Assembly (NCBI GenBank): GCA_947095585.1
Contig: OX352766.1
Coordinates: 18,900,939-18,964,938, forward strand
DNA from: Nephrocerus scutellatus
Taxonomy: Eukaryota > Arthropoda > Insecta > Diptera > Pipunculidae
Reading direction: 5' to 3'
DNA length: 64,000 nt
Shown: one piece after another, positions 1-64,000 of the stretch
How positions within the stretch are numbered: the first letter of the stretch is position 1
Layout of the letters: each line of letters opens with the position of its first letter
Position numbers and translations under genes: made by a program
The notes under the pieces: generated by a model
Database searches by the model: none
What the model was told of the DNA's origin: nothing
The model's input: the letters and a program-made list of their open reading frames with translations, nothing else

Positions 1-978
1 CACAACCGCCGAGCTCCTGTGTTAGCACTGCTCCTATGCCATGGTCACTGGCGTCTGTTTGGAGTGAGAACTTTTGTGAGAAGTCGGGGCACGCGAGAAT
101 TGGGGCTTCTGTCAGCTTGGCCTTTAGCTGTTGGAACGCTGCTTGATGCTCTTCGGTTCATCTCCAGTGCTTGCCCTTTTTAAGCAGGGCCGTCAGTGGT
201 CGTGTGGTCTCCGAAAAATCATGTACGAAACGGTGGTACCATGATGCGATACCCAAGTATCTTCGTAGCTCTCGTACGTTCCGTGGTGGCTGTAATTCCT
301 TGACGGCGGCGACTTTCTCCGGGTCGGTGTGGATGCCCTGGCTGCTGACTACATGTCCCAAATACCTTAGTTCTGTCTTACAGAATTCGCACTTCTCTGG
401 GTTTATTTTCAAGTTGGCCGCCTGTAGTCGTCTGAAAACTTTGCGCAAATTCTCTAGGTGTTCCTCGAATGTTTTCCCGATGATGATGATATCGTCGAGG
501 TATGCGAATGCGTGCGGTTCCATCTCCGGACCGATGACCCGATCGAGTGCTCGTTGGAATGTAGCCGGCGCAGAGTGCAACCCAAAAGGCATCACACGCC
601 ATTGAAACAGGCCGTGCCCTGGAACCGTGAAAGCGGTGTACTTCCTGCTGTGCTTTCCATGGGTATCTGCCGATACCCGTTTCTTAGATCTAGGCTACTT
701 ATGAACTTAGCTCCTCGTAGCCGTTCCAGGATGTGCTGAATTCGTGGCAGTTGATATGCGTCAGGTATAGATCACGTGTTAAGCTCGCGGTAGTCCACGC
801 AGAATCTCCATTTTCCTGTTTTCTTCCTTACGAGGACTATTGGTGCACTGTACGGACTGTGCGAGGGTTCGATACAGCCTTTTGCTAATAGTTCGTCTAT
901 TTCCGTATTTATTATTTCTTGCATTGCGGGGTTGCGAGGAAAGTATCGCTGTTTGATTGGCCGCTCATCGTACATCAC
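1..978 (-). pseudogene. pol: Gypsy element A pol: reverse transcriptase and start of RNase H
   Basis: Minus-strand pol of a Ty3/gypsy retrotransposon, cut by the left window edge. Open pieces at 978-772 (RT fingers, CVDYRELNT-type motif) and 595-158 (RT palm, MPFGLHSAPATFQR, then the catalytic YLDD box) are in one order. RNase H begins at about 60-1 with TDASDHGIGAVL. Between 772 and 595 the LDLRNGYRQIPM palm region is readable only across shifted frames. At 158 a Trp codon of the tether region has become TGA. The gene is therefore dead as written. It lies downstream of the gag and protease pieces of the same element. RNase H completion, integrase and the 3' LTR lie outside the window. Confidence 0.85.
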
Positions 979-1023
979 GATCTTGTGCTCCGTGATGTTT
1001 GAAACTGCTGGTAGTTCGTCAAA

Positions 1024-1566
1024 TCAATGGAACTCATCTTTGAGAAAAGCTGAGAGCCTTTCCTGCTCCGTTGGTGTTCCTGTCTGCACCGTAATGCCTC
1101 GAAGTGTTCCGCACTGTTGTTCCACTTTCTCCTGGAGCTGGAGTGTTTGACCACCACAGCTTAATTTGGCTTTTATCTTCGCCAAGAAGTCAAGTCCTAG
1201 GACGATAGCATCCAGGAGAATTAAAAATTCGAGTTTAGTGTGTTCGGTTCCCATTTGTACATCCAATTTTATCGCCTCTTGAATCAGTCGGGACGTGCCT
1301 TCAGCCATCCTAACCATTGTGTTGACAGATATACTATTTGACACACTCCTCCTGCCCTCTGCGTACTGCTTGCTCACGAAACTCTTGGTAGCACCAGTAT
1401 CGATCGTGGCCTTGACGATTTCTTTTCCTAGAGTAATGGTGGCGTAGATTCGAGTTGTGTCAAAATGTAGAAAATTTAGTGGGTTCGAGGTGCATTCCTC
1501 TGGGGCTCCGCCGCACCTCTGCTTCATAGGTCCCCCCGGACGTTTCTCCCTTGTTTTCGACAACAT
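1024..1566 (-). CDS. Gypsy element A aspartic protease region
   Basis: Open frame of 180 codons. A retropepsin-like core is visible: a beta strand with IYATITLGKEIVKATIDTG, where the DTGA catalytic triad is intact, then the ILLDAIVLGLDFL segment, which resembles the ILGxDFL motif of retroviral proteases. It sits between the zinc-knuckle part of gag (overlap at 1524-1566) and RT, the usual Gag-PR-RT order. The first ~30 residues may belong to the upstream frame. The role would be Gag-Pol polyprotein cleavage in the virus-like particle. Family assignment is solid; the exact start is not. Confidence 0.75.
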   Translation of the reverse strand: MLSKTREKRPGGPMKQRCGGAPEECTSNPLNFLHFDTTRIYATITLGKEIVKATIDTGATKSFVSKQYAEGRRSVSNSISVNTMVRMAEGTSRLIQEAIKLDVQMGTEHTKLEFLILLDAIVLGLDFLAKIKAKLSCGGQTLQLQEKVEQQCGTLRGITVQTGTPTEQERLSAFLKDEFH

Positions 1567-2567
1567 TCTGTCGTTCTTGTATTCCGGCGGCCGCAGTCAC
1601 AGCAGAACAAAATTTGTGGATTTCGACAATCGCGTCTTATGTGTCCGTCCTGACCACATCGCATGCAGGCTGTTTTTACGTTTATTAGGCCGTCGATGTC
1701 GCGTGCAATCATACAATTCTTTTCTACCTGTTTTGGTCGGGTGTTGGGTCTATTTGGCACCGGAGTTCCAGCTATTCCCTCAAAATCGTCCGCTAGTTCG
1801 ATAAGATCGTTTAAGTTCTCGAAGTCCTTCCGTTTAATATAATATTGGTACTCCTAGCGGCAATTCCTGGAGATTCTTTCCACTTGTTGTACCGTTGAAT
1901 ATCCTGCGTGTCTCATTAGATTTTGCATTGCTATTACAAAGTCTTTGAAGTTTTCGTGTCCTGCCTGACGTCGTTGGCGAATTTCGTCGTCCAAATGTTC
2001 CCAATACCTTTTGGGCAAAAAGAACTTCAGGAAGTCTTCCTTAAACAGCCTCCAATTCTGCCATCTCTGGTTGTTGCTTCGGAACCACATCAGTCCCCGG
2101 TCACGGAGCAATTCTGGTATGGTCCTTGGCAGCAAATCTTTGTCTATAGAATAGGCGTCGGCCAGTTCCTCATGTCTTTCGATGAACGACAGCGGGTCTT
2201 TCCATCCATCATACCGAACCGACCACTTTCTAACCTGCTCCATCACCATCACATATGATGTGCCAGGTGTTGTCATTGTTCCTCGGATCTGTGTTAACCC
2301 GTTCCCTGATGTCTTCAGTTTCTCGCCGTCTCTCGTGTCGTACAGATTAAGTAGTGCCAGTGGTGTGGGTGATGGGCTACGTTTGTGTTTCGTTTCCAAT
2401 TCTACGAGGCGGAGTTCGTCATCAGAAGTTACGTCTCGCCCCGTGATAAAAGTTGAAAACCGCTTCCTCAGTTCGTCCACTCCACCGTTTGTGTCCAGCC
2501 TAAACTCCGCCAAGTACTTCTGTAGCTCCTCTTTCGTGAGGTTGTATACCCAACCTGTCCTCACCAT
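1524..2567 (-). pseudogene. gag: Gypsy element A gag with zinc knuckles
   Basis: The first open frame (2567-1854, 237 codons) begins with a short SAP-like helical motif (LTKEELQKYLAEFRL). It then has a gag capsid region with the typical YDGWKDPLSFIERHEELADAY and LLRDRGLMWFRSNN features. A second frame (1760-1524) carries a CCHC knuckle (CMRCGQDGHIRRDC) and a second degenerate Cys-rich box. A frameshift or stop at about 1855 separates the two. The ATG at 2567 lies about 40 bases downstream of the PBS, which supports it as the natural gag start. It encodes the structural protein of the retrotransposon particle. Confidence 0.75.
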
Positions 2568-2609
2568 TGTGCCTTGTTCGTTCTCTTTGCTTGCTACTTG
2601 TTTTCCAGT

Positions 2610-2627
2610 GTCCCTGCTCGGGCGCCA
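2610..2627 (-). other. Primer-binding site of gypsy element A, tRNA-Lys type
   Basis: On the minus strand this reads TGGCGCCCGAGCAGGGAC. That differs at one position from the classic tRNA-Lys complementary PBS used by lentiviruses and, as I recall, by Osvaldo/Ulysses-type insect elements. It lies two bases inside the LTR end (…GTTACA at 2630), exactly where a PBS must be. This fixes the LTR edge and the minus-strand orientation of the element. Confidence 0.8.
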
Positions 2628-2984
2628 TTTGTAACGAGGTGTTTTCCCAGCCGGGGTATCCTCAGCGTGACCAGGGTTCTTTGTTCAAATAGGTTTTTAT
2701 TATTACAATAAAAGGTTTTTATTTAATTTAGGAACTCAGGATTTGGTGTTTATGGTTTTCTTAAAGAAGTTATAAATTTATGGTTTTTTCAGTGACTTAG
2801 TTCTAATTCTTAAGTTAGGATTCTTTAAAAATGGGTTAATGGTTATTTCAATGGCTTTATTCTAATTTTTAAGTTGTGATTCTGTTGGCTCTGCTGTCTT
2901 CGTAGCACAGTGACAAGTGTATTTCGCTTGTTACTATGGCAGAAAGTCTTAGTCTAGTTCTGAGCAATGGCAAGGATACTACGC

Positions 2985-3565
2985 TTGTGCACTCTAACAG
3001 AATGTCTATGTCCAGTGTTCCTGAGCAGTGACAAAGGTACTCCGCTTGTGCACTGTGACAGAATAGTCCCAGTCCAGTCTTCTGAGCAGTGACGAAGATG
3101 CTTCGCTCGTGCACTGTAACAGAGTGTCTATGTCCAGTGTTCCTGAGCAGTGACAAAGGTACTCCGCTTGTGCACTGTGACAGAATAGTCCCAGTCCAGT
3201 CTTCTGAGCAGTGACGAAGATGCTTCGCTCGTGTACTGTAACAGAGTGTCTATGTCCAGTGTTCCTGAGCAGTGACAAAGGTACTCCGCTTGTGCACTGT
3301 GACAGAATAGTCCCAGTCCAGTCTTCTGAGCAGTGACGAAGATGCTTCGCTCGTGCACTGTAACAGAGTGTCTATGTCCAGTGTTCCTGAGCAGTGACAA
3401 AGGTACTCCGCTTGTGCACTGTGACAGAATAGTCCCAGTCCAGTCTTCTGAGCAGTGACGAAGATGCTTCGCTCGTGTACTGTAACAGAGTGTCTATGTC
3501 CAGTGTTCCTGAGCAGTGACAAAGGTACTCCGCTTGTCCACTGTGACAGAATAGTCTAGGTCTAG
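2985..3565. repeat. 61 bp tandem repeats arranged as 122 bp dimers
   Basis: Two related 61 bp units alternate. One carries CTGAGCAGTGACAAAGGTAC, the other CTGAGCAGTGACGAAGATGC. Together they form a 122 bp higher-order unit repeated about four and a half times. Copies of the dimer are almost identical, while the two halves differ at roughly a quarter of positions. A degenerate half unit starts upstream at about 2895 and another closes the array near 3590. The long minus-strand open frames here arise from the repeat and are not genes. The array lies between the TATA box and the PBS, so it would be transcribed as part of the leader. Confidence 0.9.
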
Positions 3566-3657
3566 TTCTGAGCAAATGGCAAGCATACTTCGCTTGTCGA
3601 AATGCTGAACTATTCAGAAGTCAAGAAGGAAGAGACCATTTGCAGAATTTCTGCCTC

Positions 3658-3665
3658 CTTTTATA
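3658..3665 (-). promoter_or_regulatory. TATA box of gypsy element A LTR
   Basis: TATAAAAG on the minus strand, preceded by CCAC and followed by a GC-balanced stretch. It points toward the tandem repeats and gag, at the position expected for an LTR core promoter. No transcription start can be proven from sequence. Confidence 0.5.
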
Positions 3666-4200
3666 GTGGCCGAATCGGGTTAAACTGCTAAAACCGTGGG
3701 AAATCATGGCTTGCTATTTTCGCTGTTTGTGATTTCAGCTGTTTAATTACGTGCACAAAATTCTTTGTGTTGTTTGTCGCTGTTTGCGATTTCAGCTGTT
3801 CAATTGCGTGCACAAAATTCTTTGCTGGTGTGGTGGTTGTATTAGTTTATATAATGTTGACGAGCCCTCTTCTTTTGTTGCGAACGGTGCGTAGTTCGTT
3901 GAACTGGTCAGCTGGTTCGTTGACTCAGTCAGTCCTCTTGTGTTGCTAATGTACTGTATATTTCCTCTCTCTCCCCCTTTTCTATAGTCAATGATTATGC
4001 TTTACGCGGTGTTGGTTGATCTCTCGTCGCTCCTATTTCCCCACTCTTCTCGTAATGCATTTGGCTAGTTTTCATTTCGCCGCGATGGGAGTGGCTACGC
4101 GGTGTGGAGAGTTTTTCTCTATTTAATGCTGCTGGTTGGCATCGTATCAGTGATCGTCTTGCATAATTGCCTTTTCTTTTGTCAGATCAGTTTGGGGTTC

Positions 4201-5127
4201 TAATCAAGAACCACTCTCCAGATGATGATTTCAGCGACCACTTCGACCTGTTTCGTGTACTTTGCTGCAATTGAGGAGCCGTCGGCATTTCACTCTTTTG
4301 GTTGTGTGATGCTGTCGATAAAACAATTTGTATAAAGGAATGTACAGACATTTTTGGTGTGACAAGTAGGACATTCTTTCTTTATTCTCACGTATAAATA
4401 TATATTCTCTCTCAAAATAAAAAATTCAATAAAAAAAAAAAAATTTGATGTGTGGGGCAATTTTCGCTCAAAATTGTTCCTCACAAACTCAACATCAGAT
4501 TCAGACGAGTTAATAACGGAAATATACCGAATCGAACTTTTAGCGGGAGTAATGCTATTACTAATATATAGAACATTTGGCAAGCAAGACATATACTATC
4601 TCCGTTTTTGTCTTTTGGAACAGGAACTATGGTCTCTGTCCAAGCAAGAATTGTAACCGAAGTCATACTCAATGACATGTTCTTGTGTAAAAAGCGTTAG
4701 GATTTCAGTACAATAGTCTATTTGAGCATGATGATCGTCGAGAAATTATTGCCAATTATACCATATTTATATTTATGGGAAAATTTTTATCTACTACGTG
4801 GAATGGATAAGAGATTGAGACATGTTGAGGCAAAGTTATCTTAATAAAGACTACACCTTTAGTGTGTATTACTGAATTTGTTATTCCGGATAAGGAGTGT
4901 ATTATGTTAAAGTCAATTGTTATGTTAGACTTTATTTTATCAGATTTTATGACAAATTTCACTACCCCCATCGATAAGAAATTTGGATGAGTTAGGATTA
5001 ATTGTGGATTCAGAGGATATCACGATTGAGTCTACACGAAATTTTTTATTATTATTATTGAATAGAACTTGTATTTGATAATTTCTTGATGGAATTGAAT
5101 CTTGACTGGAAGATGGATAAAAGTGAT
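4201..5127. other. AT-rich intergenic DNA, no gene seen
   Basis: The open frames here are short, low-complexity and unlike any family I recognise. It contains an A-run at about 4430-4442 and ATT microsatellite-like sequence at about 5050. Part of it may still belong to the outer LTR of gypsy element A. It ends at GTGAT (5123-5127), the left target-site duplication of BEL element 1. Confidence 0.5.
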
Positions 5128-5137
5128 TGTTTGATTG

Positions 5138-5301
5138 TGTGGTGTCTTTAGTAACAAGGTTTAATCTTTATTGAGGTTAAAATTACATGTGTGAAGTGTG
5201 ATGCGAACTCAGCGGAGAGATCTCAAAAGACAGGAGAATTATCGGATCTGTTCAATAATACGAATTTAACAATTGCTATGTTCAATACTACAAATACTAC
5301 A
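5138..5301 (-). repeat. 3' LTR of gypsy B
   Basis: 164 bp direct repeat of 12959-13122, TG…CA bounded. The flanking polypurine tract lies at its inner side (5302-5311). One substitution (AATTTAACA versus AATTTTACA) separates the two LTRs, suggesting a young insertion. Confidence 0.92.
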
Positions 5302-5451
5302 ATATCCCCCGTAGTTCGCATTACACACCTTTTAAATTACTATATATATAAGGAATTACAATATTTGATATTTTACTTATTAGGACACTACATAATATAT
5401 CTTAGCATAGTGCCATAATATAAGTTTTGAATATGTATGTTTGACATTGAT

Positions 5452-5767
5452 TCAAATATGTAATTTAACATTTCTTCTTCTTAAATTGTAAGAGTGCGTT
5501 GGAGACTGAGTCTTTTCGATTCTATTTTCGTTACTATGAAGAGATTGAGTTTTAGGTTCGACGTTGCTATGAGTTTCCTCATCCACAGCCTCCGACGGTG
5601 TTATTGTTACGTCAGAAGATTGTGACTGCTCGCTCTGACTTGTTTCGCCAGAAGTCTTAGACGACTCTGCATGGGAAATCGCTGTATTTGGCAGCGGAAT
5701 ATTCTGATCCAAATCAAATAGTTGGTTAGGATTATCATGCTTAATACTTTTTCGATCTCTTTTTAGT
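5452..5767 (-). pseudogene. pol: Gypsy B pol C-terminal tail
   Basis: Open frame whose last residues (SYNLRRRNVKLHI) form the basic tail often found at the end of gypsy Pol, after the integrase GPY/F domain. Upstream it is Ser/Thr/Glu-rich. It is separated from the rest of integrase (ending near 9145) only by the LINE insertion. At the junction the bases CAGTT occur on both sides as the TSD, and the reading frame rejoins when the insertion is removed. It ends 150 bases before the 3' LTR. Confidence 0.7.
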
Positions 5768-5929
5768 AACTGATTTATTTGTTTGTTTGTTTGTTTATTT
5801 GTAATTCTTATACACAGTAAGATAAAATATCTTATAATTTAGTGACAAGCTTAATTAATATTGTGTGAGAAGACAAACTCATCAGTTATAATTAACAATA
5901 GAGAATAGAGTAAAGAGAAACATAGCAAA

Positions 5930-8214
5930 AAAAGAGTAGGGTATGCTGTGTCGAAGACACGGCCGTGGGTTTTGAGCGTGACAACGTCTGTCCGGGACGA
6001 AGAAAAGAAAACAAAGATCTTGTTGTCTGTGGGACATAAACACGGAGGTATATATTAAAATTTTTTTCTATACTAAATACAAGTCCTACAACTTGCACCG
6101 TAGCTTATCACATACATCATCATCACATTTCATTATATATAAATTATTTATAAGCGAATTTTAATGTTCATAACCACTAACTGTGAAGTGGCTGCATATT
6201 GCATATCACTGCCCAAACAGAGTAATCAGCTTTTGGTTTTAACTCATAAAAAAATTTGAGTTGTTTTAAATTAATTTTGAAGAGAAGAGAAGTGAGCAGC
6301 ACTTACCAATGCATCGAAATGGTATGCTAAGAACGTCGCTTTAAAACATGCAGGCGTGATTAAAGTTCTTTTGCATGGTTCTCTCCCTTCTGTAATAGAT
6401 CAAAGAGTTATTCAATTTATAAAAAAATTGAGTAATTTTAAAATAAATTTTAAGAGAAATGAAATTGAAAAGAGAAGAATTTCGCTTTGATACATGCAGG
6501 CGTGATTAAATTTCTTTTGCATAGTTCTCTCTCTTCTGTAATTGATCGAAGAGTTATTTACTCTAGTTACTGTAAACATGACTAAGAATAAGATAAGCGA
6601 AAAGAACAGGAAATAGTTGCAAGGAAGTTGCAGGTTTTCATTGTAACATGGATCTTTTTTGAAACTTATGGTAGTTTTGTTTTTCTGAACGTCATGAGAG
6701 CACTGCTACGAGCAGAGCAGAGGACCGATAGAAAATGAACAGAGACTATACTATCACTACGGCTGCGGTAAAGAATTAAGGAGTTACGCAGCTTGTGCTG
6801 CACAAAAAATGGCAGGCAGTCGGTATGCACGAAATTGCGGCTATATTTTGAACCGACTTACAGTCTGCTTGTAGGGCAACAATTTGACATTTACATTTTG
6901 CTATTTGCATCCCATTTTAAGTAGCTGCGTAAACTGCACAGTCGTTTTTTCTTTAAAGCATTGGCTGAAAACTGAATTTTTGACCAACATGCAGCATAAA
7001 CTGCGCAGCGGCTGAATTCATGACCGCAGCGGCTGAATTCTCAACCGCAGCCTACTGCATATGTTTGTTTCGTTCTGCTCTGCTTGATTGTATGTTATTG
7101 AAACCACATACATGATCATCAATCACATCACATACAACAGAATAAATAATTTATAAGCTGATTTAAATGTTCATAACCACTAACTGTGAAGTTGCTGCAT
7201 ATTACATATTACTGCCCAAACACAGTAATGCAGCTTTTAATTTACACTCATAAAAAATTTGAGTAGTTTTAAATTAAATTAGAAGAGAAAAGTAGTGAGT
7301 ACTGAGTAGTGCTGCCCATGCTTCGAAATGGTATGGTAAGATTGTTGCTTTCAAACATGCAGGCCAATTATTTCTCATTAAATTTCTTTTGCATTGTTCT
7401 CTTATTTCTGTAACTCACAGTAGCATTGTTTTCTGTTACACGAACAAACACGAGAGCACTCACTCACAATGTTGATAGAAAGAGCAGAGCAGAGCACTGA
7501 TAGGAAAATGAACAGAGACTATACTATCACTGCGGCTGCGGTAAAGAATTAAGTAGCTTCGCAGCTTGTGCTGCACAAAAAAAATCCCAGACCCTATTGG
7601 CCAGATCCTAGAATTTCCATAGAAACAAGTCTTATAGTCACATATTAGTCCTACATTCCGAGTTTCATACGAATCCCCTGAGAAATGGCTTGGTTCAAAA
7701 ATCCCAGACCCTATCGGCCAGATCCTAGAATTTCCTTAGGAACAAGTCTTATAGTCACATATTAGTCCTACATTCCGAATTTCATACGAATCCCTTAGAA
7801 ATGGCTTGGTTCCAAAAATCCCAGACCCTATTGGCCAGATCGTAGAATTTCCATAGAAACAAGTCTCATATGTAGTCACATATTAGTCCTACATTCCGAG
7901 TTTTATACGAATCCCTTAAAAAATGGCTTGGTTCCAAAATTCCCAGACCCTATTGGCCAGTTCCTAGAATTTCCATAGGAACAAGTCTTATAGTCACATA
8001 TTAGTCCTACATTCCGAATTTCATGCGAATCGCTTAATAAATTGCTTTGCTCAAAAACTCTAGTTCCTCATGACCAAATCCCATTGGATATTAAAAAACG
8101 TTACTTAACATCTGTTAAAAACGTAACTTAACATCTGTTAAATAGTGACATTTAACATTTGAGTTTTTGAACATGTACCCCCTTAAACCTTGGAGTGAGA
8201 CGTTGTCACGTCAA
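5930..8214 (-). mobile_element. Helentron/DINE-like non-autonomous element, copy 1
   Basis: It has the plan described for Helentron-associated elements. An 11 bp sub-terminal inverted repeat GTGACAACGTC lies near one end (reverse complement at 8199-8209) and again near the other (5978-5988). A perfect GTGTCTTCGACAC hairpin (5948-5960) lies just beyond the second. An internal minisatellite occupies about 7580-8050. Copy 2 at 32773-33560 is in opposite orientation and shares both termini, which sets the borders to within a few bases. Within copy 1 the block 6140-6570 is repeated, diverged, at 7150-7570. No protein is encoded. Class assignment is inferred from structure only. Confidence 0.6.
7580..8050. 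repeat. Minisatellite of 117-122 bp units inside the Helentron-like element
   Basis: Four tandem copies begin with TCCCAGACCCTATTGGCCAG-like sequence near 7584, 7702, 7819 and 7940. Each ends in GAAATGGCTTGGTTC. The same unit, in opposite orientation and with a 118 bp period, occurs in copy 2 at about 32940-33250, so the minisatellite belongs to the element family. Confidence 0.85.
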
Positions 8215-8303
8215 AACAAAAGAGGAAGAGAAAAGGAAAAGAAAAAAAGAAAAGAGAAAGAGAAAGAAAAAGAATAAAATAAAACAAACTCACAAGTAGT
8301 TGA

Positions 8304-9139
8304 TTAATGATTATTTATACTCGTAGATAGATAGTTTCTCAATTGAGTTTTAAATATTGCCATATTATTCGTTCTTATAATGTGGCGTGGCAAGGTGTTC
8401 CACAAGCGAGTTGAATTTATAAAAAATTGATGTTCAGATGTCGTAGATGAGAAACGGGGAAGGATTAGTTGGCTTGATCTGTTTGAAGAAGCCAATATAA
8501 TTTTATCATAAAGATATGAGGGTTGGTGAGTAAGCAGGATATCCGTAAAAAGGCTAAGCGTACGATATTTTAGAAGACTATCGAGCGTCATGCCGTAGAG
8601 ACGAGAGGTATAATTAGATACGTGATCAAATCGTCGTAAACCAAAAACATATCTAACTATGGCATTAAAAGCAACATTTAGTTTCCTCTTAGATACGTAG
8701 CAGCAATTACAGAAAATTTCGCAACCATATGTCAGGACTGGTACAGCTAATGTTTTTGCCAGTAAAATTCTAGTTTTGAAGGGAGTGAAAGAACGTGTAG
8801 CCCACAAAGTACGAAGCACACCATAGGTCTTTCCCACTGCTATATTAATGTGAGTGTCCCATGCCAAGTCACGACTAAAGGTCATCCCAAGGTTTTTAAC
8901 ATTTTCAACATAGTCTATAGGGGTGTTATTTAATGTGATTACAGGAAAATATGATAGGTCCAAGTGCTGCTTAGAGATGACTATGCATTTAGATTTTTTA
9001 GCATTTAGCATTAGACCATTACGATTTGACCATAGCGCTATCCTTGATAGATCCTCATTTAAACAACTCACAGTATGCTCGATTAAGCCCAGCGGACAAC
9101 TAAGTACGAGCTGAGTATCATCTGCATACATATGAAGTG
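8304..9139 (-). pseudogene. LINE reverse transcriptase C-terminal fragment
   Basis: The frame begins at the catalytic box (SSLHMYADDTQLVLS). It continues through RT thumb motifs typical of Jockey/CR1-group LINEs: LWSNRNGLMLNAKKSKC, LGMTFSRDLAWDTHI and the C-terminal FFINSTRLWNTLPRHI. About 275 residues are uninterrupted to the stop at 8304. Everything before the YADD box, including the endonuclease and fingers, is missing, as expected for 5' truncation during target-primed reverse transcription. The body is unbroken, so decay is modest. Clade assignment beyond Jockey/CR1-like is not possible from reading alone. Confidence 0.85.
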
Positions 9140-9144
9140 AACTG

Positions 9145-10150
9145 TGCCTTACAATTTACATGATTTACATGTCGTTTCCAGATAATATGTTCATTCTTAA
9201 CTAGTTTAACAAAATAATACTGTCTTCCTAATATTTTTGATACAATAGCCTTTATCCACGAAACCTTCCCCGCCACCGAATAATCTTTAGCTAGTACAGA
9301 GTCGTTGACTTTAAAGCTCCTCTGAGATTTCCCTCTGTAAGAGCATTTTTGTTTTTTCTGCATTATTTCAACATGGTTTTTAACAACTGATTCCGTTTGT
9401 TTATTAAAAAATTTTGATTTTTAAATGGGTTTAAAAGGTCTAAGTTCGTTTTTAAATCTCGTTTAAACATTAATTGGGCTGGGGAAAGTCCCGTTGTGCA
9501 ATGAATTGTGTTTCGATAGTCCAGAAGAAAGTTTGACAGACACATTTGTATATCGTTTTCCGAATGTTTTTCATGCAGCGCACGCTTAAGCGCTAGCTTA
9601 ACACTTTTGACCGCGTTTTCTGCCTGTCCGTTGCTAGCCGGATTTCCAACTGGTGACGTTTTATGAACAATACCATTGGAATCCATAAAGTTTCTAAATT
9701 CGCGCGAAACAAAAGATGTTCCGTTGTCACTCACAACCTCGTCCGGCAAACCGAACCTTGCAAAAATAGTTGAAAGTGCTTGAATAGTACGACTGCTGGA
9801 TATTGACGTGTCCACTTGCTGTGAGCATCTACTATAACTAAAAATTGCTTTTTAAGAAGTGGACCCATAAAATCTACATGAATGCGTGACCACACTTTTA
9901 AAGGCCATTCCCAACTAATTAAGTGGTTATTTGGCGGACTTCCCTTATACTCTAAACAACTGTCACAATACGCAGCGGTTTTTTCAATGTCTGAGGTAAT
10001 AGCTGGCCACCAACAGTATGATCTAGCTATATTTTTCATTTTTACTATTCCAAGGTGCGAACGATGTATTTCGCTCAGTACTGTATTCCTTAAGGATTGT
10101 GGAACAACTAAACGAATTCCCCAGAAAATGCAGTTAGACTCTACCGACAA
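9145..10150 (-). pseudogene. pol: Gypsy B integrase
   Basis: Minus-strand pieces 10150-9731, 9815-9363 and 9363-9118 give an integrase in order. The HHCC zinc domain is HRSHLGIVKMKNIARSYCWWP … CDSCLEYKG. The catalytic core has DFMGP and VSDNGTSFVS with an Asp in each. The Glu lies in PASNGQAENAVKSVK. A chromobinding-type C-terminal barrel follows (VLAKDYS … YYFVKL). A frameshift at about 9800 and a stop at 9363 break it. The last readable gypsy codons abut the LINE at 9144, and the tail resumes at 5767. Confidence 0.85.
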
Positions 10151-10165
10151 CTCACTTTTCTTGAG

Positions 10166-11840
10166 CTAAAACGGACGAAGTTTAATATTTTTTAACTTCT
10201 CTGGCCACCCATTTATTATAAAACTTTTTACCAATTGTAAATTTTTATCATTTTCCATTTCTTTTTGGACTGTTTCAAATTTTATTGGGAGCCTGTTATC
10301 TTCCGTGATATATCCAACATACACATTTTCTGCGAATTCATTTTCCCTGTTATTTGTACTCTCTAGTGGACTTCGAGAAAGGAGGTCTGCTATATTGCTT
10401 TTTGAACTAACGTATTCGATATCATAATTATAGCCTGTCGAAAAAAGCGCGTATCTTTGCAATCTGTTGGCTGTCATCGCTGGTATTCCTTTTTTTGGAC
10501 CGAAAATGGAAACCAGTGGTTTGTTATCTGATACCAAGGTAAACTTCCTATTGAATACATAATGGTGAAATTTTTTAATTGCAAAAACGATAGCGAGCGC
10601 TTCACGTTCAATTTACGAATAACGTTTTTCGCAGTCCGTGAGGTTCCGTGAGACATAGTAGATTGGTCGTTCGGTTCCATTTACATATTTGTGTGAAAGC
10701 CAACTGGACTAGCATCGACAGTAACTTTAATATGTATTTTTGGATCATAGTGTGCTAGCACTGCAGATGATGAAAGTATGCTCTTAATATCATTAAAGAC
10801 TTTTCTTTGGGCAACACCCCAAACGAACTTTTTTTCTTTTTTTAAAAGCTCGTATAGTGGACAGCATACTGTCGCTACATTTGGAAGAAATTTCCTATAA
10901 TGGTTAAAAAGACCTAAAAAGGACTGCACTTCCGTAACACATTTTGGTTCATCGGCCTTTAATATAGCCTCTACTTGACCAGGCATTGTGTGTAAGCCAT
11001 TCTTATCAATAACATGTCCTAAATATGAGACTGAATCGACAAAAAAGGAGCATTTGGTCTTAGCTAACTTTAGCCCTGCTTCTTTAAGAATACTTAGCAC
11101 TAAATCTAAACGGTTGAGGTGATCTGATTTGTTTTTTGCAGTGATCAGTAAATCATCCATAAACACGACAACACCGTCTAGTTTTAAAAACAAATTTTCA
11201 ATAATCCTCTGAAAAATTGCTGGTGCCGAAGCCACTCCATAAACCAATCTTGTATATCTAAACAAACGTTTTGTAGTCGAGATTGTTGTCAGTTCTCTAG
11301 AATCCTGATCTAACACTAATTGCTGATACGCCATTGACAAATCGAGCTTTGTAAATTTGATACCTCCATGAAGTTAAGCAAACAATTCGTCCATACGCGG
11401 TAGCGGGTACTTGCAAACGTGCAACTGTGGATTAAGCGTTATCTTATAATCGCGGCATATTCTTTCTTCGCCATTCTTTTTTAAGATAGGAACAATGGGC
11501 GTACCCCACTCACTGTAATTTACTGGTTCTAAGACACCTAAATCTACTAGTTTCCTAATTTCCGTTCGACCTTGTGCTTTATTGGAAGAGCAACTTGCCA
11601 AGGCTTAAAATATTTCGGAACAGTGTTCGGTTTTAGCTTTAACGAAACCAACGATTTATTATATGTTCCTAGACTACCGTCGAACACTTCCGCATGTTTT
11701 AATAGAATGTCATTTAGCCCTCTATCAAAAGTTTCTACTTTTTTAATCTCTTCGATGCCTAAATTAAACTCGTTCATCCAGTTTCTGCCTAACAATGGCG
11801 GGCCCCCTTCATTAATTACGTGTATATCCAGCAATCGCAC
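10166..11840 (-). pseudogene. pol: Gypsy B reverse transcriptase and RNase H
   Basis: Pieces 11840-11547, 11601-11374, 11340-10681, 10680-10474 and 10537-10166 are in order. They include the RT fingers (LGVLEPVNYSEWGTPIVPILKKNGEERICRDYK), palm (YGVASAPAIFQR), the catalytic FMDD box, thumb (FLGLFNHYRKFLP), RNase H start (VTVDASPVGF) and end (DIEYVSSKSNIADLLSR). I count two nonsense changes that look like AAA to TAA (near 11375 and 10613) and at least three frameshifts. The gene is inactive as written, although the LTRs are almost identical. Confidence 0.85.
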
Positions 11841-12293
11841 TTTTTTTTTTTATTAAACTCCACTTTTACCTGGCAAACACCTGCAATATAAATTGCACCT
11901 CCATTGTAACTTCTAACAGTTATGCTAGATGGCTTTAACGTACAGTCGGAAAACTTATTTTTATACATCTCGAGTGAAATTGCGGATATCGATGCTCCAC
12001 TGTCGATCTCCATACTAATCAGAACACCATTCAATAGCACTTCGGCAAACATTGGTTTTAGTTCACTATTTGTTCTAAAATGGAAAAGAGAAATATCACT
12101 ATCACACATATATATATCTAATGTTGTTTTGTTTGAAACTAAAATTTTTTTGTTGATATTCTTCTCTGCTGCACATCTTCTTCAAGTGACCTCGTTGTTT
12201 GCACTTGTTACATCGATAATTGCGAAATTTACACTGATTATCCGAATGGTTGTTGTAACCGCAAACGGTACGGTACGACGGCTTCATGTTCAC
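11816..12293 (-). pseudogene. Gypsy B zinc knuckles and aspartic protease
   Basis: 12293-12102 holds a CCHC pair (CGYNNHSDNQC, CNKCKQRGHLKKMC). 12109-11816 holds the retropepsin core with DSGASISAI, where the DSGA triad is intact. The frame breaks at a run of ten or more T at 11838-11849, just before the ILGRNW-like segment. That homopolymer makes an assembly indel as likely as a real mutation. Confidence 0.75.
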
Positions 12294-12396
12294 CCTTTTT
12301 GTTGTTGTTGTTGTTGTGTCACTGTGTTGTTTTCTTGGTAGACAACCGAAAAACTTTGGAATTACTAATGCTGGGTTCCTCCTTAATTACTGCAAA

Positions 12397-12900
12397 CTAT
12401 CGCTTTACGCATTCTACGGTCTGCGCTATTTTGATGGCTTTTTCAATGGTTAGTGTTTCCAAAAAAGTTTTGTCTTTTTCCGGACCTTTCACTAACCCCA
12501 TTGCAAATTTGTCTCTTAAGGCAACGTTAACGTGCTCTCCAAACTCGTAATTTGCCGCCAATGATCTAAGTCTTGCCGCCCAGCATTGCACCGATTCTCC
12601 TTGTTCCTGTGACGATTCGTAAAATTTATATCGCTCCGCAAATCCAGAAGTTGTTGATTTGAAATGCGCGTCAAGTGCAATCACCAGATTATCAAACGAT
12701 TCAGTTTCTGGGAGCTTTGGAAAAATTAGGTTTTTTAGCAATTTATATGGTTGCTCATCCAATGCGGTTATAAGAATAGCCCTTTTCTTTTCCTCTTGCT
12801 CGCTCCAGTCATTGCATATAAAATATTGTTGCAACTGAGCTTTAAATACTCCCCAGTCATTTTGTGCAAAATTAAATTTTGGTGAATTGCCTATTGACAT
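12397..12900 (-). pseudogene. gag: Gypsy B gag (capsid part)
   Basis: I take the ATG at 12900 (MSIGNSPKFNF) as the start because an upstream open stretch runs into the LTR. The start lies 58 bases past the LTR edge. The protein has the capsid features FKAQLQQYFICN, RAILITALDEQPYKLLKNL and LRDKFAMGLVKGPEKDKTFLETLTIEKAIKIAQ, as in gypsy gags of insects. The frame is lost at 12397 before the zinc knuckles at 12293, so gag is split. Confidence 0.8.
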
Positions 12901-12958
12901 GTTAACTCGCACTTTTACTTTTCTTTTTGCACACGTGATTTTTCTTCCTCGTCGCCAC

Positions 12959-13122
12959 TGTGGTGTCTTTAGTAACAAGGTTTAATCTTTATTGAGGTTA
13001 AAATTACATGTGTGAAGTGTGATGCGAACTCAGCGGAGAGATCTCAAAAGACAGGAGAATTATCGGATCTGTTCAATAATACGAATTTTACAATTGCTAT
13101 GTTCAATACTACAAATACTACA
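12959..13122 (-). repeat. 5' LTR of gypsy B
   Basis: 164 bp partner of 5138-5301. On the minus strand it ends …ACCACA and is followed by GTGGCGACGAGGAAG. The same PBS-like string follows the 5' LTR of gypsy C at 31787, so the two elements probably share a primer tRNA type. Confidence 0.92.
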
Positions 13123-13127
13123 GATTG

Positions 13128-13381
13128 AAAAAAAGAATTTACGATTTAAGATTTTTTTGATTTTATTGATTTTTAAAATACTAAAATGAAAAACTTTTCC
13201 TGGGAGAGAAAATTGCTGAAGGTTTTTTGCTTAAAAAAGGAAGTAGACAGAGACAACTTTATGACGTTTCCTGCATCAGCCGTCAAATGTCAAAAATGCT
13301 GAATTTAGCTATCGCTCATCTTTTGATGATGTTGACAGCTTATTGATTCATTTTTAGCTCCGTTTGTGACATGGTTGAACA
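13128..13381 (-). repeat. 3' LTR of BEL 1 (main part, interrupted)
   Basis: 254 bp that match 25009-25262 closely. The first ten bases of the same LTR lie at 5128-5137 on the other side of gypsy B. I see a few substitutions (for example ATTTTTTTGATT versus ATTTTATTGATT). It ends GGTTGAACA. Confidence 0.92.
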
Positions 13382-15871
13382 TACTCCCCGGGTTGAATCG
13401 TTATATGATTCAAAGATTGGAAGTCGGCTCAACTTTTGTATTGGCCGCTTAAATTGTCCAGCTTTGGTCTTGATTTCTGCTACACGAACATGCCCGTCAT
13501 CTCCTGAAAATAATTTTGTTACGCGTCCCATGAGCCATTGGGTGGGTTGTAAGCCGTTGTCGTGTATCAGGACGATGTCATCTAATTGCAAACCTCTTTG
13601 CTGTACTTGGCATTTTACTCGCGATTGAAGTGTATTTAAATATTCCAATTGCCAGCATCTCCAACAATTTTGGTATATATGCTTTACAATATCCCATCTT
13701 GCATGAGGTGACAATTTCGATTTAAATTCGGTATTTGGCAATTGATGAATCGGTCGTCCAATAAGGAAGTGTGATGGTGTCAGGAAATCTGGTTCATCGC
13801 TATTAGTGGAACATAATGGCCTAGAGTTGAGTATACCTTCAATCTGAATGACTAATGTTGAGAATTCCTCTAATGTGAGTATTTCAGCTCCAACAGCCCT
13901 AGTAAGTTGCGTCTTTACTGCCTTCACTGCACTTTCCCAAAGGCCGCCTTGATGTGGACTCTCTGGCGGAATGAAGCGCCATTCTATGCCATCCTGTAGG
14001 AGTCTGGAAGCAATGTTTTCTACATGTGTCTTCAAAAATTCGTAGACTTCCTTTAAATAATTCCGGGCGCCAACGAAATTGGTTGCATTATCACAGTATA
14101 TGGTGTGACATAAACCCCTTCTACTGATGAATCTTTTTAACGCACCCAAAAATGAATCGGTGCTTAAGCTCATGCAAACTTCGATGTGGATTGTGCGTGT
14201 GGCGAAGCATACTAAAATGCATAAATATGCCTTCGACGGAATTGATCCTCTTCGCCTTAAAGTATGTATTTTGAATGAAAGGTCGATTCCAATTGCACCG
14301 AAGGGTACGGAGTAATTCACTCGGTCCTTTGGTAGTTGACCCATAAGTTGACCCATCATTTGTGGACGTTGTCTTAGATATTTCACGCACCGTTTAAACA
14401 CCGTTTTTGCTACGTCTTTGCCGCGAATAATCCAGAAGTTTTGACGCACTAGACTATTCAGCAGATTGATACCAGGATGCTGCTTCCTTTGGTGCACGTC
14501 TTGAGTGATTGCGATGGCGATTAGATCAGTATGTGACAGTATTATGGAATGTTTGTAACTGTATTGTAGTGTTGATTTCTGGAGCCGTCCGCCAATACGC
14601 ATAATTCCTTTCGCATCTATAAATGGGTCTAACTGCCTGAGCTTGCTATTGGATGGCAGTGATTTACGATCTTTGAGACATCTATATTCTTCAGGAAAAT
14701 CTCGAACTTGATGATGGATTGCCAGATATTGAGTTGCACGCTCTAACTCTGTTGTTAGCAATACTCCGCATGTTCGCTTACATGAGCGTGTGTTGTTGAT
14801 AAACCGTAGTATGTACGCAAGGACCTTTTATATCTGGAAGTAGCTAGAGAATTGCTTGCTTACCTTGTCGATGATGTGGCATTCGGGTGTATCCACAAAT
14901 TTTGTGACAGTGTCGTGTATTTGAGTCGGCATTGCGAATTTCTCTGAAGTTTCCAATAATTTTGGTTGACGTGGCCATTGCTCGTAGCCCTTCCGTAACC
15001 ATGATGGACCCATCCACCACAATTCGTTGTTGGAAATTTCTCTTGCTGATAAGCCGCGAGAGGCATCGTCTGCCGGATTCTGCTTAGACGGAACGTGTCT
15101 CCATTGATCTCGCTTATGGACAGTGATTATTTCTGAAGTGCGATTTGCGACAAAAGTTGGCCATCGCCTTGGTGGGCTGGATAGCCAGTCCAATACAGTT
15201 CTGGAGTCGGTCCACATAGTAATTGATGAAATTGTGATTGTTAAGATCGATGTGAGTTCGTTGACTAATCTGCTGAGAAGAACTGCAGCCATTAGCTCAA
15301 GTCTTGGTATGCTAATTTGCTTCAATGGTGCCACCTTCGTCTTAGCGCAGATTAAATGAGTGACGAAAGTCCTTGTTTTTGATTTTGTGATCGAGAATAT
15401 ACTACAGCCACATATGCCAACTTGCTGGCATCACTAAATCCATGTAATTCTAAAGATTTCGACGCAGTGATACAGCTTGGAATTTTTATCTTTGGAGTTT
15501 GGCTAATGCTGTCACGTAGATCAATCCATGCTGATCGCGTTTCTGTTGGTAGTTGCTCATCCCAGTCAATCTTCTTTAACCACAAGGACTGGAACAGTAT
15601 TTTAATTTTAATTGTTATTGGGGATAGGAGTCCCAGAGGATCGAAAATCTTACTTGCTTCCGATAGAAGGCTTCGCTTTGTATGAATCTCCTTGTCTTCC
15701 AAATGCACTTGGAAAATAAATTGATCGCTATGGGCGTCCCAAGCTATACCCAGTATTGTTGCTGGATCTGGATGTTCGGACAATACTTTCAAGCTGGTAC
15801 TATCGGTATCATTAGGCATATATCGCATTTGTGGGTTATTTAACGACATCTTTCTTAGGTTAAAGCCTCCA
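13382..15871 (-). pseudogene. pol: BEL 1 pol, C-terminal half: RT end, RNase H, integrase
   Basis: 15849-15352 continues the RT connection (ILGIAWDAHSDQF, SEASKIFDPLGLLSPITIKIK) typical of BEL pol. 15334-14828 is RNase H (SIPRLELMAAVLL, MWTDSRTVLDWL, NPADDASRG). 14761-13340 is a 473-codon integrase running into the LTR. Integrase core residues are present: GIDLSF, YCDNATNFVGA and PHQGGLWESAVK. Two oddities are visible. The zinc-domain CxxC reads CVKY, so one metal ligand is lost. A four-residue tandem duplication MGQLMGQL follows it. Frameshifts lie at about 15340 and at 14762-14828. The N-terminal half is at 22271-23878 beyond BEL 2. Confidence 0.88.
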
Positions 15872-16247
15872 TGTTGATGATGAGTTTAGTATCGCCAACA
15901 ATTTTCAATCTTTGTTTTCACGCACTCGACACAATTTAATAATTTTATTTATTTTAAAATTCAATTTTTTCCTTTATTGGAAATTTTCAGTTTTTATTTC
16001 ACAATGTCAGTGATCCAAGTGATCGTTTTCTTTGAGAACAACTTTTTGTAGCGTAAAAAAGGTAGTTTTTCATTTTTATGTAGAAGTTCATGAGTTGAAT
16101 TGAATTGCAGTCTGCAATGTCATTTTTTTTCTTGGATTAGGTAGTTGCGGTAGGTAACGCAGTTTCAATTCAACTCATGAGCAAGTGTTGTGCAACTTTC
16201 TTAAATAATAAATATAATGAATAATAAATATGATAATGGCGTGAACA
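15872..16247 (-). repeat. 3' LTR of BEL 2
   Basis: 376 bp direct repeat of 21891-22270. It contains the palindrome-like pair TTCATGAGTTGAATTGAA … TTCAATTCAACTCATGAG (about 16087-16104 and 16167-16184), an 18 bp inverted repeat with an ~60 base loop. Confidence 0.92.
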
Positions 16248-16324
16248 TGCCGGCGGCCTGTTAAGGAATGTATTTCTTAACAATTAACGAGATTGTTGAG
16301 CTTTATTAATTTAGCGACTGGTCG

Positions 16325-17687
16325 CTACATTATGTTTCGTGCTGTCTTGAGCGTGACAACACGGACAATTCCATCTTCCCCTGGATGAACATCTTGGATA
16401 CGTCCCAACGGCCAGCTGAGCGGTGGCGTTGCATCATCCTTGATGTAGACGACGTCATTGATTTGCAAATTTTCGTGTGTCTGAGATTTCCATTTTCGCC
16501 GTTGCTGCAAATTGTGCAAATACTCCTTCGTGAAGCGCGCCCAAAATTTATCTACACGCTTTTTGACATCTTGCCATCTCGATAATCGATTGTCTGACAC
16601 ATCTAAAAGGCTCGGTTGTGGAATAGCCAGTAGCGGATGCACAAGCAGAAAATGCGCCGGTGTTAGTACGAATAGAGCGCTTTCATCGTCGTCTGTGGGA
16701 ATGAGCGGCCGAGAATTGAGTATTGCCTCAAATTGGGTGATGATAGTGGACAACTCTTCATTGATCAGCCTTGAGTTGCCTGTCTATCGAATTAGATGAT
16801 GCTTCCCAGACGCTTTCCCAGAGTCCGTCAAACCATGGGCTTGAAGGCGGATTGAATTTCCATTCAATCTTGAGATTTGTGATGTGAGCAAGTACGTTGT
16901 CGCATGTTGTAGTGCGATACAATTGCTGTTGCATCTCGGATAGTCGTCGTTTTGCCCCTACAAAATTGGTACCGTTGTCGGAGTACATGACCGCTGGCAC
17001 ACCTCTTCTGCTGGTGAATCGTGTGAATGCTGAGATGAATGCTTCACTGGAGAGATCACTAACCAGCTCCAAGTGAACTGCCTTAACAGTCATACAGACA
17101 AAGATTGATACGTAACCCTTGACGTATCTTGCTCCTCGGCCCTTCTTGGTTGCGATTTGGATTGGGCCAGCAAAGTCGACTCCAGTATGATTAAATGCCC
17201 GAGATGGCGATACTCGTTCAGCAGGAAGATCGCCCATCATTGGCACAGATGGATGGCTCCTTAATCTGTGGCAGATAGAACAGTTATTAGTAATTTTTCG
17301 CACTAATGGTCTGGATTTTACAATCCAGTAGAAGAGTTTGGAGAGATGGGACAATAGGGATGGACCTGGATGGAGGTAACGTTTATGGAGGTGAGTTAGG
17401 ATCATGACACTCAGGACGTGACGTGATGAAAGAATCACTGGATGCCTTTGTGGATATGAGCATACTGCATTAGTGAGTCGTCCACCGACTCGAAGAACAC
17501 CTCTGTCATCCAGAAATGGAGCTAGTGACGATAGCTTTCCTTTGACCACTTGCTTCTTTGCGGAAAGAGTTTGAATTTCTTCCCAGAATTCGTTCCTTTG
17601 TGCCCACTTCCAGAGATATTCCTCAGCCTTATTTAGTTCATTCAAGGTCAGTCTGATATTTGTTATGTTTTTACTCTGAATGGCCAC
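16325..17687 (-). pseudogene. pol: BEL 2 integrase
   Basis: 17687-16758 gives the zinc domain (HKRYLHPGPSLLSHL … CSICHRLRSHP, all four ligands present), then the core with GVDFAGPI, YSDNGTNFVGA and PWFDGLWESVWEASS. 16753-16325 gives the C-terminal BEL integrase part (FEAILNSRPL, TPAHFLL, WPLGRIQDVHPGEDGIVRVV). A frameshift at about 16758 divides them. The residue before the catalytic Glu segment is D where BEL integrases usually have G (HQGGLWE). Confidence 0.88.
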
Positions 17688-19602
17688 CTTTAGTTGATTT
17701 TCCGGTTTTAGAGCGACAATTGATAATAAATTTATGGCAGAAGCCTAATACTGTACTTGATTGTAGGCAGAGTGTCGTGTTGTCAATTGGTCGAATAAGC
17801 AGGGATGAGTTTGCGTGGCATGACACTTGACGCTTTCCGGCTGCTCCATGACTTCTGAAAATGATTTGATTGTAGTTTGTGGCCAAGTTTCTCTTGGTTG
17901 TGGTAGCCATGGTGGTCCATGCCACCAGAGCTTATGATTGACGAGTTCAGTTGCAAGGATTCCTTTGGAGGCACAATCAGCAGGATTATCTGTAGATCGT
18001 ACATGTCCCCAAGTAGCGGTGGGAATCCTTTCGAGAATTTGAGCGGTTCTGTTGCCGACAAAAACTGGTAGGTGGCAAGGAAGCTTGGTTAGCCAATGCA
18101 GAACAATTTCTGAGTCCGTCCACGCCGATACACGGCAACTTTCAAGATGAAGCGAATGAATAACCATTTTGATGAGCTTGGCCATCAGATGAGCTCCAGA
18201 CAGCTATAATTTAGGGACTGTTAACCTTGGATTGGAAATGGGAGCGACTCGAGTTTTTGCAGCAATCAAATTAACATGTACGGTGCCATGACAATCAGTA
18301 TCGCGAATGTATACTACTGCCGAGTACGCCACCTTACTCGCGTCTGAGAATCCGTGTATTTCCAATGTTGATCCTGCATTCAAGAACCGTGGTATCCGAA
18401 TTTCTTCGATGGCCATCAGTGATCCATGTATTTCCTTCCATTTTTCCGTTACATCTGGTGGGAGTTCGTCATCCCACCCCAAATGCAACAACCAAAGTTG
18501 CTGAAACAAAGCCTTAGCAGTTATCGTAACTGGCGATAACCACCCCAATGGGTCAAACAATCGAGAGGCATCTGACAGCAATCGACGCTTCGTTATAGTG
18601 CTGGATGGTGCGGGGAGATTTACCTTAAATCTGAAGCAGTCTTTTCTCGTGTCCCAATGCAAACCCAATACCTTGTGTTCTGAATCCTTGGACAAATCAA
18701 GTAAGGTTTCGTTTTCGTCTTCCATAGAGGTAGAAGCTAGCAACTGTGGTGAATTGGATGTGAAGCGAGAATCCTCCAGATTTAAAAATGTGGGTGATTT
18801 GAGTGGCTAGATGTTGCGCTTCTATTACGTTGGTACTGCCAGTCAGGAGATCGTCCACGTAGAGATCGGTTATTATTGCGTCGGACGCTTTGGCAAAATT
18901 CGACTTGTTTTCCAATGCAAGTTGATGCACGGCCCGCGTGGCATGAAATGGGGCTGAGGCTGTCCCAAATGTGGCCGTTAACAGTTGAAAGTGTTTCAAT
19001 GGCTCGTGATGATTGTCGCGCCACAATATTCGCTGATACTTGCAGTCTTCATGAGCGATTCGAACTTCTCGATACATTCGTGTGACATCCGCGGTGAATG
19101 CTACCTTGTGTGACCGAAATCGCATTATAATGTCGATGAGATCAGATTGAATGGTCGGCCCAACTAGAAGTTTGTCATTGAGAGATATAGATGTGGAACT
19201 TTTCGCTGAACCGTCGAAAACAATGCGAACCTTCGTTGTTGTGCTGTTGAGCTTGATCACCGGATGATGAGATAGATAGAAATGTTCGGAGTTTAGATTT
19301 AAGTTTTTAGAGTCAATTTCCTCCATGTGATTTAGCTGTAAGTATTCATGAATGACTCGTTGATATTCATTTTTTAAAGCTTCGTCGCGCTGTAAACGGC
19401 GTTCAAGAGAATGAAATCGTGAAACGGCTTGGTCCAGAGAATTTCCAAGAGGAGGTGAGTTGGTAGCAAAGGGCAATTTAACGACGAATCTTCCATCTCG
19501 GGATCTCGTGTGTGATGTAGCGAATAGGTCCTCGCAATATTGCTGTTCTGGTGTATATTTCCTGGCCGATGGAGCTTCCTCAAGCTCCCAAAATTTTCGC
19601 AA
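17688..19602 (-). pseudogene. pol: BEL 2 reverse transcriptase and RNase H
   Basis: 19602-18697 carries the BEL RT: KLPFATNSPPLGNS, VRIVFDGSAKSSTSISLNDKL, DVTRMYREVRI, FGTASAPFHATRAVHQL and the catalytic YVDDLLTG. 18743-18204 carries the connection (VLGLHWDTRKDCF, DASRLFDPLGWLSPVTI, HGFSDASKVAYSAVVY). 18185-17745 carries RNase H (WTDSEIVLHWL, NPADCASKG). Frame changes occur at about 18720 and 18195 and near 17700. All catalytic motifs remain readable. Confidence 0.88.
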
Positions 19603-19670
19603 GCATTCATCGACGTTAAATTCCGTGTGAAGACTGATGTTGGTTTTATTTGTCGAGTTTTCTCCAGAAA

Positions 19671-20069
19671 TTATCCAACCAAGTGCAGTGTTTTGAGCCG
19701 TTTTAGAATTATGACTTGTACTTCAATAGCAAAATCGTCGTAAAAATGAGGTATTAGCTTTATCTCAGTATAACCACGGGAAACGACTTCTGATGTAACG
19801 CCTGCTACTGGTATCCGAAAATTTTTTCTTTGTATTTGTAGACGTTGTGCGCAAGCTTCTGTCATAAGGCAGCCAGTAGATCCCGAGTCTAACAGGATGC
19901 GACAGAAATGATGGTTACCGTATTGATCCAGCACTCTGACCAATGCAGTCGGCAATAGGGATGTCCTTACAGGCACTGAATTGCATACAGCAGAATGAAT
20001 GAGGTGAGAGTTGCCATTCGATTGTTTTGCTTGTGATGTCGTGTTGGTTTCCCCTCTTGTTGTAGGCAA
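19671..20069 (-). CDS. BEL 2 aspartic protease region
   Basis: The core ILLDSGSTGCLMTEACAQRL contains DSGS, the catalytic triad form typical of BEL/Pao proteases, followed by the IPVAGV strand. The segment lies between gag (stop at 20100) and RT (19602), as expected. The start codon at 20069 is only the first Met of the open frame; in BEL elements gag and pol are normally one frame or are joined by frameshifting. Confidence 0.75.
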   Translation of the reverse strand: MPTTRGETNTTSQAKQSNGNSHLIHSAVCNSVPVRTSLLPTALVRVLDQYGNHHFCRILLDSGSTGCLMTEACAQRLQIQRKNFRIPVAGVTSEVVSRGYTEIKLIPHFYDDFAIEVQVIILKRLKTLHLVG

Positions 20070-20099
20070 ATGGTCAGATCTGTCATTATGAGTGTCCGA

Positions 20100-21404
20100 C
20101 TACTGAGAATCATGCAATAACGTGTGGTGCTTCCTCTGACAAATGAAACATCGATGTCGAGAGGGGCAATTCTTAGAGGTATGTCCCTTAAACAAGCAGT
20201 TGTAACAGACTCGGACACATGCCACGAATTCCTTTCTTTGGGCTAGTGTTAGTTGCCGAAACCTTTCGCATTCGTGCAGCATATGAGACGAATGACACTT
20301 TACACATGATACATCGGGCTTTGAACCTTTAGAAGAGGGTGCTAACGTTATCTGATGAGTTGTATTTGTGTTCTCTACCTGTGTGCTGCTATTTGGATGC
20401 TCTGTCTGAGCGCTGCTGATTGCATGGAATGACGAGTATTTCGATGATTTGCGGTTTTGAGCAACATCATGATCAACGGCTTCTAAAATTGTACATCGCT
20501 TTTCCAGAAAATTTAGAAAGTTTGCGAACGTGAGATATGCGTCATCTGCCGATTTCTCTGCCCATTTTCGCTGAATTTTCTCATCCAGTTTTGAAAGCAG
20601 TATGTGTGTCAGCCAGGGATCTCTAGTTTGAGCCTTTTCTCCTAATACTTTGAGACCGCGTATGACTTCCTCTGAGGTGTCGCATACGTTTCTGATGCTA
20701 GAAGCAGATCCATTAGTAGCGGCCGGAATTTTCATAAACTTCTCGATAAGTGATTTGTAAACTTGATCAGGTTTGTCAAATCGCTTACACAACTTCTTGT
20801 ATGCTTCGTCATAATTTTCCGGAGATAGTGGAATGTGCATAATGATTTTGTTCGCCTTTCCTGTCAAGAGTCCCTTCAGATGTTGAAATTTATGAACATC
20901 GGTTATTGATGGGTTGTTGTGTACCGCAGTATCGTACAGGTGTTTGAATGTATGAAATTCATCGTAGTTATTTCCGTCGAATGAGGGAATTTGCAGTCTT
21001 GGAAGCTTGATGTTTTCTTCCTTAGATGTGGTATTAAAGCTTACATCCCTCATGGTTTCAAACATCTCTTTCTGGTGGTTTGAAAACGATCTCATTGATT
21101 CACTGATTTGATCCTGTACCGCTTGTAGCATTGGGTTGCGACAGGAGACCACCTTACGAAGTGTTCCTTTAACCTTGATGTAGCGACGAACGAAATCATC
21201 GATCTCCGAAAGGGTATCATCTAAAGCCTCTATTTGCTCATCGAAATCCTTAAACTCGATATGTGCCTTTTCCAATAATTCCAGATGCACGTATAGTTCT
21301 TCGACTGCGAACTCCTCAAGAGCTCGATCGGCAGCAATTTTCTCGACCCGTCTCAATGCCGCCTTTGCAAAACCACGTTTTCGTTTTAATTCGGTGAGCT
21401 CCAT
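20100..21404 (-). CDS. gag: BEL 2 Gag, intact
   Basis: 434 uninterrupted codons from an ATG about 490 bases past the LTR edge. The N-terminus is a charged coiled-coil region (LKRKRGFAKAALRRVEKIAAD…). The BEL gag core follows: LPRLQIPSFDGNNYDEFHTFKHLYDTAVHN, KFQHLKGLLTGKA and IRGLKVLGEKAQTRDPWLTHILLSKL. The C-terminus has CCHC-like knuckles (CVKCHSSHMLHEC, CYNCLFKGHTSKNC, CFICQRKHHTLLH). It would form the particle capsid and bind element RNA. Intactness fits a fairly young insertion. Confidence 0.88.
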   Translation of the reverse strand: MELTELKRKRGFAKAALRRVEKIAADRALEEFAVEELYVHLELLEKAHIEFKDFDEQIEALDDTLSEIDDFVRRYIKVKGTLRKVVSCRNPMLQAVQDQISESMRSFSNHQKEMFETMRDVSFNTTSKEENIKLPRLQIPSFDGNNYDEFHTFKHLYDTAVHNNPSITDVHKFQHLKGLLTGKANKIIMHIPLSPENYDEAYKKLCKRFDKPDQVYKSLIEKFMKIPAATNGSASSIRNVCDTSEEVIRGLKVLGEKAQTRDPWLTHILLSKLDEKIQRKWAEKSADDAYLTFANFLNFLEKRCTILEAVDHDVAQNRKSSKYSSFHAISSAQTEHPNSSTQVENTNTTHQITLAPSSKGSKPDVSCVKCHSSHMLHECERFRQLTLAQRKEFVACVRVCYNCLFKGHTSKNCPSRHRCFICQRKHHTLLHDSQ

Positions 21405-21890
21405 ACTGCCTGTTTACACTGGTTTGACTATTTGATCGCAGTTGTATGGTAAGCAGGAACTGTATGTATGATTTTTGAGCGCGTGCTGCGTATTATCTTA
21501 AATGGAAGTATTTGCTTTCGATAAAATTAAAAGTTGGGTTATGCGAGCATGCGCGCGTATATGTGAATAATTGTTGGCAAATTTATGTAAAGCTTACTGT
21601 TACTGATTAGCGGTTGATGAGTTTTTCGACTTACGGAATAATTTCCCCTTGATGTTAGCGGCAGGATGCAATCGGTTCAACCCAGTGTTATAGCAAGCGC
21701 CCGGTTGTAATTGCGTTTCCTTGCTGTAGCTTTGATTTATTTAACTATTCCGTAACCGTTTGCGACAAAATTGAATGCTAAATTGCAAATCCTTGTAGCG
21801 GTTCAATCCCCTTATATTAGCGAAGCGCTCGATGGTTTTTGCAATTTTGCAACACGTTTATTAATTTTGTCTCCCTGGTTTCGGCACCAA

Positions 21891-22270
21891 TGTTGATGAT
21901 GAGTTTAGTATCGCCAACAATTTTCAATCTTTGTTTTCACGCACTCGACACAATTTAATAATTTTATTTATTTTAAAATTCAATTTTTTCCTTTATTGGA
22001 AATTTTCAGTTTTTATTTCACAATGTCAGTGATCCAAGTGATCGTTTTCTTTGAGAACAACTTTTTGTAGCGTAAAAAAGGTAGTTTTTCATTTTTATGT
22101 AGAAGTTCATGAGTTGAATTGAATTGCAGTCTGCAATGTCATTTTTTTTCTTGGATTAGGTAGTTGCGGTAGGTAACGCAGTTTCAATTCAACTCATGAG
22201 CAAGTGTTGTGCAACTTTCTTAAATAATAAATAAATATAATGAATAATAAATATGATAATGGCGTGAACA
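21891..22270 (-). repeat. 5' LTR of BEL 2
   Basis: 380 bp partner of 15872-16247. The PBS-like string lies directly inside it at about 21872-21889 (minus strand TGGTGCCGAAACCAGGGA). Confidence 0.92.
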
Positions 22271-23878
22271 CTCCACTACTTAAAATTTCTACTATGTTGG
22301 AGCGTAGTTCGAACAGTTCTGATAATTCTGATGCACCGGTCATTAGATCATCGACATATATATCCCGCTCCATTGCCCGTGCTGCTGCAGGATGCTTATC
22401 TCTATGTTCCAAGGCTAGTTCCTTTAAACACCTAGCCGCCATGAATGATGCGGAGGCCATACCATAAGTTACCGTATTTAACATATAGGGGCGTATTTGG
22501 TTCTGGTTGTCTCTCCATAGTATTATTTGATGTACCGCGTCACCTTTGTCTACCCGAATCTGGCGATACATTTTCTCAATGTCACCTAAAAGTACATATG
22601 GATGTTGTCGAAATCGCGTAAGTATCTGGAACAGGGATGATTGTACGTTAGGTCCCACCATGAGGTTTTCGTTCAAGGATACACCTGTGATTGATTTCGC
22701 TGAAGCATCGAAGACCACGCGCAATTTTGTTGTGCTGCTGCTGTGTTTAAAGACTCCATGATGAGGCAGGATGTATGACCTTTGTAATTCTGTGCTGTTA
22801 AGGTCGATGGGCTGCATGTGGTGTAAGTCTTTGTATTCTCGCAGGAAATTATTGTACAGTTGACGGAATAAAGAGTCGAATTTGAAACGCCTTTCCATGG
22901 CCAATAACCTTGACAATGATTGTTGGTAAGTGGACCCCAAAGTTTGTTGTATGTCTTTAAATGGAAGTTTTGTAATGAACCTACCATCTGCTGCTCGTGC
23001 GGTAGAAGCCTTGAACCATGATTCACAAGCTTCTTCTTCTTTTGAAGTTTTGACAAAATTAGGTATTTCTTCAGTTGCCCAAAAACGTTGTAATGTGGCA
23101 TCAATGTCTACTATGGCTGCTAATGATTGCGTTATTCCATCCGGATATGCCTCATGTTTACCTCCGATAATCCACCCTATTTTGGTCTTGTGTGCTTTCA
23201 TATTAGAATTATCTATGTTTATGCTGTGATCTTCCAATAAATCGAAGACAATGTCGGCACCAAGCAAAATGTCGATGTTTCCGGATTTGCAGAAATTAGG
23301 ATCAGCCAAATCGATATTTGCTAAATTGTGCATGCAATCAGGATTGAATTCGAAGGATGGCAACAATGATGTAATTGTTGGCATAATGAGTGCCTGTATG
23401 GATGCTATCTGTATGTCATTAAATCTTAAAGCTAGGCGCATTGTTGTAGATCCATGAGATCTTCCTCCATTTGCTTGACCGATTCCTGATATTAGGCTCC
23501 TGCAGTTTGTTCGAGGCAAGCTTAACTTCTGTACTAGTGTTTCGGTAACGAAAGAAGATTGAGAGGCCGTATCCAGTAATGCGCGGCATGAATGCCAAGA
23601 TTATCCCATACATTTACAACTGCCGTTGGCAGCACTGCCTGAAAAGTTGATTTTGATGAAATAGTGTTAACTTTATCGATAATCTGCTCGAAACTCCTCG
23701 TGTGAAGATTTAATGCTGCGACGTTGGAGCTGTATACTTCAGCAGCTGCCGCATTCGTATTTTGATTCAAATGTAGAAGGGTATGATGTTTTTTTTTAAC
23801 AATAATGACATCTACCTCTGATTTTGCAGTCGTAAACTGAATGGCTTGAATTAAGGCAGTTGAAACATCGATTGTCAT
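22271..23878 (-). pseudogene. pol: BEL 1 protease and reverse transcriptase (N-terminal half of pol)
   Basis: 23878-23534 holds the last gag knuckle overlap and the protease start, and 23519-22271 the rest. Visible are an ILLGADIVFDLL strand of the protease, KTKIGWIIGGK, then RT motifs LPFKDIQQTLGS, LRVVFDASAKSITGVSLNENL, LLGDIEKMYRQIRV, YGMASASFMAARCLKEL and the catalytic YVDDLMTG. The frame then runs to the BEL 2 insertion point inside the RT. The protease active-site region sits at a frame change near 23530. Confidence 0.85.
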
Positions 23879-24938
23879 TGGCGATTAACTTTATTCTTTC
23901 GAGAACTTCCAGATGTTTAAATTGATCACAATCAAGTAGTCTATGATTGGCTTTCTTACAGACTATACAGGCAGCACTTATTATGGTAGTGAGGCTTTGT
24001 TTCAATTTCATTGAAGCATTTGATCTTGATGGTCGAACGGAATGTGTCTTAATCGACTCAAGCGCATCAGTTCTTTTTAGTAAAAACTCAAAAAACTGTG
24101 ATATTGTCGGAAAATCATTGTCGGTGTTTTGCTGGGCCCATAGACTGCGAGTTTCATCGTCTAGTTTATTGAGTAGCAAAAATATGAGCCATGGATCTCT
24201 ACTTTCAGCTTTGTCACCCAAAGCCTTCAACCCACGGATCGTTTCATCTGATGTATCAAGCAATTTTCGTATGCTGTTAGCATTTGCCACTTGCACGTGG
24301 GGTTGATCGATAAATCTACTTATAAAAGCATTGATTGTATGGCGCTTGCGATCGTATCTTTGTATGAGTTTCTTCAAAGCTTCAATGTAATTGGAGTCGG
24401 TGATCTTGAAGTGTCTCACTAACGAAAGTGCATCTCCTCTAAGCAAGCCAATCAAGTATTGAAATTTTTGCACAGATGATATATTTTCTCTGCCATGAAT
24501 GCTGGAATGGAACAGGTCAAAGAAGCTTTGCCATTCTGTATAATCGCCAGAAAACGTGGGAACTTGTAGTTTCGCAAGACGCACTTCTGGTCCTGAATTC
24601 ATGGTGGTTGCATTCAGTGTAATTTCGTTGCCCGTATTGCTCATTTCAGCAATATCGCGTTTTTTGATACAATCGTTCAGTTTTGAGACAATGTTGTAAT
24701 AGAATTCTTCGGATTCCTCCAATTTAGAATCCAACTTACTATCGAGCGCGAACATGCTGGCTTCTAATTCGACAATCTTATCCAAAATTTCTTTTGCGCG
24801 ATTCATCTTTATGCGTAGCTCTTCAATTGATGTTGGTGTTTCTTCCTTAATACCATCTGCAAATTTAGATAATCTAGTTAGCATTCCTCTAAATACTGAC
24901 CACTGCTTTTTAATGCCCTCTAAAACAGTCATTTTCAC
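23796..24938 (-). CDS. gag: BEL 1 Gag
   Basis: 380 codons from an ATG about 60 bases past the LTR edge. It starts with a helical region (FRGMLTRLSKFADGIKEE). The BEL gag core follows (LAKLQVPTFSGDYTEWQSFFDLFHSSIHG, KFQYLIGLLRGDALSLVRHF, IRGLKALGDKAESRDPWLIFLLLNKL). The end carries CCHC-type knuckles (CIVCKKANHRLLDC, CFNCLNSSHSVYDC). The C-terminal part overlaps the next frame at 23796-23878. It is distant from the BEL 2 Gag, so the two elements are different families. Confidence 0.87.
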   Translation of the reverse strand: MKMTVLEGIKKQWSVFRGMLTRLSKFADGIKEETPTSIEELRIKMNRAKEILDKIVELEASMFALDSKLDSKLEESEEFYYNIVSKLNDCIKKRDIAEMSNTGNEITLNATTMNSGPEVRLAKLQVPTFSGDYTEWQSFFDLFHSSIHGRENISSVQKFQYLIGLLRGDALSLVRHFKITDSNYIEALKKLIQRYDRKRHTINAFISRFIDQPHVQVANANSIRKLLDTSDETIRGLKALGDKAESRDPWLIFLLLNKLDDETRSLWAQQNTDNDFPTISQFFEFLLKRTDALESIKTHSVRPSRSNASMKLKQSLTTIISAACIVCKKANHRLLDCDQFKHLEVLERIKLIANDNRCFNCLNSSHSVYDCKIRGRCHYC

Positions 24939-24998
24939 GGATTGCTATTTATTCGTAAAATAAATCTGGATAATCTGTAATCCGGCTCGAAGGACCAA

Positions 24999-25262
24999 TG
25001 TTTGATTGAAAAAAAGAATTTACGATTTAAGATTTTATTGATTTTATTGATTTTTAAAATACTAAAATGAAAAACTTTTCCTGGGAGAGAAAATTGCTGA
25101 AGGTTTTTTGCTTAAAAAAGGAAGTAGACAGAGACAACTGTATGACGTTTCCTGCATCAGCCGTCAAATGTCAAAAATGCTGAATTTAGCTATCGCTCAT
25201 CTTTTGATGATGTTGACAGCTTATTGATTCATTTTTAGCTCCGTTTGTGACATGGTTGAACA
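24999..25262 (-). repeat. 5' LTR of BEL 1
   Basis: 264 bp, TGTTTGATTG … GGTTGAACA, followed on the right by TSD GTGAT. The PBS region on the minus strand reads TTGGTCCTTCGAGCCGGATTAC, next to the LTR edge. Confidence 0.92.
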
Positions 25263-27287
25263 GTGATGAACAACTACTGAACTGAGCTCAACTGAACTGA
25301 ACTGTACGTGATGAGGAACTAAATTGTACGGAACTGAACTGTACGTGATGAGGAACTAAAACTGTTTGTGTATTTGCATGCAGCTTAAATATTATTTGAG
25401 TGCTGTACAACTTCTTTGTTTGTTTTTGGACTTTGATCTTGTCCTTGAATTTACGGAGTAAACATGTTGATCTCTTAGATCGCAAAATGTGATAATTGTT
25501 ATTCATGTTAGAACATCTCTTTGGATCAAAATGGTAAACAAGATAAGAATGTGTATGCGCAATTGGACATCTGGTTGTCCTTGAATTTAGAAGACGTAAA
25601 CATGTTTACTTCTAAGATCTAAATTAGAGATAAGGAATTAAGGAATTTTCCATTAGGATTGCGCGTATGAATTGAATGTATACAATATGATTACATAGTT
25701 ATTCATATTATTTGGAATGTATGAGGTGTGGGATCTACTGCTATAACATCTAACCCCTTTCAGCGTGTCAGGAAGATAGTTTATTCTAGCGTAAAGCGTG
25801 GATGTGAAGGCAAGGACTTCACTCTTGAGCCTTCGATCGTAAGGATTGTAATGAATTATCACCTGACGTGATTATTAGAGGCGAAGACAAAACTTCGCTC
25901 GGCATTACAGCCGAATGCCGTAGTGTGGGGCTAAAGCAGTGTGCACGTCTAGTACGGTTCTTGCTAGCTCGCCGGATTGGGGGTGGGGGGGTTTTGCCGC
26001 CAGCTACAGACCGTCCTCATTAACAGAAAAAAAATTTGTAATTACGGGCAAAAAAAAAGTATCAAGGAGAGACAACCAAAGTGAAGAATGCCTTTCCTTG
26101 TTATCCGGTCCGACCAAGCCGTTACGCCATTGAGGAGGGGAGAAACTGAGTCAAATAATAGATGTACTTTACTCGGTCATTGTATGAAAAACGTTATAAT
26201 TTTTATTCATCTAAATAAAATAAATTTTGGGATAATACTAATATTGAGATGAGATAAGTATGTATGTATATATAGTGTTACTAAAGTTAAGATATTGATT
26301 GTGGGGTGAATAATAAGGTGCTTATATATATATCGAATGTGAGTATTGTTGAGCATATATATGTTGATTGTGGTGTTGATGGTAAGGTGCTTATATATAT
26401 ATTGAATGTGATTATTGTTGAGAATATTGAAATAAGTAAGTATATATACATGTTGATGGTGGTGTGGATAATAATAAAGATGTGCCAGATAAATTACGTT
26501 CTATTTGGACGTTGATGCTCACGTTGCTTACGGAGCCGCTTTTGTTTAAATTTATATGGCTTTTTATCACTTTTTCATTATTTGATGGCCTTTCTATGAC
26601 AGATGTAGCCCATACGGGAAAATTTAGGAGAATCGGTGGTTTTGGGAACAGCTTGTAACGTGACACTCGTTGCGTTGTGACACGATTTTCTCACTGACAT
26701 CGTCTGACTCGCACCCAGTGCGTGGCGAGCCGGGATATATTCGTGCGGCGCAATCAATCGCAATTAATTATAATTTAGGTTTAACATTTACTTACGCAGA
26801 GAGGAAAAGTGAGGTTTGATGTGGCCGCAAGGAATTCCTTTCCTGCTCATTATTTTCTTGCTGACGAATCTAATCCATCGTAATCGTGGTGATCTCGTGC
26901 TTCCATCGATGATTGATGCTGCAAGTCTCGATTTAATTCTTTTCACCACTTCACCTGACCACGCTTTTTTCTAAATTTCAAGTCAATTAAAAAATTTTGA
27001 ATATAATGTATGACAATCGTCATGTTTTTTTTTTCTTTTTAAGATTTTACCTCTCTGCGCCTTCACGTTCTGCTGAGTGATTTCCGTGTTGTTTTCCTTT
27101 TTCCTTTCCTTTTTTTTTTCTTTGTTTCGTTTCTAATTTTTATAATTTATTACTGTCGTCTATTTTTCTTTTCCAATTCTCGTGTATGCTTAGCCGATTA
27201 CGATGTGGGCTCGTCCAGACACCAGACTCCTTTTTGGAAAGAAGAAAGTTTCATTGCATGGCCGACGAGAAGTATCAGCTCGCATTT
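25263..27287. other. Intergenic DNA with small local duplications, no gene seen
   Basis: Near 25283-25366 a GAACTGAACTGTACGTGATG unit is repeated in tandem. At 25436-25610 a block with TTGTCCTTGAATTTA occurs twice. At 26310-26435 a 78 bp-scale unit (GGTGCTTATATATAT…) is duplicated. A block at 25792-25832 recurs at 32130-32240. 25936-26060 is a diverged relative of 35852-35960. The hairpin CGGCATTACAGCCGAATGCCG lies at about 25899-25919. Open frames are short and unconvincing. It ends with CATTT, the TSD of gypsy C. Confidence 0.5.
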
Positions 27288-27470
27288 TGTTATGTATTTT
27301 ATTGCCGTGAACCCTAATTAAATAGCACGCGTAATTTTCAAGGCTTATTATAATAATCTTTATTCTGCGAATGTTAATACGAGACTAAAAGAAGAAGAAT
27401 CAAAAACTAGCAATAATGACATTTGTATAGTGTTGCCAATTTTACATTATATGTACAATGGGTTATAACA
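27288..27470 (-). repeat. 3' LTR of gypsy C
   Basis: 183 bp direct repeat of 31788-31970. The two differences seen are TATTTTATT versus TATCTTATT and GTTAATA versus GTTTATA. The polypurine tract lies at 27471-27479 (reverse complement). Confidence 0.94.
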
Positions 27471-27504
27471 ATCTCCCACGCTTAATTGAGAACTGAAGAA
27501 TTAT

Positions 27505-30500
27505 TCATGGAACATAATCACGAAGATGAGTTGGCATGTTGCGTGGTCTTGTAGACCTACGAATAGCTTGACCCTGAATTGGTTGAGTTGGTTGAGATAT
27601 GTGCAGCTCCTGGATCCCTGGAGGGTTTAAGGGTGCAGCTTGATCCTGACTAGGTTGCGTTTGTTGGTTTGAAGTTTCAAGAATATACTGGCGGTAAAAT
27701 TGATTTTGTTGATTTAAAGGTGTATTTGAATTACTTGACGAGGAACTTGAATCAATGTTGCCATCAGCAATGTCTGGTGCAAAACGTACTTTACGTTGTT
27801 GAACTTTCGTAGCTTTAAGTTGGTCTATGTGATGTTTAAGTGTATATCCATCATCTAACTTTACAACATAATGGAGTTGTCCAAGTTTCCGTAGTACCGT
27901 ACCTATTTTCCATACAGTTTTGTTGTTTCGACGATGTATGACTTGAACTCTTTCTCCCACGCTTATCCGACGAACACCCGGTATTGGTTTTGTAGTATTA
28001 CATTTCATTGTTGGCTTTAACGCATCTAGTTTAATTCGTATTCGTCTATTGAAGTAAAGTTCAGCTGGACTCTTCCCACAGCTGAGAGGTGTTGCTCTAT
28101 ATCTTTGAAGAATTTCGTTAACTTTACTTTGCAACGACCCTGGTTCCGATGACATAGCTTTTAATTTGCGTTTTAATGTTTGCACGTTGCGTTCAGCTAA
28201 TCCATTTGTACTAGGATGTCCCGGGGCGATTAATTTTTGGAAAATACCATTTTTACTGCAAAAAGATGTGAATTGCTCACTGGTGAAAATTGAAGCATTG
28301 TCTGATACCATTACTGATGGGAATCCATGCGTGGAAAAAATTTCGGTTAGACGGCTTATAGTACTATGTGTCGTAGGTGAGTCGCGTATGACTTTAAATT
28401 CTGACCATTTTGACTTGGCATCGACGACAATTAAAAAATTATGGTCTTGGAAAGGCCCTGCGTAATCGATGTGAATTCTTTCCCAGTTTTCATCTGGTTC
28501 TTGCCACTGGTGCAGTGGGGCTTTTGGAGGTTTATTTTGGACTTCAACACAGGCTTCACATGAACGTACCATTCTCTCGATGTCCCGGTCGATTCCTTTC
28601 CAAACACAGTATCTTCTCGCCAGTTGCTTCATTTTCGTAATCCCCGGATGGGTGTGATGTAATTCTTGAAGTATTTGAGACTGGAGGCTACTTGGAATGA
28701 AAACTCTTTGGCCCTTGAATATAACACCATTGTTGAGCGTGTATCTTCCCTCGTTATCCGCACCATTTTGTAGATTTGCCACGATTGTTGAAAGTTCTGG
28801 ATCTTTTGCTGTCTCTGCTGCTAACGTTGCCGCATTTATGTGTTCACTGGAGATTTCGAAAATTGATTGACTGCATAATTCATTTACCTCTTCACTGATA
28901 ATTTTGTCTGTAGATGGTTTTTCATTCAATTGTGTTGCACGAGATAAACAATCAACATTTGTGTGTTCCGATCCCTTCTTGTAGACTATTTCGTAATCGA
29001 AGCTTGACAGAAATTCGGCGTAGCGCAGTAACCTTGCTGCTGTCATGGCGGGCATCTTGTTGTGTTGATGGAAAATGCGAGTTAATGGACGATTATCGGT
29101 GACTAGTTGAAATTTCCTGCCGTAGAGATACATAAAAAAGTGATTTATTGTAAAGATGATTGCTAATGCTTCGCGATCTAACTGGCTATAATTTGTTTCA
29201 GCTGTTGTCAATGACCTTGATGCGTAAGCAACTGGACGTTCTATGCCGTTGACTAGGTGTGAGAGTACGCCTGCTATACCTGTAGGACTGGCATCACAAG
29301 CGACTATAACTGGCAGTTCCGGATCGAAAGGCATCAGGACTTGATCACTAGCAACAATATTTTTAAGTTTGATAAACGCAGCTTCACATTTTGCGGACCA
29401 ATTAAATTTGTTATCTTTCTGGAGCAGTTGACGTAATGGATATGTTATCGAAGACATTTCGGGTATAAATCTGGTGTAATACGTTATCATGCCCAAAAAT
29501 CTTCGGACATCATCTGCTGTAGTCGGTCGAGGTATATTTCCGATTGCTTGAATTTTTGAAGGCGATTTTGAAATTTTATTATAGCGTACGACGTGTCCCA
29601 GATATTCCACCTGAGTTTGCAAAAATGAGCATTTGGTTTTATTTAGATGTGGATCATGTTGTTTTAGACGTTTCAGACACTCTATCAAGTTGTTTTTACA
29701 TTCAGCCTCGGTTGCGCCATGTATTATAATGTCATCGAAATATGACATAGTTTTGTTTAATCCGGATAGAATTTGCTCAATGATGCGATTAAATTCCGCT
29801 GGCGCAGTTTTAATGCCAAACGATAGACGATTTACGTTGTATGTTCCCTTATGGGTTGATATTGTTTGGATTTCCCTGGATTCTGGATTTACTCGAAGAT
29901 GCAGGTAGGCTTTACAGAGGTCAAGTCGACAGAAATATTTTGACCCTTTGAGATTATTTAATATTTCATCGACACGCCGTATTGGGTAATTTGCAGAAAC
30001 TAGTTGAGGATTAACGCCTGGCTTATAATCGACGCATAGTCGAATACCACCGTCTGGTTTTGTAATGATCACTAGGGGAGATCCCCAATCACTCCTTTCA
30101 CATTTTGTAATAATCCCAGCTGCTTCTAAATCATCGAGTTCCTTTTCAACCCGTTCTCGAAGTGCATGTGGAACTTCTCGTTCTTTGAAGAATATTGGTT
30201 TCGAACCTTGACGAAGCTGGAGTGTGACCTCAAAATTTGGAACACAACCTACTTTTTCTGTAAAAACGTCCTCAAACTTGTCAACAATATCTGAAATTGA
30301 ATCAAAATTATTTTCCTCTAATGCATTGATATTGTTGACATGATGTCTGTCCACTTCATGAAGGTTGATTCCTAAATGGCGAATCCATACCCGGCCTAAG
30401 AGCGCATCGTATTCGCGAGGAACTACATACAACTCCTCATTTGCTATGCAGTTGTTGTATTTGACTTGAACTTCGATTTTACCATCAGGAAATATAATAT

Positions 30501-30528
30501 TTTTAGTATTTATATGATCGGAAAGCAA
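27505..30528 (-). CDS. pol: Gypsy C Pol polyprotein, intact
   Basis: 1007 uninterrupted codons. In order they give the end of the protease (DALLGRVWIRHLGI), then RT with LDDLEAAGIITKCERSDWGSP, LRVNPESREIQT, LSFGIKTAPAEFNRI and the catalytic YFDD box. RNase H starts VIVACDASPTGIAGV and ends EHTNVDCLSR. The integrase zinc domain is HHTHPGITKMKQLARRYC … CEAC. The core has HIDYAGPF, MVSDNASIFTS and STNGLAERNVQTLK. A GPY/F-like C-terminal domain and a Ser/Gln-rich tail ending RRSTRPRNMPTHLRDYVP follow. Pol overlaps gag by 26 bases in another frame, as expected for -1 frameshift expression. F at the second YxDD position is unusual but occurs in gypsy elements. Confidence 0.95.
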   Translation of the reverse strand: MLSDHINTKNIIFPDGKIEVQVKYNNCIANEELYVVPREYDALLGRVWIRHLGINLHEVDRHHVNNINALEENNFDSISDIVDKFEDVFTEKVGCVPNFEVTLQLRQGSKPIFFKEREVPHALRERVEKELDDLEAAGIITKCERSDWGSPLVIITKPDGGIRLCVDYKPGVNPQLVSANYPIRRVDEILNNLKGSKYFCRLDLCKAYLHLRVNPESREIQTISTHKGTYNVNRLSFGIKTAPAEFNRIIEQILSGLNKTMSYFDDIIIHGATEAECKNNLIECLKRLKQHDPHLNKTKCSFLQTQVEYLGHVVRYNKISKSPSKIQAIGNIPRPTTADDVRRFLGMITYYTRFIPEMSSITYPLRQLLQKDNKFNWSAKCEAAFIKLKNIVASDQVLMPFDPELPVIVACDASPTGIAGVLSHLVNGIERPVAYASRSLTTAETNYSQLDREALAIIFTINHFFMYLYGRKFQLVTDNRPLTRIFHQHNKMPAMTAARLLRYAEFLSSFDYEIVYKKGSEHTNVDCLSRATQLNEKPSTDKIISEEVNELCSQSIFEISSEHINAATLAAETAKDPELSTIVANLQNGADNEGRYTLNNGVIFKGQRVFIPSSLQSQILQELHHTHPGITKMKQLARRYCVWKGIDRDIERMVRSCEACVEVQNKPPKAPLHQWQEPDENWERIHIDYAGPFQDHNFLIVVDAKSKWSEFKVIRDSPTTHSTISRLTEIFSTHGFPSVMVSDNASIFTSEQFTSFCSKNGIFQKLIAPGHPSTNGLAERNVQTLKRKLKAMSSEPGSLQSKVNEILQRYRATPLSCGKSPAELYFNRRIRIKLDALKPTMKCNTTKPIPGVRRISVGERVQVIHRRNNKTVWKIGTVLRKLGQLHYVVKLDDGYTLKHHIDQLKATKVQQRKVRFAPDIADGNIDSSSSSSNSNTPLNQQNQFYRQYILETSNQQTQPSQDQAAPLNPPGIQELHISQPTQPIQGQAIRRSTRPRNMPTHLRDYVP

Positions 30529-31729
30529 TTGTTGAAGGTTGCAGTGGTGCTTTTATTTCCAGCTGATTGTATTGATTCCTTGGTATTAATGTATAACCAA
30601 CACCAGTGTCGACCTCAAATTTTTGACGGTGTCCATTTATTTCCACCGTAGCATAGTACTTATCAGCATCGTTATTTTTATTGTGCTGATTGTAAAATAT
30701 ATCGACGATTTGGTTAATACCATACATTTGGTGAACTGGTTCGTCATGATCATCATTTCTATGAGTTGAACTATGGTTTGAAGTTTTGACTAATGTTTTG
30801 ATGCACACTTGTTGTACGTGACCACTTTTTCCACACGATTTACACTTGAGATTACGTGGGTTAGTACGGCAGTCCTGTGTTATGTGGTTGTCTCTACCAC
30901 AGCGTATGCACAAGTTGTCGATTCCCAACTGGGCGTAGTTTATTCTAGATTTGGAACGACCTTGTGCTCTTGAAGACTGAGCCCTGGAACGACTTTTTCG
31001 ACGGTTTGAATTTCTGGCTTGAATTTTGTTTACGGCGTTATTGATGGGTTGCTTTGTAGTCAGCTCACGACAATCGATTTTTGATGCTTCTAATGATAAA
31101 GCTTTTTGTACTATTTTTTTGAAATCGTCTTCTTCCGATTGAAGTAATTGCTCCCGGATTGTGTTGTCGTTAATGCCACGTATAAATTGGGCTCGAAGTA
31201 AAATGTTTGATATGTCAGCCTTGCAGGCACACTTTGACACAAACTCGCACTCATTTGTATCCCGCCGGAGTAATGCCACATAATCAGCTATTGTATGTTC
31301 TTCGCCTTGATATGTGGAAAAAAATCGGTGTTGACTTACTAGTATGTTTTTTTTCGGGCACAAATGAGTTTCCAACATTTTCATTAAGTCGTCGTACTCG
31401 ACTTCGTTGACTGTCTTAGGGGCAATTAATGAAACCAACAACTTAAAATGTGTAGGTCCAATTGAGTTTATAAGCATTTGACGGCAAAGTGATTTATTAG
31501 TAATAACACCCTTCATGGTCAAATAATTTCCGAAGCGTTGATGGTATAACTTAAAGTTTTCTTTTTTATCATCAAAGTTCTCAAATGGAGCACACATAAC
31601 CTGTAATGGTGGCTGCTGCTGTTGTTGTGGTTGTTGTTGTTGACTGCTACTAGCACTTACTTGCTTTAGCAAGTCACGTTGTGATTTGTTGAAGGCTTCT
31701 AACAATTGCGCAAATTGTGAGGCATCCAT
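30503..31729 (-). CDS. gag: Gypsy C Gag with protease start, intact
   Basis: 408 codons from an ATG 58 bases past the LTR edge. It has a Gln-rich segment (residues ~27-42), then the capsid core (FENFDDKKENFKLYHQRFGNYL, DDLMKMLETHLCPKKNILVSQHRFF, YVALLRRDTNECEFV). An Arg/Ser-rich basic stretch and two zinc knuckles follow (CIRCGRDNHITQDC, CKSCGKSGHVQQVC). The last 60 residues are the first half of the protease with FEVDTGVGYTLIP. The triad reads DTGV where DTGA or DTGS is usual. The protease is thus split between gag and pol frames. Confidence 0.93.
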   Translation of the reverse strand: MDASQFAQLLEAFNKSQRDLLKQVSASSSQQQQPQQQQQPPLQVMCAPFENFDDKKENFKLYHQRFGNYLTMKGVITNKSLCRQMLINSIGPTHFKLLVSLIAPKTVNEVEYDDLMKMLETHLCPKKNILVSQHRFFSTYQGEEHTIADYVALLRRDTNECEFVSKCACKADISNILLRAQFIRGINDNTIREQLLQSEEDDFKKIVQKALSLEASKIDCRELTTKQPINNAVNKIQARNSNRRKSRSRAQSSRAQGRSKSRINYAQLGIDNLCIRCGRDNHITQDCRTNPRNLKCKSCGKSGHVQQVCIKTLVKTSNHSSTHRNDDHDEPVHQMYGINQIVDIFYNQHNKNNDADKYYATVEINGHRQKFEVDTGVGYTLIPRNQYNQLEIKAPLQPSTIAFRSYKY

Positions 31730-31787
31730 TTTGTAGAAGTAAATTTATCTTGTAATTTAATCTTTTTTTTTCTTCTCTCGTCGCCAC

Positions 31788-31970
31788 TGTTATGTATCTT
31801 ATTGCCGTGAACCCTAATTAAATAGCACGCGTAATTTTCAAGGCTTATTATAATAATCTTTATTCTGCGAATGTTTATACGAGACTAAAAGAAGAAGAAT
31901 CAAAAACTAGCAATAATGACATTTGTATAGTGTTGCCAATTTTACATTATATGTACAATGGGTTATAACA
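31788..31970 (-). repeat. 5' LTR of gypsy C
   Basis: 183 bp partner of 27288-27470, followed on the right by the TSD CATTT. Confidence 0.94.
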
Positions 31971-31975
31971 CATTT

Positions 31976-32772
31976 ACAAACCAATTAGCTCACTGTGTTA
32001 AAGTGAGATGACGATTGTTATATTGTCAGCGGTGACATCGAATATAGCCAGCGATTTACACGAGAATTGTGCAGGTAGAGTGACGTATGTGTTTACACGT
32101 TAGTCCGGTGGCCCGAACATGCACCATAGCGTAAAGCGTGGATGTGAAGGCAAGGACTTCACTCTTGAGCCGTTCAATCAGGAGGATAATTTCTGGCGTA
32201 AAGTGTAAAATGAAGGCAAGGACTTCACTCTTAAACCATTCACTTAGACTTGTTGCCGAGAGAAGGGATTACTAGGAAAAAAAAGGAAGACTGTTTGAAT
32301 TCCTGGTCTTTTATACACTTCCATCGAGTGAGTGAATCCCGTTAATGCTACGATAGAAGAGTCCGTTAAATCGCATGATCGATCGATGGTGTATTGTTGT
32401 TGTTTGGTTTGGCCGGTAAGCGTGCGTGTTGCTGCGCTTGTTAGTTTGTTGGTTCAAGACCCCGTTGATGCAACGATAGGGAAATCCGCTAAATCGTATG
32501 ATCGGCCAATGGTGCAGTGTTGTTGTTGCCTCTCTCGATTCCTTTATCACCTCAGTTACCTAATGATGCTGCGTACTTCTGAGTGTATTGTGGGTGCGTT
32601 ACTCATTAGTCATGAGTTGGGTATTCCTAGTCTGTGTGGTCTCGTACTGTATGCATGTTGTTATTGTTCACTCAGTTGACAAATTATGCTGCGTGTGGTT
32701 GTTACATCCTCTAAGTGTAGGTTACCATCTTCGTTGTTGCCGTTTCACTCAGCTGCTTGATGATGATGCGTA
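31976..32772. repeat. Non-coding DNA with duplicated blocks
   Basis: A 40-45 base block (GCGTAAAGCGTGGATGTGAAGGCAAGGACTTCACTCTT in part) occurs at 32129-32170 and, diverged, at 32198-32235. It is also found at 25790-25832, so it is a dispersed repeat. A second tandem duplication of about 123 bp starts at about 32341 and 32464 (GATAGAAGAGTCCGTTAAATCG versus GATAGGGAAATCCGCTAAATCG). No convincing coding sequence is seen. Confidence 0.6.
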
Positions 32773-33560
32773 TTGACGTGACAACGTCTCACTACAAGGT
32801 ATAAGGGGGTGCATGTTCAAAAAGTAAAATGTTAATGCTCACACTGTTGTGAGACACTGTTGTGAGACACTGTTAAGTTATTAACAGCGTCACACTTTTA
32901 AGTGAGCCACTTTTAAATGTCAGTACTTTGGGAACTAAGCCATTTCCCAAGCGATTCGCATGAAATTCGGAATGTAGGACTAAGATGCGACTATAAGATT
33001 TCTTCCTACGGAAATTCTGGAATATGATCATTATTGTCTGGAATTTCTGGAGCAAAGAAATTTTTCAAGCGATTCGCATGAAATTCGGAATGTAGGACTA
33101 AGATGTGACTATAAGATTTCTTTCTATGGAAATTCTGGAATATTATCATTATTGTCTGGAATTTCTGGAGCAAAGAAATTTTTCAAGCGATTTGCATGAA
33201 ATTCGTAATGTAGGACTAAGATGCGACTATAAGATTTCTTTCTATGGAAATTTGGCATTACTGTGTTTGGGCAGTGATATGTTATATTTAATATGTACCC
33301 ACCTCACAATAAATTGTTATGAACATTTAAATCCGCTTATAAATAATTTATATATAATGTGATGTGATGATGATGTATGTGATGAGCTACGGTGCAAGTC
33401 GTAGGACTTGTATTTACTATAGACAATTTTTTTAATATATCCGTCCGTGTTTATGTCCCACAGACAACAAGATCTTTGTTTTCTCTTCTTTCGTCCCGGA
33501 CAGACGTTGTCACGCTCAAAACCCACGGCCGTGTCTTCGACACAGCCTACCCTGCTCTTT
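32773..33560 (+). mobile_element. Helentron/DINE-like non-autonomous element, copy 2
   Basis: Opposite-strand relative of 5930-8214. It opens TTGACGTGACAACGTCTCAC, with the 11 bp sub-terminal repeat GTGACAACGTC at 32778-32788. It closes with the inverted copy at 33503-33513, then the perfect hairpin GTGTCTTCGACAC (33531-33543) and a short tail CCTACCCTGCTCTTTTT. The inside has 118 bp minisatellite units (about 2.6 copies, 32940-33250). It is about 790 bp, much shorter than copy 1. It encodes no protein and would rely on an autonomous Helentron. Confidence 0.62.
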
Positions 33561-33693
33561 TTAGTTATGCGTGGTGAGTTTACGCGTTGTGAGAGAAGAG
33601 AGAGAAAAGGGGAAAAATGTTGCTAAGAGTTAGAATGGTGGAGCTTTTATTTATTGTGTAATCACACTGGGCGGCCACAATATTTGGTACATG

Positions 33694-34885
33694 TTATATA
33701 AATAAAATAGTTTTAAATTTGTGTGGTAGAAATTCGTCCCACGCTTTGACGAATTTGTTCCTCACAGTATAAGATGGGTAGTAAGAATGTGAGGAGGAAC
33801 TTTTTTCTTCGAGTACTGCTGCTTCAACAGCTTCTGTTAAAGTACCAAACCTTGATGGTTTATTGATCAAACTTAATTTCGGATGGAGCCCTTTTTCGAA
33901 ACTCCTTAACGCGGTTTTACCATTTATACTTTGTATGCATACTGAATTAGCAATACCTTCACTAGCTATGCATGCATTGTTAAGATTAGCTAATGTTTGT
34001 TCGACTCTTTTAGCAAAGATACGCACGGATTCTGTAGGTTTTTGTTATATTTGGATTAGGTCCATTTGTAATTGGGTAAGAGATTTTGTTTCCAAAAATT
34101 GGTTTTGCAATTTGGTTTTTATCTCTTCCCAAGTTTCGAATTAATTGTATTTAACAATGTTGTACGCAGGACCAGATAACTTAGTTTTGATTATTGTGAG
34201 AAGAACCGGTAAATCAGTAGAAGACGATTCTTCTACTATAAGATTTTAGCGAAAATGGTGTTTCTATTGAATGGGTGCTTCGCTAAAATGGGCGTGCACG
34301 ACGGCGACGCCCGAACGCTCCAAGAATGAAAAATGTTAAACTTGGGTAATTTACGATAAAATATTTTTATTGAAATATAAACAAGAATTTTATGATGATC
34401 GCCACAAAATACGATTAGAATAAGCGATGACTTTTACTTTACACCAGTTGATATTTACTTTTACCACGGAACTCTAAAAATCGTGCGATGCTGGTCAGTG
34501 TAAAAAACAGAAGAAAGAACTTTTGTCACTATTCCTTTTTCTCAACCTAGTTCGAAAAACAGTGTGACAAACTTAACGATGTTCTGTGTTCGAGAATATT
34601 ACTGGAGGTATTTCGTGTTCGGAAATACATCCGATTCGTTTCTTCGGCAAACGGCCGCGGTACTACATGAACCGCCACAAGATCACAAGCGTTTAAGAAC
34701 TTGTGTAGTAATGAACGAGTCCCATCGAATTCTGGAATGAGTTTAAATGCAAAAGATATATCTGGTGTAGGTGCCATTATAGGAGGAACTAAACTTAATT
34801 GTTGTGAGGATTCTAAGGAAGACGGGTCGCGGAGAGTACCAGAGTCTGAGCCAATGTCTACTGAATCTAACCTTTTAGAAGACAT
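33694..34885 (-). pseudogene. Decayed LTR-retrotransposon gag
   Basis: 34885-34547 shows the N-terminal gag pattern SFAFKLIPEFDGTRSLLHKFLNACDLVAV. 34140-33694 shows QFLETKSLTQLQMDLIQ and RIFAKRVEQTLANLNNACIA … TALRSFEKGLHPKLSLINKPSRFGTLTEAVEAAV, all features of 17.6/297-type gypsy gag. Between them, about 34240-34550, the sequence is unrelated to gag. It may be a small insertion whose ends I could not define. Stops and frame changes make the gene non-functional. No LTRs were recognised next to it. Confidence 0.7.
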
Positions 34886-36284
34886 ATATTAAAAAAAAAT
34901 CTATGAACTAATTATTCAATATTTTGACCAATAGTCGAAAGGTTTTCTAAACAAGTTAAATGTATAATAATTGGAAATTATGAGAAAAAAGTTTTCTGAC
35001 GTTGGTGTATAAAATATTACATGGTAAAGATAATAAAATTTTTAAAGAAAAAAAAATTCTCTAGTGATTTTTATACATATGAATTTTTATTATATACTAC
35101 CCGTACACATGAACCCCCGGGGTGACGGGAGTACTGTAGCCTATAACCTTCCCTCACAAGCCAATAATTTACTTTGACATTTTTTTAAAAATACGTTTGT
35201 AAATCTCATGTTAAAATTTTACCTTTCTCCCCTTCCATCTATACCTATAACTTTCCCTTACCTGCCAATAATATATCTTAAAAATTTTATAAAATTCAGT
35301 TTAAAAATGTGGCTGATATTTTAACATTCTACATTACCTGTGTGTAAAATAAAATAACTACTAATCAAAGTGTTCGTGACTCATGTGTATAAAATTTGAA
35401 GAAAATCAGGTTAATTTTTTTAAAACACCTGTATGCAATTTGTGAAATGTTGACCCCTTGACCCAGGAGTCCGACCACTTTCAAAATATACCTATTTAGT
35501 GCCTATTATGGTATAAAACCCCTACGCAAAGTTTGAACGCGATTGGTTCATAAAAACATGCAATTTGTAGAAACAATAAAAATAGATATTGGCCCGTATT
35601 CCGGGATTTCAAAATTTTATGTTATTTTCTTATGTTATAATTTTTAAAAACGAGGTAACATAAAATTTTTTTTAATTCGGTATTCTAACCAGGGTATGTT
35701 ATTTTAACTTTTACTGTAACATGATCTTGTGCAATGAAATTAAAAAAATCTAGTGCATTTTTTTTCTCTTTGTATATAAGAGTAGACAGCTGTTTGTTGT
35801 CACCTTGTTCTTCTCCTTTTTTTTTTTTTTGTTTTGAAGAGCAGTTCCTTTAGCGGTGCACGCCTAGCGTTGCGCTTGCCAGCTCGTTGGTTTGGTGGGG
35901 GGGGGTTCTTGCTTCGGACCTGCTCGACTGTCGTCACCATAAAAATTGCGTGCACGGGGTTTTGGGGCTGCAATAGGGAAGGGGGAGGAAGCGAAAGGGG
36001 AAAGAGAGAGGGAAAAAAACCCAGACATGGAAGCTTACCCGTAATGGTGGGCCTGATCCCACCAGACTCTGGACTAGGGAGACCTCTACGTACCGTTTAC
36101 CGTATTAAATAAGACATGATTAAGGTTAATTTGTATTAATCGAGAAAAATTTTTTTTTTTTTTTTTTACGACAAATTCTTAGGGTTGGCAACCTTTTTGC
36201 CCTTAGGGATTGAACATTGTATATTGTTATTGTAAGTATACGATATAATATCGATAAGGAAGTAAGTATAAGATAAGTATTTTA
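34886..36284. other. AT-rich non-coding DNA with repeat remnants
   Basis: 35095-35480 carries degenerate pieces resembling the second Helentron-like family (phrases such as TGTATAAAATTTGAAGAAAATC also found near 44870 and 45840). 35590-35735 contains an ATTCCGGGATTTCAAAATTTTAT segment that has an inverted relative at about 43360-43388, on the other side of the satellite array. 35852-35960 is a diverged relative of 25936-26060. No gene is supported. Confidence 0.5.
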
Positions 36285-39200
36285 AATTAATAAGTAAATT
36301 TGACACCCTTTTTGGTATTCATTAACAAGTAAATTTGATACCCTGTTTAATAAGTAAATTTGATACCCTTTTTGGTATTCATTAATAAGTAAATTTGATA
36401 TCCTTTTTGGTATTCATTGCTTATATATTTAAATATATATATAAGATCGAAAATGAAGTAAATGATCCTTTAAAATTAATAAGTAAATTTGATACCCTTT
36501 TTGGTATTCCTTTCTTATATATTTAAATATATATACAAGATCGAAAATGAAGTAAATGATCATTTAAAATTAATAAGTAAATTTGATACCCTTTTTAATA
36601 AGTAAATTTGATACCCTTTTTGGTATTCATTAATAAGTAAATTTGATATCCTTTTTGGTATTCATTGCTTATATATTTAAATATATATATAAGATCGAAA
36701 ATGAAGTAAATGATCATTTAAAATTAATAAGTAAATTTGATACCCTTTTTGGTATTCCTTTCTTATATATTTAAATATATATACAAGATCGAAAATGAAG
36801 TAAATGATCATTTAAAATTAATAAGTAAATTTGATACCCTTTTTGGTATTCATTAATTAGTAAATTTGATACTCTTTTTGGTATTCCTTTCTTATATATT
36901 TAAATATATATATAAGATCGAAAATGAAGTAAATGATCATTTGAAATTAACAAGTAAATTTGATACCCTTTTTGGTATTCCTTTCTTATATATTTAAATA
37001 TATATACAAGATCGAAAATGAAGTAAATTATCATTTAAAATTAATAAGTAAATTTGATACCCTTTTTGGTATTCCTTTCTTATATATTTAATATATATAC
37101 AAGATCGAAAATGAAGTAAATGATCATTTAAAATTAATAAGTAAATTTGATACCCTTTTTGGTATTCTTTTCTTATTTATTTAAATATATATACAAGATC
37201 GAAAATGAAGTAAATGATCATTTAAAATTAATAAGTAAATTTGATACCCTTTTTGGTATTCCTTTCTTATATATTTAAATATATATACAAGATCGAAAAT
37301 GAAGTAAATTATCATTTAAAATTAATAAGTAAATTTGATACCCTTTTTGATATTCCTTTCTTATATATTTAAACATATATACAAGATCGAAAATGAAGTA
37401 AATGATCATTTAAAATTAATAAGTAAATTTGATACCCTTTTTGGTATTCCTTTCTTATTTATTTAAATATATATACAAGATCGAAAATGAAGTAAATGAT
37501 CATTTAAAATTAACAAGTAAATTTGATACCCTTTTTGGTATTCCTTTCTTATATATTTAAATATATATACAAGATCGAAAATGAAGTAAATGATCATTTA
37601 AAATTAATAAGTAAATTTGATACCCTTTTTGGTATTCCTTTCTTATATATTTAAATATATATACAAGATCGAAAATGAAGTAAATGATCATTTAAAATTA
37701 ACAAGTAAATTTGATACCCTTTTTGGTATTCATTAACAAGTAAATTTGATACCCTGTTTAATAAGTAAATTTGATACCCTTTTTGGTATTCCTTTCTTAT
37801 ATATTTAAATATATATACAAGATCGAAAATGAAGTAAATTATCATTTAAAATTAATAAGTAAATTTGATACCCTTTTTGGTATTCCTTTCTTATATATTT
37901 AATATATATACAAGATCGAAAATGAAGTAAATGATCATTTAAAATTAATAAGTAAATTTGATACCCTTTTTAATAAGTAAATTTGATACCCTTTTTGGTA
38001 TTCATTAATAAGTAAATTTGATATCCTTTTTGGTATTCATTGCTTATATATTTAAATATATATATAAGATCGAAAATGAAGTAAATGATCATTTAAAATT
38101 AATAAGTAAATTTGATACCCTTTTTGGTATTCCTTTCTTATATATTTAAATATATATACAAGATCGAAAATGAAGTAAATGATCATTTAAAATTAATAAG
38201 TAAATTTGATACCCTTTTTGGTATTCATTAATTAGTAAATTTGATACTCTTTTTGGTATTCCTTTCTTATATATTTAAATATATATATAAGATCGAAAAT
38301 GAAGTAAATGATCATTTGAAATTAACAAGTAAATTTGATACCCTTTTTGGTATTCCTTTCTTATATATTTAAATATATATACAAGATCGAAAATGAAGTA
38401 AATTATCATTTAAAATTAATAAGTAAATTTGATACCCTTTTTGGTATTCCTTTCTTATATATTTAATATATATACAAGATCGAAAATGAAGTAAATGATC
38501 ATTTAAAATTAATAAGTAAATTTGATACCCTTTTTGGTATTCTTTTCTTATTTATTTAAATATATATACAAGATCGAAAATGAAGTAAATGATCATTTAA
38601 AATTAATAAGTAAATTTGATACCCTTTTTGGTATTCCTTTCTTATATATTTAAATATATATACAAGATCGAAAATGAAGTAAATTATCATTTAAAATTAA
38701 TAAGTAAATTTGATACCCTTTTTGATATTCCTTTCTTATATATTTAAACATATATACAAGATCGAAAATGAAGTAAATGATCATTTAAAATTAATAAGTA
38801 AATTTGATACCCTTTTTGGTATTCCTTTCTTATTTATTTAAATATATATACAAGATCGAAAATGAAGTAAATGATCATTTAAAATTAACAAGTAAATTTG
38901 ATACCCTTTTTGGTATTCCTTTCTTATATATTTAAATATATATACAAGATCGAAAATGAAGTAAATGATCATTTAAAATTAATAAGTAAATTTGATACCC
39001 TTTTTGGTATTCCTTTCTTATATATTTAAATATATATACAAGATCGAAAATGAAGTAAATGATCATTTAAAATTAACAAGTAAATTTGATACCCTTTTTG
39101 GTATTCATTAACAAGTAAATTTGATACCCTGTTTAATAAGTAAATTTGATACCCTTTTTGGTATTCCTTTCTTATATATTTAAATATATATACAAGATCG

Positions 39201-41580
39201 AAAATGAAGTAAATGATCATTTAAAATTAATAAGTAAATTTGATACCCTTTTTGGTATTCCTTTCTTATATATTTAAATATATATATAAGATCGAAAATG
39301 AAGTAAATGATCATTTAAAATTAACAAGTAAATTTGACACCCTTTTTGGTATTCATTAACAAGTACATTTGATACCCTGTTTAATAAGTAAATTTGATAC
39401 CCTTTTTGGTATTCATAATATAAGTAAATTTGATATCCTTTTTGGTATTCATTTCTTATATATTTAAATATATATATAAGATCGAAAATGAAGTAAATGA
39501 TCCTTTAAAATTAATAACTAAATTTGATACCCTTTTTGGTATTCCTTTCTTATATATTTAAATATATATGCAAGATCGAAAATGAAGTAAATGATCATTT
39601 AAAATTAATAAGTAAATTTGATACCCTGTTTAATAAGTAAATTTGATACCCTTTTTGGTATTCATTAATAAGTAAATTTGATATCCTTTTTGGTATTCAT
39701 TGCTTATATATTTATATATATATATAAGATCGAAAATGAAGTAAATGATCATTTAAAATTAATAAGTAAATTTGATACCCTTTTTGGTATTCCTTTCTTA
39801 TATATTTAAATATATATACAAGATCGAAAATGAAGTAAATGAACATTTAAAATTAATAAGTAAATTTGATACCCTTTTTGGTATTCATTAATTAGTAAAT
39901 TTGATACTCTTTTTGGTATTCCTTTCTTATATATTTAAATATATATATAAGATCGAAAATGAAGTAAATGATCATTTAAAATTAACAAGTAAATTTGATA
40001 CCCTTTTTGGTATTCCTTTCTTATATATTTAAATATATATACAAGATCGAAAATGAAGTAAATTATCATTTAAAATTAATAAGTAAATTTGATACCCTTT
40101 TTGGTATTCCTTTCTTATATATTTAAATATATATACAAGATCGAAAATGAAGTAAATTATCATTTAAAATTAATAAGTAAATTTGATACCCTTTTTAATA
40201 TTCCTTTCTTATATATTTAAACATATATACAAGATCGAAAATGAAGTAAATGATCATTTAAAATTAATAAGTAAATTTGATACCCTTTTTGGTATTCCTT
40301 TCTTATTTATTTAAATATATATACAAGATCGAAAATGAAGTAAATGATCATTTAAAATTAACAAGTAAATTTGATAACCTTTTTGGTATTCCTTTCTTAT
40401 ATATTTAAATATATATACAAGATCGAAAATGAAGTAAATGATCATTTAAAATTAATAAGTAAATTTGATACCCTTTTTGGTATTCCTTTCTTATATATTT
40501 AAATATATATACAAGATCGAAAATGAAGTAAATTATCATTTAAAATTAATAAGTAAATTTGATACCCTTTTTGATATTCCTTTCTTATATATTTAAACAT
40601 ATATACAAGATCGAAAATAAAGTAAATGATCATTTAAAATTAATAAGTAAATTTTATACCCTTTTTGGTATTCCTTTCTTATATATATTTAAATATATAT
40701 ACAAGATCGAAAATGAGGTAAATGATCATTTAAAATTAACAAGTAAATTTGATACCCTTTTTGGTATTCCTTTCTTATATATTTAAATATATATACAAGA
40801 TCGAAAATGAAGTAAATGATCATTTAAAATTAACAAGTAAATTTGATACCCTTTTTGGTATTCATTTCTTATATATTTAAATATATATACAAGATCGAAA
40901 ATGAAGTAAATGATCATTTAAAATTAATAAGTAAATTTGATACCCTTTTTGGTATTCCTTTCTTATATATTTAAATATATATACAAGATCGAAAATGAAG
41001 TAAATGATCATTTAAAATTAACAAGTAAATTTTATACCCTTTTTGGTATTCCTTTCTTATATATATTTAAATATATATACAAGATCGAAAATGAAGTAAA
41101 TGATCATTTAAAATTAATAAGTAAATTTGATACCCTTTTTGGTATTCATTAATAAGTAAATTTGATACCCTTTTTGGTATTCCTTTCTTATATATTTAAA
41201 TATATATACAAGATCGAAAATGAAGTAAATGATCATTTAAAATTAATAAGTAAATTTGATACCCTTTTTGGTATTAATTTCTTATATATTAAAATATATA
41301 AATAAGATCTAAAATGAAGTAAATGATTATTTAAAATTAATAAGTAAATTTGATACCCTTTTTGGTATTTCTTTCTTATATATTTAAATATATATACAAG
41401 ATCGAAAATGAAGTAAATGATCATTTAAAATTAATAAGTAAATTTGATACCCTTTTTGGTATTCCTTTCTTATATATTTAAATATATATATAAGATCGAA
41501 AATGAAGTAAATGATCATTTAAAATTAACAAGTAAATTTGACACCCTTTTTGGTATTCCTTGCTTATATATTTAAATTAT
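36285..41580. repeat. AT-rich satellite array, 94 bp monomer with 1375 bp higher-order period
   Basis: About 5.3 kb of head-to-tail monomers. Each has AAGTAAATTTGATACC, CTTTTTGGTATTCCTTTC, a TATATTTAAATATATA palindrome, AGATCGAAAATGAAGT and the 12 bp perfect palindrome AAATGATCATTT. Monomer length is 94 bp in the common form. Short 35-40 bp partial units (only the GATACC…GGTATT part) are inserted at intervals. The order of variants repeats with a period of 1375 bp: 36590-37964 corresponds to 37965-39339, and a less exact third copy begins near 39620. Open frames in the array are by-products of the repeat. Confidence 0.95.
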
Positions 41581-41681
41581 ATAATCACGACAATTAAGAA
41601 ATGGAAATGGCTGAGAAAATGGTATTATCAGTGGCATATAGAATTACCACTCTGAAACAATAGCAAGTTTAGTTTACTTAC

Positions 41682-41749
41682 TTGGACAATCGAAATTTAT
41701 CGGCATCTCCATCGCCAGCGCTGTCGATGAACACGTTAAATCGTTGCTT
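41682..41749 (-). CDS. Candidate host-gene exon C
   Basis: A 68 bp minus-strand segment bounded by TTTCAG on its 5' side and a perfect donor, AA|GTAAGT, on its 3' side. It reads KQRFNVFIDSAGDGDADK then FRLS without a stop. Its base composition is clearly richer in G and C than the surrounding sequence, including the satellite 100 bases away. Its entry phase matches exon B at 42280. The upstream tract is purine-rich on the minus strand, which weakens the acceptor. I do not recognise the protein. Confidence 0.4.
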
Positions 41750-41799
41750 CTGAAATTTTCCTTTTTTTTTTTCAAATTAAATGATTAGAGTTAAACCAA

Positions 41800-42210
41800 T
41801 TTCTATTAGCCATTATATAAGTGAAGGTTCACCAAAAGGGTGACTAAATTTTAAATTAGGTCGTGAGTTTAAGGGAGACACCCAACAAAAAAAAATGGAT
41901 CCTGCAAAGGCGGTCTTGTTGCGGTTGTGCTGCTGCACGGCTGCTGATGGTGGTGGTTTGCCACGGCTTAAGTAGATGTGTGCTGCTGCACGGCCGCTGC
42001 ACGGCTGCTGATTGTGGTGGTTTGCCACGGCTTAAATAATTGTTGAACAAATCACTGTTCTCTACGTGCGATACGCCAAAATGCACTTTTGTCGCTAATT
42101 TAAATTAATTATTGAACAAGTCACTGTTCTTTGCGTGCGATACGCCAAAATGCACTTTTGTCGCTAATTTAAATTAATTATTGAACAAGTCACTGTTCAG
42201 CCAAGATACA
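41800..42210. repeat. Short tandem duplications
   Basis: A block with GTGGTTTGCCACGGCTTAA occurs at about 41945-41970 and 42010-42035. A ~70 bp unit (ACTGTTCTNNGCGTGCGATACGCCAAAATGCAC…) is repeated from 42052 to about 42200, with two full copies and the start of a third. Open frames across it are compositional. Confidence 0.7.
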
Positions 42211-42279
42211 AAAAAAAACTCCAAGTATAGCTAACAATTTCCGTTCGGCCAGATGCCGCAAGAAAAAACTTAAAGAAAC

Positions 42280-42346
42280 CTTCCGCGGACGTCCGTTCAC
42301 TTCGGAATCCTCGTAACAACTCTCCGATGCACTCTCGTTCGTCAGG
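42280..42346 (-). CDS. Candidate host-gene exon B
   Basis: A 67 bp minus-strand segment after a strong pyrimidine tract (TTTTTCTTTTTTTTTTGGGCAAGAG). With one base from exon A it reads SLTNESASESCYEDSEVN, then GRPRK, with host-like codon use. The proposed donor AAG|GTTTCT is weak. The frame also stays open past it for 30 codons, so the 3' end is uncertain. It lies 83 bp downstream of exon A, a typical short insect intron. The protein is unknown to me. Confidence 0.4.
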
Positions 42347-42429
42347 CTCTTGCCCAAAAAAAAAAGAAAAATGCATACATACAAATTTTCCCTCTACGGC
42401 GACAACGACTGGTTATGCGTATCGTACAC

Positions 42430-42485
42430 CTAGGGTGGTGTGCGCCCATCGTGTCGATTAGTTTCTCATGCAACAGGTTTTCAGG
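42430..42485 (-). CDS. Candidate host-gene exon A
   Basis: A 56 bp minus-strand segment between CCCATCATACAG and CACCCTAG|GTGTACG. It reads PENLLHEKLIDTMGAHHP in phase with exon B. Open sequence extends upstream (to 42671) and includes a hydrophobic stretch, so the 5' border is not certain. Three segments in one orientation, with compatible phases and raised GC, are the basis for proposing a host gene here. Confidence 0.35.
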
Positions 42486-42671
42486 CTGTATGATGGGAGA
42501 CAATGGAGAATTCGACATCGCATGATTTGGCGAGACAGTTGCCCATGGGTAAAAAGGGGATGGGGAGTGACGCCACCAACCCAAAGCGAAAACGAATATG
42601 TATAATAATATTGCGCATGCAATATCAAGCAAGAAAAATATGTAATTTACATGAGCAGTATTATCATACAT

Positions 42672-43395
42672 TAATACGATAATTATTCAATCCGAGTAGG
42701 GTTGCCAGGGGTTTCCCAAAAAAAAATTACGACCAAAACAAGGTGTCCGCTACAAATCGCTTTGCCCTCCGCATCACACACATCCAGGTCCCAACGTCAT
42801 TATACATACAAAATCCCTGATATGACCCATGACCATAGAAATGTAGAGTACAAAGTAATTTAATTCTGAAGGGGATTGTTGATTTCCGTGACATTAGCTC
42901 CAACTTTAGTATTAAAAATTACACTGTTCGCTTATTAAGCCTAAACAATTTCTTGAATCGGAATGAGGGCAATCCATAAGGATCACTTGCATCTCAGAGC
43001 ATCCGTAGATTGGCGCGGTGATGAATTCTAATGATGAAAATTTTATCATCCTAAATAAATCAGGAATGAACGTCTTTCGTTTCGCTCTCTGGTATATCGT
43101 GGAATGTATAACATTTTCTAATTTTGACGACTTATTTTAATTATTTACGTAGTTTAACAAATGTTACAAAACAATTTGTCCCTGTCACAAAATTTGACAT
43201 ATTTGATTCAGTTTTTGTCTATAACATTTCATAAAAGCACCTAATTTATGACTTTTATGTTATATCAAAATAACATAGAAAATAACATAAAATAATAAAA
43301 TTGAAATTGACCGGAATACCAAAATAGCATTTTTCATTTTATATAACATAATAACATGATAATATGATAAAATTTTGTCGCCGGAATAGGGGTCA
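42672..43395. other. Non-coding AT-rich DNA
   Basis: No gene seen. 43200-43388 is dense in AACATA/TAACAT motifs and has CCGGAATACC and GCCGGAATAGGGG phrases. It has an inverted relative at 35590-35735. It could be a decayed MITE, but ends are not clear. Confidence 0.4.
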
Positions 43396-43399
43396 TTAT

Positions 43400-43584
43400 G
43401 AATGATGCTCCTTGATTGGTGAAGTGTTGGTCTTAGATATAATAAATGATGCTCCTCGATTGGTGAAGTGTTGGTCTTAGATATAACGAATGATGTTCCT
43501 CGATTGGTGAAGTGTTGGTCTTAGATATAATGAATGATGCTCCTCGATTGGTGAAGTGTTGGTCATAGATATGATGAATGATGA
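43400..43584. repeat. 44 bp minisatellite, four copies
   Basis: Units start GAATGATGCTCC and contain GATTGGTGAAGTGTTGGTC. Four tandem copies differ by one to three bases each. A partial fifth unit follows. Confidence 0.9.
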
Positions 43585-43712
43585 CTGAAGCAGAAAAAAA
43601 GCAACCCATAAAATTTTTCATGTAAATTCTCTAAAAGGAGATACATACGTATGCAAAGTTTGAACCGGGTTAATTTGGAAAAAAAATATTAGAGCCCCTT
43701 TACTTCAAAATA

Positions 43713-44735
43713 CCGGGTGACTGACACGAAGTGTTACCAACTTCAGACTGTCATTGCTGTCAAACCAGTGATGACAGAGCGCTCAAATTTACACTAATGA
43801 CAGTTCATTCCATTGTTTACAAGCGTACAAAAGCATTTTAGTGGGAAATATTCAGAAAAAAATTATCCGCAATGGATTTCAAGCGTAATAGTGTGATTGC
43901 TCTGTACTTGGCTGGAAAATCACAGACTCAGATTGTTAACCAGTTAAAACATCTGCATGTGAATAACATGTTTGTGTATCGCGCCATTAATCGTTATAAC
44001 GATAATGGCAGCATTGCAAAACGCCTTGGTGGTGGACCGAAACGCACTGCAACATCGCCGGAATATCATTCGGAAGGTGAAGGCCAAATTGGCTCGGAAT
44101 CCGCGCCGTAGCGACAACAAAATGGCTCGTGAGGCGAACATTTCGCTCGAACGGATGCAGCACATATTGAAAGATCATCTTGGACTAAAGGCCTTGAAAT
44201 TCAAAAAAACGCATGGTCTCCGATGCCCGGCCGTTCTACTGAAAATTTGGACCCACAGATTGCCACTCAAAACCAAGCGCCGCCGATGGTGATGGTTTGG
44301 GCCGCCGCAACTGCCGAAAGCCATTCACCGCTCGTTTTTTTGGACCGTGGCTTCAAGATAAATGCTCAAATTTTTCGGGATCATGTGTGGGAGCGTTAAA
44401 GCGTTGGGCACAAAAACATTTCGGCCGCAGAGCCTAGACATTTCAACAGGACTCGGCGCCAAGTCATAAAGCGCGCGTCAATCAAGCAAGCGCTTCGCCG
44501 GGAATGGGCTAAAATACCGCAGAGCCACGTGCTGTATGCAACAGCTTTGTCGGTAGTTTGAAGGCCATAATCGCGGCCAAGGGTGGCCAAATATGCTAAT
44601 GCAATTGGAAATTGTTCACAAATATTGAAAATTTAAATATTTGTGAACATTTTTTACTTTGAATCAATAAAATTAATCAAAAAATAAAAATTCTGTGGCG
44701 TTTTGTTTTGGTAACACTTCGTGTCAGTCACCCTG
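43713..44735 (+). mobile_element. Decayed mariner/Tc1-type element
   Basis: Terminal inverted repeats: GGGTGACTGACACGAAGTGTTACCAA at the left (from 43715) and its inverted copy at the right (ending 44735). About 1.02 kb, shorter than a full mariner, so internally deleted. The transposase starts at 43872 (see next entry). A clean TA duplication is not evident, though TA precedes the left end. Confidence 0.85.
43872..44600 (+). pseudogene. Mariner-type transposase remnant
   Basis: It begins MDFKRNSVIALYLAGKSQTQIV, then YRAINRYNDNGSIAKRLGGGPKRTA: the paired helix-turn-helix DNA-binding region of a mariner-like transposase. A frameshift at about 44070 moves the reading to the frame with KVKAKLARNPRRSDNKMAREANISLERMQHILKDHLGLKALKF. 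Later segments (VWAAATAESHSPLVFLDRGFKIN) are readable across further stops. The catalytic region around the first Asp is missing, consistent with an internal deletion near 44240. Confidence 0.8.
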
Positions 44736-45198
44736 TCTTTACAAAAACTGGTGTCACCGGAGATACACGTGTAAAAAATGTGTATGGGAGCCCCTGACCT
44801 TGGGGACCAATTCTTCCAAATTTCAATAGGAAGGGTTGACATCGGAGATACACATGTATATTAAATTTGAAGAAAATTGGGGTACTTTTTTTTATAAAAT
44901 TTGTATGGGTGCCCCCGCGACCCCTGGGCCCGATTACTTCCAAATTTATACAAAAAGTGTTGTGTACGGAGATACACATGCGTATAAAGTTTAAAAAAAA
45001 TCGGGTATTTTTTTACAAAATTTGTATGGGAGCGATGTGTGATGTGATGTGCCCTAAAATTTTAATAGAAAGTATTGTCATAGGAAATACACATGTGTGC
45101 AAAGTTTGGATAAAATTGGACTTTAGGAAGTGTGCTAAATTTTGATCACCAGCCAGCCAGCCACGGGCACGCGAAGTTAATATAGAGAATTTAAAAAA

Positions 45199-46107
45199 AA
45201 CAACCCATAAAAATTAAAATTTTTCATCTAAATTCTCTAATAGCAGAAATTGATATGGGAGCCCCTCGATCCTGGGCCATTTTTTTTTTATTGTAGAAGA
45301 AAATCATCGAAACAAACATTTGACATCAGATGTTAAAATTGAAAAAGCTCAGATCATTTTATTCTGAGCACTTAGAGCACGCTCATACTCTGAGCAAATA
45401 AGAAACACGAACATTTATCTTGAGAACTCTTTGACTGCTCTGAACTAATTTATGAAAACGCCAAATGACAGAATATTGTGAAAACTTGTTGTTCTATCTG
45501 TAAGTTGATATCGACAACAAAAAAACGACATCAATAAAAATACAATTCAGTAAATAAAAAATGTAAGTTGAAGTAAGCATAAAACATTTATGTCTCGTTT
45601 CATTTGCTGGGTTCATTTGTGCGTGCGCTAAGATTTCTCTCTCTCTCTCCACCACCAACAAAACCATGCAGCGCAGCCGACTGCGCAGCACACACCGCAC
45701 AAAGTCCATAAAGGGCGACGAATATCTGATGCCAGTATAGATATTTAAAAAATGTATAAGGGCCTTGCGGCCGAACCCGGGACCCGATCACTACCAAATT
45801 TTCGAAAAAGTATTGTTTATTGGGTATACACATGTGTGTAAAATTTGAAGAAAATCGGGTAAATTTTTTAAAATTTTTGCTTGGGAGCCCCCCGACCCCG
45901 CAGCCCGAGGGGCCTCAAAATTTAATAGAAAGTGTTGTCTCCGGAAATACGCATGTGTGCAAAATTTCAATAAAATCGGGCCATGGGAAGTGGGTTAAAA
46001 ATTGATCGCAAGAATCCACGACAGACGACCGACCGACGACCGACCGACGACCGACCGACGACCGACCGACGACCCACGGGCAAGTGAAGTTAATATAGAG
46101 AATTTAA
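45199..46107. mobile_element. Helentron-like repeat family 2, copy B
   Basis: About 0.9 kb, closely matching copy C at 62266-63066. An 11 bp sub-terminal inverted repeat TAAATTCTCTA lies at 45229-45239, with its perfect inverse TAGAGAATTTA at 46096-46106. A GACGACCGACC microsatellite (46020-46075) precedes CACGGGCAAGTGAAG at the end. It encodes no protein. Inverted repeats of this size, a GTC-type microsatellite and tandem inner repeats are the published DINE-1/Helentron plan, so I infer that class. Confidence 0.5.
46020..46075. repeat. GACGACCGACC microsatellite
   Basis: About five tandem units, inside copy B of repeat family 2. Copy C has a contracted version at about 63013-63030, and copy A has a CCAGCCAG variant at about 45150. 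Confidence 0.9.
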
Positions 46108-47277
46108 AAAAGGATGGTCTCGATTGACGCATGGTGATTTGCTGGAACTTTTTCTCTCTCCTTTACACTGATTTGATTCCAATGTTGTGTTAGATTGTTC
46201 ACTTTAGAATTAAGGACTGTACTTTTGAACTTTTTCGTTTTCACTGGCTTAATCCCACTTCTGATTTCTGATTTAATTAATCTTTGACAAGACTTAGTAT
46301 TCTTTAAACGGTTTGGTATTTTAATAAGACTTAGTAGTCTTTTAAGCGATTTGGTATATTTTTTATAAGACTTTTTAAAAGATTTAGTATTTTTACAACA
46401 CTAACTGACAGCTTAGAGACTCCGATGCGACTCCGTGATCTGACTGTGACTCTTGTTAAGCGATAATTTTAAAAAACACGCAGTTCTTTAAATCTATAAA
46501 CTTTATTACAAAACGAGAACAACGCGTAGTCGTATACAATCTACAATGGTCACGAACGTACTGACTAGAGTTGGGTCGTTCCGGACCTATATAGTTCCTG
46601 GAACTATGTCCTCTGTCGGAAACGTTTCCTATCTTTCCGAAAACTGAACCATAGCATATCCATATAGTTCCGAGTGCACAGTGCACAGAACGTATCAACG
46701 TCGTAAACGAATGAAACGAAAGAAAAGAAACATATGTCTTTCTTTTTTTGGACGGAAACTACACATGAACATGGTGAAATAAACGCTATAATCGAATCGA
46801 AGCTAATTGTGGCACTGTAGCAATAGAACGAGTAGAAATTTAAAACTCATGCAAACTCTATACATCGAGCACAATGGGTTCCTGTAGAAGTAGCAGAAGT
46901 AATAGTTGGTTATATTTTAACTCGTACTAGAGCTACTGCTACACATTGTGTTAAAGAGAAAAAAAGAAAACATGATGTCTATTCACGAACTAAATATACC
47001 GTAATCGTTCTTGCATATGGTATGTTCATAGATACTGCTCAACCATCAACCTATCCCTATCAAAACTTTCTTTCCACGTAAAAATGTCTATGGAACTATA
47101 TAGTTCCGCGGACATGTTTCCGGGAACTAGTTCCTTTAAAAAAAAGAAACGTTCCGTGTTCGTTCCACCATTGGAACTGTTTCGCGCAACTCTAGTACTG
47201 ACTAATATCGTAGGTATCACTCAGGAACATACGATGCCCACGTTCATACTGTTGAGCGATGTCTACGTTCATACTGT
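46108..47277 (-). repeat. Probable 3' LTR region of gypsy D, interrupted by a MITE
   Basis: The sequence lies directly downstream (minus strand) of the gypsy D pol stop at 47278, where a 3' LTR belongs. The stretch around 46490-46557 resumes at 47203 after the MITE. I could not fix LTR ends because the partner LTR is absent. The left third (46110-46440) has several CTTAGTATT/TTTGGTATT echoes but no recognised gene. Confidence 0.35.
46566..47194. mobile_element. hAT-type MITE, 629 bp
   Basis: Flanked by the 8 bp TSD GTACTGAC (46558-46565 and 47195-47202). Termini are TAGAGTTG at the left and CAACTCTA at the right. The 8 bp TSD and YARNG-type tips are hAT hallmarks. It carries GGAACTATATAGTTCC-type palindromes and ends rich in GTTCC/GGAAC. 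No transposase, so non-autonomous. Confidence 0.82.
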
Positions 47278-48137
47278 TCACAATCGGCCATCCTCTGTAA
47301 GAAACGCCCCCGTTTCTTCGTCATCTCTGCTATCGAACTCTGGATCTATTTGATACCACGGCTTCATTTTATCGGAGGCGTAGACGGATTTATAGAATCT
47401 GCTTTTCCTCTGCATTCCCGGTACGTCCTCAATAACATACCTATCGTTTGGAAGCACAGCAGAAACGATATATGGGCCCCGATATTTCGGTTCTAGTTTT
47501 TGGGACTTCTTCAGTAGAAGGTGGTGGTTGGTTGCTTGATGACAACCAAGTCCTCCTGATTGTATTAGGTGGGTTTCTTGCAACGGCGATCATATCGTTC
47601 TTTCCATTTACGCTTGTAGTTATCAATTCTGCGATTAAACGATTAATGTTCACTGGCGAAGCTAGCGATGATGATCTTTTGTCGTCTTGAATGGCCAGTA
47701 AAAGTTTGTTGTGTAGGATATCACGTGGTCTGAAATCAAAAAGGAGTTCGTTTCGGCTTTTCCCCGTGGTGTTATTTGGCGAATTGTTTATTGTCCACTG
47801 TATATTACGTAATGTTTTGTCCCAGTCACGTCCAGTCTCTTTAGTAGTCATTGTATTTATTGCACTAACTAGCGTCCTATTCGTACGCTCAACCTGTCCG
47901 TTAGCTCTAGGAGTTCGAATAGCATTCTTGATGTGTTGAATGTCATTCTCTTTGCAATAATTTTCAAATGCTTTGGATGTATATGATGTTCCCCTATCCG
48001 AAATTATCTTGCTCGGTGTACCGAATATAAATATTCATTTAAAAATTTTAGAACATGGGAAGTTTTTGTATCTTTAACCGCCTTAATTAAAACGTATTTA
48101 GTAAATGCATCCACAAGGACAATCAGATATTGATTTC
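47278..48137 (-). pseudogene. pol: Gypsy D integrase fragment
   Basis: Minus strand, in order: a first catalytic Asp in LIVLVDAFTKYVLIKAVKDTKTS, then SDRGTSYTSKAFENYCKEND with the second Asp, then RTPRANGQVERTNRTLV with the Glu. The C-terminal domain follows (RNELLFDFRPRD … KYRGPYIVSAVLPNDRYVIEDVPG, ending KMKPWYQIDPEF). Frameshifts lie at about 48020 and in the 47440-47580 overlap. Sequence upstream of 48137 is no longer gypsy, so the element is truncated there, at the edge of the histone/densovirus locus. RT, protease and gag are absent. Confidence 0.85.
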
Positions 48138-48617
<480 letters not shown>

Positions 48618-48623
48618 ATTTCT

Positions 48624-50524
48624 GTGCGCAAAAGAGTTAAAAAACAAAGTAGTACTAAAGATATCAGAGAAGCAGATCGTAACGCAATAAATTCATTTAT
48701 TAAAGATTATAAAGTAAATGGAAAAGTCGCTGAATTAGCAGGAATAATTGGACTATCTAAAAAATATGGTTTTGAAAGTATTGTAGGTGTACGATATCCT
48801 AATATGAATAATGAAGGAAGAACATTCAATCAATTAGTATATGCAGCACGTGAACGAAATTTAGCACAAGAGTGGGCGAGAATTAAAGATACACCCGATA
48901 AAGGAGGATATAGAGATTATCAAGATTTTAAAGTAAAAGCATTAATTTCTAAACAAATGTACGATAGTTATAAAACTGGTGGATATTATTATTCAGCATT
49001 AAAAAGAGATGTTGATGCTGAACGAAGCTCCGGAACCGATAACGAACCCAACGCCAAACGACCAAGACCTGACGATAGTAGTGAATCAAATACAGTTGTT
49101 AATAACGACAATACTATCGCTAAAGATAAAGTTAATCCTAATAATTCTGTTACTAATATGGATGTTACTATGCAAGAAAATGTTCATGAACAAAGTGGGT
49201 CTGGTCGTGGACCGAATACGGGGGCGAGATCAGGTGCTACGGGAAGTGGAAATTCCTCTTCTTCCAACATTACATGGATAAGACCAAGTACTCCTAGTAT
49301 GAGTAATCATATGAGTTTTTCAAAATCACGAATTTTAGTTAGTTATGGATATAGTACAGAAAATATACAAACTTCAGACACCATCGACCAAGCATCAACT
49401 CCATTAGCATTAATACCTGTTGATTTTGTACCATTTTATTTAAGTGAAGCACAATTTGATATGTTACCTAGTACTGCAAAAGTAGTTAAAGTAATATGTA
49501 ATGTTACTCCATTAGGTACTAGAACAGCATTTGATGTAGGAGCAACTTTATCGGGAACAGCTACTTCTGAATATGTACCTATTGGTTTAGTAGCTGAGGG
49601 ATTAAATAAAAAAAATTATGGTAAAAATGTAAGATATGAAGGTGCCACAAGTGATCCAATGAAAGATACAAATGTTAAAACAATTGATATTAAAGAGATG
49701 TATGAACGATATTATAAACATATTCCATCTAATGCTCTATGTGTACCACAAAATATAGATGAATATTTAGTTCACGAATGGAATAGAGAAAAATCTCCTG
49801 ATACTACCAAATATCCAGATTATATTATTCATAATAAAGGTTGTGTTAGAATGGATGAAAAAGTACATCAATTTCTATTGAATCAAGCAGTTGGACAAAC
49901 AATTGCTAATTATGAATACAAACCAAAAAGTGGATTTATTAAAAGGGGAAAAGAACATTAAATACCTTATACTAGAACTAAATATAAATTTCATTCTAAT
50001 AAAACACGTCCCCATAGTCATCCATTGCAATTTTTTCAAGTTGGTAAAAAAGCTATTTCTGGTGATTATCTAAAACAGCAACCACACCTGTTGTAATAAA
50101 CAATATAAATGATATTTATGCAAGAACAATTGAATCTTATGGTACATTTCATCCGCTTATAGGAGGATTTGGTTATGATGCACAGCCTCAATTACATGTT
50201 GGTATTGTTGCAACTCCCCAATTGAAACCAGGCGATAATACCACATCTTATTTAAATAGTGCTTGTTATTGGAAAGTGGAATGTTCCATTGAAATTCAAT
50301 GTAATATTTCTTAATCATTTGGAAAAGGTTTTAGCGTTAGTTGGCCATTGGAAGTTGAATTTTGCGCAAATTACGATCGACGATATACAGATGGTCAAAC
50401 ATTATTCGGAGTAACCGATGATGACAACGGAAAAGTTTCAATCGAAGAAGAAGAAGCAGAAGAAGAAAGTGACCATAATAATGATTTTATGATAATAAGA
50501 AAAACAAGAAAATTAAATTTATAA
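48624..50524 (+). pseudogene. VP: Densovirus-like capsid protein (VP), broken near its C-terminus
   Basis: 445 open codons to a stop at 49959-49961. Residues ~10-130 are a charged helical region with RYPNMNNEGRTFNQLVY. A nuclear-localisation-like AKRPRPDD is at ~144-151. The Gly/Ser-rich linker is at ~190-214. From ~219 comes the jelly-roll coat domain, with the strongly densovirus-like segment around residues 294-312 (VTPLGTRTAFDVGATLSGTA). After the stop, similarity continues in pieces to 50524, with a frame change near 50090 and a further stop near 50312. An acidic stretch comes near the end. The phospholipase A2 domain of full-length VP1 is absent, and no ATG opens the frame. The first codon shown is GTG, just after the histone stop. 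Confidence 0.85.
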
Positions 50525-50525
50525 A

Positions 50526-50557
50526 TTTATTATATTATATTAAATTTTTTCAATAAA
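50526..50557. terminator. Overlapping poly(A) signals of the convergent viral genes
   Basis: Plus-strand AATAAA at 50552-50557 serves VP (stop 50524). Minus-strand AATAAA (TTTATT at 50526-50531) serves the NS genes (stop 50589-50591). Each signal lies downstream of its own stop and past the other, so mature transcripts would overlap by tens of bases. Confidence 0.6.
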
Positions 50558-50588
50558 TGGTAATATGACATAGGATGTGGTTTTTTTT

Positions 50589-52459
50589 TTAATTTTTTAA
50601 TTGATTACAGCTTCTCCATTTATATGAAAACATTCTTGATCTAAAAGCTGTATCATTGGGAAAGACATCATTATTCGATAATACAATAATAGGTGTTCTT
50701 AATACAACTGCATCATTGCTATATTTAACTTTAGCAGCAACTGTATCACCACCAAATAACATTTTTAAAGTTCATTCCATTCCATAATATAATTCTTTTA
50801 TCAACACACTCCATTAATGGAAAAGAACAATATCTATTGAAATTACCAAGTTGACCAAAATTTAAACAAAAATGAATAAAAAAATTTTTTTTCCAGAATT
50901 TGGAGGTGATAATATAAACATTGTATTTTTTTTAGGAATTGATTTATCAATTATTTGATACAATTCCTTTAAAAATTTGTTAATTTTCACTTCATCATTA
51001 TAAAATTGAAAATTCAATAAATTTGTTAATACATCAATAGATTCAGATATTGTATAATAATAGTCGTATAAATTTGATATTGGAGCAATAAATATTAAAT
51101 TTTGTAGTTCTATGGATTTTAAGTATATATATATTTCTTGAAAAGATAAATTATTGATATTGTTGTTAACAATTCTTAAACAATTTTTAATTAATGTTAG
51201 TCCCAAAAACGAAATTCTGATGTCAGCCATAACGATGTATTGATTACGTGCTGTACTGGTGCAGTCGGATGTTTTTGTAAAAAGTCTATGACTTTGTCTC
51301 CCTTTCCTCTTTTTTTACACCTGGCGTCTTCTTTATTTGGTTGGTTGCTGCAAGAAGAAGCTTCATCACCGTTTGATAATTCGGATCTGCAGGCGATTGA
51401 AGAATAAAAGTCGAACGATAATTCGCTTCCTTCCACCATTCCGTTGTCGGTTTTTTCGAGATCTTCGAGAAATCGAATACATCTAATTTCACCACTTGGA
51501 AACCACGTTCTCCTGGCGATGTTAATGTAGATGTACTCCCTGGAATCCTTCTTGAAATAGATTGCGAGATTAGCCCAGTGTTGGATCGTGAACTTCTAAC
51601 TTGGAACGACTCTTCTAGAATATCTTCGATTGATTTTGTTGTTGAGGTATTTGAGGAAAGCACATCTACAGGAATTATAGGAGTGTGTACAATCGTGGAC
51701 GATGTGGATATGATTTCCATGGTGCGCGATGAAGAGGATGGCCCCAGAAAATTTTCTACGTAGTTGTTGATAATCCAATTTGATGTCTCCATGATTATAT
51801 TTTGTTCCAAATATATCATGGACCACTCGCTGTTTAAGAGGACATTCACTAAATTCTTTAATGAACACTTCTTTAATTCTTGCCTCTGATTCACTAATGC
51901 AGAAAACATTTTCTGCACGTATAAAAGGGAATCCATCAATGAATGTATGATCCTCTTCGCTTCGTATTGTTTCTTCGACAATGCTAACGGGACTATCATT
52001 TCCAAAGTCGAGATGGAGTTCAGGAGAAAGTCTGGTATCCATTTTATTAATAGCAAGGAAAGAAGAGAAATAGTTGTGCAATTGTCCTGAATTATTTGTG
52101 CATTTTTGATCTCTTCTTCCACGTTTAATTTCCTCTTTCTCATCTTCGGAAAATCCTCTTCCAATCGATCCTCTATCTTCCTCTTCTTTTTCTTCTCCAC
52201 TGCTATAACTTCTTCTACTGCTTGAGTGTTGACCGGAGCTTCGAAATCGTTTAACATGTCTTGAGATTGCGGAATCTCCACTTCTTCTTCGCTTTCCGAA
52301 TGATTTGGCGACTCCGAGTCAAAAATCAATGGTTCCCTCATAGTTACCTTCTTCTTGTTCGCTGCCATTTGAATTCGAAAAACTATTATTTTTCTCCGGA
52401 GAATATGAATAAGAACAAATACTATTTACGTCACTATCACTTGAAGATACACTGAACAT
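50589..52459 (-). pseudogene. NS1: Densovirus-like NS1 (HUH nickase and SF3 helicase), broken
   Basis: The likely start is the ATG at 52457-52459. A TGA at about 52319-52321 interrupts the frame, which is otherwise open to 51596. It carries the nickase motif HIHIVHD (HUH type, about 51712-51692) followed by a Cys-rich NSCRC. The helicase part is 51230-50589. Walker A appears as SPPNSGKK at about 50890-50910, followed by a frameshift in a homopolymer. The Walker B region reads RIILWNG where the family has WNE, so the acidic residue is lost. About ten residues after it are deleted, with another frame change. Later, KMLFGGD, a sensor-like RTPIIVLSNND and the end are recognisable. NS1 would nick and unwind viral DNA during rolling-hairpin replication; this copy cannot. 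Confidence 0.83.
51286..52368 (-). CDS. NS2: Overlapping NS2-like ORF, 360 codons intact
   Basis: It starts at an ATG 91 bases downstream of the NS1 ATG, in another frame, and stays open across most of the NS1 nickase region. Ambisense densoviruses express NS2 this way by leaky scanning. The N-terminal ~100 residues are acidic with a KKKKRK cluster (~58-63). The middle is hydrophobic and low in identity to anything I know. The C-terminus is basic (KKTPGVKKEERETK). NS2 function is poorly defined in the family. Open length could be chance preservation under the NS1 frame, which is itself interrupted only once here. Confidence 0.6.
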   Translation of the reverse strand: MAANKKKVTMREPLIFDSESPNHSESEEEVEIPQSQDMLNDFEAPVNTQAVEEVIAVEKKKKRKIEDRLEEDFPKMRKRKLNVEEEIKNAQIIQDNCTTISLLSLLLIKWIPDFLLNSISTLEMIVPLALSKKQYEAKRIIHSLMDSLLYVQKMFSALVNQRQELKKCSLKNLVNVLLNSEWSMIYLEQNIIMETSNWIINNYVENFLGPSSSSRTMEIISTSSTIVHTPIIPVDVLSSNTSTTKSIEDILEESFQVRSSRSNTGLISQSISRRIPGSTSTLTSPGERGFQVVKLDVFDFSKISKKPTTEWWKEANYRSTFILQSPADPNYQTVMKLLLAATNQIKKTPGVKKEERETKS

Positions 52460-52610
52460 TTAAAATTATTCAAAAATTTATCCAATCAACTACAACAAAA
52501 CTTGTTAAACGATAAAAACAAAGTAACCACAACAAAGTTGTTTACCTGTTCAATATAAACGACAACAAACTTGTTTACTTGTTACATTATGACGACGACG
52601 ACGACGACCG
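52460..52610. other. Upstream region of the viral NS genes
   Basis: Imperfectly repeated ACAACAAA(A/C)TTGTTTA-type motifs occur at about 52490-52580, partly palindromic. They could be a decayed viral terminal repeat or just AT-rich flank. A GAC trinucleotide run (52591-52609) lies at the insertion site of the Harbinger element. Confidence 0.35.
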
Positions 52611-53113
52611 ATTCCGCCAAGCCACACAGTGATTCTTTCTTTGCTGTTTTTGCTTGAAAAATCAAAACTGCGTTCACATTTTAATTCTCTCCGCGTTTTT
52701 TTGGTTTGGTATGTGTGTAAAAATATTTTATTTTTGACACTGCGGACTGTATATGCATCGTGAAAAAGTCGATTTTATGCTGCGTAAGCATAAAAGCAGA
52801 GTAGAGGTGGTCGCAAATCGATTGCATCCATGAGTGATTCGCAAGTGCACGTACTACCTCCACGTTGGTGACCAGCGGTAACTAGAGTAGATTTATTCAA
52901 CTCTAGGCTAAAGTACGGTGCTAAAGGAGTAAACCTTGATAAAAAAAATCCCTCAATCTACGGTGGAACAGCTATGCCTATGGATGTGTGGTTGGTGGGT
53001 TAACCAGCCGTTAATATGCGAACTCTGGATACCGGGCGACCTTCAGTTTAAATTAGCCTTCCCCTGGTAATGCGGAGCTCTGCCAGGGGTGACTGTTATT
53101 TCTCGCGCTACTC

Positions 53114-54445
53114 GTGGGAATAAAAATGAATTACAATAATAACTTACCAAATACTGTCTCTTTTCTAAGAGATGAGAGGCAAGATGATGATGATGCTGCA
53201 ATGATGGCAATGACTTCAATAGCTGCTGCTGGTCTGCTATTAGTAGCTGCTCGAAAAAAGGAGCAAGAAGCAAAAAGGAAGAGACGTTGCTGGATTAAAA
53301 ATTACAGAAAATCCAGGAATGAAAACGGCAACACTCAAGTCCTTATGCAGGAATTGGATGCAAGTTCAGCCGATTATAAGAATTTTATACGGATGGATGA
53401 GGATTCATTCAATTTTATTTTACCGGCAATCAGAAGCGAGATAGAAAAGCAGGATACCTTTATGAGGCCAGCAATTACTGCGAGTGAGAAACTCTCCGTT
53501 ACGTTAAGGTTCTTGGCGACTGGCGAAAATTTCATGGAGCTAGATTATAACTCCAAGTTATCAAAGTCATTCCTGTCTACTGCAATTTTAGATGTGTGCG
53601 AGGCGATATATAAAAATTGTAAAAACCAATTTTTAAAGGTAAATTAAACCAAATCAATAAACATAAACACACATTTTATAATATAAAATATTTTATTTCA
53701 GTTTCCCACCAGTAAAGAAGAATGGTCAAAAATTGCAGACGACTATAGTCTTAAATGGCAGTTTCCAAACTGTGTAGGGGCTCTCGATGGGAAGCGCATT
53801 GCTTTCAGGCCCGCAAAAAAAGTTGCGCCATTATATTATAATTATAAAGGCTTTAATAGCATAGTGTTGCTAGGGCTGGCAGACGCATTTGCGAGATTTA
53901 TTTATATTGATGTTGGGTGCAATGGCCGCATCAGTGACAGTGGTGTTTTACACCGTTCTAATTTTATGTATGTGCTGCAGCAACCCGATAAGTATTTCCC
54001 ATCAAGAAAATTAATTGGAAATTCAAGATTGCTGCCACATGTGATCATTGCTGATAATGCTTTCCTTTTATCAGAAAATTTTAAAACGCCATATCCATTT
54101 ACTACAACGGATGAACAAAAAAAATTTTTAACAGAAGATTAAGCCGAGCTCGTCAAAATATTGAACGAGCTTTCGGAATTTTAACTAATCGGTTCCAAGT
54201 GTTACAAAAGCCAATCAATCTGCATCAAGATAAAGTTAAGACAATCGTGCAATGTTGCTGCGTTCTACATAATTTTTTAATTGAACGAAGTCGTTGGTAC
54301 AGAGATGAAGCTCATGTTTAAAAACAAGACAATATTGTAGATCAACAAAAGAAGATAGATGGCCGTTTAAGTACCAATAATTCAAGATCGGGTGAAATAG
54401 TGCGAAAGCAATTAATGGAATATTTTAATAACGAAGGCTCTATAT
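53114..54445 (+). pseudogene. Harbinger transposase (HARBI1-like), one intron, frameshifted
   Basis: Exon 1 is 53114-53638 (175 codons). A 63 bp intron (GT 53639, AG 53701) interrupts in phase 0. Exon 2 continues with the DDE-4 nuclease: CVGALDGKRIAF (first Asp), NYKGFNSIVLLGLADAFARFIYIDVGCNGRISDSGV (second Asp) and an IIADNAF segment. The Glu-containing RARQNIERAFGILTNRF follows only after a frameshift in the run AAAAAAAATTTTT (about 54117-54130). A stop at about 54321 interrupts the C-terminus. The N-terminal region has a hydrophobic AAAGLLLVAA stretch. It would cut and join the TIRs. Confidence 0.87.
53639..53701 (+). other. Intron of the Harbinger transposase
   Basis: 63 bp, AAAG|GTAAAT … TTATTTCAG|TTTCC. 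Splicing keeps the reading frame (LK then FPTSKEEW) and removes the stop at 53645. Confidence 0.8.
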
Positions 54446-54999
54446 AACTAAATATTTTATAAAATACAAAATCAAAATATATTTTTTAGTTTTATTTCAA
54501 ATATTAATAAAAATTTGTATAAAATTTTGTATAATAAAAATTGTAAAAAAAGTATTTCTATTTTGAGCCATATTCCTCGTCTGATAGTTGATAATCTTCG
54601 ATTATATAATCTTCAAACACATTGTCAATTGCTGCTTGAATCAGATCTGATGGTTGTGTATTTTCCTTTCCAGGTAGTGTATTTATATTTATCAATTTGG
54701 GTTGTTGTTGTTGTTGTATACTTTTATTTAATAAAATGTTTTGTAATATTAACAGTCTGTTGGGATTGGATGTAGTGTTGAATACATTTTTGAAAGGGCT
54801 AGGTGCTATTGGTGGGGCTGAGGTTTTCTGTAAAAAATGTGTGGATTTTTGTGTTCTGGGAGTATTGGAAGCATTGAGGATAGAACCTGTGAAAGTGGTA
54901 GGTGCTAGTGGGGAAGAGCATTTTTGAGGAAACTGTCTGGGATTTTGCGTTGTAGAGGGTTTGAAGGTACTATTGAAGGGATTTTTGAAAGGGGTAGAT

Positions 55000-57243
55000 C
55001 AAGGGTGTCCAACCTTTTTGTTTCCCTGGGCCACATTAGAAGAAGACAATGTGTTTTGGGCCACAAGTATATTACCATAGCTGATGAACGAAAAAAAAAC
55101 GTAAAATATATTGTTTTAATGTTTAAGTACTTCAAAATTTATTAGTTTCTGATTTTTTTCTTAATGAAACATTGTTTTATACATTTTATGTAAAATAAAA
55201 TTAATTATTAAAATCATACAATTAATGTGATACTTGACATTGAAGTTGACAGACTAATGCGTCAATATCTGGTTCGATTGACGTGGTTGCAATTCTCAGG
55301 CAGTCCTCAAGGTGTGCATCCAACATGTTGGTTCTAATTTTGCACTTAGTATGTTTCATTCTTGAAAAAAGTTGTTCACATATGTACGTGCTTCCAAACA
55401 ATGATGACATGAATAAAGCATGACTGTGCATAGCGGGATATTTGTCTCTGGGCAGGTATGATTTATAAAAGTCCAACAAAGAGACGTGATCAAATTTCTC
55501 TTTAAGTTGGATGTCAGATTGCAACTCTATGCATTCCATTTGAAAGTTTGCTGGCAGCTTAACTATGTCAACTGTAAATGGAGTTGCAAAAATACAAAAA
55601 TACTTATTATTTGTCTGAAAATCCTGAAATCTATATTCGAATTCTTGTATCAAATCTGAAAGTAAGCCCGCATATTTTTCCCCATTTTTAGGAATATGTT
55701 TGGACAACGTGCTGAAATGCAAAAAGTTGTTTGCATTTAATTGGGCCTGCCAATGAGCTGTTAAATCTACCAAAAATGCTAAATCTGTAAGCCAGTCGGC
55801 ATCGTCAAGTTCTGGCATAGATTTAGCTTTCGATGCCATAAAAGATTTGATTTCTTAAGTACGTTATAAAATCTTTTAAGCATTTGTCCTCGACTGAGCC
55901 ACCTTACTTCTGTAAAGTATACGATATCGCCATACTCAGCATCAACATTTTTGAGAAATTCTTTGAATTGGCGATGATTCAATCCCCGGGCTCTTATAAA
56001 ATTTACAGTCTTGACGACGATTTGCATAACATGATCCATTTTTAAAGATTTTCCGCATAGATTTTCTTGGTGTATTATACAATGGTACTTCATCAAACGG
56101 GAGTTTTCGACAGCAACGGCATCGTCTCCTATTAATTTTACAAGCCCCTCTTTTTTACCGATCATAGCTGGCGCACCATCCGTAACTACCCCAGATATAT
56201 TGGAAAGTGACAAAGAAAATCGCTTTAATGTTTTTTTTTACAGCTTCATATAATTCTATTGATTTTGTCGTGTCTTTTAATGGCACTAAAGAAGCCATTT
56301 CTTCAGATACACTATATTCGTCATTAATACCTCTAATAAAAATGGCAAATTGAGCCGTATCAGTAGCATCAGTACTTTCATCCATGGCCAAAGAATAAAA
56401 TTTAAAACCACAGGCTTTACTTTTCAAATGCTTTTCGATAGATTCCCCAAGATTGTCAATTCTTCTGGCAATAGTTTGATGAGACAAACTGATTTTAGAA
56501 ATATCACCTTTCTTGTCTGGACAAATAATATCTGCCACGCTTTCCAAGCATTCCTTAATAAATTCGCCATCAGAAAATGGTTTCGATTTTTTGGCGATTA
56601 AGTTTGCGACTACATAACTAACCTTCACAAATGATTCTGTGTGAGTTGTAACGTTGCTGAAAAACTTTTGTTGAGATGAAAGACCTTTTTTTAATACCAT
56701 TAACTGGTCTTTGCGACACATTCCTTGATATGCATCGAATTTGGAAGCATGTTTTTGTGAATAATGTCTTTTCAAATTATACTCTTTGAAGACAGGTATT
56801 GAAGCACGACAAATTAAGCAGAGTGCCTCACCTTTCACCTCAAGAAAAAAGTAGTCCTCTGTCCATTTTTCATTAAAAAAACCTTTTTTCAACGATATAT
56901 TTCCGTTTCTTTCCTTTTTCTTGAGACGTAGAGGCCATGCACGAAATGTTCAACCCGATACCAAAAAAAGTGGTTGGAAAGAAAAATACCACGTAAGCCA
57001 CCAAGTGACCAACAACAGAAAAGCGTAGCTAAGCGAGCAACGCTAATAGAAAGAGAAGAAAGCGCTGTCTGTTCTGTGTCTGGTTTGTTCCTGTTTCTGT
57101 TGTCTGTCACTTGGCAACACAGCGCACAAATCATTCCTCAGAAAAATTGAAATGCTTCAGTAACAATTTTAAAAATTTTCGGGCCGCATTGCTACTTGCG
57201 TTGGGCAGCATGCGGCCCGCGGGCCGCGGGTTGGACAACCTTG
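55000..57243 (-). mobile_element. hAT transposon nested in the Harbinger element
   Basis: An 8 bp TSD GGGTAGAT (54992-54999 and 57244-57251) brackets termini CAAGGGTGTCCAACC and GGTTGGACAACCTTG. 2244 bp. The right sub-terminal region has GCGGCCCGCGGGCCGC, and the left has CCCTGGGCCACATT. This matches the pattern of a hAT group known for termini reading roughly CAGGGGTGTCCAAAC…GGGCC. Confidence 0.92.
55222..56892 (-). pseudogene. hAT transposase (GTF2IRD2-like), frameshifted
   Basis: Three pieces in order: 56892-56155, 56213-55779 and 55839-55222. The first has a zinc-finger region (CLICRASIPVFKEYNLKRHYSQKH) and the RNase H-like core start (FYSLAMDESTDATDTAQFAIFIRG). The second has GVVTDGAPAMIGKKEGLVKLI, CIIHQENLC and VRWLSRGQML. 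The third has the C-terminal dimerisation region (SLFGSTYICEQLFSRMKHTKCKIRTNM). Two frame changes lie near 56220 and 55840, the first next to a T run. The domestic vertebrate protein GTF2IRD2 carries a transposase of this group (known). Catalytic residues appear present in pieces. Confidence 0.87.
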
Positions 57244-58713
57244 GGGTAGATGATATCAGTGGGGGTGAGGTTTGCTGTGGAAAATGGTCGATCTTTTGTT
57301 TTATTCTTTTACTTGTGGTACTATAACATTTGTTAACTGGATGGTAGGAACTGTCTTGGGATGAGGTTGTCTCGGATGAGTTCAGGTATGCTGCAGAATA
57401 ACGTGAAAAATGTTTGGAATCGTTACTGGAAAGGTTACTTGTTGAAGGTGTAGGAGAATACTGGTCTTTGGTATACATTTTTTGATATTTGGAATCCAGA
57501 TTTTGAAGTTATGGATCGGAAAGGTAGGTCTCGGAATGGTGGGTATCGGAATCTGTGGATGTGGATGGGTGAATTTGTACAAGACAGCACAGGTGTATTT
57601 GGCCTGTTTGTAAAATTTTGTTGCACATGCGGAGTAGTATAACAATTTTGCTTCCTTGTTTTTTCTTCTTTTATCGTTTTGTTCACCAATGCCAGGATTT
57701 CAAATGATAGGCTATCGAAAGTATCCTCCGATTCTATCTTTTTTAACAGGCTGCATAAATACCTGCAGAACTCTTCCTCTCTGGTCAATGGTTGAATGAC
57801 CGGTCTTGTTTCAAAATAATTTTTAGAACATTTTAATGCGCTAATACATTCTTCTTGGAATTTTTTACTTTGAGTTAATGTCATTTTAGGTTTCTGAAAA
57901 TGAATGAAGAAAAACAAAAATGAGTTAGAAATCAGAAATAAAAAAGCCTAAATTTGTGTCCATTGATTATCCCTTTGTTAAACAAAATTTAAATAAATTT
58001 TGCCCGCACCGAGCGGTGGGCTTTAAAAACCTACTTTAAACACTATAAATTTAATTTAGCATACAAGAATTTTATCAATGGGTGCAATGTGCATCCAGCA
58101 AAAAACTAACTAGAAAATAGCTCTCACATGAAAGAAATCTCTCACAAAAAAAATGTAGATAGGTATAACTTATTTGTAACTGAACCTTACGAGTATGATT
58201 TTTTATAACTTTACCTTACGTGTGGCTTGAATACGCTCAACATTTTTTGAGTTTTCTTCACATTCGCTAATCCCAATCTAGAAATAAAATATAATATCAT
58301 TAATTAAATATTTTCATGTATAAATAATGTTAGATTACGAACATCAGATTGGTTTAAATTCGACGAGCTTGGTTCCACGTCATTACAATTTAGAAGGAAC
58401 GTCAGTTCATTGTAGCAAACAATTTGGGCTCATAAACATCATCAGCTCCAGCGCCACTTTTTTTTGATGTTAGAATTTTATTCTGCTCCTTCCAAATTTG
58501 AGCCTTTAGTGTTCTTATTTTTCTTTTTAACCTCTCGATTGTTATATCTGGTCTAATTTTTTGTAATTCTATAAGAATTAAATTGAACTTTTCCTGTCTT
58601 ACAACTTTATTTACAAAATTAACATCCAGCGGATCAAATAAACATGGATGCTTTTGTAATTCGGATATTAATTGTAGAGTCTGAACGCGACTCCAATTAT
58701 CAGCGTCGGACAT

Positions 58714-60766
58714 TTTATATATATGTATATTTATTTACTTTTTTAAAAAATATTTTATGAAAAACAATAATTATATTTGAAAAATTTTATTTGAATTTTT
58801 TTCTATTTTCGATTAACTTTAAGACTCACAAAATTTTTTTCGCATTTGACAGCTTAAAGAAAAAATAAAAACTAAAAATTCAACGATGAAAAAAACAAAA
58901 TGGCCTTGGAATATTTTATCTTTGTGGTAGTGCGAGAAATCGTAGAATCAAAAAATTATTTTGATTCACGCAGTCGTACCAATTCACGGACCGAAAAAAG
59001 GGGAAGGAAACGAGGGGAGAATTACGCAGAACGAATCACTGTGTGGCTTGGCGGATTGGCTGGCTGGGGGCAGCGCTGCTTTTTACTAGTTCATGACTTA
59101 GCGAATCATGGCCTACGGCCGATCGCTGTCGAACTGCTAAAAACTGACTGCCTCGATGCTTCCTTCTCTCACTCGCACGGCGCTTCAAAATGGAATATGC
59201 TTCGTGTATCGAAGACCGTATTTGCACGATCATTGGGAAAGGAGCGTTTTTACGTTATCACTTGAAGGTGACGCCACAACATCTTTTATTAAATACAAAG
59301 CTATACGCACTCTGATTATTTAGGGCATCCAAGCTAGTGTAGCGGTCCCATCCAGTGCAATTCTTTTCGACTTTACTATCCCCAATTACATAAAAGACGT
59401 GCTCCATTTGTTTGTTTCTCCTGTCCGAAGGCATTCATTTAAAAAAAACTGGCACTTAAAATTTTAAGTTCAGAAATATCAAAAAACGTTTTCGAATTAA
59501 CCCAGTTATTCACAATTTATTTAATATGATTTTGTCACCCTATAAACCAGGACTTAAAAAAATCGTAATTCTATTTTGCCCATGCAAATTATCTAATTCA
59601 GTAACACATACATACAAACATATTTCCCAAAAAGATCCTCATTCCATTTGACTTTGAAATGGCATATCCCATTAATCAATTGATGATTTTAAGAAAAAAA
59701 TAAAACAAAAAAAAAGTATTTTTCCTTGCATCTTAATAAAGTTTTCTATTAAATGCGATATCTCCTATATTACATGCGAGATATTCTGTGCACAGCGCAA
59801 TTATATATGTGAACAATATGTAGCTTTATAAATATTTCATAAGCTAAATTGTCTTTTATTTTATGTAAAATGATAAATGGATTTAATAATAATAAAAAAA
59901 AAAGTTGAAAATCTTAATATGAAATGACAATAATTATAAACTCCTAAAACATAATAAATTCATTGTTATTATTTTGTAAATAGCACAATATATATTTGAA
60001 TTTTTATCATTTTCAGTAATTAGTAATTAGTTATAGCTACAGTTAGTTTTGTTGTAGTAAATATTATAAATATAAATTCTAAGCCACACAAAATAAAAAT
60101 AATATGTAATTAGATATAAATTTTCTGAATATCACTAATGTTTTAATTCAATGACAAAATATAAAAATTTACAATATAAAAACTGCTTACAAATTCATAT
60201 TTAATTTATAGTTAACAAAAATTTAATTTTTTTTTATTTTTATTATTATGTTCATACAAAGAAAGACAAACAATTATAAGATAGAAAAATTACTTTTTGT
60301 TATAATATCAAAGTTAAGAGAAATACAAAAAAAAAACATATGTATGTATTTAGACGTATTTGTAGTACTTGAAAGCGGTTACAGCATTATTAACCTTCGG
60401 TTAGGCGCGCCTGTTCAAATTGATACACAGTGTTTTTTTTTCTCTATAAATTTTAAACGCTAAAAAGTACCGTTTTTTGTATTTCAGTAGCTTAATATTT
60501 TCGTGTGATCTACATTATTTTGATGTTTTAGTGTGAAATGTACCTTTGAGGTGAACAGTATTACATATTTTTTCAATTTGATACACCGCGCCAGTTTTGA
60601 CTGAATGTACAGAAATATTTACTGAAATCCTTTTGTATATAGTTGCTTTGAGAATATTTCTTCAATTGTACCTTTTATTTATAAATATATTCAAATAAAA
60701 ATATTGTTTTGTTTTTTTATTAATTTTATTGCTTTTAGAATTTTGTTGTCAAATTTTGTATAAGTA
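58714..60766. other. AT-rich non-coding DNA
   Basis: 58714-59054 is the right end of the Harbinger element. 59058-59300 is less AT-rich but has only one short open frame with no recognisable domain. 59300-60766 is strongly AT-rich with no gene seen. Confidence 0.5.
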
Positions 60767-62033
60767 AAGTGTGTCCGCCGGGAAGGTATACTACTTTGTT
60801 TGTTTATAATTTTTGATTAAATGAAAGAGAATGGATCTTATATTGATACATTTTTTATTTAATGTCGGCAATTATGTATGGAATACAATATCACAAATGA
60901 GAGCCCTTTTGAGCACATTTTTCATTACATTCTCACACATTTCACGCGGTATTTCATTAATTTCATCACGAATATTTTGTTTGAGTTGCTCAAGCGTTTC
61001 TGGTTTATTTGCATAAGCCTTGCTTTTCATATATCCCCACAAAAAGAATTCCGGAGCAGTCAAATCAGGCGACCGTGGAGGCCAATCAACATCACCCTTT
61101 CTTGAATAACTTGTTGTGGAAAGAGGTCTCGCAGTAATTCTATTGTAATCCTGGCTGTATGCGATGTGGCACCGTCTTGTTGATACCACATGTTAATCAA
61201 GCCCAAAGCATGCAGTTGTGGCTTTGAAAAGTTTTCAATCATATCACGATATCGCTCCCCATTCACAGTTACCGTTACACCGTTTTTATTTTCAAAAAAG
61301 TAAGGTCTAATGATTCCTCCTGACCAAATTGCACACCAGACTGTCACTTTTAATGGATGTTAAGGTGACTGATGAATAAAAATGAGGGTTTTCCATTGCC
61401 CAGAACCGACTATTCTGTTTATTCACATATCCATTCAAATGAAAATGTGCCTCGTCACTCATTATGATTTTTTCATGATAATCGGGGTTGCCATGGGCGA
61501 GCTGTAACATCCTATTGGCATATGTCCAGCGGCGTAAATGGTCTTGTGGAAGAAGCTCTTTTGTCAACTGAATCTTAAATGGAAATAAATGCAAATCCTT
61601 GTGCAAAATTGTGGCCAAACTTGTTCTTTGAAGACCAAGCTCCTGAGCACGGCATCGAATTGAGGTTGATAGATTGTTTTGAACACTTTCTTGAGCAGCA
61701 GTAATGTTTTCAGCCGATCTTGCAGTACGTTGTGGCCCATGCTTGGCCCTATCACCTACAGACCATCTTTCTTCGAAATCATTCACTACACGATAAATAG
61801 TTCGTTTTGTTGTTGTTCTCCCAAAAATTTCACGTAACTTTCTCATCGTCACAGTTATCGATGATTGATTTTGATAAAATGTTTTAACGATTAAAACACG
61901 TTGGTTTATCGAATATTTTTCCATAATAAATTTGCCCCGTGTCTACTTCACGACTGCCATATATGAACTGTCAAAACTAACATCTACCAAAATGGCGGCA
62001 AAACAAAGTAGTATACCTTTCCGGCGGACACCC
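60767..62033 (-). mobile_element. Mariner/Tc1-superfamily element, full length
   Basis: Terminal inverted repeats share GTGTCCGCCGG(G/A)AAGGTATACTACTTTG at left (from 60770) and right (ending 62033). TA lies on each side (60765-60766, 62034-62035). 1267 bp, typical of the superfamily. One transposase gene on the minus strand fills it. Confidence 0.9.
60872..61924 (-). pseudogene. Mariner-like transposase, two frameshifts
   Basis: 61924-61307 holds the helix-turn-helix N-terminus (YSINQRVLIVKTFYQNQSSITVTMRKLREIFG, TKRTIYRVVNDFEERWSV) and the first catalytic Asp (IIMSDEAHFHLNGYVNKQN). 61347-61060 holds WCAIWSGGIIRPYFF and the second Asp (WYQQDGATSHTA). 61189-60872 holds WPPRSPDLTAPEFFLWGYMKSK with the third Asp and the C-terminus. 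Breaks lie at about 61330 and between 61176 and 61066. The spacing between the last two acids is about 35-36 residues across a frameshift, so the exact DDxD subclass is not certain. Confidence 0.87.
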
Positions 62034-62265
62034 TAATTAAAGTTTTTTAAAATTGTATCTATTTTGACTTTGCAAATAAAATGCAATAAATGAAAAGGTT
62101 TTTTTTTTAATATCGGCGCGACAGACCATGCGGTCCAAGGCCTGACTTCTCGCAACCATTTGTGTTGAGCATGCATATTTTTGCACACAAATGAAAAGGT
62201 TTACTTTCTTCTAAATATGCCTTAAAAAAATACAAAAATAAAATAATAATCTATATAAATAAAAA

Positions 62266-63066
62266 ACAACCCATAAAAATTAAAATTTTTCATCTAAATT
62301 CTCTAATCGCAGAAATTGATATGGGAGCCGCTCGATCCTGGGCCATTTTTTTTTATTGTAGGAGAAAATCATCGAAACAAACATTTGACATCAGATGTTA
62401 AAATTGAAAAAGCTCAGATCATTTTATTCTGAGCACTTAGAGCACGCTGAACTAATTTATGAAAACGCGAAATGACAGAATATTGCGAAAACTTGTTGTT
62501 CTATCTGTAAGTTGATATCGACAACAACAAAAACAACATCAATAAAAATACAATTCAGTAAATAAGTAAGTAAGCTGATAAGCATAAAACATTTATGTCC
62601 CGTTTCATTTGCTGGGTTCATTTGTGCGTGAGCTAAGATTTCTCTCTCTCTCTCCACCACCAAAACCATGCAGCGCAGCCGACTGCGCAGCACACACCGC
62701 ACAAAGTCCATAAAGGGCGACGAATATCTGATGCCAGTATAGATATTTAAAAAATGTATAAGGGCCTTGCGGCCGAATCCGGGACCCGATCACTACCAAA
62801 TTTTCGAAAAAGTATTGTTTATTGGGTATACACATGTGTGTAAAATTTGAAGAAAATCGGGTAAATTTTTTAAAATTTTTGTTTGGGAGCTCCGACTCCG
62901 CAGCCCGATGGGCTAATAGAAAGTGTTGTCTCCGGAAATACACATGTGTGCAAAATTTCAATAAAATCGGGCCATGGGAAGTGGGTTAAAAATTGATCGC
63001 AAGAATCCACGACAGACGACCGACGACCCACGGGCAAGTGAAGTTAATATAGAGAATTTAAAAATG
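62266..63066. mobile_element. Helentron-like repeat family 2, copy C
   Basis: It matches copy B over nearly its whole length, with small deletions (for example in the microsatellite and near 62890). Sub-terminal inverted repeats: TAAATTCTCTA at 62295-62305 and TAGAGAATTTA at 63050-63060. It is followed at once by sequence leading into a Helitron-type replicase gene. Confidence 0.5.
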
Positions 63067-63407
63067 AATGTTGCTAAGCGCAAAATTCGAGAACGGCTCG
63101 ACCAATTCGGCTAGTTTTTTTTCGTATACGGAAAGTTTTAATAAAGTGAAGTTTTTTTAGCTGTCAAACAGTTGACGTAAATTGTCAACGTAAATCTAAA
63201 CAAAACAAACGCGCGTTTGAATTATTTATGGTATACATTCAAGTTGATTAGACTGTATGAATATCAATTTATGCTTGTGACAAAAATAAATAAAGACAAT
63301 ATTATAGTAATAATTAATTCTTCTGTGCGTGGCGGTTCTTAGTTTTTTTTATATTTTCGCTTCTCTTCAAAACCAATTGTGTGTTTCGTGTGATTACGTT
63401 TAGACCC

Positions 63408-63776
63408 ATGCCGCCAAAACGTGGGCGCATTAATTTGGGTCGAAGAACTCGAAATGCTACAAACCAAGCAAATTTTCAATCTAATCGGACTACAGAACAA
63501 CGCGTCGTCTTCGAACTGCCTCCAATGTTTCACGTACGATGTTTCAATTGACTACAGTTCCTACGAATGCGCTGCTATTGGACCTATGAACTTAGTTTGC
63601 CCATATTGTAAGGCTTTGAAATACAAAAATGAAGCAAATGGATTGTGTTGCGCAAATGGAAAAGTGAAATTAGCGCCATTGGTTCCACCACCAGAGCCAT
63701 TGTACTCATTGGTTTCAGGTACTGGAACTGATTCTATACATTTCCTTACAAACATACCAAAATATAACAACTGCAC
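63408..63776 (+). pseudogene. N-terminal fragment of a Helitron/Helentron replicase-helicase
   Basis: The start at 63408 reads MPPKRGRINLGRRTRNATNQ. A frameshift before 63540 moves to the frame with ECAAIGPMNLVCPYCKALKY, then GLCCANGKVKLAPLVPPPEPL and IHFLTNIPKYNNC. This is the N-terminal zinc-finger-like segment that precedes the Rep nuclease in animal Helitron proteins. Similarity stops at about 63776, where unrelated sequence begins; Rep and helicase domains are missing. A MINE-type fragment is possible. It lies 340 bases after copy C. Confidence 0.75.
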
Positions 63777-63804
63777 GCACGAAGAAAAAATTAACAAGTG
63801 CTAA

Positions 63805-64000
63805 TCGAATCATGCATGGCAACACAGCGCATGCATGCAAATAAATACAGCATAGCAACTCAACACGTGCATGCAAACAAGTATGTACGAAGTAACGGAG
63901 GTGAGAAAATGCGAAATGGAAAAAACCCAAGCGATCTGTTGCAAGATAAAACCACCAACAACACGAGAGAGATGAGAGGACTACAAAGCTGCAAGCCTAC
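63805..64000. other. Window end, no gene seen
   Basis: GCATGCATG-type repeats at about 63808-63880 and no recognisable coding sequence. Confidence 0.4.

Follow-up and report, generated by a model that had tools for sequence, protein, structure and literature searches.

At about 48.62-52.46 kb (48618..52459) of a 64,000-nucleotide stretch of the Nephrocerus scutellatus genome (hereafter the window) lie reading frames that had been taken, from the letters alone, for a near-complete endogenous densovirus. The locus raises the question of whether such a virus left both of its gene sets in fly DNA and, if so, how it came to lie there and what has become of its genes since. We find a densovirus-derived endogenous element with the capsid gene (VP) on the plus strand and the nonstructural genes NS1 and NS2 on the minus strand, and its source was very probably an ambisense densovirus (Densovirinae), of which nearly the whole coding genome is present. 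Taken together, VP, NS2 and the remains of NS1 are clearly a viral fossil of a known kind, and its interest lies mainly in the preserved order of the two viral halves and in the one viral frame that is unbroken.

Layout of the element and its capsid gene

The two gene sets converge tail to tail, with the coordinates and strands that the original prediction had given for an ambisense plan, and 20 bases separate the plus-strand and minus-strand AATAAA signals, again as it had said. The features of the VP side and the two signals are the following.

48618..49961, plus: 5'-truncated open piece of VP, ending at an in-frame stop (Denso_VP4, 2.6e-16; homologues)
49962..50066, plus: continuation of VP past the premature stop, in the same frame, up to a frame change (tblastn)
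50066..50524, plus: C-terminal part of VP in another frame, with an internal stop at 50312-50314 (Denso_VP4, P0001)
50552..50557, plus: AATAAA signal of the VP side
50526..50531, minus: AATAAA signal of the NS side

The Pfam family Denso_VP4 matches two separate pieces of VP, the open piece at 2.6e-16 and, with its positions 229-299, the segment 50066-50311 at 2.3e-9. There are 23 VP homologues (best E 1.1e-170, 60% identity over 98% of the query), 22 of which carry PF02336, and among PDB densovirus capsids that of Galleria mellonella densovirus matches at 4.3e-9. The comparison of VP with Densovirinae that had been proposed as a check thus came out in favor of the densoviral reading, which the VP and NS2 homologues and the convergent layout back as well. 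By tblastn, P0001, P0002, P0016, P0022 and others reach 50066 in frame 3, several others stop at 50039-50063, and residues 536-684 of P0001 (of 687) align to 50066-50515, so that the damage to VP amounts to two stops and one frame change. A phage collection yielded no match to VP, and scans of viral contigs gave no confirmed relative among 2 stretches (VP piece) and 8 stretches (VP alignment).

The coat frame at 48618-49961 is open as predicted, for 447 codons stop to stop or 445 counted from the GTG at 48624, but it is not a whole gene. Homology starts at about 48633-48660, and most full-length relatives align to the piece only from their residue 36-52 onward; the GTG is not the start of the gene, and the 445 codons represent a VP truncated at its 5' end, with roughly 36-52 N-terminal residues missing. 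In relatives this region holds a phospholipase A2 (PLA2)-like domain, which is listed in 18 of the 23. When the first 52 residues of 8 relatives were compared with the window, the best match had an E of 0.074 and lay in a retrotransposon ORF, and we read the missing domain as a loss through truncation, not as the mark of a different type of virus. Elsewhere the protein is well kept: 57 of the 59 columns invariant in 16 relatives are retained, one of the two misses falling at the unaligned start.

The nonstructural genes

On the minus strand one frame is intact and the other is read in pieces.

51286..52368, minus: NS2, intact 360-codon frame overlapping NS1 (6 homologues)
52319..52459, minus: presumed NS1 N-terminus from the ATG at 52459, with an in-frame stop at 52319-52321 (frame continuity only)
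51599..52318, minus: NS1 piece with the HUH nickase motif HIHIVHD at 51712 (motif; similarity to P0028 and P0029)
51197..51595, minus: presumed middle piece of NS1, beyond a stop at 51596-51598 and sharing the frame of the HUH piece (frame continuity)
50862..51314, minus: NS1 piece with the Walker A-like SPPNSGK at 50909 (motif; sub-threshold helicase match)
50746..50931, minus: NS1 piece in another frame, with KRIILWN at 50799, presumably Walker B-like (motif; no profile match)
50589..50771, minus: 3' piece of NS1 with IVLSNND at 50687, presumably like helicase motif C (motif; no profile match)

The six homologues of NS2 (best E 5.1e-119) include an unnamed protein, P0024, with 61% identity over 100% of NS2 and with all of its residues aligned (1-348 of 348). 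None of the six is named NS2, a name that we give by position and by the overlap with NS1. The three minus frames of 51289-52368 contain 0, 2 and 38 stops respectively, and NS2 retains all 38 columns in which its relatives agree fully (counting columns with 4 or more of the 6 rows present). If transcribed, NS2 could still be translated. A structure model of NS2 (mean pLDDT 43.2) was too poor for a fold search, and of the Pfam names obtained with the pieces of the element, DUF402 (0.014), His_kinase (0.054, NS2) and DUF6157 (0.099) were set aside as chance-like. A viral-contig scan with the NS2 alignment gave no confirmed relative among 45 stretches.

The putative NS1 is identified by its motifs and by two partial relatives, since neither a parvoviral NS1 model nor a protein named NS1 was matched. 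The relatives of the HUH piece are P0028, the first part of which is 37% identical to it, and P0029, a part of which is 35% identical; neither protein is named NS1. On the Walker A piece a papillomavirus E1 helicase model scores 7.2e-5 and 22.5 bits, under the Pfam cut-off of 26.5, with PDB E1 chains reaching only E 0.09-0.11. Although the four motif patterns were composed after the sequence had been seen, each is found just once across all six frames of the window, always on the minus strand and inside the element; among 1000 sequences simulated from the element by a first-order Markov model, none had the HUH or the Walker A pattern, 5 had the Walker B-like pattern and 9 that of motif C. In Pfam, with E values of up to 1 admitted, none of the NS1 pieces hit a parvoviral NS1 model; eight pieces, the presumed N-terminus among them, likewise matched nothing in NCBIfam within that limit, and the best PHROGs match of five NS1 pieces had an E of only 0.13. 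Full NS1 proteins are longer than about 132-420 aa. A protein search for NS1, in which only proteins of about that size were visible, had 253 candidates, none of them with an E of 0.01 or below, and when viral contigs were scanned with the HUH piece, none of 29 pattern stretches was confirmed as a relative. A PDB match of the HUH piece to Crov588 (E 0.0089) was discarded as a repeat match, and a structure model of the piece (mean pLDDT 34.8) was too poor for a fold search. The NS1 frame is broken by two stops and, as the order of the motifs across frames suggests, probably by three frame changes.

Borders, age and proposed history

At the left the truncated VP directly adjoins a scrap of a host gene that the original prediction did not mention.

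48540..48617, plus: 3' end of a histone H2A gene (its final 25 codons and the stop), a host fragment at the left border

Pfam Histone_H2A_C matches 48519-48614 at 5.7e-15, and PDB histone H2A chains match the scrap (e.g. 2nqb_C at 1.6e-9, with 24 of 25 residues identical), a fly H2A query giving the same result. For the core histones H2A, H2B, H3 and H4 the best E besides the scrap was 0.044. The left flank holds retrotransposon ORFs, those nearest the element having sub-threshold retrotransposon matches only, and the right flank holds transposase-like ORFs. On the right the element reaches at least to 52459, at the presumed NS1 ATG. Among the 25 longest of 93 inverted pairs there was none joining both borders as terminal repeats would, and 52440-52700, checked for terminal-repeat structure, folds no better than its shuffles (z 0.11). 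No Rfam family reached its gathering score anywhere in the window, and a search for tRNAs likewise came out empty. No exact repeats of 8-14 bases are common to 48560-48640 and 52440-53110; end joining would not require such repeats. The H2A scrap suggests that the left border was made by end-joining repair. According to PMC5978394, JcDV DNA that has integrated in Sf9 cells shows rearrangement, and stretches of cellular DNA of ~20 and ~70 nt adjoin or separate the viral fragments; the scrap would be a natural example of this type of junction, reported for densovirus integration in cultured insect cells.

We propose that a truncated linear fragment of an ambisense densovirus genome was inserted by non-homologous end joining into an insect germ line, most likely that of a fly, in which case the H2A scrap may be captured filler or the break may have lain at that scrap. 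The insertion would have decayed since then: the VP1 start is gone, stops and one frame change interrupt VP, and stops interrupt the NS1 frame. Four stops suggest about 1.6% neutral change (0.4-4.0%) and with it a fairly young insertion; the original prediction had remarked on the open coat frame, but not on its missing N-terminus nor on the breaks in VP and NS1. As judged from its frames, the element today is probably a relic from which neither NS1 nor a complete coat protein can be made.

An exogenous virus contig misjoined to host DNA, whether by assembly artefact or by contamination, is a very improbable alternative: VP and NS1 carry stops and frame changes, the truncated VP directly adjoins the H2A scrap, and transposon ORFs flank the element on both sides, so that decayed genes lie within host DNA as they should in an endogenous viral element. 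Relatives are, moreover, chromosomal in other flies, as seen from VP homologues on contigs of 82.8 and 77.4 Mb in Rhagoletis pomonella and Ceratitis capitata and from NS2 homologues in Teleopsis dalmanni, one of them on a 246 Mb contig. The open NS2 raises a different possibility, that selection in the fly lineage keeps it open as VP and NS1 decay. NS2 is without stop or frame change in 360 codons where the overlapping NS1 frame has two stops, it keeps every relative-identical column, and in Teleopsis dalmanni two NS2 frames, 339 and 265 aa long, have been annotated as proteins. Yet VP is about equally well kept in its invariant columns, and under an even distribution of the four stops and four frame changes the probability that NS2 is spared is 0.40 for stops and 0.27 for frame changes, about 0.11 for both, so that its survival could be due to chance. 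We therefore consider partial domestication of this element unlikely, and give as little credence to the wider idea that higher flies have retained NS2 of this densovirus lineage as one of their own genes.

A further reading is compatible with the decayed insertion that we prefer and would add a function to it, namely that the insertion is part of a piRNA cluster and acts as an inherited memory against related densoviruses. Some fly piRNA clusters resemble a one-strand transposon array, and of the ORFs of at least 140 aa in 1-31.7 kb, mostly retrotransposon, 21 of 23 lie on the minus strand (the two plus ones overlap minus ones). However, one transposase-like ORF of the right flank is on the plus strand, and a convergent element, whichever way it is transcribed, would yield antisense RNA for just one of its two gene sets; we hold this function to be improbable.

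Relatives and precedents

That both gene sets are kept has a precedent in Francois et al., and the element is a further densoviral fossil from an insect, nearly whole and apparently fairly young. A comparable case is that of the pea aphid Acyrthosiphon pisum, which carries an integrated densoviral NS and VP that are transcribed according to PMC5013282, whereas the element in the window is broken in VP and NS1; the aphid belongs to another insect order than the fly, and the densovirus lineage was probably different. Among named virus proteins, the putative VP1 of Periparus ater ambidensovirus (P0010) has the same VP architecture past the truncation (97% of the window piece aligned, at 38% identity) and has the PLA2-like N-terminal domain, but lies outside the group of three rows, with support 100/100, that the window piece forms in the VP tree with P0001 and P0015. 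These two nearest relatives (60% identity over 98% and 59% over 50%) both have the PLA2-like domain, unlike the window piece, and come from contigs of 4.3 and 1.3 kb with the source label lgn, which we take to mean Logan assemblies.

In a literature search by titles and abstract openings in an open library, we found no report of densoviral insertions in Teleopsis or tephritid flies. The fossil is tied to VP and NS2 relatives in Rhagoletis, Ceratitis, Teleopsis and Bactrocera that are listed as uncharacterized, hypothetical or unnamed; the products of Teleopsis dalmanni LOC119662935 and LOC119679258 (P0025 and P0026), named as uncharacterized proteins, are NS2 homologues with 58% identity over 96% and 66% over 74%. 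In the window the overlap of NS1 and NS2 provides a built-in comparison, one frame broken and one intact in the same DNA, with which selection on NS2 can be tested.

Gene layout and the capsid gene

The original prediction of a convergent capsid and non-structural gene set at 48618–52459 was borne out, in that the open frames are present as claimed, with VP on the plus strand and NS on the minus, and the two AATAAA poly(A) signals (plus strand 50552–50557; minus strand 50526–50531) do have 20 bases between them as it had stated.

Open frames and lesions of the element
48618–49961, plus: VP open frame, 447 codons stop to stop
49959–49961, plus: premature VP stop, from frame reading
near 50066, plus: VP frame change, from frame reading and the relatives' alignment
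50312–50314, plus: second VP stop, from frame reading
51286–52368, minus: NS2 open frame, 360 codons counted from ATG
52459 down to 50589, minus: presumed NS1 frame, in several open pieces
52319–52321 and 51596–51598, minus: NS1 stops, from frame reading

Two of the ten open pieces scanned against Pfam match Denso_VP4, at 48624–49958 (2.6e-16) and 50066–50311 (2.3e-9), and in the PDB the best sequence match to VP comes from the capsid protein of the Galleria mellonella densovirus (4.3e-9). A protein search with VP returned 23 relatives, 22 of them carrying Denso_VP4 and 18 a phospholipase A2-like domain; the top relative shows 60% identity across 98% of the piece, and short partial relatives reach 84% over 20%. 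Those with names or a host comprise the putative VP1 from Periparus ater ambidensovirus and fly proteins from Rhagoletis pomonella (listed as uncharacterized) and Ceratitis capitata (an unnamed product). A 20-row tree, from which P0016, P0019, P0022 and P0023 were excluded as fragments, pairs the window piece with the unnamed VP protein P0015 (96/91) and next joins it to another, P0001 (100/100); support is good at only 7 of its 17 inner branches, and long branches come together away from the window group, so the deeper placement of VP is unsure. The window retains 57 of the 59 columns identical in all 16 other rows of the VP alignment, one of the two misses falling at the unaligned start.

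VP is broken: its N-terminus is missing, and it carries two stops and one frame change. Homology begins at about 48633–48660, where most full-length relatives enter at their own residue 36–52 (P0017 at 73), and residues 52–533 and 536–684 of the nearest full-length relative, P0001 (687 residues), align to the window. The relatives' phospholipase A2-like domain lies within the missing part, which in them holds conserved YLGPGN and HD..Y stretches that we take to be the calcium loop and active site of the parvoviral phospholipase A2. When the N-terminal 52 residues from eight relatives were used as queries against the whole window, the best match had E 0.074 and fell inside a retrotransposon ORF.

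The non-structural frames

The NS2 frame (360 codons) has six homologues, among which P0024 shows 61% identity over 100% and aligns end to end, first residue to last; two are from Teleopsis dalmanni (58% over 96% and 66% over 74%), one is from Bactrocera latifrons and two are further unnamed proteins. The label NS2 is given here by position and overlap; no homologue carries that name. With dipteran species among the VP and NS2 relatives, the host is probably a fly. Over 51289–52368 the NS2 frame holds no stop, the NS1 frame two and the third frame 38.

Evidence for NS1 is thinner than that for VP and NS2. It includes four patterns, presumably HUH nickase and SF3 helicase motifs, each with a single occurrence when all six frames of the whole window are read, and each on the minus strand within the element.

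NS1 patterns
51712, minus: HIHIVHD
50909, minus: SPPNSGK
50799, minus: KRIILWN
50687, minus: IVLSNND

They arose in 0, 0, 5 and 9, respectively, of 1000 first-order Markov simulations of the element, counts that serve as a guide only since the patterns were composed after inspection of the sequence. Partial identity to the HUH piece is 37% for P0028 and 35% for P0029, and the Walker A piece matches the papillomavirus E1 helicase at 7.2e-5, under the Pfam cut-off. No NS1 piece matched the parvoviral NS1 models in Pfam at E up to 1, and with HUH-piece queries neither the viral-contig scan nor the protein search reached a named NS1 protein. From motif order, with no homologue aligned, we infer three NS1 frame changes between 51314 and 50746. 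In P0028 and P0029 themselves, the initial part matches the NS1 frame and a later part the NS2 frame, which would make them either broken copies or products of gene models that were fused across frames.

Borders and probable origin of the insertion

The frame at 48519–48614, immediately left of VP, closes with a 25-residue stretch that is identical to histone H2A (PDB 2nqb_C) at 24 positions; a fly H2A sequence shows the same agreement.

Left border
48540–48617, plus: histone H2A 3' scrap, rest of the gene absent (Pfam Histone_H2A_C, 5.7e-15 on 48519–48614)
48615–48617, plus: stop of the H2A frame, directly after the 25 residues

A search of the window for the four core histones found nothing beyond this scrap better than E 0.044. 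The element is thus adjoined by a 78-base H2A scrap, with about 15–42 unassigned bases between the scrap and the start of VP homology. The right border lies somewhere past 52459; folding of the right flank gave no special fold, no terminal inverted repeats were among the inverted pairs listed (the 25 longest of 93), and no exact repeats of 8–14 bases were common to the two flank stretches searched (48560–48640 and 52440–53110).

Large NS-VP densoviral sequences in arthropods were already known, and this element adds a new one. Francois et al. 2016 describe four, one integrated in pea aphid, and state that most of their genomic sequences were terminal on scaffolds shorter than 10 kb (PMC5013282); the present element is flanked by 48.6 kb and 11.5 kb of visible sequence. 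Densovirus DNA put into Sf9 cells is reported to undergo random, rearranged integration, in which stretches of host-cell DNA, ~20 and 70 nucleotides long, lie next to viral fragments or separate them (PMC5978394). A truncated viral end beside an H2A scrap fits this picture, in which the scrap may have been captured as filler at insertion. Coding capacity has afterwards been lost for VP and, as read here, for NS1.

Four stops in 774 single-base stop opportunities (304 in VP, 293 in NS1 and 177 in NS2) correspond to a neutral change of ~1.6% per site (Poisson range 0.4–4.0%), if all lesions are independent and postdate insertion, and given piece boundaries and a frame-change count that are our own. 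Given this rate, the chance that NS2 stays free of stops is 0.40, and the chance that it avoids all four frame changes, if these are evenly spread, is 0.27, jointly ~0.11; its intactness is suggestive but does not amount to evidence of use.

Surrounding sequence

Neighbouring ORFs
47281–47583 and 47444–47851, minus: next ORFs leftward, one with a sub-threshold Pfam match (SH3_Tf2-1, 0.0042), the other with none
53114–53647: ORF without a Pfam match
53864–54139, plus: transposase-like ORF (DDE_Tnp_4, 2.4e-5, slightly under cut-off)
55225–55839, minus: ORF without a match
56158–56892, minus: Spin-doc type zinc finger (1.1e-8)
61310–61924, minus: DUF4817 helix-turn-helix (7.6e-8)

The leftward pair is read as a decayed retrotransposon integrase, and clear retrotransposon ORFs lie further left of 47281. 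To the right, 53114–53647 and 53864–54139 together are presumably a Harbinger-like transposase, and the minus-strand ORFs within 55222–56892 and 61307–61924 look like decayed DNA transposons.

At 161–31729, 21 of the 23 ORFs of at least 140 aa are on the minus strand, both plus ORFs overlapping minus ones. Seventeen of the 20 minus ORFs scanned match Pfam at E<=0.001, 13 above the curated cut-off, the matches being mostly to reverse transcriptase, gag, protease, integrase and Pao peptidase, along with DUF1759 and DUF5641, which we take to be Pao/BEL parts. Such a one-strand retrotransposon graveyard could be a piRNA cluster. It includes a largely open gypsy-type element (27505–31729), with a pol frame of 1007 aa and a gag-like frame of 408 aa in slight overlap, and a satellite-like AT-rich array (~20% GC) with a period of 94 bases and further periods of 129, 223 and 248 occupies 36286–41583.
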